Shown here piece by piece: positions 1 through 50,945 of a stretch of DNA of 50,945 nucleotides. The translations under genes were made by a program, and so were the position numbers. The notes under the pieces are model-generated. The model worked only from the letters and a program-made list of their open reading frames with translations. It ran no database searches and was not told the origin of the DNA. Positions within the stretch are counted from its first letter, which is position 1; every line of letters starts with the position of its first letter. The stretch lies in the NCBI GenBank assembly GCA_018816555.1, contig JAHIVT010000092.1, positions 1 through 50,945 on the forward strand, given 5' to 3'. Source of the stretch: Pseudomonadota bacterium. Its GTDB lineage: Bacteria; Desulfobacterota; Desulfobulbia; Desulfobulbales; SURF-16.

Positions 1-1608
1 ACCATCGGCGTGCTGGCCACAGCCATCAACATCACTGAACGCAAGCAGACGGAAATTGAACTGGAGAATGCCCATGCCTTGCTGAGAAGCCTGATCGATT
101 CCGTGCCCGACCTCATCTTTTTCAAGGACCATGAAAGCACCTATTTAGGCTGCAATAAGGCCTTTGCCGAATTTGCCGGCAGGGACATTGCTGATATCAT
201 CGGCAAAACTGATTACGACTTCTTTGCTACCGAGATTGCCGGATTCTTCCGGGAAAAGGACCGGCAGATGCTGGCCAGCGGAGAGACGAAACGCAATGAG
301 GAATGGGTCGACTACCCGGACGGCAGACACGTGCTGCTGGATACCTTGAAAACCCCATACCATAACCCTGACGGCAGCGTGCTGGGGCTCATCGGCGTCA
401 GTCGCGACATTAGCGAGAGAAAAAAGAGCGAAGAGGAGAAGGAGAAACTGGAAGCACAGCTCAGGCAGGCCCAGAAGCTTGAAGCCATCGGCACCCTGGC
501 CGGTGGTATTGCCCATGATTTCAATAACATCCTGTTTGCCATTCTGGGCAATGCCGATATTGCCGAAATCGAAATCTCCCGTGGCCACTCTCCCAAAGAG
601 GAGCTGAAAGAAATCAAGACCGCCGGTATCCGGGCCAGGGACCTGGTCAAGCAAATCCTCTCCTTTGCCCGCAAGGCGAAACAGGAAAGATTGCCTCTCT
701 GCATCCTCAGCATCATCAAGGAGGTTCTCAAACTGCTGCGCTCTACCCTGCCGACCACCATCGAAATCCGCCATGATCTGCGTGATCCCGAGGCATCGAT
801 CATTGCCGATCCCACGGAAATCCACCAACTGTTCATGAACCTGTGCACCAATGCCGGGCATGCGATGATGAAAAATGGCGGGGTGCTGGAAGTCGGCCAG
901 CGTATCATTGATGTTGATGAAGAGTTTGCCGGAAACAACCCCAACCTCCAGCCCGGTGCCCATCTCCTGCTGACCATAAGCGATACGGGTGAAGGCATGA
1001 CGCCTGAGACCATGGAGCACATCTTTGAACCGTTTTTCACCACCAAGGGCAAAGCCGAGGGCACAGGCATGGGGCTGGCGGTGGTGCACGGCATTGTCAC
1101 CTCCCTGAACGGCGTCATCAAGGTTTACAGCGAAATCGGCCATGGCACTTCGTTCAGCATCTACCTGCCTCTTGTCGGCAAGGGCTCAAACAGGGATGAA
1201 TCGGGCACCGAACGAGATACTTTTCCCCAGGGCAAACAGGAACACATCCTGCTGGTAGATGACGACAAGGCGATCAGCGTCATGCTTACAAGAATGCTCA
1301 CCAATATCGGTTACCAGGTAACAACCCGAACAGACAGCCAGGAAGCCCTGGAAATCTTTCAGGCCGAACCTGACAGATTCAACCTGGTCATCACCGATCA
1401 GACCATGCCGAAAATGACGGGGGCGGAACTGGCTCGCGAAATACTCAAAATAAGTCCCGGCCTGCCCATCATTTTATGCACCGGCTTCAGCCAGACCGTT
1501 TCATCCGAAAAAGCGGAACATATAGGGATTCGGGAATATTTGACCAAACCGGTCATGAAAAAAGATATGGCCGTTGTTGTCCGCCGCCTGCTGGATGAGG
1601 CGACATGA
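1..1608 (+). CDS. PAS hybrid sensor histidine kinase with C-terminal receiver (5' end outside window)
   Basis: Two-component hybrid kinase: it autophosphorylates a histidine and passes the phosphate to its own receiver. The frame is open through base 1, and the first residues (TIGVLATAINITERKQ) read as the end of an upstream PAS domain, so the gene starts to the left of the window. A complete PAS domain follows (about codons 25-140 counted from base 10), then a coiled linker and a HisKA domain with the phosphorylatable His in GGIAHDFNN (about codon 169). Next comes an HATPase domain (N box LCTNAGHAM, G boxes DTGEGM and GTGMGLAVV). The C-terminal receiver keeps the acidic pair LLVDDD, the acceptor Asp in VITDQTMP and the Lys in LTKPV. 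No membrane segment lies in the visible part. The ligand is unknown. The kinase call is firm. Confidence 0.93.
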   Translation, partial: TIGVLATAINITERKQTEIELENAHALLRSLIDSVPDLIFFKDHESTYLGCNKAFAEFAGRDIADIIGKTDYDFFATEIAGFFREKDRQMLASGETKRNEEWVDYPDGRHVLLDTLKTPYHNPDGSVLGLIGVSRDISERKKSEEEKEKLEAQLRQAQKLEAIGTLAGGIAHDFNNILFAILGNADIAEIEISRGHSPKEELKEIKTAGIRARDLVKQILSFARKAKQERLPLCILSIIKEVLKLLRSTLPTTIEIRHDLRDPEASIIADPTEIHQLFMNLCTNAGHAMMKNGGVLEVGQRIIDVDEEFAGNNPNLQPGAHLLLTISDTGEGMTPETMEHIFEPFFTTKGKAEGTGMGLAVVHGIVTSLNGVIKVYSEIGHGTSFSIYLPLVGKGSNRDESGTERDTFPQGKQEHILLVDDDKAISVMLTRMLTNIGYQVTTRTDSQEALEIFQAEPDRFNLVITDQTMPKMTGAELAREILKISPGLPIILCTGFSQTVSSEKAEHIGIREYLTKPVMKKDMAVVVRRLLDEAT

Positions 1609-1647
1609 CCGGAGGCCCTGGTGATGGCAAAGCGTGACCCCCAAACG

Positions 1648-1691
1648 AAAGATGGGCATTCGCGCCGCCTGCGGCTCGAATGCCCATCTTT
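1648..1691. terminator. Bidirectional intrinsic terminator between hybrid kinase and helicase
   Basis: A 15-bp perfect stem (1648-1662 pairing with 1677-1691) with a GC-rich loop lies between the convergent ends of the hybrid kinase and the DEAD-box helicase. The stem begins with an A run and ends with a T run, so it could stop transcription in both directions. Confidence 0.8.
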
Positions 1692-1728
1692 TCCCTGCCG
1701 GAAAATCAACAGGAAGGGGTTAAACGAA

Positions 1729-3036
1729 TCAACCCACGTTTGTCGGTCTATCTTTACGCCCTGATCCCTGGGAAAGGCTGCGGACATCAAAGTCAAACGG
1801 CACAGCTCTGCGCCTGTTTTGGTTTCCTGCGCCAGCCGCCGGGGTATGATTGCTTTTTCTTCTGACCTGCGATGAACGCGGCCGTTCTTCTCTCATTTCA
1901 GTATTGGCGGTGAATGACTGAGTCGCAATACCAGAAGATGTCGGCCTCGCCATTTTTTTACCTAAATTCCGTTCAATAATATTAATCATCTTCATATCTT
2001 CGCGACCGGCAAAGGTGAAGGCCTCGCCTGTGCGGCAGGCACGGCCTGTACGGCCGGTGCGGTGGGTATAGGTCTCAGCCGTATCAGGCATATCATAGTT
2101 GACCACATGGGAAATTCTTGACACATCAATACCACGCGCAGCAATATCGGTGGCTACCATCACTTTAAATTTCCCGCTTTTAAAGCCGTCCAGGGCCTGC
2201 TGCCTTTTCTGCTGGGAAAGGTTTCCCTGCAGTGAGGTGACGCTGCAGCCGAATTTCTCCAATTGCAGGGCAAGGGTCTTTGCCTTGTGTTTTGTCCGGG
2301 TAAAAATCAGGGCGGAAACCATTTCGGTCTGCTCCATGATCTGTTTCAACAGTGCGGTCTTGCCCTGCTGTTCCACCTGAAAAAGCACATGGGAGATGGT
2401 TGGAGCCGGCAGGTCATGATCGATCTGCACGGTTACCGGCGATTGCAGGATATTTTGGGCCAGATGACGAATTTCGGCAGGCATGGTGGCGGAAAAGATA
2501 AGGGTCTGCCGCTGCTTCGGCACATACTTCAATATCCGGCGGATGGCAGGCAGAAATCCCTTGTCGAACATGTGATCCGCCTCATCCAGCACCAGTATCT
2601 CAAGCTTGCTAAGGTTAAACGCTCCTGCATCGAGATGATCAAGCAGACGGCCGGGACAGGCTACAATAATTTCCGCTCCATTGCGGATTTGATGGATCTG
2701 GCCCTGTTTGCCGACACCGCCATACACAACGGCACTGGCAAGGCCGGTCTTTCCGGCCATCTTGCCGATATATTCATGGGTCTGCTCAGCAAGCTCCCGG
2801 GTCGGGGCGACAATCAGAGCCCGCACCTTTTTGCGGGGGCCCTCCATGAGGCGTTGCAGAATAGGCAGCACAAATGCCGCTGTTTTGCCGGTCCCTGTCT
2901 GGGCGAGCCCCAGGAGGTCGTGACCGTCAAGTACCGGCGGCATCGCCTGCTGTTGAATGGGGGTCGGTGCTGCATAGCCGCAATCCTTTATCGCTGCGGC
3001 TATTTTTTCATGAAAATGAAATGATGTAAAACTCAT
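1729..3036 (-). CDS. DEAD-box ATP-dependent RNA helicase, RhlE-like
   Basis: ATP-driven RNA unwinding enzyme of 435 aa, probably acting in ribosome assembly, mRNA turnover or cold adaptation. Visible motifs in order: Q motif (PTPIQQQAMP), Walker A (AQTGTGKT), PTRELAEQ, DEAD box followed by HMFDKGF, SAT (FSATMP), and the C-terminal helicase motifs IAARGIDV and HRTGRTGR. A basic tail follows (RRKSNHTPAAG, then RRR) with no extra folded domain, which fits the RhlE group. The start chosen (MSFTSF, 3036) has AAGGAG seven bases upstream; a longer frame to 3081 lacks such a site. The next gene upstream on the same strand encodes an RRM protein, so the pair may be cold-responsive; this is inference. 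Confidence 0.93.
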   Translation of the reverse strand: MSFTSFHFHEKIAAAIKDCGYAAPTPIQQQAMPPVLDGHDLLGLAQTGTGKTAAFVLPILQRLMEGPRKKVRALIVAPTRELAEQTHEYIGKMAGKTGLASAVVYGGVGKQGQIHQIRNGAEIIVACPGRLLDHLDAGAFNLSKLEILVLDEADHMFDKGFLPAIRRILKYVPKQRQTLIFSATMPAEIRHLAQNILQSPVTVQIDHDLPAPTISHVLFQVEQQGKTALLKQIMEQTEMVSALIFTRTKHKAKTLALQLEKFGCSVTSLQGNLSQQKRQQALDGFKSGKFKVMVATDIAARGIDVSRISHVVNYDMPDTAETYTHRTGRTGRACRTGEAFTFAGREDMKMINIIERNLGKKMARPTSSGIATQSFTANTEMREERPRSSQVRRKSNHTPAAGAGNQNRRRAVPFDFDVRSLSQGSGRKDRPTNVG

Positions 3037-3310
3037 TAAAACTCCTTGTTTCTGTTTATAAGTCAACAGCACTGTCGCCATGGTCCTAATCTTTTGTACA
3101 GTGAACCACGGTCGGAGGCTGTTATAATTTCTTGATTAAGGTTTATTTTTTATGGGCAGGAAAAACAGTGCGGAAATAATTGCTGTCCCCTTGCCGGGGG
3201 TGGACTAACGGCAGAAAAATCCTCTCACATGCCATGCAGAGCAGAAAAAAAAGCAGGAAACTTTGGGGGGCATAAACAGGAATAAAGAGTGCCGGAATAA
3301 TGGCAGGGGT

Positions 3311-3577
3311 TTAACGGCGTCGTGCACCTTTCTTCTTTTGCGGCTTAGCTTCGTTGCAGATCAATTTACGATGACTGACCTCTGTGCCGTTGAGCCCTTC
3401 CATCACCTTATGACCTTCAGGCCGACTGGACATCTCAACAAAGCCAAAGCCTTTTGTCTGGCCTGAAAAATGGTCGGTAATGACTTTAGCACTGACGACA
3501 TCTCCAAAGGGAGTGCAGAGGGTATTCAGTTCCGTATCGTTCATATTGTATGGGAGGTTGCCGATAAAAAGTTTCAT
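3311..3577 (-). CDS. Small single-RRM RNA-binding protein
   Basis: Cytoplasmic RNA-binding protein of 88 aa consisting of one RNA recognition motif and a short basic tail (KKKGARRR). RNP2 (LFIGNL, residues 3-8) and RNP1 (KGFGFVEM, residues 42-49) are both intact with their aromatic residues. Bacterial members of this family are often cold-inducible and act as RNA chaperones. The start at 3577 has AAAGGAG upstream at good spacing; a longer frame to 3631 is less likely. It is codirectional with the DEAD-box helicase gene and divergent from the array of sRNA-like units, so the three may form an RNA-handling locus. That grouping is inference; the domain call is firm. Confidence 0.92.
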   Translation of the reverse strand: MKLFIGNLPYNMNDTELNTLCTPFGDVVSAKVITDHFSGQTKGFGFVEMSSRPEGHKVMEGLNGTEVSHRKLICNEAKPQKKKGARRR

Positions 3578-3835
3578 ACTGTACTCCTTTAAGTGCTCAG
3601 CAAAAACTTCAACGGCATCAAACAGGGCCAAGAGGCAGCGCAGGGCGAGAATATTGACGAGAAAAGAAGATGCTAAAACTTAAATTAAGATTAATAACTT
3701 TCTTAAATACTCGACCCCCCCATTCTTGTCAATTAAAATAAAAAGAAATCACTTACGAAACTCCCGGCTGACAGCTTATTCGAGAAATGTGAAAAAAAAT
3801 ATTTTCCCATGGAACCTTTTTGGGAAAGTGAGCGT

Positions 3836-3960
3836 TGTATGTATTGTAAAATGTAAGAGTTAACATCCTCAGTTACCTTACTTTTTCACTTTTCATTTTT
3901 CTCAGTGTTTCCAGCAATGGAAACAGAAAGCCGGTGACCCTCATCACCGGCTTTTTTTTT
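3836..3960 (+). ncRNA. Putative small RNA, unit 1
   Basis: Most diverged copy. If TGGAACC at 3810 is the upstream part of a sigma-54-like promoter, transcription would begin near 3836 and end at the terminator near 3960, giving about 125 nt. It contains an extra internal hairpin that other copies lack (TGTTTCC 3906-3912 pairing with GGAAACA 3919-3925). The CU-rich segment is weaker than in units 2 and 3. The start is inferred, the end well supported. Confidence 0.55.
3930..3960 (+). terminator. Intrinsic terminator of sRNA unit 1
   Basis: Stem GCCGGTGA (3930-3937) with TCACCGGC (3944-3951), a 6-base loop, then a run of nine T. Confidence 0.88.
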
Positions 3961-4004
3961 GCCTGATAGATTTTTTTCTGGAACCTATTCTGAAAAAACG
4001 GATC

Positions 4005-4116
4005 TCATCAATTAAGACTGTAAGAATTGACACTCCTTACCTGTTTTTTTCTTCTCATTTTCTCTTCTTTTTTTGTTGTAGTGAAACCGGTGACCTCCCA
4101 TCACCGGTTTTTTTTT
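4005..4116 (+). ncRNA. Putative small RNA, unit 2
   Basis: Copy with a predicted transcript of about 112 nt. It contains ATTAAGACTGTAAGAATTGA followed by ACTCCTTACC, which is complementary to the Shine-Dalgarno core AAGGAGT, then a long C/U tract. Promoter position is inferred from the conserved TGGAACC at 3979; the usual GC at -12 is not clean in this copy. The 3' end is set by a strong terminator. Confidence 0.6.
4085..4116 (+). terminator. Intrinsic terminator of sRNA unit 2
   Basis: Stem AACCGGTGA (4085-4093) with TCACCGGTT (4101-4109), then a T run to 4116. Confidence 0.88.
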
Positions 4117-4159
4117 GCCCGACAGATTTTTTTCTGGAACCTTTCCGCAACGGATGAAT

Positions 4160-4270
4160 CTAATCAATTAAGACTTTAAGAATTGATACTCCTTATTGTT
4201 TTTTTCTTCTCATTTTCTCCTCTCTCTTGTGTTGTAAAAAAACCGGTGACGCCCCATCACCGGTTTTTTT
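4160..4270 (+). ncRNA. Putative small RNA, unit 3
   Basis: Predicted transcript of about 110 nt, closely similar to unit 2. It carries ATTAAGACTTTAAGAATTGA, then TACTCCTTATTG, which is perfectly complementary to AAGGAGTA in the leader of the nearby RRM gene. The promoter-like element TGGAACC-TTTCC-GC (4135-4148) has GG and GC separated by 9 bases, one short of the sigma-54 norm. The terminator defines the 3' end. Confidence 0.6.
4241..4270 (+). terminator. Intrinsic terminator of sRNA unit 3
   Basis: Stem AACCGGTGA (4241-4249) with TCACCGGTT (4257-4265), same stem as unit 2 with a changed loop, followed by T residues to 4270. Confidence 0.88.
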
Positions 4271-4286
4271 ATGCCCGATTTTTTTT

Positions 4287-4301
4287 TGGAACCTTTCTCG
4301 C
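4287..4301 (+). promoter_or_regulatory. Sigma-54-like -24/-12 element upstream of sRNA unit 4
   Basis: TGGAACCTTTCTCGC has the GG and GC dinucleotides separated by exactly 10 bases, as in sigma-54 promoters, and matches the consensus at TGG, AC and GC. The same TGGAACC begins all four units, but the -12 part is less clean in the others, so a sigma-54 origin is only suggestive. Confidence 0.4.
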
Positions 4302-4312
4302 AACGGATGAAT

Positions 4313-4434
4313 CTAATTCATTAAGACTGTAAGAATTAAAAAACCTTATCAGTTCGTTTTTTCTCACTTTTCTTCATTTTTTTCTCCTTAGTACATGAAA
4401 AAGGCCGGTGTCCCCTCACAACATCGGCCTTTTT
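4313..4434 (+). ncRNA. Putative small RNA, unit 4
   Basis: Predicted transcript of about 122 nt. It keeps CATTAAGACTGTAAGAATT but has AAAAACCTTATCAG where units 2 and 3 have ACTCCTTA. A CTCCTTA lies instead just before the terminator (4384-4390). The CU-rich segment is retained. The terminator stem differs in sequence from the other copies. Confidence 0.55.
4398..4434 (+). terminator. Intrinsic terminator of sRNA unit 4
   Basis: AAAAAGGCCGGTGT pairs with ACATCGGCCTTTTT (one G-T pair) around a 9-base loop; the T side supplies the U tract. Confidence 0.85.
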
Positions 4435-4503
4435 CATCTCCCCAACCCTCCATTACTCCGCAAACCCGTCAGCGCCCTGCGCTATACTGTTATTTTGCTG
4501 TCA

Positions 4504-4526
4504 AATCAGACAAAATTAGGTATAGT
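4504..4526 (+). promoter_or_regulatory. Weak sigma-70-like promoter candidate ahead of adk remnant and trmFO
   Basis: TATAGT at 4521-4526 is a fair -10 element about 60 bases before the adk remnant start; only a poor -35 is visible about 16-17 bases upstream. It lies after the last sRNA terminator, so some promoter is expected here. Confidence 0.3.
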
Positions 4527-4587
4527 TACACGATTTTCCACTTCTTTTTAAACAGGCATCATCATTTAACAGAACCCGCAGAAATAT

Positions 4588-4764
4588 ATGAAACTCATTC
4601 TTCTTGCCCCTCCGGGTGCCGGAAATGATACTGCGACGAAAATGCTGTCCAAGATCAACGACTCCGTGCTGATCTCAACCGGAAATATTCTTCGTGGCGC
4701 GGTTCAGACCGGCACCTCCGGAGATCTGGCGGCCCACGGTACCAAAAAAGAGATAGGTATTTAA
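4588..4764 (+). pseudogene. Adenylate kinase N-terminal remnant (58 codons), coupled to trmFO
   Basis: The 58-aa frame starts [20 protein letters not shown], clearly the N-terminus of adenylate kinase: the beta-1 strand, a P-loop-like GAGNDT and the AMP-site segment [12 protein letters not shown]. The P-loop of active enzymes is GAGKGT; here the essential Lys is Asn13 and the next Gly is Asp. The rest of the enzyme (about 160 aa) is missing; after [21 protein letters not shown] the frame diverges and stops. The stop codon overlaps the trmFO start (TAATG), so translation of this remnant may feed trmFO. There is no strong ribosome site before it. It cannot be an active kinase; it is either decay debris kept as a leader peptide or a repurposed small protein. 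Confidence 0.75.
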
Positions 4765-6101
4765 TGGACGACCGATTTCTGACTATTATCGGCGGAGGGC
4801 TGGCTGGCTGCGAGGCAGCCTGGCAGGCGGCAAAACGTGGCTGCCGGGTGATCCTCTATGACATGAAACCACGGCGTTTCAGTCCCGCCCACTCCTCCCC
4901 CGATCTAGCGGAACTGGTCTGCAGTAACTCATTTCGTTCCGATGACCCATCCTCGGCCGTTGGTCTGCTGAAGGAAGAAATGCGGCAGCTTGACTCCCTG
5001 CTCATGGCCGCTGCGGCCACGACAAAGGTTCCGGCCGGGAAGGCTCTGGCCGTTGACCGCACGCTGTTTGCCCGTTTTATCACGGAAAAAATCGAATCTC
5101 ACCCGGCAATTGAAATTCGCCGCGAGGAAATCATCGACATCCCCCAAGCGGATGAACGCCATCCGCTATTAATCCTGGCCACCGGTCCCCTTACCGCCGA
5201 CGGGCTGGCCCGTTCCCTGCAGGAAATCACCGGCGATCATCTGGCCTTTTACGATGCCATTGCCCCGATTATCGTCGCCGACTCGCTGAACAGGGAGATT
5301 ATCTATCAGGCCTCCCGCTATGACGATGGGCCGGGAGACTACCTCAACTGCCCCATGGACAAGGCCCAGTACCTGACCTTTATCACGGAACTGGCGGCAG
5401 CGGACAAGGTGAAGCTGAAAGCCTTTGAGGAAAAAAAATATTTCGAGGGCTGCCTGCCCATTGAAGTCATGCTTGAACGGGGGGTGGACACCCTGCGCTA
5501 CGGCCCCATGAAGCCGGTTGGTCTGCCCGATCCCCGCACCGGCCATGACCCGTACGCGGTGGTCCAGCTCAGAAAGGAAAATGTGGAAGGAACCCATTAC
5601 AATATGGTGGGGTTTCAGACCAAACTGACCTATCCTGCCCAGCAGGTGGTCTTCCGCCTGATTCCGGGCATGGAGCAGGCGGAGTTTGAACGTCTGGGCA
5701 GCATCCACCGCAATACCTTTGTCTGCGGACCCAAGGTGCTGGAGCCGACACTGCAGCTCAAAACAAGACAGGACATCCTGCTGGCCGGGCAGATCACCGG
5801 GGTGGAGGGCTACGTGGAATCAACGGCCATGGGTCTGCTGGCAGGCATCAACGCCGCGCACCTTTTGCAGGGCCGCAAACCTTTTCCACCACCTGCCGAG
5901 ACAGCACTCGGCGCACTCATCCGCCATCTCACCGAAACTGATCCCGCCCGTTTTCAGCCGTCCAACATCAACTTCGGCCTCTTTGCCAATCTGACCAGCC
6001 AGGATGGCAGAAAGGTACCAAAAAAACTGCGTGGCCGGTTGCGGGCTGAAAAAGCCCTCGCCGCTCTGCATGAATGGAAGGCAGCGATCCATGAAGAATG
6101 A
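4764..6101 (+). CDS. trmFO: Methylenetetrahydrofolate--tRNA-(uracil-5-)-methyltransferase TrmFO
   Basis: FAD- and folate-dependent enzyme that makes 5-methyluridine at position 54 of tRNA, using methylene-THF as carbon donor and reduced FAD. The 445 aa match the family's usual length. The FAD-binding GGGLAG lies at residues 10-15; [10 protein letters not shown] places a conserved Cys at 53, and [11 protein letters not shown] gives the second catalytic Cys at about 230. [20 protein letters not shown] near the C-terminus is the family's FAD-site signature. The start codon overlaps the stop of the adk remnant. The uracil-DNA glycosylase gene begins before this gene ends, so the three frames are transcribed together. 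Confidence 0.96.
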
Positions 6102-6873
6102 TCCCTCTTCTTTAAGCAGACTGCTGCAGGAAACAAGAAATCTTGTCGCCTTTCACCGGCATTGTGAACTCGACTACCCTTTATCTCCGGAATTAAACAG
6201 TTTTCTCAAACCCTCGTCGGCAAAGATAAAAACGCAGCCCTTTTTCCCCACCCCTACACCGCCAGCCGCAACCGCAAAGCCCGTCGAGACCGCCGGACCG
6301 GATAGAGCAGACCTGCAAACCCTGGATGATCTCAGGCACAGCCTTGAGGGGTGCCAACAGTGCGCCCTGGGAAAATCACGGCGGCAGATGATCTTTGGTG
6401 AAGGATCCGTCCGGCAGGGCCTGGCCCTTTTAATCATCAGTGATCCTCCCGGCGTCGAGGAAGAGGCGGCAAACAAGCCGATCAGCGGTGCCCCCCGTGA
6501 ACTGCTGAAAAAAATGCTCGGCGCTATCAACCTGTCCCTGGACGACATTTTCCTGACCAACATCGTCAAATGCGCACCGCCGGCCGTGGGCAGCACGCCA
6601 ACAGTGGAGACATCCGCCTGTCTGCCCTTTCTCATGCGGCAGATTGAGCTGATCAAACCAAAAATCATCTGCACCATGGGCCAGACTGCCAGCCAGACCA
6701 TGCTCAAAACCTCCCAGTCTCTCCTCAGCCTGCGGGGCCGTTTCCATGACTTCCAGGGCATCCCGCTCATGCCCACCTTTCATCCGACCCTGCTGCTCAA
6801 GACCCAGGAACTGAAAAAAGGGGCCTGGCATGATCTGCAGATGATCCAGAAGAAGCTCAAATCCTTGACCTGA
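6091..6873 (+). CDS. Uracil-DNA glycosylase, family 4-like, Fe-S containing
   Basis: Base-excision repair enzyme removing uracil from DNA. It has 260 aa: a poorly conserved N-terminal extension with a Pro-rich linker (residues 1-75), then the UDG fold. Four Cys (88, 91, 161, 177) have the spacing of the [4Fe-4S] cluster of family 4 enzymes. The C-terminal motif [10 protein letters not shown] carries the catalytic-loop His. The usual family-4 motif 1 (GE.PG..E) reads SDPPGVEEE here, a departure at the first two residues. The start (MKNDPSS, 6091) has GGAAGG upstream and overlaps trmFO by 11 bases. A longer frame from 6004 lies inside trmFO and is not supported. Confidence 0.88.
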
Positions 6874-7056
6874 CCCCTGCCTGTTTTCCCTTATTTTTTT
6901 TAAATGCCACTCCACCCTGCCTGACCGGTAGAATTATTTTGAAATTACAGCCCGAGGCCTGTACTGTAATAATAGGCAATGATAAGTCGGGAGGAGTCGG
7001 CAAAAGAACCAAATGAGTACGTCACGCAGTGTGGCTAGTGAAAATACCCGGCAGAT

Positions 7057-8250
7057 ATGCCAAATTACTCCTACATAACACGTAACGCAAAACTCAGAAT
7101 TCCGAGCCCCCTCTCTATTGTGATCAAAAGCAAAAGATCAGGAACCATCCTCTTTCTACTCCTCCTCATGGTGGTGGCCATTGGCGTGCTGCATGGGGTG
7201 ACCCCGGCCGACAAGGTTTTTCTCCATGAAACATACCGGCGTCTGAGTTATTTCCCCATCGTCGTGGCCGCACTGCTCTATGGAGCGGGCGGAGGCCTGC
7301 TGCTGGCAATTTTCACCATTCTGGCCTTCATTCCCCATCTCCATCTCTTTCACCAGATGAACTACGATTTTTTTCTGGGTGAGCTGACGGAAATCGGTCT
7401 CTATCTAGCCGCCGGCGGCCTGGTGGGCACCATTGCCAGCCGGGAGTCGCGGCTCAAGGAAAAATATCAGGAACTCTCTGAAAAACTTGAAAAATCCTAT
7501 GCCCGCCTCCATGAAGAGGCCGGACTGCTCATTGAAGCTGAAGAGCAGCTGCGGGTCAGCCAGAAGCTCTCCGCCCTGGGTCAGCTCTCCGCCTCCCTGG
7601 CCCATGAAATCAAAAATCCCCTGGGTGCCATCAAAGGCACGGCGGAAATCTTCCTGGACGAATTCCCCCCCGGCCATCCCAAACACGAGTTTGCCGAAAT
7701 CCTGGCAAAGGAGACGGCTCGGCTCAACACCACCGTGGAAGAAGTCCTGCGCTACTCCAGAAACCAGCAGCAGCCAGCCGCCCAGCCTGTCAGCCTCGAA
7801 CCGCTCCTCAGTGTGCTTGACCGGGTCGCCACCCTGGTTGACAACAAAATCCGCAAAAAAGGCATCACCCTCACGCGCATTATCCCCGAGGCGGCCAAAG
7901 AGATCCAGGTGGACGGCAACAAGATGTCCCAGGTATTCATCAACCTGCTGCTGAACAGCATTGAGGCGGTTGCCCAAAACGGCCTGATCCGTTTTGAGGT
8001 GCAGCTAAGGGACAACGAAACAAGAATCATCGTCGCCGACAACGGCCCCGGTATTGCCGAAGCTGAACGGGCAAAGGTTTTTGCGCCCTTTTACAGCGGA
8101 CGGCAGGACGGCACCGGTCTGGGGCTTGCCATCAGCGCCAAGATCGTTGAAAGTTACGACGGACGGATCACCATTGAATCTGCCCCTGAAGGCGGGGCCG
8201 GCTTTATCGTCATTCTGCCGGCCGTGCCGAAAATCGAGCAACGACCATGA
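7057..8250 (+). CDS. Membrane sensor histidine kinase (NtrB/AtoS type) paired with NtrC-type regulator
   Basis: Inner-membrane kinase of 397 aa. Three hydrophobic segments (about residues 29-48, 64-90 and 108-127) form a compact membrane sensor with no large periplasmic domain. A coiled coil (130-170) follows, then HisKA with the phosphorylated His183 in LAHEIKNPLG, and an HATPase domain (N box INLLLNSIEAV, G boxes DNGPGI and GTGLGLAI). The stop overlaps the start of the NtrC-type regulator (ATGA), so the pair is translationally coupled and very probably cognate. The signal is unknown. The ribosome site before 7057 is weak, so the start is uncertain. The 180 bases upstream show no clear promoter. 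Confidence 0.92.
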   Translation: MPNYSYITRNAKLRIPSPLSIVIKSKRSGTILFLLLLMVVAIGVLHGVTPADKVFLHETYRRLSYFPIVVAALLYGAGGGLLLAIFTILAFIPHLHLFHQMNYDFFLGELTEIGLYLAAGGLVGTIASRESRLKEKYQELSEKLEKSYARLHEEAGLLIEAEEQLRVSQKLSALGQLSASLAHEIKNPLGAIKGTAEIFLDEFPPGHPKHEFAEILAKETARLNTTVEEVLRYSRNQQQPAAQPVSLEPLLSVLDRVATLVDNKIRKKGITLTRIIPEAAKEIQVDGNKMSQVFINLLLNSIEAVAQNGLIRFEVQLRDNETRIIVADNGPGIAEAERAKVFAPFYSGRQDGTGLGLAISAKIVESYDGRITIESAPEGGAGFIVILPAVPKIEQRP

Positions 8251-9593
8251 ACAACCATATTCTCCTTATCGATGATGATGAAAGCCTGCGCCGCGTGACC
8301 GAGTATAACCTGGCCAAGGCCGGTTTCTCGGTAAAAACGGCGGCCAACGCCCAGCAGGGTATTGATTCCTTTCAGCGCCATCCTCCCGAGCTGGTGGTCA
8401 CCGATGTTGAACTGGGTGACGCAAGCGGCCTGGAGCTGCTCAAACGCTTCAAACAGGAGGCGCCGGACGTTCCGGTGATCATTATCACCGCCTACGGATC
8501 CATTGAAATGGCGGTGCAGGCCATGCACCAGGGGGCCTTCACCTTCATTACCAAACCCTTTGACCGGGACACCCTGATTCTCTCCTGCCGCAAGGCCCTG
8601 GAAATGCAAAGTCTGAAGATCCGCGCCCGCTCCCTGTCCCAGGAGATCAACCGGCTGACCGGCGTGGAAGGCATGGTAACGGTCAACAGCGCCATGGCCG
8701 AACTGCTGCACACCGCCCTCAAGGTGGCGGAATCCGACGCCACGGTGCTTATCAGCGGCGAGTCGGGCACCGGCAAGGAGGTGCTGGCCCGCCTCATCCA
8801 CCAGCACAGCCAGAGAAAAAAAGAACCCTTTATGGCGGTAAACTGTGCAGCCATCCCTGCTCCACTGATCGAGAGCGAACTTTTCGGCCATGTGAAGGGG
8901 GCTTTCACCGGCGCGGTGCAGAACCGGCAGGGCCGTTTTCAGGCCGCTCACCATGGCACCTTGTTTCTCGATGAAATCGGTGAACTGCTGCCTGAGATGC
9001 AGGTGAAATTTCTCCGCGTGCTCCAGGAAAAGCAGGTTGAACCGGTGGGCAGCGACCGCACGGAAACAGTGGATGTGCGCATCATCGCCGCCACCAATCG
9101 GGATCTGCGTGCCGAAATCAGCAAGGGAAATTTCCGTGATGATCTCTTCTACCGGCTGTCCGTCATCCCGCTGCATCTTCCGCCGCTGCGCGATAGAAGA
9201 GAAGATATCCCTGCCCTGGTCGCCCATTTTTTGAAAAGGCATGAAGCGCCTCCCCAGGTGTCATTTACCCCTGGTGCCCTTGCTCGCCTGCAGTCCTATC
9301 ACTGGCCCGGCAATATCAGGGAACTGCAGAACGTGGTGGAACGCTGCATTATTTTACGGGAAAAAGACGCCATTGATGAGGCTGAGATCCTGCTTCCCGG
9401 CCGCACCTCCTCTTCCGATCCCTCCCTGCCCGACATTCCGCCGGAAGGTCTTTCCCTGGAGGAGGTGGAAAAGGGCCTGATCCTCAAGGCGCTGGCCATC
9501 AGTAAAGGCAACCGTTCCGAGGCGGCCCGTCTGCTGAAGATTCCGCGCCATGTGCTTATTTACCGGCTGGAGAAGTACAGCCTGGACAGCTGA
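8247..9593 (+). CDS. NtrC-family sigma-54-dependent response regulator
   Basis: Transcription activator of 448 aa. Receiver domain 1-120 with acidic residues at LIDDDE, acceptor Asp53 (VTDVELGDA) and Lys in ITKPF. The AAA+ domain (about 140-370) has Walker A GESGTGKE (171-178), the sigma-54-contacting GAFTGA loop (218-223) and a Walker B-like [11 protein letters not shown]-terminal Fis-type helix-turn-helix ([20 protein letters not shown]) ends the protein. It is coupled to the upstream kinase and lies about 250 bases before the metal-efflux operon. It could control that operon, itself, or sigma-54 promoters elsewhere; the targets are not shown by the sequence. Confidence 0.96.
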
Positions 9594-9610
9594 AGAATAT
9601 CCTGCAAGCC

Positions 9611-9630
9611 ATTGAAGAATATTCTTCAAT
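9611..9630. promoter_or_regulatory. Perfect 20-bp palindrome after the NtrC-type regulator gene
   Basis: ATTGAAGAATATTCTTCAAT is a perfect inverted repeat with no loop, 18 bases after the regulator stop and 220 bases before the efflux operon. A half-copy (GAAGAATAT) overlaps the end of the regulator gene at 9593-9601. It could be an operator for a dimeric regulator; the following TTTT also allows a weak terminator. Confidence 0.45.
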
Positions 9631-9849
9631 TTTCCTGATCCACTTACTGGCCGAGGGTGCTCTGTGCCATGCACCTGACCCATTCTGCTCCCTGCAACAG
9701 CAGTTGGCGTCTGCCTTTGTACAGAGTTCCCTTTTTTGCCTGACACAAATAACCCTTACGGCACGCGGATTGCTTTAGACAATGGCCTGAGGGAGGACAT
9801 CCCCTCTCCGGGCTCTACCGGATTATCTCAAAACGAGGACAAACATCCT

Positions 9850-11124
9850 ATGAAACGCGCCATTCCTCGACATATTCTGACTCTGCTGGCACTCACTATT
9901 CTGCTGCCCCATCGCCTCTTCGCCGCCAGTCTTCCCCTGGCGGACTATCTTACCGAAGCCATTGAGCATAACGAAAACATCCAGGCGGCCAAGTCCCGGG
10001 TGCAGGGTATCAGGCAGAAGGCACGGCAAAGCTCATCCCTGCCCGACCCCCGGATGGGGATCGAATACTATCTTGAGCCGGTTGAAACACGCACCGGACC
10101 CCAGGAGGCAGCCGTCAGTCTGTCCCAGACCCTCCCCTGGCCGGGCAAGCTGTCCCTGGCTGAAAAAGTCGCCAGGCAGGATGCCGCCATGGCCGAGGCC
10201 CGCCTTGCCGCCACCCGTTTGCTGGTGGCAAGCAGGGTAAAACAGAGCTATGTGGAGTATGCCTTTAATACGGAAAATCAGACGAGTTTTGCCGAAAGCC
10301 TGGAACTGCTCAAATACATGGAAAATGTTGCCCGCACCAGGTATGCCGCCGGCACCGTTGATTACGCCAATGTACTCAAGATCCAGATCGAACTGGCCAG
10401 GGCGGAAAACAGGCTGCAGACCTCCCGCGACCAGACCTACTCCCTCATGGTCAATCTCAACAGCCTGCTGGGGGCGGATAACGACCGGGCGCGACCCGTT
10501 CCCCCGCTGCCGGATATCATCCTGACCACCGCAGAAGAACATCTGCTGGAACTTGCCCGCGAGCACAACCCGAAACTGCTTGAGGCGCGGGAGAGCATCA
10601 CCAAGGCCCAGCTCGGCGTTGATCTGGCCCAAAAGGATTTCTATCCGGATCTGACCTTGAGCGTCAAAACGATCTTTACCGGCAATGCGGAATTCGGCAA
10701 TCCCCCGGACAGCGGCAAGGACCCGATCATCGCCGGCATCAGCTTCAATATTCCGCTGTTCCAGGACCGCCGCCATGCTGCGGTGGAAGAAAAAGAGGCC
10801 ATGGCCGGGGCGGAACGGACCAGTCTCAACCAGGAGGTGCGCAGCCTGGAGGCGGATATCCAGCAGGGCCTTTTCCGTTACCGCAATGCCACCCGCAGCC
10901 GCAGCCTGTACAACGACACCCTGCTGCCCACCATCCACCAGCAGGTGGAGGTTGCCCTGGAGGCTTTCCAGAACGGCCGTCTCAGCGTACAGGAACTGCT
11001 TGATGCAGAAAATAATCTGCTGCAGTTCCAGCTGGCCAGAAGCCGCGCCCTGGCCGACCAGGCCATCGAGGTGGCCAAACTTGAGGAGCTGGTCGGGGCA
11101 ACCCTGGCCGACTGGCAGAACTGA
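9850..11124 (+). CDS. TolC/CusC-like outer membrane efflux protein
   Basis: Outer membrane channel of a tripartite metal efflux pump. 424 aa with a signal peptide (MKRAIPRH then a hydrophobic run ending in HRLFAA), followed by two repeats of the long alpha-helical OEP domain, rich in Ala, Glu and Gln. Features such as ARTRYAAGTVDYANVLKIQ and the C-terminal VQELLDAENNLLQFQ are typical of the family. No lipobox Cys is evident, unlike CusC. The start at 9850 has GAGGA upstream; the frame extends to 9736 without support. It is the first gene of a four-gene operon (YHS protein, CusB-like, CusA-like). Confidence 0.92.
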   Translation: MKRAIPRHILTLLALTILLPHRLFAASLPLADYLTEAIEHNENIQAAKSRVQGIRQKARQSSSLPDPRMGIEYYLEPVETRTGPQEAAVSLSQTLPWPGKLSLAEKVARQDAAMAEARLAATRLLVASRVKQSYVEYAFNTENQTSFAESLELLKYMENVARTRYAAGTVDYANVLKIQIELARAENRLQTSRDQTYSLMVNLNSLLGADNDRARPVPPLPDIILTTAEEHLLELAREHNPKLLEARESITKAQLGVDLAQKDFYPDLTLSVKTIFTGNAEFGNPPDSGKDPIIAGISFNIPLFQDRRHAAVEEKEAMAGAERTSLNQEVRSLEADIQQGLFRYRNATRSRSLYNDTLLPTIHQQVEVALEAFQNGRLSVQELLDAENNLLQFQLARSRALADQAIEVAKLEELVGATLADWQN

Positions 11125-11179
11125 CACCAAAACCACAGCACCTGTGCTGCTTAAGACAAATCATGACAAGGAGATTTTC

Positions 11180-11443
11180 ATGAAACCGAGCAAAACTTTC
11201 CTCCTCACCTTCTTCTTTCTCACCGCCTTCGGCGCCAACGCCGCCTTTGCCGCGCCCCAGACCACCTGCCCGGTTATGGGCGGTACGATCAATAAAGAGC
11301 TCTACGTGGATTATCAGGGCAAACGGGTTTATTTCTGCTGCGACTACTGCATTGGCGAGTTCAAGAATGACCCGGAAAAATATCTGCAGAAACTAACAGA
11401 AATGGGTCAGGAACCCAGCAGCATCCCTGATGAAAAAAAATAA
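11180..11443 (+). CDS. Small secreted YHS-domain metal-binding protein
   Basis: 87-aa protein with a signal peptide (residues 1-24, ending AAFA) and a single YHS-like domain. TCPVMGGTINKELYVDYQGK and YFCCDYCIGEFKNDPEKYL give Cys30, Cys53, Cys54 and Cys57 as likely metal ligands. Such domains occur beside or within copper and heavy-metal transporters; here the gene sits between the outer membrane channel and the periplasmic adaptor, the position often held by a periplasmic metal chaperone. A strong AAGGAG lies upstream of the start. The role as chaperone or sensor of the pump is inference. Confidence 0.88.
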   Translation: MKPSKTFLLTFFFLTAFGANAAFAAPQTTCPVMGGTINKELYVDYQGKRVYFCCDYCIGEFKNDPEKYLQKLTEMGQEPSSIPDEKK

Positions 11444-11475
11444 CCACTCAGACCCCTCACCATGCGAGGAACACC

Positions 11476-13551
11476 ATGTTCTCAAATAAAATGATGCGGT
11501 CTTTTTGTGCTGTTGCCATCTTTTTCACGCTGCTGGGCTGGCCCCCCTTTATCTCGGCCGATGAGCACGCGCATGCTGAACAGGGCCAGGAAAGCCACGA
11601 CGCGGCCACCATCTGGACCTGTTCCATGCATCCGCAGATCCAGCTTCCCGAGCCCGGCCAGTGCCCCATCTGCTTCATGGATCTCATCGAAGTGCCCAAG
11701 GACGCGGATGATAGTCAGCGCACCAGCCTGCGCCAGATATCCTTTGATGAGCGGGCACGGAAACTGGCCCAGGTCGAGGTCTCGCCGGTTATCCGGGGCA
11801 AAGGGGCGGTTGAGACAAGGATATCCGGTAAGGTGGACTATGATGAAACCCGGATCGGTACCATCACCGCCTGGGTTGGCGGCCGCATCGACAAACTCTA
11901 TGTGGACTATACCGGCGACATCGTCAAAAATGGGCAGCCCCTGGCGGAGATATACAGCCCGGAGCTGCTTACCGCCCAGGCCGAGCTGATCCAGGCGGTT
12001 GCCGCCGTAAAAAATCTCCATGATTCAACCCTGGATATCATCAAAAACACCACGGGCCGCACCGAACAGGCCTCCCGGGAAAAACTGCGCCTGCTTGGTC
12101 TGAATGACAGACAGATCGCCCAGATCATTGAACGGGGTACCCCGGCAGACCACATCACCCTCAACGCACCCATGAGCGGCATCGTCATCAACAAGGAGGT
12201 GCAGGAGGGAATGTATGTCAAAACCGGGACCATGATCTATACCATTGCCGACCTGGACCATTTGTGGGTCAACCTTGAGGCCTATGAATCCGACCTGCAG
12301 CGAATCCATGTCGGTCAGCATGTGGATTTCTCCGTGGAGGCATACCCCGGCCGGTTTTTCACCGGCAAGGTGGTGTTTATCGATCCCCAGGTCAACGACA
12401 AAACCCGTACCGTCCGTGTACGGCTCAATGCGGAAAACAAGGATGGCATGCTGAAACCAGGCATGCTGGTCCGCGCCCAGGTGATAAGCGGCTCCACAAC
12501 AGAAAGCCGTTTGCTCATCCCGGCCTCAGCCCCTCTTTTCACCGGCAAGCGGGCCATTGTCTACGTGCAGCTGCCGGAGCAGGAAGGGGTATACGAAGGC
12601 AAGGAAGTGGTCCTTGGCCCGCGCAACGGCGACTTCTACCAGGTCAAGGGAGGACTCAGAGAAGGAGAACTGGTGGTCAGCCGCGGCAATTTCAAGATCG
12701 ACTCCGCCATCCAGATCCAGGCCCGGCCCTCCATGATGAACCCCTCCTCCTTCAAGAAACATGAGGAAGAGAAATTCCCATCGCTGTTTACCTCCAAACT
12801 GCAGCTGCTCAATCACTCCTTCATCACCCTGTCCGATGCCGTGCATGGCAATGACCGGCAGGCCTTTGCCCTGTCCCTGACTGATTTCAGGTCCAGATTA
12901 CATGACCTTGATGGCGAAGCCCTGCCGGCCAAGGATAAACTCGCCTGGAAGGAAATGGCCATGCTGCTCGGCAGTGATGTGATTCTCGCCTCCGAAGCAG
13001 ATGACAGGAAAGAGTTGGACAGTATCTACGCCGCCATGGCCGAACATTTTCACCAGGTCCGTACCTATTTCGACCTGGCCGGCGCCATGGATAATGCGCC
13101 CCGTTACCCGGAAGTCCAGGCGGCACTTGCAAAACTGCTGACCGACTATTTCAGCCTGCAGCAGCAGCTGGCCAAAGACGATGAAACCGGCGCCGCGGCA
13201 AGCGAAAAAAAGATCGCCGGCCAGGCCGGGCAATTTCTCGCAAGTCTCTCCCACGTGGAAGATGAGCGGAAAAACCAACTGACAAACGATCTGCAGGAGG
13301 CCGTCAAGGGACTGGCAGCCGCTGCGACGCTAACGGACATCCGCGCTGCCTTTTTCCCGCTGAGTAAAGCGCTCAGCCTGGCGGTGTCCACCTTCGGCGC
13401 CCCTGCTTCAGGTCCGGTTTACGAACAGTTCTGTCCCATGGCCTTCGGCAATACCGGCGCCACCTGGCTGGCCGGCAGTGAAGAGATCAACAACCCCTAT
13501 TTTGGCACGAAGATGCTGCGCTGCGGCGAAGTCCGCCGCCAGCTTAAATAA
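11476..13551 (+). CDS. CusB-like RND efflux periplasmic adaptor with N-terminal metal-binding and C-terminal DUF3347 domains
   Basis: Periplasmic adaptor linking the RND pump to the outer membrane channel. 691 aa, longer than typical CusB (about 400). A signal peptide is followed by a heavy-metal-binding motif at residues 47-73 (WTCSMHPQI then CPICFMDL). Next come the barrel-sandwich hybrid and beta-barrel of membrane fusion proteins (about 95-400; GGRIDKLYVDYTGDIVKNGQ, GTMIYTIADLDHLWVNL). The C-terminal 260 residues form an alpha-helical DUF3347-like domain ending in QFCPMAFGNTGATWLAG and NPYFGTKMLRCGEV, whose Cys and Met residues suggest a second metal site. Thus metal-binding modules flank the adaptor on both sides. 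Confidence 0.92.
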   Translation: MFSNKMMRSFCAVAIFFTLLGWPPFISADEHAHAEQGQESHDAATIWTCSMHPQIQLPEPGQCPICFMDLIEVPKDADDSQRTSLRQISFDERARKLAQVEVSPVIRGKGAVETRISGKVDYDETRIGTITAWVGGRIDKLYVDYTGDIVKNGQPLAEIYSPELLTAQAELIQAVAAVKNLHDSTLDIIKNTTGRTEQASREKLRLLGLNDRQIAQIIERGTPADHITLNAPMSGIVINKEVQEGMYVKTGTMIYTIADLDHLWVNLEAYESDLQRIHVGQHVDFSVEAYPGRFFTGKVVFIDPQVNDKTRTVRVRLNAENKDGMLKPGMLVRAQVISGSTTESRLLIPASAPLFTGKRAIVYVQLPEQEGVYEGKEVVLGPRNGDFYQVKGGLREGELVVSRGNFKIDSAIQIQARPSMMNPSSFKKHEEEKFPSLFTSKLQLLNHSFITLSDAVHGNDRQAFALSLTDFRSRLHDLDGEALPAKDKLAWKEMAMLLGSDVILASEADDRKELDSIYAAMAEHFHQVRTYFDLAGAMDNAPRYPEVQAALAKLLTDYFSLQQQLAKDDETGAAASEKKIAGQAGQFLASLSHVEDERKNQLTNDLQEAVKGLAAAATLTDIRAAFFPLSKALSLAVSTFGAPASGPVYEQFCPMAFGNTGATWLAGSEEINNPYFGTKMLRCGEVRRQLK

Positions 13552-13587
13552 CGACAACTCTTTAGAGCGTGTCCGCAAAGGTGCACC

Positions 13588-16500
13588 ATGCCCACTCCCG
13601 AACAGGAACAACTGCCCAAGGCCACTTCCCTTGTCGGCGCCATCATCCGTTTCTCCCTGCTCAACAAACTGCTGGTAGCCTTGGCCCTGCTTGTCCTCAC
13701 CGGCTGGGGCCTGATGGTTGCGCCCTTTGATTTCCACCTGAGCCACCTGCCCAGGGATCCGGTGCCGGTGGATGCCATTCCTGATATCGGTGAAAACCAG
13801 CAGATCGTCTTTACCGAATGGCCCGGCCGCTCCCCCCAGGATGTGGAGGACCAGATATCCTATCCCCTGACCGTCACCCTGCTCGGCCTGCCCGGGGTGA
13901 AAACGGTGCGTTCCTATTCCATGTTCGGTTTTTCCTCCATTTACGTCATCTTTAATGATTCGGTGGAATTTTACTGGTCGCGCTCCCGGCTGCTGGAAAA
14001 ACTGGCGAGCCTGCCGACAGGCACCCTGCCGGAGGATGTCAAACCGACCCTGGGACCGGATGCCACGGGCCTGGGCCAGATATTCTGGTACACCCTGGAA
14101 GGGCGGGATAAAGACGGCAATCCCACCGGCGGCTGGGAACTTGAGGAGCTGCGCTCGGTGCAGGACTGGTATGTGCGCTATGCCCTCATGGGCGTGTCCG
14201 GCATCAGTGAAGTGGCTTCAGTGGGCGGTTTTGTCAAGGAATACCAGATCGATGTTGATCCGGACGCCATGCGCGCCAACCGGGTCACCCTGGAACAGGT
14301 ATTTTCGGCGGTCAAGATGTCAAACATTGATATCGGCGCCCGCACCATTGAGATTAACCGGGTGGAATATGTCATCCGCGGCATCGGTTTCATCAAAAGC
14401 CTGGCGGATATTGAAAATGCCGTAATCAAGGCCACGGACAACCAGCCCATCAGGATCTCCGATGTGGCAAAGGTATCCCTGGGACCGGCCCTGCGCCGGG
14501 GGGTGCTGGACAAAAACGGGGCCGAGGTGGTGGGAGGAGTGGCCGTGGCCCGCTTTGGCGACAACCCCCTGGCCGCTATTCAACGGATTAAGGAGAAGAT
14601 CAAGGAAATCAGCCCCGGGCTGCCGTCAAAAAAACTGGCCGACGGCACGGAGAGCAAGCTTACCATTGTGCCCTTTTATGACCGCTCCGGCCTGATCCAT
14701 GAAACCCTCGACACTCTGAAGACGGCACTGGGCCAGGAAATTCTCATCACCATCATTGTCGTGCTCATCTCGCTCATGCACTTCAAGAGCTCATTTGTCG
14801 TCTCCTCCCTGCTGCCCTTTGCCGTGCTGCTCAGCTTCATCGGCATGAAGGTCTTCGGGGTGGATGCCAATATCGTCGCCCTGTCCGGTATCGCCATTGC
14901 CATCGGCACCATTGTCGATATGGGTATCATCATCTGTGAAAACATCGTCACGAAACTCGATGAGGCCGGCCCGGACGGCAACAGCCTGGTGATCATCTAT
15001 GAGGCGGCCACCGAAGTCGGCAGTGCAGTGCTCACCGCCGTTTCCACCACCATTGTCAGCTTTCTGCCGGTATTCACCATGCAGGCGGCGGAAGGAAAAC
15101 TCTTCAAACCCCTGGCCTACACCAAGACCTTTGCCCTGATCGCCTCCATCATCCTGGCGCTGACCGTGCTGCCTCCCCTTGCCCACCTGCTCTTCAGGCG
15201 GGTGAAAAAACAGGACAGCTCCTACCTGGTCAACCTGGTTCTGCCCGGCCTGCTGCTGATCGCAGGTCTGGTCATTACCTGGCTTGTCAGCTCGTTGGGC
15301 CTGATTGTTGCCGCCATCGGCCTGTACCGTCTGTGCGCTAAATGGCTGCCCGGCAAGGTACAGCTTGCCGGCGGCTGGCTGGTGAACTGGTTGGTCATCC
15401 TCGTCATCACCATTCTGCTGGCCCGATCCTGGGAACCGCTTGGCATCGAGAGCGGCGCACTGGTCAATTTTCTTTTTGTGGCCCTGCTCATTGGCGCAAC
15501 CCTGGGATTTCTCCAACTTTTCCAGCACCAGTACACAAAAATGCTGGCCTGGTGCCTGCAGTACAAAAAAACATTTCTCCTCTTACCCACCATCATCACC
15601 CTGATGGGCGCCATGATCTGGCTGGGCGTACCGAGGATAACCGCCTTCCTGCCGGACATGATCCGCGGCAGCCGACTCCTTGTTTCCCTGGGCCACAGCT
15701 TCCCCGGACTTGGCAAGGAGTTCATGCCGCCCCTTGACGAGGGCTCCTTTCTCTATATGCCCACCACCATGCCCCATGCCTCCATTGCCGAGGTGCAGGA
15801 GGTGCTGGCCCAGCAGGACAGGCAGCTGAGCCGTATCCCGGAAATCTCCTCGGCCGTGGGCAAACTCGGTCGGGCGGACAGTCCCCTTGATCCGGCCCCT
15901 CTTTCCATGATTGAAACGATCATCAATTATCACTCCGAGTATATGCTGGGGGATAACGGCGAACGGTTGCTGTTTAAATTCCGTCACGACAAAAAAGATT
16001 TCTTCCGCACGCCGGAGGGCACACCTGTCCCGGCCCCGGACGGCGCTCCCTATCTGGTGCAGGGCCGCTTTGAGCGTGACGGGCAGGGCAGACTCATTGC
16101 CGACCCGGACGGCAAGGCCTTCCGTCTCTGGCGGCCGGCCCTTGATCCGGACATCAATCCCGACCGGGAAAAATGGCGGGGCATTATCAACCCGGATGAT
16201 ATCTGGAATGCAATCGTCACGGCCGCAGAAATTCCCGGGGTGACCTCGGCCCCGAAGCTGCAGCCCATCGCCACCCGCATCGTCATGCTGCAGACCGGCA
16301 TGCGTGCCCCCATGGGCATCAAGGTGAAAGGGCCGGATCTAGGGACCATCGAGGCGGTTGCCCTGCAGCTTGAGGCCCTGCTCAAACACGTTCCCGCTGT
16401 TTCGCCGGCCACGGTTCTTGCCGACCGGGTGGTGGGCAAACCCTACATTGAGATCAACATCGACCGGGAGGCCATTGCCCGTTACGGCATCATGCTGGGC

Positions 16501-17478
16501 CAGGTGCAGGATGTCATTTCCGTGGCCGTGGGCGGCAGGATGATTACCTCCACGGTGGAGGGTCGCGAACGCTATCCGGTGCGTGTCCGTTATCTGCGGG
16601 AATTGCGCGACTCACCTGAAGAGCTGGGGAAAATCCTGGTGGCGGCGCCAAACGGGGCACAGATCCCCTTGTCACAGCTGGCCGATTTCCGCTATGTGCG
16701 CGGTCCGCAGATGATTAAAAGCGAAGACACCTTTCTCACCGCCTATGTGCTCTTTGATAAAAAGGCCGGCTTTGCCGAGGTGGATGTGGTGGATCAGGCC
16801 AAGGCCTTCCTTAATGAGAAGATCGACAAAGGCGAACTGGTGATTCCTGCGGGAGTGACCTACACCTTTGCCGGCAGCTATGAGAACCAGATCAGGGCCC
16901 AGAAGCGGCTGTCCGTCATCCTGCCGCTCGCCATGCTGACCATCATGGTGATCCTTTACCTGCAGTTCAAGTCACTGCCCACGACTCTCATGGTCTTTTC
17001 ATCGATTCTCGTGGCCTGGTCAGGGGGATTTCTCATGATCTGGCTTTACGGCCAGGGATGGTTTCTTGATGCCACGCTGTTCGGCGTGAATATGCGCGAC
17101 CTTTTCCAGGTGCACCAGATCAACCTGTCGGTGGCTATCTGGGTCGGATTTCTTGCCCTGTTCGGCATTGCCTCGGATGACGGCGTGCTGATGGCCACCT
17201 ACCTGGATGAATCAAAAACCCGGTTTCCCCGCAGCAGCCGGGAGGAGATCCGGGCCATGGTACTGCAGGGAGCCGAACGCCGCATCCGGCCGGCACTCAT
17301 GACCAGTTCCACCACTATTCTCGCCCTGCTGCCCATTCTCACCTCAAGCGGCAGAGGGGCGGACATCATGGTGCCCATGGCCATTCCGTCATTCGGGGGC
17401 ATGAGCATCGCCCTGCTCACCGTCTTTGTCGTGCCGGTGCTCTACTGCTGGCTGGAAGAGTTCCGATTGAAAAAATAG
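13588..17478 (+). CDS. CusA-like heavy-metal RND efflux pump, enlarged
   Basis: Inner membrane proton-driven metal exporter, 1296 aa against about 1,050 for canonical CusA/CzcA. The N-terminal membrane helix is followed by VDAIPDIGENQQIVFTEW and GRSPQDVEDQISYPL, family signatures. The TM4 proton-relay Asp is in IGTIVDMGIII. The extra length sits mainly at about residues 540-700, where several added hydrophobic segments (LVLPGLLLIAGLVITWLVSS, WLVILVITILLA and others) precede the usual YxxxLxxxL region. A second insert of about 60 residues in the second porter half (about 810-870) is rich in Asp and Pro. It is the last gene of the operon. Substrate (Cu/Ag or divalent metals) is not decided by sequence alone; the adaptor's Cys/Met motifs favour copper. 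Confidence 0.93.
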   Translation: MPTPEQEQLPKATSLVGAIIRFSLLNKLLVALALLVLTGWGLMVAPFDFHLSHLPRDPVPVDAIPDIGENQQIVFTEWPGRSPQDVEDQISYPLTVTLLGLPGVKTVRSYSMFGFSSIYVIFNDSVEFYWSRSRLLEKLASLPTGTLPEDVKPTLGPDATGLGQIFWYTLEGRDKDGNPTGGWELEELRSVQDWYVRYALMGVSGISEVASVGGFVKEYQIDVDPDAMRANRVTLEQVFSAVKMSNIDIGARTIEINRVEYVIRGIGFIKSLADIENAVIKATDNQPIRISDVAKVSLGPALRRGVLDKNGAEVVGGVAVARFGDNPLAAIQRIKEKIKEISPGLPSKKLADGTESKLTIVPFYDRSGLIHETLDTLKTALGQEILITIIVVLISLMHFKSSFVVSSLLPFAVLLSFIGMKVFGVDANIVALSGIAIAIGTIVDMGIIICENIVTKLDEAGPDGNSLVIIYEAATEVGSAVLTAVSTTIVSFLPVFTMQAAEGKLFKPLAYTKTFALIASIILALTVLPPLAHLLFRRVKKQDSSYLVNLVLPGLLLIAGLVITWLVSSLGLIVAAIGLYRLCAKWLPGKVQLAGGWLVNWLVILVITILLARSWEPLGIESGALVNFLFVALLIGATLGFLQLFQHQYTKMLAWCLQYKKTFLLLPTIITLMGAMIWLGVPRITAFLPDMIRGSRLLVSLGHSFPGLGKEFMPPLDEGSFLYMPTTMPHASIAEVQEVLAQQDRQLSRIPEISSAVGKLGRADSPLDPAPLSMIETIINYHSEYMLGDNGERLLFKFRHDKKDFFRTPEGTPVPAPDGAPYLVQGRFERDGQGRLIADPDGKAFRLWRPALDPDINPDREKWRGIINPDDIWNAIVTAAEIPGVTSAPKLQPIATRIVMLQTGMRAPMGIKVKGPDLGTIEAVALQLEALLKHVPAVSPATVLADRVVGKPYIEINIDREAIARYGIMLGQVQDVISVAVGGRMITSTVEGRERYPVRVRYLRELRDSPEELGKILVAAPNGAQIPLSQLADFRYVRGPQMIKSEDTFLTAYVLFDKKAGFAEVDVVDQAKAFLNEKIDKGELVIPAGVTYTFAGSYENQIRAQKRLSVILPLAMLTIMVILYLQFKSLPTTLMVFSSILVAWSGGFLMIWLYGQGWFLDATLFGVNMRDLFQVHQINLSVAIWVGFLALFGIASDDGVLMATYLDESKTRFPRSSREEIRAMVLQGAERRIRPALMTSSTTILALLPILTSSGRGADIMVPMAIPSFGGMSIALLTVFVVPVLYCWLEEFRLKK

Positions 17479-17501
17479 AGGGCGGGCAGGGTCAAACCTG
17501 A

Positions 17502-18665
17502 TCATGCCGCCCCCCTGGCGATCGACTCCAGCAATTTTCTTGCCTGATCATGCTCGGGGTGGCTCTTCAGGCATTGCTCAAGCAACTCTTTGGCCTTGGC
17601 CACTTCGCCATGCTTGAGGTAAATCTCGGCAAGCTTCACCAGATAGACCGGATGATCCGGGACCAGTTCAAGGCATCGCTTGAACTGATTTACACCTGCC
17701 TCAAAATTGCCGGCCGCTTCCAGCATCAGCGCCAACTGGGCGAAGACGTAGACCGTCTCCGGCAGCGGCTGAACCGTTTTATTAAGAAAGTCTGCCGCAT
17801 CCTCCAGCCTGCCCTTTTTCAGAAAGGCCTTGCCTATTTTTATAAAATTCAGATCAGTGGGCTCGGAAGACATGACTTCACGAAAAACTTCCCGGGCCTT
17901 TTCCTCCATCTCCATTTCCAGATAAAGTTTGCCCAGGTCAATGGCCAGATCGAGGTTAAGCGGATTCTCTTTATGCGCTTTTAACAGCAGACCGAAAGCA
18001 TCTCCCCATGCCCCGTCAAGTCTGCATACCTTGCTCAACAGATGCGTTCCCTTGCCACTTGAGGGGTTTCCCTTCAGGTATATATTCAGAAACTGTTTTG
18101 CCTTATCCAGCTCCCCCAGCCAATAGTAACCTTCACAGAGAATAAACAGGGCTTCGCTGTTGTTTTGGTCATGGGCGAGAACCGCCTTGGCCTTGTCAAT
18201 GGCCTTTTCATAATTTTTGGCAAGGATGAGATGCCGTGCCAGACGAAGCTCATTCTGCAGGGCCGTGAGTTTTTTTCTTTTATGAATATTATTGATGGAC
18301 TGACGCAGATCCTCTGCCCTGTACGGTGTTGCCAGATAACCGTCAACCCTTTCATCAATGGCGTAAAGGATCATTTCCTTCTGGCGGTTATCGGAGATGA
18401 TCAGCACCGGAATATCCGACAGTCCGGGGGTTCTCCTGATGAGCCTGAGTAGTTCAATGCCGTTCATGCAGGGCATCTGCAGATCTGTAATAACAAAACG
18501 CACCCGTGAGTTTTTCAGCACGTGGCGCGCCTCGATGCCGCTGCGCACAATGCGGATATTTTTATACCCTGCCTGCTGCAGGACGCGGGCATCCTGCTCC
18601 AGAACCACCTTCTCCTGACCGACCAGGAGGAAATCCAATTCCTGCATCTGCGACTGACTGTTCAT
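17502..18665 (-). CDS. Response regulator receiver with C-terminal TPR repeats
   Basis: 387-aa protein: a CheY-like receiver (about residues 10-130) with acceptor Asp in VITDLQMPCMNG, then a TPR superhelix (about 140-385) with repeats such as AKAVLAHDQNNSEALFILCE and LEQCLKSHPEHDQARKLLE. The usual Asp pair at the start is altered (LLVGQEKV where LLVDDE is expected), so Mg2+ binding and phosphorylation may be weakened. No DNA-binding domain is present; it probably acts by protein-protein contact. The start at MNSQSQ (18665) was preferred over a longer frame to 18725, but no good ribosome site marks either. Convergent with cusA, 23 bases apart. Confidence 0.88.
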   Translation of the reverse strand: MNSQSQMQELDFLLVGQEKVVLEQDARVLQQAGYKNIRIVRSGIEARHVLKNSRVRFVITDLQMPCMNGIELLRLIRRTPGLSDIPVLIISDNRQKEMILYAIDERVDGYLATPYRAEDLRQSINNIHKRKKLTALQNELRLARHLILAKNYEKAIDKAKAVLAHDQNNSEALFILCEGYYWLGELDKAKQFLNIYLKGNPSSGKGTHLLSKVCRLDGAWGDAFGLLLKAHKENPLNLDLAIDLGKLYLEMEMEEKAREVFREVMSSEPTDLNFIKIGKAFLKKGRLEDAADFLNKTVQPLPETVYVFAQLALMLEAAGNFEAGVNQFKRCLELVPDHPVYLVKLAEIYLKHGEVAKAKELLEQCLKSHPEHDQARKLLESIARGAA

Positions 18666-19071
18666 TAAAGATGGCAAATGATCTGTTGATGTGAGCGTAC
18701 CAAGCCACGTTAAACTGTGTAACATACTAATGATACAATTTAATTGTATACTTTACGTTTGGCCATATGTCAAAAAACAATGCAGCATCACCCAACCACT
18801 CCCCTGTGCATTTATAAAAATAATAATGCCCCGTAAACATGACGCACACAGAGATAATTGTCTAACAATTATGAAGATATTTCCCGGCAACAACACCTCA
18901 AAAAAATCTTACCGGAGCATCAGGACTAATCTGCTGGAATATTGGAATAAAATTCACTATAATCTGACCACCAACTTGAGCATCTCCAAAAAAACTTGGG
19001 TACCACTCTATTTCTGTCAGGGATCGGGTGGCAATCAAAATTGACAATCAAAATAACAGAAAGGATAAACA
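18666..19071. other. Intergenic region between receiver-TPR gene and rubrerythrin
   Basis: About 400 bases, AT-rich, no convincing gene. A TATAAT hexamer at 18958-18963 could be the -10 box for rubrerythrin, with a 110-base leader and a poor -35 (TGGAAT). No clear operator or hairpin was recognised. Confidence 0.4.
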
Positions 19072-19569
19072 ATGGGAAAAACAGATGAGAATTTACATGA
19101 GGCCTTTGCCGGGGAATCCCAGGCAAACAGAAAATATCTTGCCTTTGCCAGTAAGGCGGACAAAGAAGGCTTTGCCCAGGCGGCAAAATTATTCAGGGCA
19201 GCTGCGGCGGCGGAGACCATTCACGCCCATGCCCATCTGCGGGCGCTGAAAGGCGTCGGAGCCACAGCAGAAAACCTGCAAGAGGCCATTGCCGGTGAGA
19301 CCCACGAATTCAAGAACATGTATCCCCAGATGATTAAAGCTGCGGAAGCGGAAGGACATAAAGCGGCACTGCGCTCTTTTCAATATGCCAATGCCGTGGA
19401 AAAAGAGCACGCCGCCCTTTATCAGAAGGCTTTGGACAGTCTTGAAGCGGCACCGGCGGAATATGATTATTATGTCTGTTCGGTATGCGGCCATACCCAC
19501 GAGAAAGAGGCCCCGGAGAAGTGCCCGGTTTGCGGCGCCAACGCCAATGCATTTTTTAAAAGCGAATAA
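19072..19569 (+). CDS. Rubrerythrin
   Basis: Cytoplasmic non-haem diiron peroxidase protecting anaerobes against hydrogen peroxide. 165 aa: a ferritin-like four-helix domain with diiron ligands (ESQANRKY, ETIHAHAH, ETHEFKNMY, EKEHAALY) and a C-terminal rubredoxin-like domain with two CxxC knuckles (CSVCGH and CPVCGA). Length and domain order are those of short rubrerythrins. AAAGGA precedes the start. Flanking genes are not obviously related, so it is probably monocistronic. Typical of strict anaerobes. Confidence 0.96.
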   Translation: MGKTDENLHEAFAGESQANRKYLAFASKADKEGFAQAAKLFRAAAAAETIHAHAHLRALKGVGATAENLQEAIAGETHEFKNMYPQMIKAAEAEGHKAALRSFQYANAVEKEHAALYQKALDSLEAAPAEYDYYVCSVCGHTHEKEAPEKCPVCGANANAFFKSE

Positions 19570-19599
19570 AAAGCAGACCACCGATAAAACAGTGTAAAG

Positions 19600-19624
19600 G
19601 CAAGCTCTGCCCGCATGCTTTTTT
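19600..19624 (+). terminator. Possible weak terminator after rubrerythrin
   Basis: GCAAGC and GCATGC can pair with one mismatch around a 7-base loop, followed by a run of seven T at 19618-19624. Weak stem, good T run. Confidence 0.4.
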
Positions 19625-19716
19625 TCAGGCAGGCTTTTGCTCCGCACTCAGCTGCAAAGGACTGTCAACCAGACCACAGCCGCCTCAACCGGCCTTTTCA
19701 TGGTAGTGTCGCGTAC

Positions 19717-19776
19717 TTCTCATCAAGAGGACATTTTTACAAAATGACCTGCAGAGCAAAAGCCCTTGATGAGAAA
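19717..19776. repeat. Inverted repeat between rubrerythrin and PilZ genes
   Basis: TTCTCATCAAG (19717-19727) and CTTGATGAGAA (19766-19776) are perfect 11-base inverted arms around 38 bases containing CATTTTTACAAAATGACC. Nothing here looks coding. It may be a remnant of a mobile element or a structured RNA. Confidence 0.45.
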
Positions 19777-19834
19777 CCGCTGGCAGGAGCCGGACTGTGC
19801 CGGGCAGACTGATGGATAAGGAGTCGCCTGCTCT

Positions 19835-20188
19835 TTAGGCATTGCCTGAGGTATGGTGTGAGAGGAAAAAGGCAATCATGTCTCTCTGCTGATTTGTCAG
19901 ATCGACAAACTTTACCCCTACCTTGCTCATGATGACGGAATCCTTGCCTATGGCTGAGGAGTGGTTGTTCCAGATAACGGTGATGGGAACTTTCACCAGG
20001 GAGAGGTTGCCCAAAAGAATGTCAACATCCTCCTTTTCCTTAATAGGAGATTCCACATCAATGTACTGCAGAGAAAAGCCTCCTGCGCTGATGTCCAGTA
20101 TTCGCCCGAAACTATCGTCGGTATATACAAATGTTTTTGCAGAAGGGACGTACCGTTGATGTTTTCGCTGATCGACTTGATTCATCAT
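19835..20188 (-). CDS. PilZ domain protein
   Basis: 117-aa protein made of one PilZ domain, the c-di-GMP receptor fold. The binding signature is complete: R8-KHQ-R12 at the N-terminus and DISAGG for the second motif. GVKFVDLTNQQRDMIAFFL ends the domain. Probably a cytoplasmic c-di-GMP effector acting on motility or surface functions; the target is not visible. GAGGTG six bases before the ATG supports the start. A second PilZ gene lies at about 32.5 kb. Confidence 0.88.
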   Translation of the reverse strand: MMNQVDQRKHQRYVPSAKTFVYTDDSFGRILDISAGGFSLQYIDVESPIKEKEDVDILLGNLSLVKVPITVIWNNHSSAIGKDSVIMSKVGVKFVDLTNQQRDMIAFFLSHHTSGNA

Positions 20189-20348
20189 TTAATTCACCTC
20201 TGAAAATATTTGTCATATGCAGGCCATCTGCCTGCCGAGGAAGTCTTGATACGCTTCAAGCTTGGGGCCTTATTCTTCCTCCTGATGTCCATTGCCGGCC
20301 TATTGAAAAAGCACAGCTAACCGTGTTCATTTTCTTCTCCACTTTGTT

Positions 20349-22145
20349 TCATTTAACCGGTACCGTGCCGAAGGCAGCGGCGAATTCCTGCAGATCGCCA
20401 TCGCTGATCACACCATCCCGATCAAGATCGGCCGAGGGTGCAGCGGTCAGAAAAACCCCGGCAAAAAGAGCCAGGTCCCGACCATCCACATCATCGTCAC
20501 CATCCAGGTCAACCCGGGCCGCACTGCTGCCTCCGCACAAATCGTCAAGATAGAGCTTGGCGTTCTCCGCCTGCACCAGCCCATAGCCAAAGGATATGTC
20601 ATAACCCGTGGGCCCGAGATCTTCGGCGCTCATCCGCAGAGCCTCCCGCACCTGGGCGGCGCTGCAGGTCGAATGGTGATAACTCCAGACCAGGGCGGCA
20701 ACCCCGCTGACATGGGGGGTGGCCATGGAGGTGCCGCTCATCTTCTGATAATCCAGATAGGAGCCGACACTCAGGTGCCCCTCCTCGCCAATGGCGGATA
20801 GCAGAACCAGGCCGTCCGCTCGGGAAATCGATACAGAGGGGATGTAGGTGCTTACATTGGACAAATATCCTTCAAATGTTCCATCCTCATTATTGTAAAT
20901 CACCGCGCCGATGCCGCCGCCATCCTCGCAGGCCTGCACCTTCTCCCAGAAATAGAGGCTGCCCCGTTCAATGAGACAGATTTTCCCCACCGCATCCGGG
21001 CACGATTCATCACCAATACCGCAATCCGCAAGAGGGCCATCCACCTCGGCATAGGGAGAACCATGCATGTTCTCAGCATCATACAAGCCATCACCGACAA
21101 TGAGCTGGGATAAATCAAACGGGGTGGTGACCGTCCCGATGGGCGCGGTGGACAGGACATCGACGCCGGGGGCCGCCAGTTCGACCTGGTCATTCTGCTG
21201 GGAAAAGGAGGCTCGCTTCTTATTCTCATCAATGGCGGCCACGGAGATGACCGAATCATACGAGGCAGGATAGGAAAATGCCGTGGTGCCGCTGTTGCCG
21301 GCCGCAGCCACCAGCAGCACCCCATTCTTGGCGATGTCGCGAAACGTCTTTTCTTCGCTGGTGCTCGTTTCCGTACTGCCGAAACTCATGCTTATGACAT
21401 CGGCGGCAACCCCGGGACTGACGCACTCAGCCACGCCGGCCAGAATATCGGAAACATAGGCCGAGCCCGAAGAGTCAAACACCCGGGAGATAAAGAGATT
21501 GATGCGGCCGCCCGGCAGAGTGCCCACCACGCCCACCTGATTATTGATGGCGGCGATGGTGCCCGCCACATGGGTGCCGTGTTCACTGGTATCCTCATAC
21601 CAGGTGCCGGAATCGACAATATTAACGCCGTCGACGTTGTTTTGGCTGAGATCCTCATGGAGCAGATCATAACCGCTGTCAACGATGCAGACAGTCACCT
21701 CGCCCGCATGCAGATCCGTTAGGCGGTCCGCCTGGACCATATTAATGCCGTAAGGCATGTACTGGCTGGACAGGTAGCGGAGTTGATCCTCTTCGATGAA
21801 TGCAACCCGGGGATTATTGAGGAGACTCTGCAGGCCCTTGGCATCAAGATCAGCCGCCACCAGGCCGAAACGGGGAATTTGCCGTCGAAGCCCCTTTGCG
21901 GCCTCAGGCAGCATCCGCGAGAGAGCTGCGGGCGTTCGGGCAAGTTCAGCCGCAGACCCGGGCGCTAATTTAATCAGATAGCGTTTGCTCTGCGCAGCTG
22001 CGGCTCCGCTGTTTCCCGTTCCAATCATCTCCACCGCCAATTGTCCGGCAGTCTGTGGCTGCTGTTTCTCCCCTGCCCGGGCAGACTGGGCGCCGGAGGC
22101 AATGAGGCATAATGACAGCAGCAGAGAACTGATAAATCTTATCAT
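20349..22145 (-). CDS. Secreted S8 subtilisin-like serine protease with PA insert and C-terminal dockerin
   Basis: Extracellular protease of 598 aa. A signal peptide (about 1-24, cut after ARA) is followed by an inhibitor I9-like prodomain (about 50-125). The peptidase S8 domain has catalytic Asp156 (VCIVDSGYD), His189 (EHGTHVAG), oxyanion Asn284 (AAGNSG) and Ser473 (GTSMATPHVSG). A PA domain is inserted before the Ser (about 345-465). The last 45 residues form two calcium-binding dockerin-like loops (DLDGDDDVDGRDLALF and DLDRDGVISDGDLQEF). The catalytic triad is complete, so an active enzyme is likely. A dockerin outside cellulosome bacteria may bind an unknown cohesin or simply bind calcium. 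Confidence 0.94.
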   Translation of the reverse strand: MIRFISSLLLSLCLIASGAQSARAGEKQQPQTAGQLAVEMIGTGNSGAAAAQSKRYLIKLAPGSAAELARTPAALSRMLPEAAKGLRRQIPRFGLVAADLDAKGLQSLLNNPRVAFIEEDQLRYLSSQYMPYGINMVQADRLTDLHAGEVTVCIVDSGYDLLHEDLSQNNVDGVNIVDSGTWYEDTSEHGTHVAGTIAAINNQVGVVGTLPGGRINLFISRVFDSSGSAYVSDILAGVAECVSPGVAADVISMSFGSTETSTSEEKTFRDIAKNGVLLVAAAGNSGTTAFSYPASYDSVISVAAIDENKKRASFSQQNDQVELAAPGVDVLSTAPIGTVTTPFDLSQLIVGDGLYDAENMHGSPYAEVDGPLADCGIGDESCPDAVGKICLIERGSLYFWEKVQACEDGGGIGAVIYNNEDGTFEGYLSNVSTYIPSVSISRADGLVLLSAIGEEGHLSVGSYLDYQKMSGTSMATPHVSGVAALVWSYHHSTCSAAQVREALRMSAEDLGPTGYDISFGYGLVQAENAKLYLDDLCGGSSAARVDLDGDDDVDGRDLALFAGVFLTAAPSADLDRDGVISDGDLQEFAAAFGTVPVK

Positions 22146-22481
22146 TTTCAGACCCTAGCAAAGACCTCCATGTTTTCCCCGTCAGCCGACGCATCATTGC
22201 ACGATTGCCTGTCTGGAAATTTAAGGTCTTAATCCATTGTGCATCATCTTAAGCGGGACTCACCAGCAAAATCTCATCTCACTCGAAAAAAAGCAAGGTA
22301 ATATCTATCCGGGCATGGTCAAAACCGAAAAGGCCAGGCCGGAGAGGTTAACAGGCAATCACTGTACTGAAGCGTCTATCCAGAGCGATCGATACATAAT
22401 CCTTTCATTAGGGAAACAGCTTCTCCCGGGGCTTCATCGTTTTAAATCTCAGCTGCCCAAACTCCTCATCCTCTTTTACAT

Positions 22482-22511
22482 TTCACTTCTGGCATGTTTT
22501 TTTGCTATGAT
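22482..22511 (+). promoter_or_regulatory. Candidate sigma-70 promoter for receiver-pyruvate kinase gene
   Basis: TTCACT (22482-22487), an 18-base spacer, and an extended -10 TGCTATGAT (hexamer 22506-22511), about 50 bases before the start codon. The same extended -10 precedes cmoA. The rest of the 416-base gap (22146-22561) shows no gene or clear structure. Confidence 0.5.
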
Positions 22512-22561
22512 CATATGAACGAATCACTTCCCTCGTCATTGCCACAAAAAGGAAACGGATA

Positions 22562-24352
22562 ATGCATATTTTACTGCTTGAAGACTCACCGGTTGTCAGC
22601 AAAATGCTCTCTGCCCAACTGATTAAAATGGGCCACAAAGTTGATGCGGTTGAAAACGGCCAGCAGGGCTTTCATCGGGCAACTTCCAGCCATTACCATC
22701 TGGTTATCACTGATCTCGCCATGCCCCAGTGGGACGGCTTCAAATTCATGGAGGCCATGCTGGTCATCTCTCCGCAATGCCCCATTGTTGCCATCTCCTC
22801 AAGCCTTGATGAACAAACGATACGGCAGCGTCTGGCCCGCTTTGCCAATGTCATCGGCTTTCTGCCCAAGCCAGTCAAAACCGCCCATCTCCAGGAAATC
22901 ATTGAGCGGGTCAAGGCCTATTCCACGGAAAACGTTCGGAAACTTGCCAGGATTGTCTGCACCGTGGGACCGGCCTCGCAGTCACCCGAGGTATTGGGCC
23001 AGATGATTCTTGCCGGTATGGATATTGCCCGGCTCAACTTCTCCCACGGCACTTACGAGGAACACGAGAAAAGACTCAAAATGATAAGAGAGGCGGAGGA
23101 AAAATGGTCCCGGCCGGTGGCCATCCTCATGGATCTCTGCGGGCCGAAAATCAGAACAGGCCAGATGCGGGACGGCAAGGCCGACCTTGTGGCGGGCAAC
23201 CGGATCATGATCCAGGCCGAGCCCATTGAAGGCACTGCCGAACGATTCTCCACCATCGCCCCGGAGATCCTGGCCGATCTGCGAGTCGGCGACCCGGTAC
23301 TGCTTGACGACGGTCTACTGGAACTGGTTGTCGAGGAAGCGGGCAGCAGCAAGGTTGCCTGCCGGATAGTGGTCGGCGGCACACTCAAATCAAGCAAGGG
23401 TATCAACCTGCCGGCCACCCCCCTGTCCCTGCCCAGCGTCACGGACAAGGACAAACGGGATCTTGCCTGGGGGCTTGAGCATTCCATCGATTTTGCCGCT
23501 CTCTCCTTTGTCCGCTCGGCCAATGACATTATCGAGGTGAAAGAACTGATCAGCGCCGGGAAAAGAAATCTGAAGGTGGTGGCCAAGATCGAGAAACCGG
23601 AGGCAGTGGAAAACATCGATGAGATCATCAAGGTGAGCGACGCGATCATGATCGCCAGGGGTGATATGGGTGTTGAACTGCCCGCCTCCCGAGTGCCCTG
23701 GGTACAGCGCGAGATCATCAAGCGCTGCTGGCTGGCAAACGTGCCGGTGATTACCGCCACCCAGATGCTTGACAGCATGACCACCAATCACCGCCCCACC
23801 AGGGCAGAGGTGACGGATGTCAGCGTCGCGGTGCGAGAGGGCACCGATGCGGTGATGCTCTCCGGCGAGACCGCCGTGGGCGTTGATCCGGTTAATGTGG
23901 TTCGCACCATGGCCTCGATCATCAGCGAGGAGGAAAGCCATGCGGAGCCAAGCAGCGACCACTGTGAACTGATGAAAAGCCAGCAGGGCTTTAATCCCGC
24001 CCTGGCTGCCGCCGCAAGTCTCGGCAATGCCGCAGCGGTGATGGTGATCGATTTCAAAGGGGAAATATACCGCCATTTATCAAAATGGAACCGGTCCGTG
24101 CCCACCCTGCTCGTCACCGATTCCGTGCATGTTGCCCGTCATTCCTGTATCTACAAAAACATCAACCCCATCATCATCAAGGAAAAGCTCAGTCGAGACC
24201 AGGTGGTGCTGCGGGCCAAGGAAAAAGCAGTGGCCAAAGGCTTTGTATCGGGCGGAGACGTTTTGGCCGTGCTGGAGGGCGAAAGGCTGACCCAGGGAGG
24301 CATTCCCCAGCTCGGCGCCTTTCAGATCATCCAGGTGGAACAGGGGACATAG
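22562..24352 (+). CDS. Receiver-pyruvate kinase fusion protein
   Basis: 596-aa fusion of a CheY-like receiver (about 1-122) and a pyruvate kinase (about 126-596) that would convert PEP and ADP to pyruvate and ATP. The receiver keeps the phosphorylation residues: E7/D8, acceptor D51 (VITDLAMPQWDG), S79/S80 and K103 (LPKPV). The kinase keeps the catalytic residues equivalent to those in E. coli PykF: R157, N159, S161 (ARLNFSHG), D191 (MDLCGPKIRT), K342, E344 (AKIEKPEA), D368 (ARGDMGVE) and T400 (TATQMLDS). The B domain is present. The C-terminal domain is diverged at the effector-site loop. The joint is in frame within one open frame, and AAAGGAAA precedes the ATG. No kinase gene is adjacent. 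Phosphorelay control of pyruvate kinase is inferred. Confidence 0.95.
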   Translation: MHILLLEDSPVVSKMLSAQLIKMGHKVDAVENGQQGFHRATSSHYHLVITDLAMPQWDGFKFMEAMLVISPQCPIVAISSSLDEQTIRQRLARFANVIGFLPKPVKTAHLQEIIERVKAYSTENVRKLARIVCTVGPASQSPEVLGQMILAGMDIARLNFSHGTYEEHEKRLKMIREAEEKWSRPVAILMDLCGPKIRTGQMRDGKADLVAGNRIMIQAEPIEGTAERFSTIAPEILADLRVGDPVLLDDGLLELVVEEAGSSKVACRIVVGGTLKSSKGINLPATPLSLPSVTDKDKRDLAWGLEHSIDFAALSFVRSANDIIEVKELISAGKRNLKVVAKIEKPEAVENIDEIIKVSDAIMIARGDMGVELPASRVPWVQREIIKRCWLANVPVITATQMLDSMTTNHRPTRAEVTDVSVAVREGTDAVMLSGETAVGVDPVNVVRTMASIISEEESHAEPSSDHCELMKSQQGFNPALAAAASLGNAAAVMVIDFKGEIYRHLSKWNRSVPTLLVTDSVHVARHSCIYKNINPIIIKEKLSRDQVVLRAKEKAVAKGFVSGGDVLAVLEGERLTQGGIPQLGAFQIIQVEQGT

Positions 24353-24357
24353 GGGCC

Positions 24358-25173
24358 TCAGCCGAGGGCAACATCCAGTATCATCATCAGGGTAAAGCCG
24401 CCCATGGTTGCCATGGTGACCACATCGATATTCTTCTCATTCTGCTGGGATTCCGGGATCAGCTCCTCCACCACGACAAATATCATGGCACCGGCGGCAA
24501 AACAGAGGGCATAGGGCAGAATGCTCTGCATCTGCAAGACAAAATAGGCCCCCAGCACGCCGGCCACCGGTTCCACCAGACCGGAACTCTGGCCATACAG
24601 AAAACTTTTCCAGCGTCCCATCCCCTCGCGGCGCAGGGGCATAGAAACCGCCGCCCCTTCCGGGAAATTCTGCAGGCCGATACCCACCGCCAAAGCAATG
24701 GCCGAGCCGATGGTGGCCGCTGGCAGGCCGGCCCCGGCCGCGCCGAAGGCGACCCCCACCGCCATGCCCTCGGGAATATTATGCAGGGTGATGGCCAGCA
24801 CCAGCAGGGTGCTGCGCTGCCAGGAGGTCTTGATCCCCTCACTCTGGGACATGGCCAGGCCGGGATGGAGGTGGGGCAGGAACATATCGATCAACCGCAT
24901 GAAGACCCCGCCGCCGAGAAAACCCACTGCCGCCGTCAGCCAGGGAGTGTTGCCAAGCTGCTCCGCCATCTCTATGCCGGGCGCCAGCAGGGACCAGAAA
25001 CTGGCGGCGATCATCACCCCGGCGGCAAAGCCCAGCATGGAGTCCATCACCTTGGCATTCACCTTTTTGGTGGCAAAGACCAGGGCTGCGCCGGCAGCAG
25101 TCACCAGCCAGGTGAAAATGGTGGCCAGCAGGGCCTGGGTAATGGGATTAAACTGTAGCAGGTAGTCTATCAT
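24358..25173 (-). CDS. ZIP family divalent metal transporter (ZupT/GufA-like)
   Basis: Inner membrane permease of 271 aa with about eight hydrophobic segments, importing zinc or related divalent metals. TM4 carries [14 protein letters not shown] and TM5 [13 protein letters not shown], the paired (H/Q)N-PEG metal-site signatures of the ZupT/GufA group. The start at 25173 (MIDYLLQF) is 10 bases after the epmA stop; a longer frame to 25221 would overlap epmA and lacks support. It is the last gene of a minus-strand run with efp and epmA and ends 5 bases from the pyruvate kinase gene. Confidence 0.9.
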
Positions 25174-25183
25174 ACAAAATAAC

Positions 25184-26074
25184 CTACAGGGTTTCCGGGG
25201 TAAAGGCAACCACCTCATCAATGCTCCGGGCGCCGCACAGCAGCATCACCAGCCGGTCCACCCCCAGGGCGATGCCTGCGGCGGACTGCAGTTCGCCCAA
25301 ATCGGCCAGAAACCTGTCCGGCATAGGTCCCGGCTGCCGCCCCTGCCCTTCTATGAGTGCCCTTTCCTTGACAAACCGCTGTTGCTGCTCGCCGACCTCG
25401 GTCAGCTCGGAAAAACCGTTGGCCAGTTCCAGGCCATCAACATAGAGCTCAAAGCGTTCGGCCACCCTGTTATCCCCCTTTTTCAACCGAGCCAGGGAGC
25501 CGAGAGCAGCCGGATAGTCATGAAGAAACGTCGGGCGACCCTTACCCAGTTTGGGCTCAACGTCTCTGACCAGAATTTCATCAAATAAATCTCCAGCCAG
25601 GGCCTGATCCACGGAGACCGGAGCATACAGATCAAAGGCCCGGTGTACGGTGAGATACTCCCAGTCAGCTTTACATAAAAGAGCCGCCCCAGACCTGTCA
25701 GGGCAATCGACTCGGGCGGCGACAAAGCGGAGCAGGTCCGCACATTCCGCCATGAGCTCCACATAATCGATGCCGGCCCGGTACCACTCCAGCATGGTAA
25801 ATTCGGGCAGGTGGCGTGAACCGCGCTCATTTTTACGGAAACACCGGCAGATCTGAAAAATCTCGTTATGCCCTGCGGCCAGCAGCCGCTTCATGCACAT
25901 CTCGGGTGAGGTCTGCAGAAACCAGCCGGATGATTGTTCCGGTTCGATATGGGCTTCAGGGATAAGACAGGGGAGGCGGATGGGAGTATCCACCTCCAGA
26001 TACCCCCTGTTGATAAAAAAAGTGCGGATGCTCTGAATGATTTCAGCCCGGCGGCTGAGAAAGGAATAGGCCAA
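25184..26074 (-). CDS. epmA: Elongation factor P--(R)-beta-lysine ligase EpmA
   Basis: Class II aminoacyl-tRNA-synthetase-like enzyme (296 aa) that attaches beta-lysine to EF-P. It resembles the catalytic domain of lysyl-tRNA synthetase without the anticodon-binding domain: [34 protein letters not shown], the motif-2 stretch [20 protein letters not shown], and the motif-3 region [13 protein letters not shown] near the C-terminus. The efp gene lies immediately upstream (5 bases), giving a modifier-substrate pair. The third enzyme, EpmB (lysine 2,3-aminomutase), is not in the window. Confidence 0.94.
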
Positions 26075-26079
26075 ACAGC

Positions 26080-26643
26080 CTACTCCTTGACCCTGGTCAG
26101 ATACTGACCGGTGCGGGTGTCGATCTGCAGCTTTTCTCCTTCTTCAATAAAGGGCGGCACCTGCAGGGTATACCCGGTCTGGACCGTGACCGGCTTGGTA
26201 TCCGTGCCGCTGGTATCCCCTTTAGCCCAGGGATCGGCCTTGATCACCACGAGATTAACGAAATTCGGCAGGGTCACCCCGATGGGCCGCTCCTTGAACA
26301 GCAGCACATCAACCTCCATATTATCAATCAGGAAATTGATGTTATCACCCAGCTGCTCCCTGGATATGACAATCTGCTCAAAGGTTTTGTTATCCATGAA
26401 ATGAAATTCATCTCCCTGGGAATAGAGAAACTGCATGGTGCGTTCTTCCAGGGGCGCCCTCTGAAATTTGTCATTGGAACGGAATGTCCTTTCAAAGGCA
26501 TTGCCGGTAACCATATTCTTCAGTCGAGTCCGGTAAAGAGCCTGCCCCTTGCCCGGTTTGGAAAACTGAAAGTCGGTGACAATATAAGGTTCACCATCAA
26601 TTTCAACCTTGAGCCCTTTGCGTAAATCTGATGCGGTATACAT
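26080..26643 (-). CDS. efp: Translation elongation factor P
   Basis: 187-aa three-domain factor that relieves ribosome stalling at polyproline. The N-terminal KOW domain carries the modified loop FSKPGKGQAL, with Lys32 aligned to the lysylated Lys34 of E. coli EF-P. The later domains contain FMDNKTFEQIVISREQLG, NFVNLVVIKADPW and the C-terminal signature LQVPPFIEEGEKLQIDTRTG. The length is normal. It is followed directly by epmA, so modification with beta-lysine is very likely. The upstream leader holds two small hairpins. Confidence 0.97.
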   Translation of the reverse strand: MYTASDLRKGLKVEIDGEPYIVTDFQFSKPGKGQALYRTRLKNMVTGNAFERTFRSNDKFQRAPLEERTMQFLYSQGDEFHFMDNKTFEQIVISREQLGDNINFLIDNMEVDVLLFKERPIGVTLPNFVNLVVIKADPWAKGDTSGTDTKPVTVQTGYTLQVPPFIEEGEKLQIDTRTGQYLTRVKE

Positions 26644-26712
26644 AAGTCAACTCCATGTTGAGCAAGTAATGAACAGCTCTGAAAAAAGGCTGTATGCGGG
26701 AATTGGTAACGA

Positions 26713-26747
26713 TAAGCCGGAGGGCTTACCTGCGCACCGGAGGTGCG
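26713..26747. repeat. Twin small hairpins upstream of efp
   Basis: TAAGCC-GGAG-GGCTTA (26713-26728) and CGCACC-GGA-GGTGCG (26733-26747) are two adjacent hairpins whose plus-strand loops show GGA; on the minus (efp) strand the loops read CTCC and TCC. No T run follows. They lie in the efp leader, between the MoaE-like gene and efp. Confidence 0.5.
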
Positions 26748-26812
26748 ATCATTTCTTTCAAAGCCATCAACAATTGAGAAAGGAAACTATCTACCCTAAT
26801 ACAAGCACTTTT

Positions 26813-27178
26813 TCAAGCAGAGACAACCTCTTTTTTTGCAATTGCCTCAGCTTTTACTCGATCAAGAACATCTGCCAGCACCGGTTTGACGTTTTCCCGC
26901 AGGTCACCGGCCACCACAATGAAGAGAAGATCATCTCCCGGCTTGAACCGTCCTGATTTTGCCTCAATGATGATATCGAAAATTCCCTCTTTGGCGAGAA
27001 ATTCCTGTCTGATTGCCTCAATCTTGGCAAGATCAGGGGTAACCTCAAGGGAGGTTACATTTTCCTTGCCCTTGCGGGACCAGGCCCTGACCACGCCGTT
27101 GTGCACCAGTACCATGCCCACATTATCGGCAAAGGCCGGATTTTGCTTCATTTTGGCTATTGTTTTTGAAATGTCCAT
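26813..27178 (-). CDS. MoaE-like protein (molybdopterin synthase catalytic subunit family)
   Basis: 121-aa protein resembling MoaE, the large subunit that puts sulfur into molybdopterin precursor. NVGMVLVHNGVVRAWSRKG matches the first conserved block, VTSLEVTPDLAKIEAIRQEF the second, and GRFKPGDDLLFIVVAGDLRE the third; IAKKE near the end may hold the active-site lysines. It is shorter than E. coli MoaE (150 aa), and no MoaD or other moa gene is near. It may be the divergent MoaE form seen in sulfate-reducer relatives; catalytic activity is uncertain. Upstream of efp on the same strand, downstream of pepN by about 33 bases. Confidence 0.75.
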   Translation of the reverse strand: MDISKTIAKMKQNPAFADNVGMVLVHNGVVRAWSRKGKENVTSLEVTPDLAKIEAIRQEFLAKEGIFDIIIEAKSGRFKPGDDLLFIVVAGDLRENVKPVLADVLDRVKAEAIAKKEVVSA

Positions 27179-27211
27179 AACAGTCCTTTATTTTTTTGAT
27201 TACCATTTAAT

Positions 27212-29878
27212 TTAATTACGGGCCAGCCTAGGGGAAGCGGCGATCAAGCTCTTGGAGGCCACCTCAAACACGTCTTTTGATAGTTCGCTGCCGGCCAGAA
27301 TTCTCTCCAGCTGCCGACACATCAAATGCTGTCGGGGGACGTCAAAACGCTGCCAGCGGCTGAGTGGCGACAGCATGCGGGCGGCAATCTGATGGTTGAA
27401 CCGATCGATTGCCAGCACCTGATCGGCAAGGAAACAATAACCCTCCCCGCTTTTATCATGGAAGCAGAGCTGATTCGCCCCACAGAAGGCGCCGATCAGC
27501 GACCGCACCTTATTGGGATTTTTCAATGAAAAGGCCGGATGGGTCATCAGAGATTTCACTTCAATCAGGGTCTGGGGCAAAGGTGCGGTGGCCTGCAGGG
27601 AAAACCACTTGTCCAGTACCAGACTGTCCCGATGCCACTCACTGTAGAAAGAGACCAGCACGCTCTTTCGTTCCGGGCAGTCAGGATTATGGACAATGGC
27701 CTGCAGGGCTGCCAGCACATCGGTCATGTTGCCCGACTGTTCAAACTGGCGCAGGCACATATCCATTACCGCCCTGTCATCGTTAAGCATCAAATAGGCA
27801 AGGGCGACATTTTTCAGGCTCCTTCTCCCTGCGCTTTGCTGGTCATAAGTGTAAGGCTCCAGGCTGGTGTTGGCATGAAAGAGTTCAAGAAAATAATCGC
27901 GCAGCATGGCCGCCAGGGTGCGGCGGACAAACTGCCGGACCTGATGGATTGCCTCCACATCGATGATTGCCAGCTGCTCTCCCAGATATTTTTCCGAGGG
28001 CAGCACCAGCAGCTCTGCCAGAAAGGCCGGATCAATCTCGCTTTCCGGGGTCAGCAGGGCCTGGAAAACAATGACAAAATCGTCATCGAGGTGCAGCTCT
28101 TTGCCCTGCTGCAGGTCGGCAATCAAACGCAGCAGCAGGCGACAGGACAATCGGTGCCCGGCCTCCCAGCGGTTGAAGGGATCGCTATCATGGGCCAGCA
28201 GAAAGCGCAGCTCGTCTTCCGTATAGTCATAATGCAGTTTGACCGGGGCGCTGAAGCCGCGCAGCAGGGAGGGAATCGATTTTCCCCGGATATCATGAAA
28301 AACAAAATTCTGCTCTCTCTCCTTGAAATCCAGCACCACCGTCGTGGCCGCCTCTTTGCCGTTGACGGACAATTTGATATCTTTGCCCATGGTATCAAGC
28401 AGACCTACAGCCAGGGGAATATGAAACGGTTGCTTATCATCCTGTCCCGGCGTGGCAGGACAACTCTGACTGACCTGCAGGGTGCAGGTCCTGCTCTGCT
28501 CATCATAACTGCTTGATACACGCAGCTCAGGCGTGCCGGACTGGCTGTACCAAAGACGGAACCGGCCCAGATCCACTCCGCCGCCGTCCTCCATGGCCTG
28601 GACAAAATCCTCGCAGGTAACGGCCTGGCCGTCATGCCGGGCAAAATAGAGATCCATGCCCCGGCGGAAACCAGCCGCACCCAGCAGGGTATGGATCATG
28701 CGAATCAGCTCTGCGCCCTTTTCATACACAGTCACCGTATAGAAGTTATTGATCTCAATATAAGAATCCGGTCTAACCGGGTGGGCCATGGGGCCGCTAT
28801 CCTCAACAAACTGCAGATTGCGCAGCATTCTGACATCACTTAAGCGCTTTACCGCGGGGGATGTCATATCCGCCGAGAACTGCTGATCGCGGAACACGGT
28901 GAGGCCCTCTTTGAGGGAGAGCTGAAACCAGTCGCGGCAGGTCACCCGGTTGCCGGTCCAGTTATGGAAATACTCATGGGCCACCACCCCCTCGATGCCT
29001 GCATAGTCGGCATCGGTTGCGGTCTGCGGTTTGGCCAGCACATATTTGGAGTTAAAAACATTCAGGCCCTTGTTTTCCATGGCCCCCATATTGAAATCAT
29101 CCACCGCCACTATCATGAAAAGATCGAGATCATACTCCAGGCCATAAACCTTCTCATCCCAGGCCATGGCCTTTTTCAGGGAACGCAAGGCATGATCGCA
29201 CCGATCGCTGTTATGTTTCTGCACATAGATATGCAGATCAATGGTGCGCCCGGACCCGGTCACATGGGTATCGGCCACCCGGACCAGATCGCCGGCCACC
29301 AGGGCAAAAAGATAACAGGGTTTGGGAAAGGGATCCCGCCAGGTGGCATAATGCCGGCCGCCCGCCACGTTGCCCGTCTCAATGAGATTGCCGTTGGACA
29401 ACAGCACCGGTACGGAGTTGTCCGCCTCAATGGTGGTGGTGAAACGGCACATCACATCAGGCCGGTCGAGGAAATAGGTGATTTTTCTGAAGCCCTGGGC
29501 CTCGCACTGGGTGCAAAAATTGCCGCTGGATTTATAGAGGCCATCCAGAGAGATGTTCTCCTCGGGCCGGATCAGGGTGGTGATGGTCAGTTCGAAACTA
29601 TCCGGCACCTGATTGATGGTCAGCGACTCTTTCCCCAGCACATAGTCTTGGCCTGCGAGCTTGCGGGAATCGAGGAAAATTGACAGCAACTCAAGCTCCT
29701 CACCGTCCAGTACCAGGGGAGGATTTGCCCCTCCTTCTCCATTACGGCGGCAATGCAGACGGGAGGTCACCACTGCCTGTCTTTCCCCCAGAAAAAAATG
29801 AAGATGCGCCGTATCAATCAGATAATCAGGAGCGCGGTAATCATGACGATAGATGATTTGCGGCGTATCACTGCTCAT
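27212..29878 (-). CDS. pepN: Aminopeptidase N (M1 family)
   Basis: Cytoplasmic zinc aminopeptidase of 888 aa that removes N-terminal residues from peptides. The substrate-binding exopeptidase motif GAMEN is at 265-269; the zinc site is HEYFH (His301, His305) with Glu324 18 residues later, and the catalytic Tyr lies in the NNFYTVTVYEKG region. The long C-terminal helical domain (about 540-888) matches the E. coli PepN type. It overlaps the upstream LysM transglycosylase gene by four bases (ATGA), so the two are coupled. Confidence 0.96.
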   Translation of the reverse strand: MSSDTPQIIYRHDYRAPDYLIDTAHLHFFLGERQAVVTSRLHCRRNGEGGANPPLVLDGEELELLSIFLDSRKLAGQDYVLGKESLTINQVPDSFELTITTLIRPEENISLDGLYKSSGNFCTQCEAQGFRKITYFLDRPDVMCRFTTTIEADNSVPVLLSNGNLIETGNVAGGRHYATWRDPFPKPCYLFALVAGDLVRVADTHVTGSGRTIDLHIYVQKHNSDRCDHALRSLKKAMAWDEKVYGLEYDLDLFMIVAVDDFNMGAMENKGLNVFNSKYVLAKPQTATDADYAGIEGVVAHEYFHNWTGNRVTCRDWFQLSLKEGLTVFRDQQFSADMTSPAVKRLSDVRMLRNLQFVEDSGPMAHPVRPDSYIEINNFYTVTVYEKGAELIRMIHTLLGAAGFRRGMDLYFARHDGQAVTCEDFVQAMEDGGGVDLGRFRLWYSQSGTPELRVSSSYDEQSRTCTLQVSQSCPATPGQDDKQPFHIPLAVGLLDTMGKDIKLSVNGKEAATTVVLDFKEREQNFVFHDIRGKSIPSLLRGFSAPVKLHYDYTEDELRFLLAHDSDPFNRWEAGHRLSCRLLLRLIADLQQGKELHLDDDFVIVFQALLTPESEIDPAFLAELLVLPSEKYLGEQLAIIDVEAIHQVRQFVRRTLAAMLRDYFLELFHANTSLEPYTYDQQSAGRRSLKNVALAYLMLNDDRAVMDMCLRQFEQSGNMTDVLAALQAIVHNPDCPERKSVLVSFYSEWHRDSLVLDKWFSLQATAPLPQTLIEVKSLMTHPAFSLKNPNKVRSLIGAFCGANQLCFHDKSGEGYCFLADQVLAIDRFNHQIAARMLSPLSRWQRFDVPRQHLMCRQLERILAGSELSKDVFEVASKSLIAASPRLARN

Positions 29879-32100
29879 TGCAGTTCAATTTCCCCTACAA
29901 CCGGTATAATTAACTGTTCATCAAGCTTCAGATTGTTGAAATCATGAGCAGTATTAAATTTCCTGATCAGCCAGAAGGGCAGATCAAATTCATCCTGGCA
30001 GAGACGCCAGATGTTATCACCGGACTTGATCCGATACAGCCTTGCCCCTTCAATCTTATAAACGGCAAAGAAATCTTCTTCAATCTCCTTATGGTATTCA
30101 TAGCGTTTTTCTTCAAAATCCACTTTGCTCGCCTTGGGGAATTCCAGTTTCAGACGCTGGTCAAGTTTAATGGGATGGCCGAAGCGCAGGCCATTGAGGC
30201 GCCGGATACTGCTGGTGGGCACCTTAAGCCAGTCAGCGTAATGGCCGAGAGTCTCACCGACCTCAACCCGGATGAAACCCACGGTGCGCCCCTTTTCGGT
30301 ACGGCTGTCGGCAACCAGCAGATCGGCGGTGACCACCTCCGGATTAAAGGCCGGTTCTTCAAGGGGCACCTTGGGCAGTTCATCAATCACCTCAGGCTGA
30401 TCAAGCTGTGCCTGTTCCTCTTCGGCAACCGTCGTTGCCGGCTCCTCCGCAGCAGCCACCACCGCAACCTTCTCCTCAACCTGTTTTCCCGCTTGGGGCA
30501 GTTTTTCCGCCACAACAGCGGCAAGCTGCTCAGACGTGGGGGCAGGGGCCTCAGCAAGGGTCTCAGCCTGCTGCACAGGGGGCGGGGCAGGAACCGCAGC
30601 AGGGGTTTCAGCCTGCGGGACAGGCCCTTCCTTTTTTCGGGGCGGAATCGCCTTTTTAACCGTCTGAGCCTTTAAGGTGACTACCTCCCTCGCCTCTTTT
30701 TTACTCTCCGCTCCATTTGCCGGGACAATATCTGCAGCAGGCGTCTCGGCCTTGGCCAGCAGCACCACTTTTTCATCCCGGGTGGGAATGCGCAGATTCT
30801 GTCCCACATAAATGGCGGCCCGGGCATTGAGTCCATTGGTGACAATCAGGTCCTCGAGCTGCACCCCATGCTTTCTGGCAATGGCCCCGGCCGAATCACC
30901 CTTTTGCACCTGGTAAAAACGGCTGCGCTGCTGTTTGTCGGCAAAGGCCTTATCCGGCATGCGCGAAGCAAGTTTTGCCATTTCTCCGTTTCTACCGGGC
31001 AGCCGAAGTTTGTATCCTTTGGGTACATGCTTGCGGCCCTCGAACACCGGAGCCCGGAGGCCGGGATTGAGCTCTTCCAGGGTGACCAGGTCCACCTTAA
31101 AATGACGGGACAGATCTTTTATCGGCGCATATCCCGGTATGGTAACTTCCACGAATGAAACAGGCTCTGCCAGTTTAACATTGCCGAAATATTTCCGGTA
31201 ATTTTTCGCCACTTCCCGGGCGGCAATAAATTCCGAATAGAAATTCCTTGAGGCGAAACCAAAAAGCTTGCCGTCATATTTATTAAAGATATTTTCATAG
31301 GTGCCATGCTGATTTTTGGCGCGCATCATGCCGTTTGGCCCATGATTATAGGCAGTGAGTGCCAGTGGCCAGCTGCCGAGCTTATTGTGATTTTCTTTTA
31401 AAAAGCGGGCGGCGGCATGGGTGGCACGAATGGGATCCCGCCTCTCATCCAGGGTATAGTCAATGGTCATGAACCGTTTGCCGGTTGACTGGGTAAACTG
31501 CCAGATGCCTGCCGCGCCGAACTTGGAATAGGCCTTATAATTAAATGATGACTCCACATGGGGCAGATAGGCCAGGTCCTCGGGCAGATCATAGCTTCTG
31601 AATATTTTCTTGATCTCGGCCAGATAGGCCTCGGAACGGACAAGTCCCTCAAGAAAATGATCCTTCAGGCACCGTTGAAAACGAACGGCATCCGCCGCCT
31701 GGGAAAGTTTTGAGGCAGATGCACCGCGGAAAAGGGCAAGCACTTTTTTCTCTTCATCTGTCCGGGCGGCCCCCCCACCGGCTAATGACAGCAGAATCTG
31801 CCGGTATTTTTCCTTGGCCCGGTCGACGCGCGTTTTGTTGGTTGCCCTTGCGCCGGCCTGATCATCAGACGCAAGATCAATCACTTCATAGATGATTGAC
31901 AGATCACGATTGTCATGAATCAAGCCCTTGGTGGCCGGATATTCCGCATACACTTTCTTCCAGAAAGCGACATTGGCCTTCATGGATTCGTAAACAGGGA
32001 AAAGATCTTGGCGGACTGAGGCTTGGGAGTGAACGGAATGGAAACAACACAGCAAAAATGCTGCAATGGCCACGATAAGGCTGAATCTGGATTTTACCAT
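29875..32100 (-). CDS. LysM-domain membrane-bound lytic transglycosylase (MltD-like)
   Basis: Periplasmic murein-cleaving enzyme of 741 aa. A signal peptide (MVKSRF, then a hydrophobic run ending HSVHSQA) precedes a helical region and an SLT family domain: catalytic Glu in LPHVESSFN, then FGAAGIWQFTQSTGK and ALTAYNHGPNGM. LysM-like repeats follow (FYQVQKGDSAGAIARKHGV and, near the end, YRIKSGDNIWRLCQDEFDL, plus two weaker ones), separated by a Pro/Ala/Glu-rich linker. The start at 32100 was chosen for the signal peptide; the frame stays open to 32418 without protein-like sequence. Overlaps pepN by four bases. Confidence 0.9.
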   Translation of the reverse strand: MVKSRFSLIVAIAAFLLCCFHSVHSQASVRQDLFPVYESMKANVAFWKKVYAEYPATKGLIHDNRDLSIIYEVIDLASDDQAGARATNKTRVDRAKEKYRQILLSLAGGGAARTDEEKKVLALFRGASASKLSQAADAVRFQRCLKDHFLEGLVRSEAYLAEIKKIFRSYDLPEDLAYLPHVESSFNYKAYSKFGAAGIWQFTQSTGKRFMTIDYTLDERRDPIRATHAAARFLKENHNKLGSWPLALTAYNHGPNGMMRAKNQHGTYENIFNKYDGKLFGFASRNFYSEFIAAREVAKNYRKYFGNVKLAEPVSFVEVTIPGYAPIKDLSRHFKVDLVTLEELNPGLRAPVFEGRKHVPKGYKLRLPGRNGEMAKLASRMPDKAFADKQQRSRFYQVQKGDSAGAIARKHGVQLEDLIVTNGLNARAAIYVGQNLRIPTRDEKVVLLAKAETPAADIVPANGAESKKEAREVVTLKAQTVKKAIPPRKKEGPVPQAETPAAVPAPPPVQQAETLAEAPAPTSEQLAAVVAEKLPQAGKQVEEKVAVVAAAEEPATTVAEEEQAQLDQPEVIDELPKVPLEEPAFNPEVVTADLLVADSRTEKGRTVGFIRVEVGETLGHYADWLKVPTSSIRRLNGLRFGHPIKLDQRLKLEFPKASKVDFEEKRYEYHKEIEEDFFAVYKIEGARLYRIKSGDNIWRLCQDEFDLPFWLIRKFNTAHDFNNLKLDEQLIIPVVGEIELQ

Positions 32101-32460
32101 ACAGTAATCAGAGTATCCTCGAGCCGGGGAAATTTTCTGCCCGACTCTCTTATTGTTATAACAGGCAAACGCCCAGGCTGACGGGCATACAAATACGTAT
32201 ACTAACACATTTCCTCCGTCGCCTCCAGCGCCATTTACGGCTCTGTTTTTTTGTTTTCCGCCCAGCCGGCGAAAGGGAACCGCCGGTAATCCCGGAGCTG
32301 AGATGGCGGAAAATGTCCGAAAACAGCTTTGTCGCCAAAGATTTTCGGCCAACAGGGATGAAGGTGATGACATGACAGAAGGGATTTTCTTTACAAAAAG
32401 GGAAGTGGACAGCCGCAAGAGATCACCTAATGAAGTGATCCCAAAAAAATGCCCGGCCTG
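32101..32460. other. Intergenic region between transglycosylase and PilZ genes
   Basis: About 360 bases with an open minus frame that does not look coding. GATCAC-CTAATGAA-GTGATC near 32421-32440 is a short inverted repeat that could end the upstream PilZ transcript. No promoter is clear. Confidence 0.35.
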
Positions 32461-32958
32461 CTAAGGCATGAGATAAAATCCGAGTGTTTTTTCATAAACT
32501 TGCTGATTCGCATCACTGAACTCACCACCGATATAGCCATCATCGCCTACGTGGCGAACCAAAATCCTTCGTTCCAAATGTGACTGCTTCCGGTCGTCTA
32601 GGATAAAATCAACAATCAGTTCATCCCCGACGACAATCTTCTGTCCGCTGGTATGACGGAGTCCAAGGCCGCCAAGGGATATATTGACAATCCTGCAGTT
32701 GCGCGGCATTTTGCCGGCATCCGAAGACTTTGCCCAATTTATTACCTTGCAGAAAAAGCCCTCAATATCTGTCTGCTTGCGATACCTTTTCCTGAAATTG
32801 AGATCGACGGTGAACATCTGCCCGCAAACGCATTTTACCTGCAGAGAGTGCTTCTTATTCTTAAATTTGGCCACGGATACATGTTTCATAGCCCCGCAAT
32901 GGGGACAGTTGAAAAGGGCCATATCTTCCTGATTGACAAAAACCTCAGCCTTACCCAT
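32461..32958 (-). CDS. PilZ protein with N-terminal zinc-ribbon-like motif
   Basis: 165-aa protein. Near the N-terminus NCPHCGAMKHVSVAKFKNK and VKCVCGQMFTVDL give two CxxC pairs, forming a zinc-ribbon-like knuckle. The PilZ domain follows (about 65-165) with FRKRYRKQTD as the Arg motif and IVNISLGGLGLR for the second motif, so c-di-GMP binding is plausible. AAAGGAG lies upstream of the start at 32958; a longer frame to 33027 is less likely. It is divergent from the NUDIX gene. No partner is evident. Confidence 0.85.
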   Translation of the reverse strand: MGKAEVFVNQEDMALFNCPHCGAMKHVSVAKFKNKKHSLQVKCVCGQMFTVDLNFRKRYRKQTDIEGFFCKVINWAKSSDAGKMPRNCRIVNISLGGLGLRHTSGQKIVVGDELIVDFILDDRKQSHLERRILVRHVGDDGYIGGEFSDANQQVYEKTLGFYLMP

Positions 32959-33134
32959 GCAAAAAAACTCCTTTGTCCAGCAAGTGTTACCGTTATCCTC
33001 TTTGCTATTATGACAGAATATATTCATGATGTTGATATGTAAAATGATTTCATGTTAACTTAATAGGAAACTTTTCCGGTGTTCCCCCCGGGGATGTTCT
33101 GTCGGTACACAACATACCATATTATCTAACTAAA

Positions 33135-33629
33135 ATGATGTCTTCCTACTCACCTATTTTAGCCACCCTGGGTTTTGTTCTTTCCCCGGACCGAACACAG
33201 ACCCTGCTTGTCCACCGCAATGCCAGAGACGATGACCAGCATCTGGGCAAATACAACGGACTGGGGGGAAAGATGCATGCCCATGAAGATGTGGCCGGCT
33301 GCATGCGGCGGGAGATCCGTGAAGAGGCGGGCATTGAATGTACGGAGATGACCCTGCGGGGCACCATCAACTGGACCAACTTCGGCAAGGATGGAGAGGA
33401 CTGGCTGGGATTTATCTTTCTCATCAGCGGTTTCCGCGGTATCCCCTTTGCCGAAAACAGCGAGGGCAGCCTGAGCTGGCAGCCCATCGACAAACTCCAG
33501 ACCCTGCCCATGTGGCCGGGGGACCGCTATTTCCTCCCCCTGGTATTTGACGGAAAACCAGGGGTTTTCCATGGCTGGATGCCCTACAGGGAAGGCAATC
33601 CCGTCTCCTGGCACTTTGAAAGATTTTAA
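33135..33629 (+). CDS. NUDIX hydrolase (8-oxo-dGTP diphosphatase-like)
   Basis: 164-aa hydrolase cleaving a nucleoside diphosphate linked to another moiety; most like the MutT/MTH1 group that sanitises oxidised nucleotides. The full Nudix box is present (GGKMHAHED then REIREEAGI), with the metal-binding REXXEE. NGLGGK before the box and LSWQPIDKLQTLPMW after it fit the MTH1-like family. The substrate is inferred. A divergent promoter region of about 175 bases separates it from the PilZ gene. An imperfect inverted repeat starts directly after its stop. Confidence 0.9.
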   Translation: MMSSYSPILATLGFVLSPDRTQTLLVHRNARDDDQHLGKYNGLGGKMHAHEDVAGCMRREIREEAGIECTEMTLRGTINWTNFGKDGEDWLGFIFLISGFRGIPFAENSEGSLSWQPIDKLQTLPMWPGDRYFLPLVFDGKPGVFHGWMPYREGNPVSWHFERF

Positions 33630-33632
33630 ACG

Positions 33633-33726
33633 CAGGAGTCAGGAGACAGAATTCAGAAGACAGAATAACTGCTCTATTCGTCGTCCTTTTTTATTCTGAC
33701 TCCTGTCTTCTGACTTCTATCTTCTT
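33633..33726. repeat. Large imperfect inverted repeat of octamer-like units
   Basis: The left arm (33633-33668) is built from GGAGTCAGGAGACAGAAT-like units, and the right arm (33691-33726) from their complement (TTATTCTGACTCCTGTCTTC and variants), around a 22-base loop. It lies between the convergent NUDIX and cytochrome genes and may terminate both. Its composition suggests an interspersed palindromic repeat. Confidence 0.65.
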
Positions 33727-33764
33727 ACCCCTTTCCCTCCCCGAACCGGGGAGTTCGACCCTTA

Positions 33765-34163
33765 TCAGCCGCAGTCCGCGGCACTGTTCGGATTATAGGT
33801 ATTAGCCCCGTTGCGGTAAAGGTAATCATTTAATTTCAGCTGGTCATTAAGAGACAAGGGACCCCATGAACCATCCTTGGCACACTGGGGATATTTCTGA
33901 AAAAATACCCTGTTCCAGGCCTCGGGACTTTTGGACTCGGCATAGAGAAACTTCGCGCCCTTGTCATTATTCCGGTAATGGCAGCCCTTGCAGTTGTTCT
34001 GAAAAATCTTCGCACCATCGCCCCACCACATACTGTCAAAACCAAGTATTCGGCAGGTCTGGGTGCCCGGGTCGAATCTTTTGGTGGGGCTGGCCTGACC
34101 TATGACCGCCGAGCCGACAATCAACGCAACCGTCACCATAAGAATCCTGATTCCTTTCTGCAT
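33765..34163 (-). CDS. Small periplasmic monoheme cytochrome c
   Basis: 132-aa protein with a signal peptide (MQKGIRILMVTVALIVGSAV, cut near GQA) and one haem-binding motif CKGCH within FQNNCKGCHYRNNDKG. Two further Cys (about residues 35 and 131) may form a disulfide or be unused. It probably carries electrons in the periplasm; the partner is unknown. CAGGAG seven bases before the start at 34163 supports it over a longer frame to 34214. Confidence 0.85.
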   Translation of the reverse strand: MQKGIRILMVTVALIVGSAVIGQASPTKRFDPGTQTCRILGFDSMWWGDGAKIFQNNCKGCHYRNNDKGAKFLYAESKSPEAWNRVFFQKYPQCAKDGSWGPLSLNDQLKLNDYLYRNGANTYNPNSAADCG

Positions 34164-34442
34164 ATTCTGTCTCCTGTAAGTAAAAATTTTCAGGCACCTC
34201 AAAGTTGTTGCCACAATGCCACATTGTGTTAGAGTTTATCTTCGAATGCTTTGTTCACTTTTTCTGCATATATGGGCAATTATCCCGCGAAAAACAGCAG
34301 ATCTTGTTCAAAACCGTCCAAATACCGCCGCGACTCTTGCATTCATGACGAAATAACTTGTTGCTTGACCTGGGATTCTGTTTTAATAGAATTCAATTTT
34401 TATAGAAATTTTCTTTTCTTATTCACTCAACATCCAAATGCA

Positions 34443-36131
34443 ATGCTGCCTAAAAATAATGCCGCTACGGAAACATTAAACGAGCTTGCGGAAACCAGTT
34501 GCAAGGAATTTGCTCAGCGTCCGGCTCTCAGCCTGGCTTTTCAGCAGCCAATCACCTATGGGGAGCTCTTTGACAGACTGATCCGAACCGCCAGCGTTCT
34601 GAAAGATACGGGTATCAGAAAAAAAGACAAGGTGGCCATTCTGGCGGAAAACTCTCCCAACTGGGCCATTGCCTATCTTGCCGCTATCCGGCTCGGCGCC
34701 ATCGTGGTCCCGATCCTGCCCGATTTCCCGGAAACGGATGTCCGCCACATCCTAACCGATGCCAAAGTAAAAATTCTCTTCACCACCCAGCGGCAGATTG
34801 AAAAAATCTATGAACTCAGGGACAGCAAACTCTCATCCATCATCATGCTGGATGACAGCCCGCCGGAGAAGGTTGTAAACAATGTCGAAACCTTTTCCAC
34901 ATTCCTGGCCAAAGCGGACCAGATGCAGGACAAAAGCCGGCAACTGGCTGACAGGACCCCGCCTGTAGGACCGGATGACCTGGCGGGTATTATTTATACC
35001 TCCGGGACCTCAGGCCATTCCAAAGCAGTCATGCTGAGCCACGGCAATCTCTGCGCCAATGTCAAGGCGGCAAACGAACTGATCCGAATTACCCCGGACT
35101 GGACCTTTCTGTCCATTCTGCCCATGTCACACACCTATGAATTCACCATCGGCTTTCTGCTGCCCCTGCTCAATGGCGCACGCATTGTCTACGCAGGCAA
35201 ACCCCCCACCCCCACCACCCTGGAAAGGATCTGCCAAAAGGAAAAACCCTCTGTTATCTGCATTGTGCCCATGATCATGGAAAAAATTTATAAAAAACGG
35301 GTACTGACCGCCATTGAACAGAATACCCTGTTAAAATTTTCCATGAAGATGCCGCTTATCCGCCGCAGTGTTTTCCAGAAAATCGGCAAAAAGCTGCTGG
35401 AGTTCTTCGGCGGCGAACTGCAACTGGTGGCCATCGGCGGGGCGGCAACCAATTATGAGACCGAAAGTTTCCTCAAAGAGGCGAATTTCCCTTACATCGT
35501 CGGCTACGGCCTCACCGAGGCCTCACCCCTTCTGTCCGCCGGACCATTCAAAGACCCCACCATCACCGTCGGCTCAGCCGGCAAGCCTGTCCCCGGGGTG
35601 GAGATCAGAATCTCCAGACCTGATCCGCAGACCGGAATCGGTGAAATAATGGCCCACGGCCCCAATATCATGAAGGGTTATGCCAATCACCCGGAGCTGA
35701 CCGGGAAAACCGTTGACCGGGAAGGCTGGCTGGCAACCGGCGACCTGGGCAGTTTCGATGAATTCGGCAATCTGCATATCAAAGGCCGTTCCAAAAACGT
35801 CATCGTGCTCAGCAACGGGGAAAATATTTATCCTGAGGCCATTGAAGAAAAAATCAATGCCTTCATGCATGTCATTGAATCGCTGATACTTGAAGGAAAT
35901 GACAAACTGGAGGCCCGGGTCTATCTCGATTACGATCTCATAAACCATCAGACTAAGAACAAAACACAGCAGCAGAAAAAAGAATATATCACGCAGATCC
36001 TGAAAGAGATCCAGCAAACGGTAAATACCCAGTTGGCATCCTATTCGAAAATCCATAGGATAATTGAGAGGCAGGAACCATTCATCAAGACAGCGACCCA
36101 CAAGATAAAACGCTATCTGTACGCTGAATGA
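34443..36131 (+). CDS. Acyl-CoA/AMP-dependent ligase (long-chain fatty acid--CoA ligase-like)
   Basis: 562-aa adenylate-forming enzyme that activates a carboxylic acid with ATP and joins it to CoA. The P-loop-like motif IIYTSGTSGHSKAVMLSHGN (A3) is followed by ILPMSHTYEFT, GYGLTEASPLLS (A5), GWLATGDLGSFDE (A7) and IKGRSKNVIVLSNGENIYPE (A8). A catalytic Lys near the end (THKIKRYL) completes the C-domain. The fadL-type porin gene follows 25 bases downstream, suggesting fatty acids or hydrophobic acids as substrate. The start at 34443 lacks a strong ribosome site, so it is tentative. Confidence 0.9.
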   Translation: MLPKNNAATETLNELAETSCKEFAQRPALSLAFQQPITYGELFDRLIRTASVLKDTGIRKKDKVAILAENSPNWAIAYLAAIRLGAIVVPILPDFPETDVRHILTDAKVKILFTTQRQIEKIYELRDSKLSSIIMLDDSPPEKVVNNVETFSTFLAKADQMQDKSRQLADRTPPVGPDDLAGIIYTSGTSGHSKAVMLSHGNLCANVKAANELIRITPDWTFLSILPMSHTYEFTIGFLLPLLNGARIVYAGKPPTPTTLERICQKEKPSVICIVPMIMEKIYKKRVLTAIEQNTLLKFSMKMPLIRRSVFQKIGKKLLEFFGGELQLVAIGGAATNYETESFLKEANFPYIVGYGLTEASPLLSAGPFKDPTITVGSAGKPVPGVEIRISRPDPQTGIGEIMAHGPNIMKGYANHPELTGKTVDREGWLATGDLGSFDEFGNLHIKGRSKNVIVLSNGENIYPEAIEEKINAFMHVIESLILEGNDKLEARVYLDYDLINHQTKNKTQQQKKEYITQILKEIQQTVNTQLASYSKIHRIIERQEPFIKTATHKIKRYLYAE

Positions 36132-36156
36132 CAACACACGAGAAAGGGATGAAAAG

Positions 36157-37425
36157 ATGAAAAAGAAAATCGTAATACTGGCAGCAATGGGAATCATGGC
36201 CGCGGGAACGGCCTATGCTTCGGGTTATCGCATACCTGAACAGTCGATTAACGGCGTTGCTTTAAGCAATGCCTATATCGCCCATACGGAGGGCCCGGAC
36301 ACCGCTTACTACAATCCCGCCAGCATGGGCTGGCAGGAAGACCGCTGGCAGCTGGAGGTGAGCGCCAGCTACATCAACCTGCCCCATATTGATTATACCG
36401 ACTATGATGACAGCAGCAGGAACGGTTCGTCCGAAACGGAAAACATTGTCATCCCCATGTTTCATGCGGTCTCCCCGGACATGAACAATTTCCGTTTCGG
36501 TTTTGCCTTTGTGGTGCCCTACGGCCTGTCCAAGAGATGGAATGATCCATTCCCCCGGACATCTTCCGAGGAATTCACCCTCAAGGTCTTTGAGGCCAAC
36601 CCTTCTCTTTCCTACAAATTCTGCGACTGGTTCGGTCTGGCCGCCGGCGCCAGAATCCTGCACACCACCGGCAACAAGGTTAAAAGCGCCGGGTACATTG
36701 ATATTGATCCGGGCCCCGGCGTAACCTACGCCTATATCAGCCGCGATATGGATGGCGACTCCACCGATCTCGGTTACAATCTGGCCATGACCATCAAGCC
36801 GACCAAGGAGTGGAATATCGCCGCCACCTACCGCTCTGAAGTGGATATGGGCCTTACCGGCTCGGCCACGCTCTATACCAACTTTCCCTCCGCTTATACT
36901 TACAAAGGCGATGCCAGGCTGGAAGTGGTTACCCCGGCCGTTCTCACCATCGGCACCTCCTATACCTTTTTTGACAAAACAACGGTGGAGCTGACCTGGG
37001 ACAAGACCTACTGGGGGGATTACAAGCAGCTTGATTTCAACTATAACGACCCCCTGCTCAATCCGGTACTGATCGCCGCCTTTGATGATCCCAAGGCAAA
37101 AAACTGGCATGACTCCAACGCCTACCGCATCGGCATCACCCATAAGTGCACGGACCGTTTTACCGCCATGATCGGCTTTGCCTATGACGAGACGCCCATC
37201 CCCAGCGACACCCTCGGCTTTGAACTGCCCGGCTCGGACGCCCTGCTCTTTTCCTTTGGCGGCCGTTATCAGGTCAATGAGCACTTGGAGCTAGGCGGCG
37301 CCTATCTGCTGGACCACAAGAAAACCAGAGAGATTACCAACCCGGACAATTCATCCCAGATCAACGGTAAATTCGAGGATGCCGGGGCCCATGTGGTGAC
37401 CCTGGGCATGATTTACAAGTTCTAA
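36157..37425 (+). CDS. FadL/TodX family outer membrane transporter
   Basis: Outer membrane beta-barrel of 422 aa that takes up long-chain fatty acids or other hydrophobic compounds. The signal peptide (MKKKIVILAAMGIMAAGTAYA) is followed by SGYRIPEQSINGVALSNAY and AYYNPASMGW, the plug-region signature of the family. The C-terminus (VVTLGMIYKF) ends in Phe, as expected for barrel assembly. A good ribosome site precedes the start. Codirectional with the acyl-CoA ligase; together they could import and activate one substrate. A strong terminator lies about 90 bases after the stop. Confidence 0.92.
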   Translation: MKKKIVILAAMGIMAAGTAYASGYRIPEQSINGVALSNAYIAHTEGPDTAYYNPASMGWQEDRWQLEVSASYINLPHIDYTDYDDSSRNGSSETENIVIPMFHAVSPDMNNFRFGFAFVVPYGLSKRWNDPFPRTSSEEFTLKVFEANPSLSYKFCDWFGLAAGARILHTTGNKVKSAGYIDIDPGPGVTYAYISRDMDGDSTDLGYNLAMTIKPTKEWNIAATYRSEVDMGLTGSATLYTNFPSAYTYKGDARLEVVTPAVLTIGTSYTFFDKTTVELTWDKTYWGDYKQLDFNYNDPLLNPVLIAAFDDPKAKNWHDSNAYRIGITHKCTDRFTAMIGFAYDETPIPSDTLGFELPGSDALLFSFGGRYQVNEHLELGGAYLLDHKKTREITNPDNSSQINGKFEDAGAHVVTLGMIYKF

Positions 37426-37517
37426 CCGATTGTGCGAGGTCGGGCTGACCACCAATCCCTTGACGCGAACATTAACTTGACTATTTCCTGAAATTGTTTT
37501 TTAAGTTGTTTTTATCC

Positions 37518-37553
37518 AGCAGGGGCGGCTTCATGGCCGCTCCTGCTTTTTTT
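37518..37553 (+). terminator. Strong intrinsic terminator after the fadL-like gene
   Basis: A 12-bp stem with one G-T pair (37518-37529 with 37536-37547) around TTCATG, followed by seven T. It lies inside a longer open frame, which argues that the TraB-like gene begins after it. Confidence 0.9.
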
Positions 37554-37583
37554 CATCCTACTGCAAAAAAAGAAACAGTTCAC

Positions 37584-38774
37584 ATGTCAGAAACATCCCA
37601 TTTAGAGGCCGCCGATGTCCATATCGTCGAGCAGGACGGACGGCAATTCATCCTGGTGGGCACGGCGCATATCTCCCGCGCATCGGTAGAGCTTGTCCAT
37701 CAGGTCATTGACCGGGAGAATCCGGACTGCGTCTGCATCGAGCTTGACACCAAGCGCTATGAGTCCCTTTCCGAGAAAAAACGGTGGAAGTCCCTTGATC
37801 TGAAACAGATCATCCGCAACAAACAGCTGAGCACCCTGATGATCAACCTGGTGCTGGCCTCCTACCAGAAAAAACTGGGTGACCAGCTGGGCGTCATGCC
37901 CGGCTCGGAACTGCTGGAGGCGGCCACCACGGCCCAGGCAAAAAACATTCCGATTTCCCTGTGCGACCGGGATGTGCGGGTAACCATGCGCCGGGCCTGG
38001 AAAGCCACATCCTTTTGGCGGAAAAATTATCTGGTCGCAAGCCTCATCGCCTCGCTCTTTGAAGAGACGGAAATCACCGAGGAGAAATTAAAGGAACTGA
38101 AAGAAACCGATGTTCTTTCCGAACTGCTGGCCGAACTGGGCCAGGCCCTGCCGGAACTGAAAACCGTGCTCATCGATGAACGGGACACCTTTCTGGCCGA
38201 AAAAATCAAGCGGGCCAAGGGTAAAAAAATTGTGGCGGTGGTCGGCGCCGGTCATATCAACGGGGTCAAACAGGCATTAAGCGAGGACCGCAGCAGCCAG
38301 ATGGATAAAATCAACTCCATCCCTCCCGTGTCACCGGTGTGGAAAGTTGTCGGCTGGCTCATCCCGGCCATCATCATCGGCTCCATCTGCATGATCGGCT
38401 ACACCAAAGGATCAGCGGTGGCCAGTCAAAACATTGTTTACTGGATTCTGGCCAACGGCATTCCCTCTTCCCTGGGGGCGCTCATCGGACTGGCCCACCC
38501 GGTCACCATCGTTTCCGCCTTTATCGCCGCCCCCATTACCAGTCTTACCCCGGTCATCGGCGCGGGATATGTCACCGCCCTGGTCCAGACCATGATGCAG
38601 CCGCCGGTGGTGCATGAGTTTGAAACAGTGCTGGAAGACATATCCCATTTCCGCCGCTGGTGGAGCAACAAGCTGCTCAAGGTTTTCCTGGCCTTTTTCC
38701 TGCCTGGATTCGGCAGCATGATCGGCACCTGGGTGGGCGGTTTTGAAATCATATCCAATCTGACGAAACCATAA
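37584..38774 (+). CDS. TraB/PrgY family membrane protein
   Basis: 396-aa protein of the TraB family, named for pheromone-shutdown proteins of enterococci and found widely in bacteria and archaea. An N-terminal domain with ILVGTAHISRAS (GxxH) and VVGAGHINGVKQAL (second GxxH) resembles the erythromycin-esterase/TIKI/TraB metalloprotease-like fold. At least three hydrophobic segments occupy the C-terminal 150 residues. Its biochemical role is unknown. The start at 37584 follows the terminator; no strong ribosome site is visible. YhbY starts two bases after its stop. Confidence 0.85.
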   Translation: MSETSHLEAADVHIVEQDGRQFILVGTAHISRASVELVHQVIDRENPDCVCIELDTKRYESLSEKKRWKSLDLKQIIRNKQLSTLMINLVLASYQKKLGDQLGVMPGSELLEAATTAQAKNIPISLCDRDVRVTMRRAWKATSFWRKNYLVASLIASLFEETEITEEKLKELKETDVLSELLAELGQALPELKTVLIDERDTFLAEKIKRAKGKKIVAVVGAGHINGVKQALSEDRSSQMDKINSIPPVSPVWKVVGWLIPAIIIGSICMIGYTKGSAVASQNIVYWILANGIPSSLGALIGLAHPVTIVSAFIAAPITSLTPVIGAGYVTALVQTMMQPPVVHEFETVLEDISHFRRWWSNKLLKVFLAFFLPGFGSMIGTWVGGFEIISNLTKP

Positions 38775-38776
38775 AC

Positions 38777-39088
38777 ATGAAAAAAAAATTACTTACCAGC
38801 AAACAAAAAAGTTATCTGCGCGGCCTGGGCCATCACCTTGTACCCATCGCCATGATCGGCCAGAACGGCCTGACCAAAGAGGTACTGGCCTCAATCAACG
38901 CCGTGCTCACGGCCCACGAACTGGTGAAGATAAAAATCCAGAACACCGCGGCCATTGACCGGCATGAGGCGGCGGAAAGTGTTGCCGGTCAGACCGGCGC
39001 CCATCTTGTGCAGGTGATCGGCAGAAGTATCCTGCTCTACAAGGCTAACAAGGATATCCGGCCGGATAAAAGGATCGTCCTGCCCTGA
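38777..39088 (+). CDS. YhbY/CRS1 family RNA-binding protein
   Basis: 103-aa CRM-domain protein associated with ribosome assembly. The N-terminus (TSKQKSYLRGLGHHLVPIAM) and the GQNGLT turn match the CRM GxxG-type loop, and HELVKIKI with GRSILLYK complete the domain. Length equals E. coli YhbY (97 aa) with a short tail. It begins two bases after the TraB stop and precedes the isocitrate-lyase-superfamily gene by 28 bases, in the same run. Confidence 0.93.
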   Translation: MKKKLLTSKQKSYLRGLGHHLVPIAMIGQNGLTKEVLASINAVLTAHELVKIKIQNTAAIDRHEAAESVAGQTGAHLVQVIGRSILLYKANKDIRPDKRIVLP

Positions 39089-39116
39089 CCGGGCATGCAC
39101 CACACCTGAAATACCC

Positions 39117-39983
39117 ATGACTTCTCCGCGCCAGAAACTGGAAAGCCTGCTTGCCAACCCGCGCCTTCTCGTCATGCCCTGTTGCTATGATGCGCTCACG
39201 GCAAGCCTGATCGAACAGGCGGGCTTCAGCCTCACCTTCATGAGCGGCTTTGCCGTCAGTGCGGCCCGTCTCGGCCTGCCGGATACCGGCTTGATCTCTT
39301 TTGGTGAGATGGTGGACCAGGGCCGCAGCATCTGCAGCAGGGTCAACATCCCGGTTATCGGTGACGCGGACACGGGCTACGGCAATGCGCTGAACATCAA
39401 ACGGACCATTGCCGGTTATGCGGCCGCCGGTTTTGCCTGCGCCATGATTGAAGACCAGCTGATGCCCAAGCGCTGCGGCCACACCCGGGGCAAACAGGTG
39501 GTGGAACGGGGTGAAGCCTTAGGCCGCATCAGGGCGGCGGTGGATGCCCGGGAAGAGGGGGCGGATATCCTCATCATGGCCCGCACCGATGCCAGGGCCA
39601 CCCATGGTCTGGAGGAGGCGCTTTACCGCTGCCAGGCCTTTGCCGACCTGGGGGCTGACATCATTTTTCTTGAGGCGCCTGAGTCCGTGGCGGAAATGGA
39701 ACGCTTCTGCCGCGAAATTCCCGGACACAAAATGGCCAATATGCTGCAGCACGGCAAAACTCCGCTGCTTTCCCATGGGCAGCTTGAGGAAATCGGCTTT
39801 CAGATCGTCGCCTATCCCCTCACCCTGCTCAGCACAGCCATCTCCGCCATGCAGCAGGCCCTATCCGACCTGAAAACAGGCAACTACCCGGATCATCTCG
39901 ATTTCGCCGCACTCAGGGAACTGATCGGCTTCAACGAGTATGACCGCCAGCAACAACGGTATGCCGAAGAAATGACGGAATAA
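39117..39983 (+). CDS. Isocitrate lyase/PEP mutase superfamily enzyme (methylisocitrate lyase-like)
   Basis: 288-aa TIM-barrel enzyme. It shows the metal-binding GDADTGYGN, IEDQLMPKRCGH with the active-site KRCGH (118-122), and the later MARTDAR and EAPES motifs. This combination fits methylisocitrate lyase, 2,3-dimethylmalate lyase or oxaloacetate decarboxylase-like members; the KRCGH motif favours a lyase. No prpC or prpD gene is near, so participation in propionate metabolism is not supported by context. It lies between yhbY and surE, likely in one operon. Confidence 0.85.
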   Translation: MTSPRQKLESLLANPRLLVMPCCYDALTASLIEQAGFSLTFMSGFAVSAARLGLPDTGLISFGEMVDQGRSICSRVNIPVIGDADTGYGNALNIKRTIAGYAAAGFACAMIEDQLMPKRCGHTRGKQVVERGEALGRIRAAVDAREEGADILIMARTDARATHGLEEALYRCQAFADLGADIIFLEAPESVAEMERFCREIPGHKMANMLQHGKTPLLSHGQLEEIGFQIVAYPLTLLSTAISAMQQALSDLKTGNYPDHLDFAALRELIGFNEYDRQQQRYAEEMTE

Positions 39984-40000
39984 CTAAAGTAAAAACAGCC

Positions 40001-40789
40001 ATGCAGGAAAAAAAGAAAGCACTTATTTTGCTGACCAATGATGACGGGGTCTATGCGCCGGGATTGAGAAAGCTTTTTAAAGGGCTCAAGCAGGCAGGTG
40101 AGACAATTATCGTGGCCCCGGACCGGGACAACAGCGCCGTCAGCCACTCGCTGTCGCTGAACCGGCCCCTGACGGTAAAAGAGCTGGAAGAGAATATTTT
40201 TTCGATTAACGGCACCCCGGCGGACTGTGTGACCATCGGCGTGGAGAAGGTGCTGCCCAGGAAACCCGATCTCATTGTTTCCGGCATCAATGCCGGCGCA
40301 AACCTCGGGCACGACATCAGCTATTCCGGCACCGTATCAGCAGCCAAGGAGGGCACCATCCGGGGGGTGCCGTCAATGGCCCTGTCCATTGCCGGCCGTG
40401 GCGGCCCTTATCATTTTGACACCGGCCTGCAATGCGCCATACTGATGACGGAACTCATTCTGGCAAACGGTCTGCCTGGCGACTGCTACCTCAATATCAA
40501 CATCCCCAATCTCAAACCCTCGGAAATCAACGGGCTCAAAATCACCAGACAGGGCAGAAGGATCTATGAGAATGCCCTGCAGGAACTCTCTGATCCCTGG
40601 GGGCGCCCCTGCTTATGGATAGGCGGCGGCAAGCCTTCCCAAGAGCAGGAATGCGGCACGGATTCCTTTGAAACGGATAAAAATTATATCTCCATTACCC
40701 CGATCCATCTCGATCTGACCAACTATGAGGCTTTGGATACGTTGCAGGGAGCCTGGGGAAGCACACTGAAAAGTTATCAATTTTCCTGA
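40001..40789 (+). CDS. surE: 5'/3'-nucleotidase SurE
   Basis: 262-aa metal-dependent phosphatase acting on nucleoside monophosphates and polyphosphate. The metal site is spelled by LLTNDDGVYAPGL, then DNSAVSHSLSL and SGINAGANLGHDISYSGTV. The length is normal for the family. It follows the isocitrate-lyase-like gene by 17 bases, without a strong ribosome site. Last gene of the plus-strand run starting with the TraB-like gene. Confidence 0.95.
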   Translation: MQEKKKALILLTNDDGVYAPGLRKLFKGLKQAGETIIVAPDRDNSAVSHSLSLNRPLTVKELEENIFSINGTPADCVTIGVEKVLPRKPDLIVSGINAGANLGHDISYSGTVSAAKEGTIRGVPSMALSIAGRGGPYHFDTGLQCAILMTELILANGLPGDCYLNINIPNLKPSEINGLKITRQGRRIYENALQELSDPWGRPCLWIGGGKPSQEQECGTDSFETDKNYISITPIHLDLTNYEALDTLQGAWGSTLKSYQFS

Positions 40790-40809
40790 GCAGACGTATT
40801 CCTGGGCTT

Positions 40810-41082
40810 TCACTTGCCGGGAATCGCAGCCATGGCCGGTTCTTCTTTGAGCGGAGGGATCACAAGCTGTTGCCCATTGGTGGTCTCCTTCCCTTTTTCC
40901 GCAGGGGGAATGGCGGCCATGGCCGGTTCTTCCACAACTTTCCCGACAACTGTTTCGTCTGTTGTTTTTTCCGAAGCAGCCTTCTTGCTCTCACAGCCAG
41001 ACGTGGATGCCCATGCGACAACTGAGATTGACAGAAGTGAAACGCACAGGCAGACGAACAATGTGTATCTGAAGTTTTTCAT
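40810..41082 (-). CDS. Small exported protein, possible lipoprotein, with repeated EEPAMAAIP motif
   Basis: 90-aa protein that I do not recognise. A hydrophobic N-terminus (YTLFVCLCVSLLSISVVAWA) and a following STSGC could be a signal peptide with an unusual lipobox. The mature part is charged and low in complexity: ESKKAASEKTTDE, then two copies of EEPAMAAIP separated by PPAEKGKETTNG. GAGGT lies at good spacing before the ATG, which supports a real gene. No partner is evident; it ends 20 bases from surE in convergent orientation. Confidence 0.65.
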   Translation of the reverse strand: MKNFRYTLFVCLCVSLLSISVVAWASTSGCESKKAASEKTTDETVVGKVVEEPAMAAIPPAEKGKETTNGQQLVIPPLKEEPAMAAIPGK

Positions 41083-41367
41083 GTTTTACCTCATAGCCGG
41101 GCTTTTCCATTACCGGCGGCAAATAAACATCATGACAGGGTCAGGTAAAAAATTTCTGCCCCGTGCCGTGAGCAACTGCTGCATGACCCATAAACCCAGG
41201 TGTGACCTACTCTGCCATGCGATCCTCCTCACCTGAGCTGGCATCAACCCCAGGCTGTTTACGCACAATTTATCCCCCGTCAATGGAAAAAATCAGGCGA
41301 GCGGCCTGAGCAATCAAGGAGAGAATCAGGATCGCCCGCCACCCGACCGATTAAGCAACAGCAAAAG

Positions 41368-41793
41368 TTATTTATAAGGATTATAGACCAGAACAGGACA
41401 GGGGGAGTTTTTCACCACCCGCTCAGCCACGCTGCCCATCAGAATCTTTTCAAGCCCCCTGTAGCCATGGGTGCCGATGATAATCATATCGTAATCTTTC
41501 GCAGACTCGAGAATGGTGTCCACCGTATCGCCGATTACAACTTTTGCCTCACGGATGTCGCATTTGTCCTGATACTCATCCATGAACGTTCCCATCTTCC
41601 CTTCCATGACCGCTTTCATTTCCTCCTCAAATTTGGCGCTGCCAAAGCCATCATAGGCCATGGGCTTTTCGATCACATTGAGCAGAGAGAGCGAGGCCGA
41701 GAACTTTGCTGCATAAGAGGCGGCATAATCGATCAGCTTGTCGGAATTGGCGGAAAAATCAACCGGTACCAGGATTTTCTTAATGTCACTCAT
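41368..41793 (-). CDS. Universal stress protein (UspA family)
   Basis: 141-aa single-domain protein. It begins KKILVPVDFSANSDKLIDYA and has the nucleotide-binding signature GTHGYRG with GS (IIIGTHGYRGLEKILMGSV), so it is an ATP-binding type. AGGAGGAAAGG upstream is a strong ribosome site. Its stress signal and partner are not known. The 285 bases downstream, up to the lipoprotein-like gene, show no other gene. Confidence 0.94.
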   Translation of the reverse strand: MSDIKKILVPVDFSANSDKLIDYAASYAAKFSASLSLLNVIEKPMAYDGFGSAKFEEEMKAVMEGKMGTFMDEYQDKCDIREAKVVIGDTVDTILESAKDYDMIIIGTHGYRGLEKILMGSVAERVVKNSPCPVLVYNPYK

Positions 41794-41894
41794 TTCCTTT
41801 CCTCCTCATTTCAGGTAAAATAGCGTTTTCTGATTGAAAATTATCTCATGGATTTGATCAGATTACAGAAATCATAACAAAAACTATCCACTCT

Positions 41895-41917
41895 GTATAG
41901 AAAGTTTTTGCTATGAT
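41895..41917 (+). promoter_or_regulatory. Candidate extended -10 promoter for cmoAB
   Basis: TGCTATGAT (hexamer 41912-41917) is an extended -10 identical to the one before the receiver-pyruvate kinase gene. No clear -35. It lies about 60 bases before the cmoA start. Confidence 0.4.
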
Positions 41918-41978
41918 TTCGTTCAAATCGTGGCGAATTTATTTCTTTTTTTTACCGGCAACCATTACCGCGCATGCT

Positions 41979-42704
41979 ATGACCAAAGACAACTTATATC
42001 AGGACCCTCAGGCTCCTGCTGATTTCACCTTCAACTCCAGGGTCGCTGAAGTTTTTGATGACATGCTGCAGCGCTCCGTGCCGTGTTACCACCAGGTGAT
42101 TGATATGGTGGCCACCCTGCTGGCAAGACTTGTCAAGCCAGGAGACCGGATTTACGACCTGGGCTGCTCCACCGGCACCACCCTGCTTGAACTCTCCCGG
42201 CGCATGGCGACAAGCGAACTGGAATTTGTCGGTATAGACAGCTCGCCGGCCATGATCGACAAGGCGACGCTGAAGGCAGAGATGTTTGCCAAAAAGGACA
42301 CCATCCGTTTTATCCATGGCGATATTGCGGCAGTGGAACTTGAGTCCTGCGGGGCCTGCATTCTGAACTACACCCTGCAGTTCATCCGACCCCTGGCCCG
42401 CCAGAACTTTCTCACCCGTCTCCACCAGGCACTGAAACCGGGTGGAGTGCTGATTATCAGCGAAAAGATCATCTGCCATGATCTGGAGATCAACAGGGCC
42501 TTTATCGACTTTTACCACGATTTTAAACGGAGCCAGGGCTATACCGAGACGGAAATAGCCAGGAAACGGGCAGCCCTGGAAAATATCCTCATTCCCTTTT
42601 CCATCAGAGAAAACAGCGAACTCCTGCAGAAATCGGGGTTCAGCCATGTGGAAACATTTTTCCAGTGGTTTAATTTCGCCTCCTTTGTGGCCATCAAGGA
42701 TTGA
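41979..42704 (+). CDS. cmoA: Carboxy-S-adenosylmethionine synthase CmoA
   Basis: 241-aa Rossmann-fold enzyme that turns SAM and prephenate into carboxy-SAM. It matches E. coli CmoA along its length: FNSRVAEVFDDMLQRSVPCY, YDLGCSTGTTLLELSR for SAM binding, GIDSSPAMIDKA, LNYTLQFI, and FYHDFKRSQGYTETEIARKR. The start at 41979 (MTKDNLYQD) fits the family, whereas the frame open from 41913 would add a hydrophobic leader; no strong ribosome site is seen. CmoB follows after 3 bases. Confidence 0.94.
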   Translation: MTKDNLYQDPQAPADFTFNSRVAEVFDDMLQRSVPCYHQVIDMVATLLARLVKPGDRIYDLGCSTGTTLLELSRRMATSELEFVGIDSSPAMIDKATLKAEMFAKKDTIRFIHGDIAAVELESCGACILNYTLQFIRPLARQNFLTRLHQALKPGGVLIISEKIICHDLEINRAFIDFYHDFKRSQGYTETEIARKRAALENILIPFSIRENSELLQKSGFSHVETFFQWFNFASFVAIKD

Positions 42705-42707
42705 CCA

Positions 42708-43673
42708 GTGACAGAAAAAGACGATTATCTCCCGTTGCTGCCTTCTGCCAGACATGGGGAAATACTGGACCTGCGCAAGGAAAACCTGCGCAAACTCAAC
42801 AGCCGCAAAAAGGGCTTTCTCGCCTATCGTCTGCCCTATGAGTCAGTCTGTCACCTGCGGGCCTCAAGCCTGGAGCTGGCAGGCGATGTGGTCCGCATCG
42901 GCAGCCCAGGGGATATCACGGAGGAAGAACGGCAGCGGGTCTATCAGGTCCTGCGGGGTTTCATGCCGTGGCGCAAGGGACCGTTCCAGGTTTTCGGCAT
43001 AGACATTGACGCGGAATGGCGCAGCAACCGTAAATGGGACCGCCTGCTGCCGCTGCTGCCTGATCTCCAGGGCAAGATCATCGCCGATATCGGCTGCAAC
43101 AACGGCTATTACATGTTCCGCATGGCCCACCACAAGCCCGCAGCGGTCATCGGCTTTGAACCCTATCACCACCACTATTTCACCTTCCTGACCTTAAACA
43201 GCTTTGCCGGGCTGGCCAATCTCCATCTGGAACTCTTGGGAGTGGAGCATCTGCCCCTTTATGAGCAATGCTTTGACGTCATCTTTCTCATGGGCATCAT
43301 CTACCACCGCATATCACCGGTGGAGATGCTGAAAGACGTGTGGAAAAGCATGAAGAAAGGAGGCACGCTGCTGGTTGAATCACAGGCCATCCCAGGAGAG
43401 GAACCGGTGGCCCTTTTCCCTGAGGAGCGCTACGCCAAGGTGCCGGGCACCTATTTTGTGCCCACGGCAAGTTGCCTGAAAAACTGGATGAAAAGAGCGG
43501 GTTTTCGTAATGTGGAGATTTTCTGCAGCCATGCCATGAGCAGCGAGGAACAGCGGCGCACCGAGTGGATGGTTTTTGAGTCCTATGAGGATTTTATCGA
43601 TCCGCAGAACCCGGCGCTGACCGTGGAAGGGTATCCGGCACCGCTCAGGGTGTTTCTCCGGGGGATCGCCTGA
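42708..43673 (+). CDS. cmoB: tRNA U34 carboxymethyltransferase CmoB
   Basis: 321-aa enzyme that transfers the carboxymethyl group from carboxy-SAM to 5-hydroxyuridine at tRNA position 34, the last step to cmo5U, which widens decoding. WRKGPFQVFGIDIDAEWRSN and KIIADIGCNNGYYMFRM (SAM site), DVIFLMGIIYHRISP and WMKRAGFRNVEIF are typical of CmoB. Start is GTG at 42708, with AAGGA upstream, directly after cmoA. The 321 aa compare with 323 in E. coli. Confidence 0.95.
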   Translation: MTEKDDYLPLLPSARHGEILDLRKENLRKLNSRKKGFLAYRLPYESVCHLRASSLELAGDVVRIGSPGDITEEERQRVYQVLRGFMPWRKGPFQVFGIDIDAEWRSNRKWDRLLPLLPDLQGKIIADIGCNNGYYMFRMAHHKPAAVIGFEPYHHHYFTFLTLNSFAGLANLHLELLGVEHLPLYEQCFDVIFLMGIIYHRISPVEMLKDVWKSMKKGGTLLVESQAIPGEEPVALFPEERYAKVPGTYFVPTASCLKNWMKRAGFRNVEIFCSHAMSSEEQRRTEWMVFESYEDFIDPQNPALTVEGYPAPLRVFLRGIA

Positions 43674-43681
43674 TGATGCAC

Positions 43682-43736
43682 AGCGTTTCAACGTTCAAAC
43701 GCTTAAACGCTGGAACGCTTAAACGTTCAAACGTTC
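43682..43736. repeat. Short-unit AACG-rich direct and inverted repeat
   Basis: A 55-base block of overlapping units such as GTTCAAACG and GCTTAAACG, with AACGTT at both ends and the unit CGCTTAAACG repeated. It fills the gap between the convergent cmoB and DUF1992 genes and can fold into several hairpins. Confidence 0.6.
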
Positions 43737-43738
43737 CC

Positions 43739-44128
43739 TTACCTGTCTTTTTTCCGGCTGTTCAGCGAAATCCGCTCGACGACTTTCCGGTAATAATCGT
43801 CCTGGGCGGCAAGATTTGTCGGCGTTTTCCGCGAGGCCTCCATCTTCATGAGCAGGACGTTCAATTTTTTCATCTGTTTAAGGCGGACATGCTCATCCTC
43901 GGTGCGGGAAATCAACTCCTCAAGGGTCTGGATTTCCTTTTTCGCCTCGATTTCCGGGGGCAAATAGCCGGCATTTTTCAACATCTTGTAGGCAATTTTC
44001 AGATCATCCGGCACCAGAGGGTCATCGTCCTGGGGCAAGGGCACATTTTTCCACTTGGCAAAGTCGAGGCTGCCATCTTCTATGGCCTGACTGATTTTGC
44101 GTTCAGCAATGCGGGTCAAAAGAAACAT
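43739..44128 (-). CDS. DUF1992 protein (DnaJ homologue subfamily C member 28-like, YhdN-like)
   Basis: 129-aa protein of the DUF1992 family. It begins MFLLTRIAERKISQAIEDGS, aligning with E. coli YhdN, and contains NAGYLPPEIEAKKE, the family's best-conserved region. The rest is a coiled helical segment with many Lys and Glu. Its function is unknown; no J domain is present. The start at 44128 was chosen because it matches the family start; a frame beginning at 44140 is possible. It overlaps the upstream radical SAM gene by about 26 bases. Confidence 0.85.
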   Translation of the reverse strand: MFLLTRIAERKISQAIEDGSLDFAKWKNVPLPQDDDPLVPDDLKIAYKMLKNAGYLPPEIEAKKEIQTLEELISRTEDEHVRLKQMKKLNVLLMKMEASRKTPTNLAAQDDYYRKVVERISLNSRKKDR

Positions 44129-45149
44129 GAATGATCTCATGGTTGATCGTTAATCTTGGCTGCCCGGGGAGAAAAACAAGCTCAACCTCGTCAAGGAGCC
44201 CCAAGGCGGTCAGCCGCCCTGCCGAACATCTTTTCTGTCCCTGGAACAGCGAACGGTCGGCGGCGGATAACATAAGACGTATTTTAGCGCAGCCCCGCTC
44301 TTTTTGCAAGATGGCCAGACTCTTTCTCATCCTTTTGAAATAGAGACGGGACAGGACCAGTTCGCCAAAGGCGGGATGATAAGGGCCGGCAACAAGATCA
44401 TGTTCAAGGGAGGGTGACGGCTGCAGCCCCATACGGATGACCGGAATACCGGCAGCAGCAAAGATTTCCTTGAGCCGGGCACAGAGAGCCACCGCCCTGT
44501 TCATGGGTAATGGCTGGTAGCGGCCTGCGGCCAGTAGATCCGCCAGGGGGCTGGCCTTGAGCACCAGAGTGGGATAGATCCTGACCAGATCAGGCCGCAG
44601 CGAAACCAGTCGGCGCGCCCCGGCAAGTACCCCGGCCGTGGTTTCCCCCGGCAGTCCCACCATGAGCTGGCCGCCGACACCGATTCCCGCCTGCCGCAGA
44701 TGGGCAAAAGCCTCCACAACCTGCTCCGCGGTATGGCCACGCCTGCATCGTGCCAGCACCTCGGCATCAAATGACTGGATGCCCAGCTCCACCATCCCCA
44801 CCCCCCGCTCCTTTAAAAACCGGACCTTGGCCTGATCGATATAATCAGGCCGGGTGGAAAGGCGAATCAGGTCAACCTCGCCCCTCTGGAGAAACGGCCC
44901 GACCGCGCCGAGCAGTTCCTCCTGCCTGCCGCGTTCCAGGCCGGTAAAACTGCCGCCGTAAAAGGCCACCTGAACCTGCCGCCTGCTGTCCCGGGGCCAG
45001 CCAAGGCAGCGGGCGATTTCTTCCTGGACCAGCTCAGCGGTGAGCCACTGGCTGCTGCCGGTGATGACATGCTGGTTGCAGAACACACACTGATGGGGGC
45101 AGCCCTGGTGGGCAATAAAAAAGGGGATGATAAAAGGAGTGGCCGCCAC
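44103..45149 (-). CDS. Elp3-like radical SAM protein
   Basis: 348-aa radical SAM enzyme. Cys17, Cys21 and Cys24 (GCPHQCVFCNQ) bind the [4Fe-4S] cluster that cleaves SAM. VAFYGGSFTGL, VELGIQSFDAEVLARCRRGHT and QLMVGLPGET match the core of Elp3-type proteins, but the C-terminal GNAT acetyltransferase domain of true Elp3 is missing. The substrate is unknown, perhaps tRNA. Start is GTG at 45149, 5 bases after the lactonase-like gene's stop, without a strong ribosome site. It overlaps the downstream DUF1992 gene. Confidence 0.88.
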   Translation of the reverse strand: MAATPFIIPFFIAHQGCPHQCVFCNQHVITGSSQWLTAELVQEEIARCLGWPRDSRRQVQVAFYGGSFTGLERGRQEELLGAVGPFLQRGEVDLIRLSTRPDYIDQAKVRFLKERGVGMVELGIQSFDAEVLARCRRGHTAEQVVEAFAHLRQAGIGVGGQLMVGLPGETTAGVLAGARRLVSLRPDLVRIYPTLVLKASPLADLLAAGRYQPLPMNRAVALCARLKEIFAAAGIPVIRMGLQPSPSLEHDLVAGPYHPAFGELVLSRLYFKRMRKSLAILQKERGCAKIRLMLSAADRSLFQGQKRCSAGRLTALGLLDEVELVFLPGQPRLTINHEIIHVSFDPHC

Positions 45150-45154
45150 GCGGA

Positions 45155-45901
45155 TCAGCCGATGGTGTCCACGGCGGCAAACTCCGGCTCATGGAGCGGC
45201 AGCAGGATATCCGCCATGTCCCGCACCTTGAGCATCATGTCATAGGCCGCGTAGGAGTTGATATTTGTGCCCGGCGGAATCACCTCAAGCTCCATGGCCC
45301 GCACGGATGCCGGCGGATTGAAATTTTCCATGATCACGCAGAAACCGGTAATGGCCGCCCTGCCCTTGGCCGTGTCGACCAGCACGGTCAAGCCGCCCGG
45401 GGTATGGGCCGGGGTGTGGAGTACGGAAATACCCGGCACGATCTCCCGGTCACCACTGATGATGTCAATCTGGCCTGCCTCTTCAATTTCCAGGATATAA
45501 TCCTCCACATAGCGAAAATCCAGCGGATGGGGATCATGGATGGCGCTAAGCTCCTTCTCATGGATGAAAAACCTGGCATTAACGCATTTATAGTCATTCT
45601 CGCAGTGGTCGGCATGGAGATGGGTGTGGATGACCAGGTCGATATCTGCAGGCGTCAGCCCCCACTTGGCCAGCCCCTCCTCAAAGGTATAGATGGGGCC
45701 GCCGATGTTCTTCTCCCTGTCCGCTGACTGGATGGGACGCATCTCGCCGGTATCCACCAGGATTTTTTTGTCCCCACCCTCCAGGTACCAGGAGTAAATG
45801 GGGATGGTATAGGGTTTGCCGTAATCATGCTGATAGGTCATCATACCCTTATCAAAGACCTTTGTTCCCATAACAATGGGATGAATCTTATAAGTGCTCA
45901 T
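45155..45901 (-). CDS. Metallo-beta-lactamase-fold hydrolase, N-acyl homoserine lactonase-like
   Basis: 248-aa dinuclear-metal hydrolase. The metal-binding HTHLHADHCEND gives HxHxDH, followed by later His in HTPAHTPGG and a terminal LPLHEPEF. The layout (IYSWYLEGGDKKILVDTGE near the start) resembles the AhlD/AttM lactonases that open acyl-homoserine lactones, but related proteins act on other lactones or esters. The start at 45901 has AGAGG upstream and follows a leader with a possible operator. First gene of a minus-strand run with the radical SAM and DUF1992 genes. Confidence 0.85.
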   Translation of the reverse strand: MSTYKIHPIVMGTKVFDKGMMTYQHDYGKPYTIPIYSWYLEGGDKKILVDTGEMRPIQSADREKNIGGPIYTFEEGLAKWGLTPADIDLVIHTHLHADHCENDYKCVNARFFIHEKELSAIHDPHPLDFRYVEDYILEIEEAGQIDIISGDREIVPGISVLHTPAHTPGGLTVLVDTAKGRAAITGFCVIMENFNPPASVRAMELEVIPPGTNINSYAAYDMMLKVRDMADILLPLHEPEFAAVDTIG

Positions 45902-45924
45902 TTTTGTGCCTCTTCTCAATTTAT

Positions 45925-45946
45925 TTGACGGACATATTGTCGCAAT
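45925..45946. promoter_or_regulatory. Imperfect palindrome in divergent promoter region
   Basis: TTGACGGACATATTGTCGCAA contains GACA-TAT-TGTC at its centre and near-matching TTG/CAA ends. It lies between the divergent lactonase-like and hybrid kinase genes, where an operator is plausible. Confidence 0.3.
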
Positions 45947-46021
45947 GATATTCTTTTTTACCGGATACAACTAAAAACCAACGACATTTTCACTCCAAAT
46001 AGGCAAGATAACAGGAAAAAA

Positions 46022-48676
46022 ATGGACAACAGATGGAAAGCGATTTGCACCATAGGACTGATACTTGTCTTATTCTCCGCTTTTCATCTCTACCAGACCA
46101 TCACCCTGCAGAGAAACCACCTGCAGGAAACCATTACCCTGGAAAACAGGCTGCACAATATCCTGACCGAAACCACCACCAAACAGACCCTTGATTCCTA
46201 CCTCAGAAGAATAGAAAGCTTCAGCCGCGTCAGAACCGATATCATCAGGACCTTTGCCAGCCGTGACAGGGAGAAACTCTATGAGCTGTGCCGACCCTAT
46301 TACGAGACATTGCGGAAAGAAAATGACGCCTTCTACATATTCCATTTCTACCTGCCGGACAACAGTTCATTTCTGCGGGTACACCTGCCCGAGACCCATG
46401 GAGATGATCTAAGCAACATCAGGCCCATTGTCAAGGAGGTGAATGAGACCCACCGGCAGCAGAGCGGCTTTGAAGTAGGCATTCTGGGCCTCTTCTACCG
46501 GGTGACGCAACCGCTTTTTCTGGACAATGAATATATCGGAGTGGTCGAATTCGGTCTCAAAGTCGATCAACTGCTCAAGCCCCTGCACAAAGGGTCTTCG
46601 GATAACATTGCCGTTCTGATCAACAGGGAGCATTACAGCAAAGCTGTGCTGGTAAATGATGAGACATACAAAAGCTGCGGCCCTTATGTTCTGCTGCCCC
46701 AGGGGAACAATTTTTTTCAGAAAATCAGCCCTGAGGCGCTGGATTGCACCAGTGACTCATTCCAGGTCTCGTTGGACGGACATTCGTATCACGTATCACA
46801 GGATATGAACCTGAAAGATTACCAGGGAAACTCCATCGGTAAAATCATCATCGCCCACGATATAACCGACCAGAAAGATAAATTACAGGGGATTGTCAAA
46901 GTATCGGCCCTGACCTCCATTGCTCTGCTTGCGGTTGCCCTCTCCTTTCTCTATTTCAGTATCGGCACTTTTCTCAACAGGATATTTAAACTTAACCAGT
47001 CACTTGCCCAAATGAATGACGGCCTGGAAAGCACCGTACGAGAGCGTACGGCCGAGCTTGAACATGAAGTCATGGAACGGAAACAGGCCACCCTGGAGCT
47101 CGAGCAGGAGATCAACCACCGCCAGGAGGCGGAAAAGAAGCTGGCGCAGGAAAAGGAACTGCTGACCATTACCCTGCGCAGCATCGGCGACGGCGTCATC
47201 AGCACCAACCTGCAGGGCGACATCATCCTGCTGAACAACAATGCGGAACAGTTGACCGGCTGGAGCCATCAGGAGGCACTGGGCCGCCCCCTGCAGGAAA
47301 TATTTCACATAGCCAATGAAGACAACGGAGTACCCCAGGAGAACATTGTTGAAAACATAGCCGAAAACGGCAACATCCGGCAGCTGGATAACCACACAGT
47401 GCTCATTGCCAGAGACGGCGGCAAGATACACATCACCGCAAGCGTAGCGCCCATTTATAACCGGGAAAGGCACCTCATCGGCGTCATTGCCGTTTTCCGC
47501 GATGTGACCGCCAGGAAGAGGCTGGAGGAAGAAATCCTCAAGGTACAGAAACTGGAATCCGTGGGTATTCTGGCCGGTGGTATTGCCCATGATTTCAATA
47601 ACCTCCTGTCGGCCATCCTGGGCAATGTCAATCTGGCCCGAGAAATAATCGGCCCGCACCATGAAATACGCGATCTCCTTCTCAGGGCGGAAAAGGCCTC
47701 TCTCAGGGCAAGGGATCTGACCCGGCAGCTTCTCACCTTTGCCAGGGGAGGTGCGCCGGTCAAACAGACGGCGTCAATTAATGAGCTGATCAAGGACTCG
47801 GTGGACTTTATCCTCTCCGGCAGCAAAGTGAAATGTACATATCAGTTTGCCCCCGATCTCCGTCCCCTGCAGTTCGATGCGGGACTGATGAGCCAGGTCA
47901 TGCAAAACATCATCCTGAACTCCTGCCAGGCCATGGGAAACCAGGGCAGCATTGCCATCAGTACTGAGAATATTGATCAAACGATGAGCGCTTCCTGGGA
48001 CCTGCCACCGGCAGATTATGTACAAATAAGCATCATGGACAGCGGCAAAGGCATCGAGACTCAGAACCTCGCCAGGATCTTTGATCCCTATTTCTCCACC
48101 AAGGAAAAAAGCTCGGAAAAAGGCAGCGGTCTGGGCCTGGCCATCGTCCATTCCATCATCACCCAGCATGGCGGTCTCATCAGGGCCGACTCAAAGGTGG
48201 GCTCAGGTACGACCTTCACCATCCTTCTGCCTGCCGCTGCCGGAGAACCTGCAGCAATGCCAGGACAGACCGAGGCAGGCGACATCAGCAAGGGGATTGG
48301 GAATATTCTTGTCATGGATGACGAGGAGGTCATTCTTGAGGTGGCGGAAACCATGCTCAAACACCTGGGATATGAGCCTGTTCTCTGCAGGGACGGCAAC
48401 GAGATGCTGGATTGTTACCGCCAGGCCATGCAATCCGGCCGTGCCATTGATGTAGTGATTGCCGACCTGACCATTCCCGGCAACATGGGCGGCGAGAAGG
48501 CGGTTCAGGAACTGCTGCTCCTCGATCCGGGGGCAAAGCCTATTGTGTCCAGCGGTTACGCCAATGATCCCATCATGTCCCGCTATCAGGAGTATGGCTT
48601 CAAAGGGGTTCTGTATAAACCCTTCAAACTGGATGAGCTGCGCAGGGTGCTGGAACAGGTGACTGCGAGCGCTTAG
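46022..48676 (+). CDS. Cache-PAS hybrid histidine kinase with receiver
   Basis: 884-aa membrane sensor. An N-terminal membrane helix (about 7-25) and a second (about 296-316) enclose a periplasmic dCache-like ligand-binding domain (FYIFHFYLPDNSSFLRVHLP, PLFLDNEYIGVVEFGLK). A coiled coil is followed by a PAS domain (about 385-500), HisKA with His523 in GGIAHDFNN, an HATPase domain (QNIILNSCQAM, DSGKGI, GSGLGLAIV), and a C-terminal receiver (about 757-880) with acceptor Asp in VIADLTIPGNMGG and Lys in LYKPF. The Cache type often senses small organic acids in related proteins, but the ligand is unknown. No dedicated regulator gene adjoins except the broken receiver-HD gene. Confidence 0.94.
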   Translation: MDNRWKAICTIGLILVLFSAFHLYQTITLQRNHLQETITLENRLHNILTETTTKQTLDSYLRRIESFSRVRTDIIRTFASRDREKLYELCRPYYETLRKENDAFYIFHFYLPDNSSFLRVHLPETHGDDLSNIRPIVKEVNETHRQQSGFEVGILGLFYRVTQPLFLDNEYIGVVEFGLKVDQLLKPLHKGSSDNIAVLINREHYSKAVLVNDETYKSCGPYVLLPQGNNFFQKISPEALDCTSDSFQVSLDGHSYHVSQDMNLKDYQGNSIGKIIIAHDITDQKDKLQGIVKVSALTSIALLAVALSFLYFSIGTFLNRIFKLNQSLAQMNDGLESTVRERTAELEHEVMERKQATLELEQEINHRQEAEKKLAQEKELLTITLRSIGDGVISTNLQGDIILLNNNAEQLTGWSHQEALGRPLQEIFHIANEDNGVPQENIVENIAENGNIRQLDNHTVLIARDGGKIHITASVAPIYNRERHLIGVIAVFRDVTARKRLEEEILKVQKLESVGILAGGIAHDFNNLLSAILGNVNLAREIIGPHHEIRDLLLRAEKASLRARDLTRQLLTFARGGAPVKQTASINELIKDSVDFILSGSKVKCTYQFAPDLRPLQFDAGLMSQVMQNIILNSCQAMGNQGSIAISTENIDQTMSASWDLPPADYVQISIMDSGKGIETQNLARIFDPYFSTKEKSSEKGSGLGLAIVHSIITQHGGLIRADSKVGSGTTFTILLPAAAGEPAAMPGQTEAGDISKGIGNILVMDDEEVILEVAETMLKHLGYEPVLCRDGNEMLDCYRQAMQSGRAIDVVIADLTIPGNMGGEKAVQELLLLDPGAKPIVSSGYANDPIMSRYQEYGFKGVLYKPFKLDELRRVLEQVTASA

Positions 48677-48712
48677 CCGCCGGTCACCGACAAAAAGATT
48701 TCTTATCACCTA

Positions 48713-50677
48713 TCACCGATTCCCCGCTCCGCGCTTCCCAGTCAATTTGCCGGCAAACTCTTTCTGAAAAAACCGTATAATAAAATCCTCATCCATTCCT
48801 TCCGCCCACTGCCCCGGCCTTGTCTCGGCATCCCTGACCCACGCCGGGATATCTTCCGTACTTTGTATTTTATTATCGCTAGGATGCACCTTCTCCGTAC
48901 AACTGGCAAAGCTATCGCATATGCGAAAAGAGGCAGCCATTATCTTCAGCTCTTCTTCCGAGTACTCGCAATATTGGCTTATCTCCGGCATGATAGCCCT
49001 AAATTTATCCACGCCCAGCATAAAGATATGACTCCTCAGAGGAATATTCAGCCACACCCAATCCTCGTGCGTACTCGTAAGCATCTTCAGCGAAATGATC
49101 TCATGCCTGTCCAAGAATCGATACTGCCGTTGCGTAAAATCTGTCTTTTTTAGATTCTCGCCAAAGACAAGGACCGCCTGTATCTCTTCGCTTTGTAATT
49201 TACCGATGTCATGTATCAAGCCGGTTATCTCAAAAACAAGTACCGTTTTCCGGTCAAACCCATATGCATCAGCCAGCCTCCTGGCAAGCCCTGAAACAGC
49301 CTCCAGGTGCAGCAAAACTGATTTTCCTCCGCGCGGATATTTGGCTACAAGGTGGCTTAAGACCACTCTCACATTCTCTTTAAGCTCCTTTAATTCGCTT
49401 AATGACTCAACCGGATGGCCCTTGGCCTGCTCTACGACATCCAAAGAAACACTCGGCAATCCTCCTTTCTTTTCTAGAGAATCCCTTCCGGTTGATTTTC
49501 TCTTTATTGATTTGACCGAAAAATCCCTGCATTCATCCGCCAACCCCTTGATGCCGTGTGGTAAAACCACCGGCCCCAGGGAAAAAATGTGGCTGATAAT
49601 ATCCTGTCGGATTTTTTCCGTAGCCGATTGAGACAGGTTTAATTCCCGCGCTAAATCTTCCAGAAATTTCAGTATCTTATTTAAACCAGATTCCTGCAAC
49701 CTGTCTTGCGTACGCCAATCAACATCATTAAAGACTTCCGGCGCGGAAATCTGGTAAACAGCTTCCCGCTCCTCTGAGCTTAAGCCTCCCTCTTGAGGCG
49801 ATAATTGCATAAAGCGCCCCACGATGACATGCCTGAATTCTTTACTGAAATCAACATGCCAGGCAGGCGGCCATTGCGCGGGAACCGGCTCTATCAACCC
49901 GGATGCCAGCAACTCCATGCCCTCATCGCTAAAAGTATAAACATGAGAGCCGTAAGCCACGCGGGTCAACAACTGGGCGATGTTGGACAATACCCCAAGA
50001 AACCTGCCGAAGGAATCATCCCTTTCCTGTGCAAAATCTTCGGCGTTATCCGAGAACCAGCCGAGCAGATTAGAGGCCGCTTCCACTATGTCTACTTTTT
50101 TATAGGCGTCTCTGTGCGCATTAATATTTTCCGTCGGAGCAAATGTATTGGCGCATATCGCCCAAAACCTATCCTCACCTTCCGCCGCGCCTCCTTCCAC
50201 GCCTTCTTTTTCATCCGCCGGCCTCCAATCTTTTCTTACTTTAACCAATAATCTATCTATCAACCCTATGAACCCGGCGTTATCATTATTTTTATAACAA
50301 CCTGCCAGGCCTAAGGCCAAAGTTTCCAATTCTCTTACCTGTTGATGGATTTCCCGGGAATTAACGGTTAAGATTGACGATGATGCCCCTGACGCCAGAA
50401 TTTCGCTTATAGCCCGGCCAAGAGCGGCGTTGTCTCCTTTTCTAACGATGGCATTCAAGACGCCCCGGCGCTCCAACTCTAAGGCCTGCGGATAAAAATC
50501 CGATAACGAGCGCCTGCCGTGCGTGGTGCATAAGATTATTTTCTGATCCGGGTTCATTTCATGTATCTTTTTTCGCCGTTCATTCCCGGCATATTAAAAA
50601 TCGGTGATCACAAGATCAAACCTTTTGTCCTTTAGCATCCTCAAAGCTTCTTGCCCGCCTTGGGCAAACGCGGCCAT
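48713..50677 (-). pseudogene. Truncated, frameshifted receiver-HD domain response regulator
   Basis: Remnant of a response regulator with an HD-type output. The last 614 codons are one clean frame: the receiver tail (KIILCTTHG, then VRKGDNAALG), a linker region, and an HD domain with LHLEAVSGLARR, LIHDIGKLQS and LDRHEIISLKM, followed by RICDSFASC. Upstream in the same frame, AFAQGGQEALRMLKDK then FDLVITDF reads as the receiver middle, then a stop. Restoring one base in each of two homopolymer runs (50596-50600 and 50568-50573) gives a continuous receiver with DFNMPGMNGEK. The first 40 or so receiver residues are absent, cut near 50680. Codon use is less GC-rich than its neighbours. The HD enzyme's substrate is unknown. 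Confidence 0.75.
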
Positions 50678-50808
50678 GGCCTACAGAAGGTTATGTCACC
50701 CAGTATTGCTCAAGGTTGAATCTTACCACATAGAATATCTAATTACATCCAACTGCACTCGGGTTAACCATACTACGGTCCAGTGGCACATATTCAGATC
50801 TGTCATTT

Positions 50809-50945
50809 TGACCTGGTCAAGTAAAAATGGACACTTTTGTTAAGCGGCTTTTTTCAGAAGCCACAGTTTCTCGAATTCTTTTGGGCTGACATAACCCAGA
50901 TAGGAATGCCGCCTGTTGCTGTTATAAAACATTTCTATGTAATCA
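50809..50945 (-). mobile_element. Terminal part of an IS3-family insertion sequence (continues beyond window)
   Basis: The end of a transposase gene at the right edge is followed by TGTCCATTTTTACTTGACCA (minus strand), which resembles an IS3-family inverted repeat. The outer boundary near 50809 is an estimate. The roughly 130 bases between it and the broken receiver (50678-50808) are unidentified. Confidence 0.65.
50840..50945 (-). CDS. IS3-family transposase, C-terminal fragment (5' part outside window)
   Basis: The last 34 codons of an OrfB transposase: IEMFYNSNRRHSYLGYVSPK and EFEKLWLLKKAA before the stop at 50840-50842. NSNRRHSYLGYVSP is the typical end of the rve integrase domain of IS3-family elements. 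The frame stays open to the window edge. Confidence 0.88.
   Translation of the reverse strand, partial: DYIEMFYNSNRRHSYLGYVSPKEFEKLWLLKKAA

Follow-up and report, generated by a model that had tools for sequence, protein, structure and literature searches.

The window, i.e., the whole stretch of 50,945 nucleotides analysed here, carries at positions 3811-4437 of the forward strand four diverged head-to-tail non-coding units of about 150-170 bp each, with predicted RNAs of 104-119 nt. In every unit, a T-rich run leads into GGAACC, and a diverged block is followed by a C/U tract of ~28-42 nt ahead of a strong terminator. The array is flanked on one side by the divergent gene of a small RNA-binding protein of the RRM type (PF00076, profile match; 3314-3580, reverse strand) and on the other by a 58-aa remnant of adk and then trmFO. 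A repeat search recovered copies at 3971, 4127, and 4280 (70 nt, 80-81% identity to the middle copy), and a copy at 3801 that groups only with shorter repeat families. As claimed in an earlier note on this DNA, TGGAACC precedes all four copies. The conserved block that the same note assigned to all copies was found in copies 2-4, which have ATTAAGACTGTAAGAATT in common, but copy 1 contains only a diverged version of it. Copy 1 represents a separate subtype (A), with an extra hairpin preceding its terminator.

The promoter region of copy 1 (3811-3839) combines the GGAACC (-35) box with a weak -10 element (GTTGTA) and has no TC at ECF spacing. It is followed by a predicted RNA of ~119 nt (3842-3960, the start being placed from the promoter position) with a 5' hairpin (3845-3888, predicted fold), a C/U tract containing CAU...CUC (3876-3903) and a terminator (3926-3960, scanner and folding). 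Copy 2 is preceded by GGAACCT-N16-TCTCA (3980-4007), and its RNA of ~106 nt (4011-4116) scores 125 bits against the covariance model R1, of which it is itself a member; it comprises a 5' hairpin with a GUAAG/CUUAC stem and CACUC in the loop (4014-4047, predicted fold and alignment), a C/U tract with CAU...CUC (4044-4074) and a terminator with the loop CCUCCC (4083-4116, scanner and folding). In copy 3, GGAACCT-N16-TCTAA (4136-4163) precedes an RNA of ~104 nt (4167-4270) predicted by folding and by R1, with its 5' hairpin at 4170-4202 (predicted fold and alignment), a C/U tract with CAU...CUC at 4199-4228 and a terminator at 4236-4271 (scanner, inverted repeat, and folding). Copy 4 follows GGAACCT-N17-TCTAA (4288-4316), and its RNA of ~115 nt (4320-4434), predicted in the same way, folds into a 5' hairpin (4325-4354, predicted fold and alignment) followed by a C/U tract (4356-4390) that contains the complement of AAGGAG-AAAAAA-AUG-AAG-AAA and by a terminator (4395-4437, inverted repeat and folding). 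The terminator scanner called three of the four terminators (3925, 4083, and 4233), the fourth being recognized as an inverted repeat, and its six calls in the whole region lie little above the number in shuffled sequence (mean 3.9, sd 2.0). No reading frame is shared by the four copies, in agreement with the earlier note, and all frames longer than 15 codons start with TTG and overrun the ends of copies 2 and 3.

Structure and distribution of the RNA family

The folding energies of copies 1-4 lie below those of dinucleotide shuffles (z -6.23, -2.78, -3.65, and -3.64, respectively), and the same predicted fold was obtained for all four RNAs, with starts placed from the promoters, and for most of 26 homologues: the 5' hairpin is separated from the terminator by a long C/U tract that stays unpaired. 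In an alignment of 20 rows (19 distinct), 98% of the terminator cells are paired, with five covarying pairs, and 74-87% of those of the 5' hairpin, with three covarying pairs. The covariation score of this structure, which was taken from a single member, exceeds all 500 shuffles and every slid control, while further pair types were not above shuffles (430 of 500 as high) and the number of pairs changed on both sides does not stand out (14 of 500 as high). The RNAalifold consensus of the 20 genus copies contained the terminator only, the 5' hairpin being missing.

Within the C/U tract, the pattern CAU[CU]3-9CUC occurs in 31 of 44 copies vs. 3.1 expected from shuffled tracts, the 44 being the 26 copies plus 18 new ones (from 20 matches, excluding G012, which has no promoter, and G017, which was not located then). 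It is missing from eight of the nine new copies outside the bacterial family. The complement of CAU...CUC corresponds to a Shine-Dalgarno sequence, a spacer and AUG. Moreover, CU-rich sites are placed by sequence and predicted fold in a stem-loop, in the single strand and in the terminator loop, which is C-rich, and most weakly in the 5' loop of copy 4. The 41 nt of copy 1 at 3863-3903 are letter-identical in the window genome (G000), G001, G002, and G004, and this identity despite a strongly different promoter spacer in G002 suggests a more specific target for subtype A. In addition, three loci from another family of the order (L205, L208, and L214, in G059, G044, and G034) share GGGYCCTCCACCC without CAU...CUC and may represent a sister subtype.

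The Rfam search proposed in the earlier note matched no known element: nothing reached a gathering score, and the 34 weak matches (Thr leader, ylbH, VrrA, RsaE, and others) were all far below their cut-offs, for example MicC with 22 bits and the sigma-E-dependent VrrA with 24 bits vs. a cut-off of 50. RybB and MicA gave no gathering-score match and are not among the 34, and there was likewise no match to the Qrr and LhrC models; the library presumably includes models for all four. No match to the array was found in a phage collection. Titles and abstract openings in the literature contained no earlier description of the RNA family, in a search that covered subscription journals sparsely and is not proof of absence.

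At the DNA level, 12 of 97 genomes, the window's own included, gave matches, among them five others of the genus. The arrays of the six genus members G000-G005 comprise 4, 3, 3, 2, 5, and 3 copies, respectively, and the nearest named record, Desulfurivibrio sp. SURF_16, has five copies and a TrmFO 87% identical. Since the copies are related, these counts do not represent independent events. In G005 (L128, 2791-3047) and G018 (L130), palindromic repeat-like sequence (CGTCATTCC...) has been inserted between copies, which indicates that arrays have been split.

The covariance-model scan of relatives that had also been proposed was carried out with R1, built from the 26 copies with their promoters. 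In 242 genomes of the order, 35 match at E <=0.01 (21 in the family and 14 outside) and 27 at <=0.001, the E-values being per genome, so that two or three of the 35 may be chance. Among 395 genomes from the phylum there are four matches at E <=0.001, one of them outside the family, where the array-type promoter is absent from the sequence piece. A second model, R2, drew on copies of the genus alone and left out the promoter. It matches 21 of the 22 genomes of the family (one doubtful), including 15 of 15 of good quality, the exception (G019) being a genome 70% complete; outside the genus it gives 24 matches. The view of the array as four tandem units resembling small RNAs is thus borne out by the C/U tract and own terminator of every unit, by folding below shuffles and by the homologous arrays of the genus, and the suggestion of an undescribed small RNA family gains support from the missing Rfam match together with conservation across a bacterial family.

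Promoters and the ECF sigma factor

The GGAACC element resembles the -35 box of ECF promoters of the sigma-E type. For comparison, GGAACTTTT and GTCAAA have been given as the sigma-E promoter motifs of rybB and micA (PMC1804206). Of 26 copies from ten genomes, 23 have a TC at ECF spacing after GGAAC; as GGAACC or GGAACA had served to delimit these copies, the TC and its spacing are the sole free tests there. The exceptions are the first copies of the window, G001, and G004, which have no recognizable ECF -10 element, while TCTTA or TCTAA is present in the first copies of G002, G005, G010, G011, and G018. Within the window, therefore, copies 2-4 carry ECF-type promoters and copy 1 a -35 box. 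The ECF-type TC is also present in all 18 further copies, which were found with the promoter-including model. Besides, the promoter-free model R2 was followed up at 18 of its 24 non-genus matches (those with a locus), and GGAAC plus TC lies upstream of 16 of them vs. 133 of 7436 control windows; since G014 and G015 had been positioned using the promoter, a stricter figure that excludes them is 14 of 16. The G012 match is without promoter, and that of G017 reads TGAACC.

The window genome encodes an RpoE-like ECF sigma factor that scores 96 bits against the sigma70-ECF model TIGR02937 (cut-off 43) and whose best NCBIfam match is RpoE (TIGR02939, 136 bits, under the cut-off of 236). Downstream of its gene lies that of a zf-HC2 anti-sigma protein, in which a single hydrophobic segment spans residues 97-115. 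The region upstream of this ECF gene reads atatatGGAACCTTTTCACACAAGGATTTGTCTTGCC, and GGAAC plus TC at array-like spacing precedes 16 of 17 ECF orthologues, the one of the window genome included (eight promoters were scored by script and eight by eye, with G026 left out because of a contig end). From this common promoter we infer that the ECF sigma factor recognizes the promoter element of the array. The strict pattern GGAACCTTT-N13-15-TCT gave 21 sites in five genomes, corresponding to nine array copies, four ECF genes, and eight others, and the reversed form gave 16 sites in the same genomes; one of the eight other sites recurs in two genomes inside open frames of ~330 codons and is therefore probably coding sequence. 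With the strict pattern, the chief recurring outputs predicted for the promoter are the ECF gene and the array.

A second pair of ECF sigma factor and zf-HC2-like anti-sigma protein is encoded on L162 (396-1738), where GGAAC-N-TC was not seen in the 395 upstream bases. Two similar sigma-like proteins of 177 aa with similar neighbours (L163 and L164, on contigs C153 and C162 of the window genome) possibly belong to a duplicated or mobile module.

Predicted targets and proposed function

Pairing was predicted against the start regions of 371 genes from the window and 20 sampled stretches, which were called by script (longest frames and Shine-Dalgarno score) and of which some are certainly false; 60 of them count as exported by a hydropathy rule. 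The start region of a gene for a FadL-type outer-membrane protein (PF03349; 36157-37425, forward strand), 32 kb from the array, ranks first of 371 by mean shuffle-z over the four RNAs (z -5.0, -1.8, -3.6, and -1.5), which makes its mRNA the predicted target. In nine genomes, the predicted pairing of each genome's RNAs with the orthologous FadL start surpassed the average of dinucleotide shuffles for 21 of 22 copies (mean z -2.2; 13 of 22 at p <0.05; copy 5 of G004 goes the wrong way), with the proviso that FadL was chosen for its high rank in the window genome and that orthologous start regions are not independent. These 22 copies exclude the three of G002, in which no FadL match was found at E 1e-30, and one missing copy of G018. 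By plain energy, FadL ranked 3, 1, 5, 1, 3, 8, 2, and 15 of 371 for the best copy of G000, G001, G004, G005, G011, G018, G013, and G010, respectively, against a background that for all genomes consisted of the 370 other start regions of the window genome. In G003, the orthologue ranks 109 and 85 of 371 and a paralogue 24 and 4. RybB lowers the level of fadL mRNA in Salmonella (PMC1804206), which makes the prediction plausible and is no test of it. The RRM gene was rejected as a target (z near 0, rank 205 of 371).

Taken together, these data point to the array as probably a set of ECF-controlled, Hfq-independent, trans-acting small RNAs that repress mRNAs of envelope proteins, and we are confident as regards the promoter, the RNA family and the architecture and moderately so as regards the function. 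Envelope stress would free the RpoE-like sigma factor from its membrane-anchored anti-sigma factor, and the freed sigma factor would transcribe its own operon and the array. Each of the four RNAs would be transcribed separately and act in trans, with the C/U tract (CAU...CUC) pairing with translation-start regions of envelope-protein mRNAs, among which the FadL-type mRNA is the best candidate. Such pairing may block translation with no need for Hfq, and the tandem promoters would supply both dose and target variety. A gene for Hfq (PF17209) was found in none of 28 genomes by a search that was positive in 5 of 14 controls, including E. coli and B. subtilis. Should the RNAs require a chaperone, it would have to be another protein.

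A broader proposal, which we regard as rather unlikely, is that the array constitutes the main output of the ECF sigma factor and that the C/U tract serves as a generic antisense of exported-protein starts (Shine-Dalgarno sequence, AUG, and the lysine codons AAG/AAA); if so, one stress signal would lower the translation of much of the secretome in bacteria without Hfq. Among the best-ranked predicted targets, exported genes make up 7 of the first 10, 9 of the first 20 and 12 of the first 40, but as a class they are not shifted in pairing over the 371 genes (p 0.12), which counts against the repression of envelope-protein mRNAs proposed above. Also against it, shuffled tracts pair with start regions as well as the C/U tracts of copies 1-3 do (z +0.3, +1.6, and +1.2), and that of copy 4 does so slightly better (z -1.0). 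Copy 4 alone favoured start regions over the interiors of genes (z -2.9) and showed a preference for exported genes (z -3.5; Mann-Whitney p 0.051), so that a general preference of all four tracts for start regions, or for those of exported genes, was rejected. The complement of the copy 4 tract, with up to three mismatches, occurs at 72 sites in six genomes, five of them arrays, vs. six sites for the reversed form. Proteins that look signal-peptide-bearing or membrane-anchored by eye start at 19 of 27 translated sites (out of 30, with L242, L244, and L246 left out, and L240 being itself an array), an outcome partly forced by the Met-Lys-Lys codons contained in the search pattern.

The proposed repression of envelope-protein mRNAs has its closest parallels in two groups of small RNAs. 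RybB and MicA are sigma-E-controlled RNAs that shut down outer-membrane protein synthesis and act with Hfq (PMC1804206). The array resembles them in its promoters, which are of the GGAAC type used by an ECF sigma factor of envelope stress, and in the shortness of the RNAs, and RybB also in the repression, predicted here, of a FadL-kind outer-membrane mRNA (PMC1804206). In contrast, rybB and micA are single genes in separate intergenic regions and their RNAs act with Hfq, whereas the array is tandem, belongs to genomes in which no Hfq gene was found, does not match the Rfam models of the two RNAs and has the C/U tract as its predicted pairing region. LhrC1-5 of Listeria are induced by envelope stress, with Hfq dispensable (PMC4132741). 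The array is similar to them in its several copies, in the predicted placement of CU-rich sites in a stem-loop, the single strand and the terminator loop, and in the predicted blocking of the Shine-Dalgarno sequence, but LhrC is controlled by the LisRK two-component system in a Gram-positive host, unlike the ECF-type promoter of the array, which moreover has no Rfam match. By analogy, therefore, the array is wired as the sigma-E-dependent RybB and MicA and built as LhrC, being a member of neither sequence family.

A different tandem layout is found in Rhodobacter, where CcsR1-4, of the 'cuckoo' RNAs, are four tandem homologous RNAs with CCUCC-type loops that are under stress sigma factors and arise by processing of a single transcript, which also contains a protein gene; the copies of the array differ from this layout in having each its own promoter element.

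The promoter type, as used by an envelope-stress sigma factor, and an RNA shape fit for blocking translation starts suggest that bacteria without a detected Hfq gene, such as this sulfur-cycling one, own an RNA brake on outer-membrane protein production. If this is true, the link between envelope stress and small RNAs arose or persisted without Hfq in the order around Desulfurivibrio, in a circuit combining wiring of the sigma-E type with an anatomy otherwise described for Listeria LhrC. The sigma factor, the promoter, the RNA family and the predicted target are all open to testing, and the covariance model can serve for genome annotation.

Genomic neighbourhood and alternative readings

The RRM-type gene adjoins the array at five of the six loci of the genus and at none of the 23 loci outside it (tblastn; most of them with ~1.5 kb of flank), a distribution that makes its product only a lead as a chaperone. 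It also bears on the possibility that the ECF-driven RNAs mainly titrate a protein, either the RRM neighbour or another C/U-binding protein, in the manner of Csr-type RNAs instead of pairing with mRNA. The long unpaired C/U tract in four copies and the dose that many copies would provide fit such a role as well as the adjoining gene does, but the absence of this gene outside the genus, the base order of the tract (CAU...CUC), conserved beyond composition, and the FadL pairing, stronger than that of dinucleotide shuffles, make titration improbable.

On the other side of the array, adk or trmFO was found near 19 of 29 loci (all 6 of the genus and 13 of the 23 outside it, including G078, G054, and G092 from other families), and further loci may adjoin these genes, since the sequence pieces mostly extend over ~3 kb. 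Judged by this distribution, the location of the array beside adk/trmFO is old. We consider it very unlikely, however, that the copies serve the adk/trmFO unit downstream as a repeated leader or attenuator, or that they are functionless degenerate repeats. Four terminators and a sigma-70-like promoter (4498-4526, forward strand; consensus match, with 6 in the region vs. 2.9 in shuffles) intervene, so that the unit, with this predicted promoter of its own, need not have the array as its leader; inspection by eye shows a comparable element in G001, G002, and G005. Some copies lie 2-4 kb from adk (copy 1 of G011 and the first copy of L056), and the 41 nt of copy 1 are identical in four genomes despite the divergent promoter spacer of G002, all of which outweighs the shared location and the weak Thr-leader scores (26 bits vs. 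a cut-off of 55).

The earlier note had read the upstream elements of copies 3 and 4 as sigma-54-like promoters and had drawn an analogy with Qrr1-5 of Vibrio, which are multi-copy RNAs with sigma-54 promoters, act with Hfq and are encoded at scattered loci. The sigma-54 spacing GG-N10-GC is present in copy 4, copy 3 has N9, and the -12 GC stands at the right distance in three of the 26 copies vs. the ECF-type TC in 23. The sigma-54 promoter was rejected on this count, the conserved motif being instead of ECF type and matching the promoter of an ECF gene. Likeness to Qrr is thus limited to the multi-copy layout; the sequences appear unrelated, as the note itself had judged, with no match to the Qrr model, and sigma-54-dependent, Qrr-like RNAs are an extremely unlikely reading. 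Finally, a type I toxin-antitoxin or small-peptide array can be given next to no credence, because its hydrophobic peptides would have to come from TTG-started frames in copies 2 and 3 (29-30 codons), which reach no stop codon before the end of the terminator, have no ATG start and have no counterpart in copies 1 and 4.

The adenylate kinase remnant of the window (4588-4764) has an altered P-loop (APPGAGNDT), and tblastn searches at the array locus indicate that adk is gone in G001-G004 and intact in G005 and other genera.
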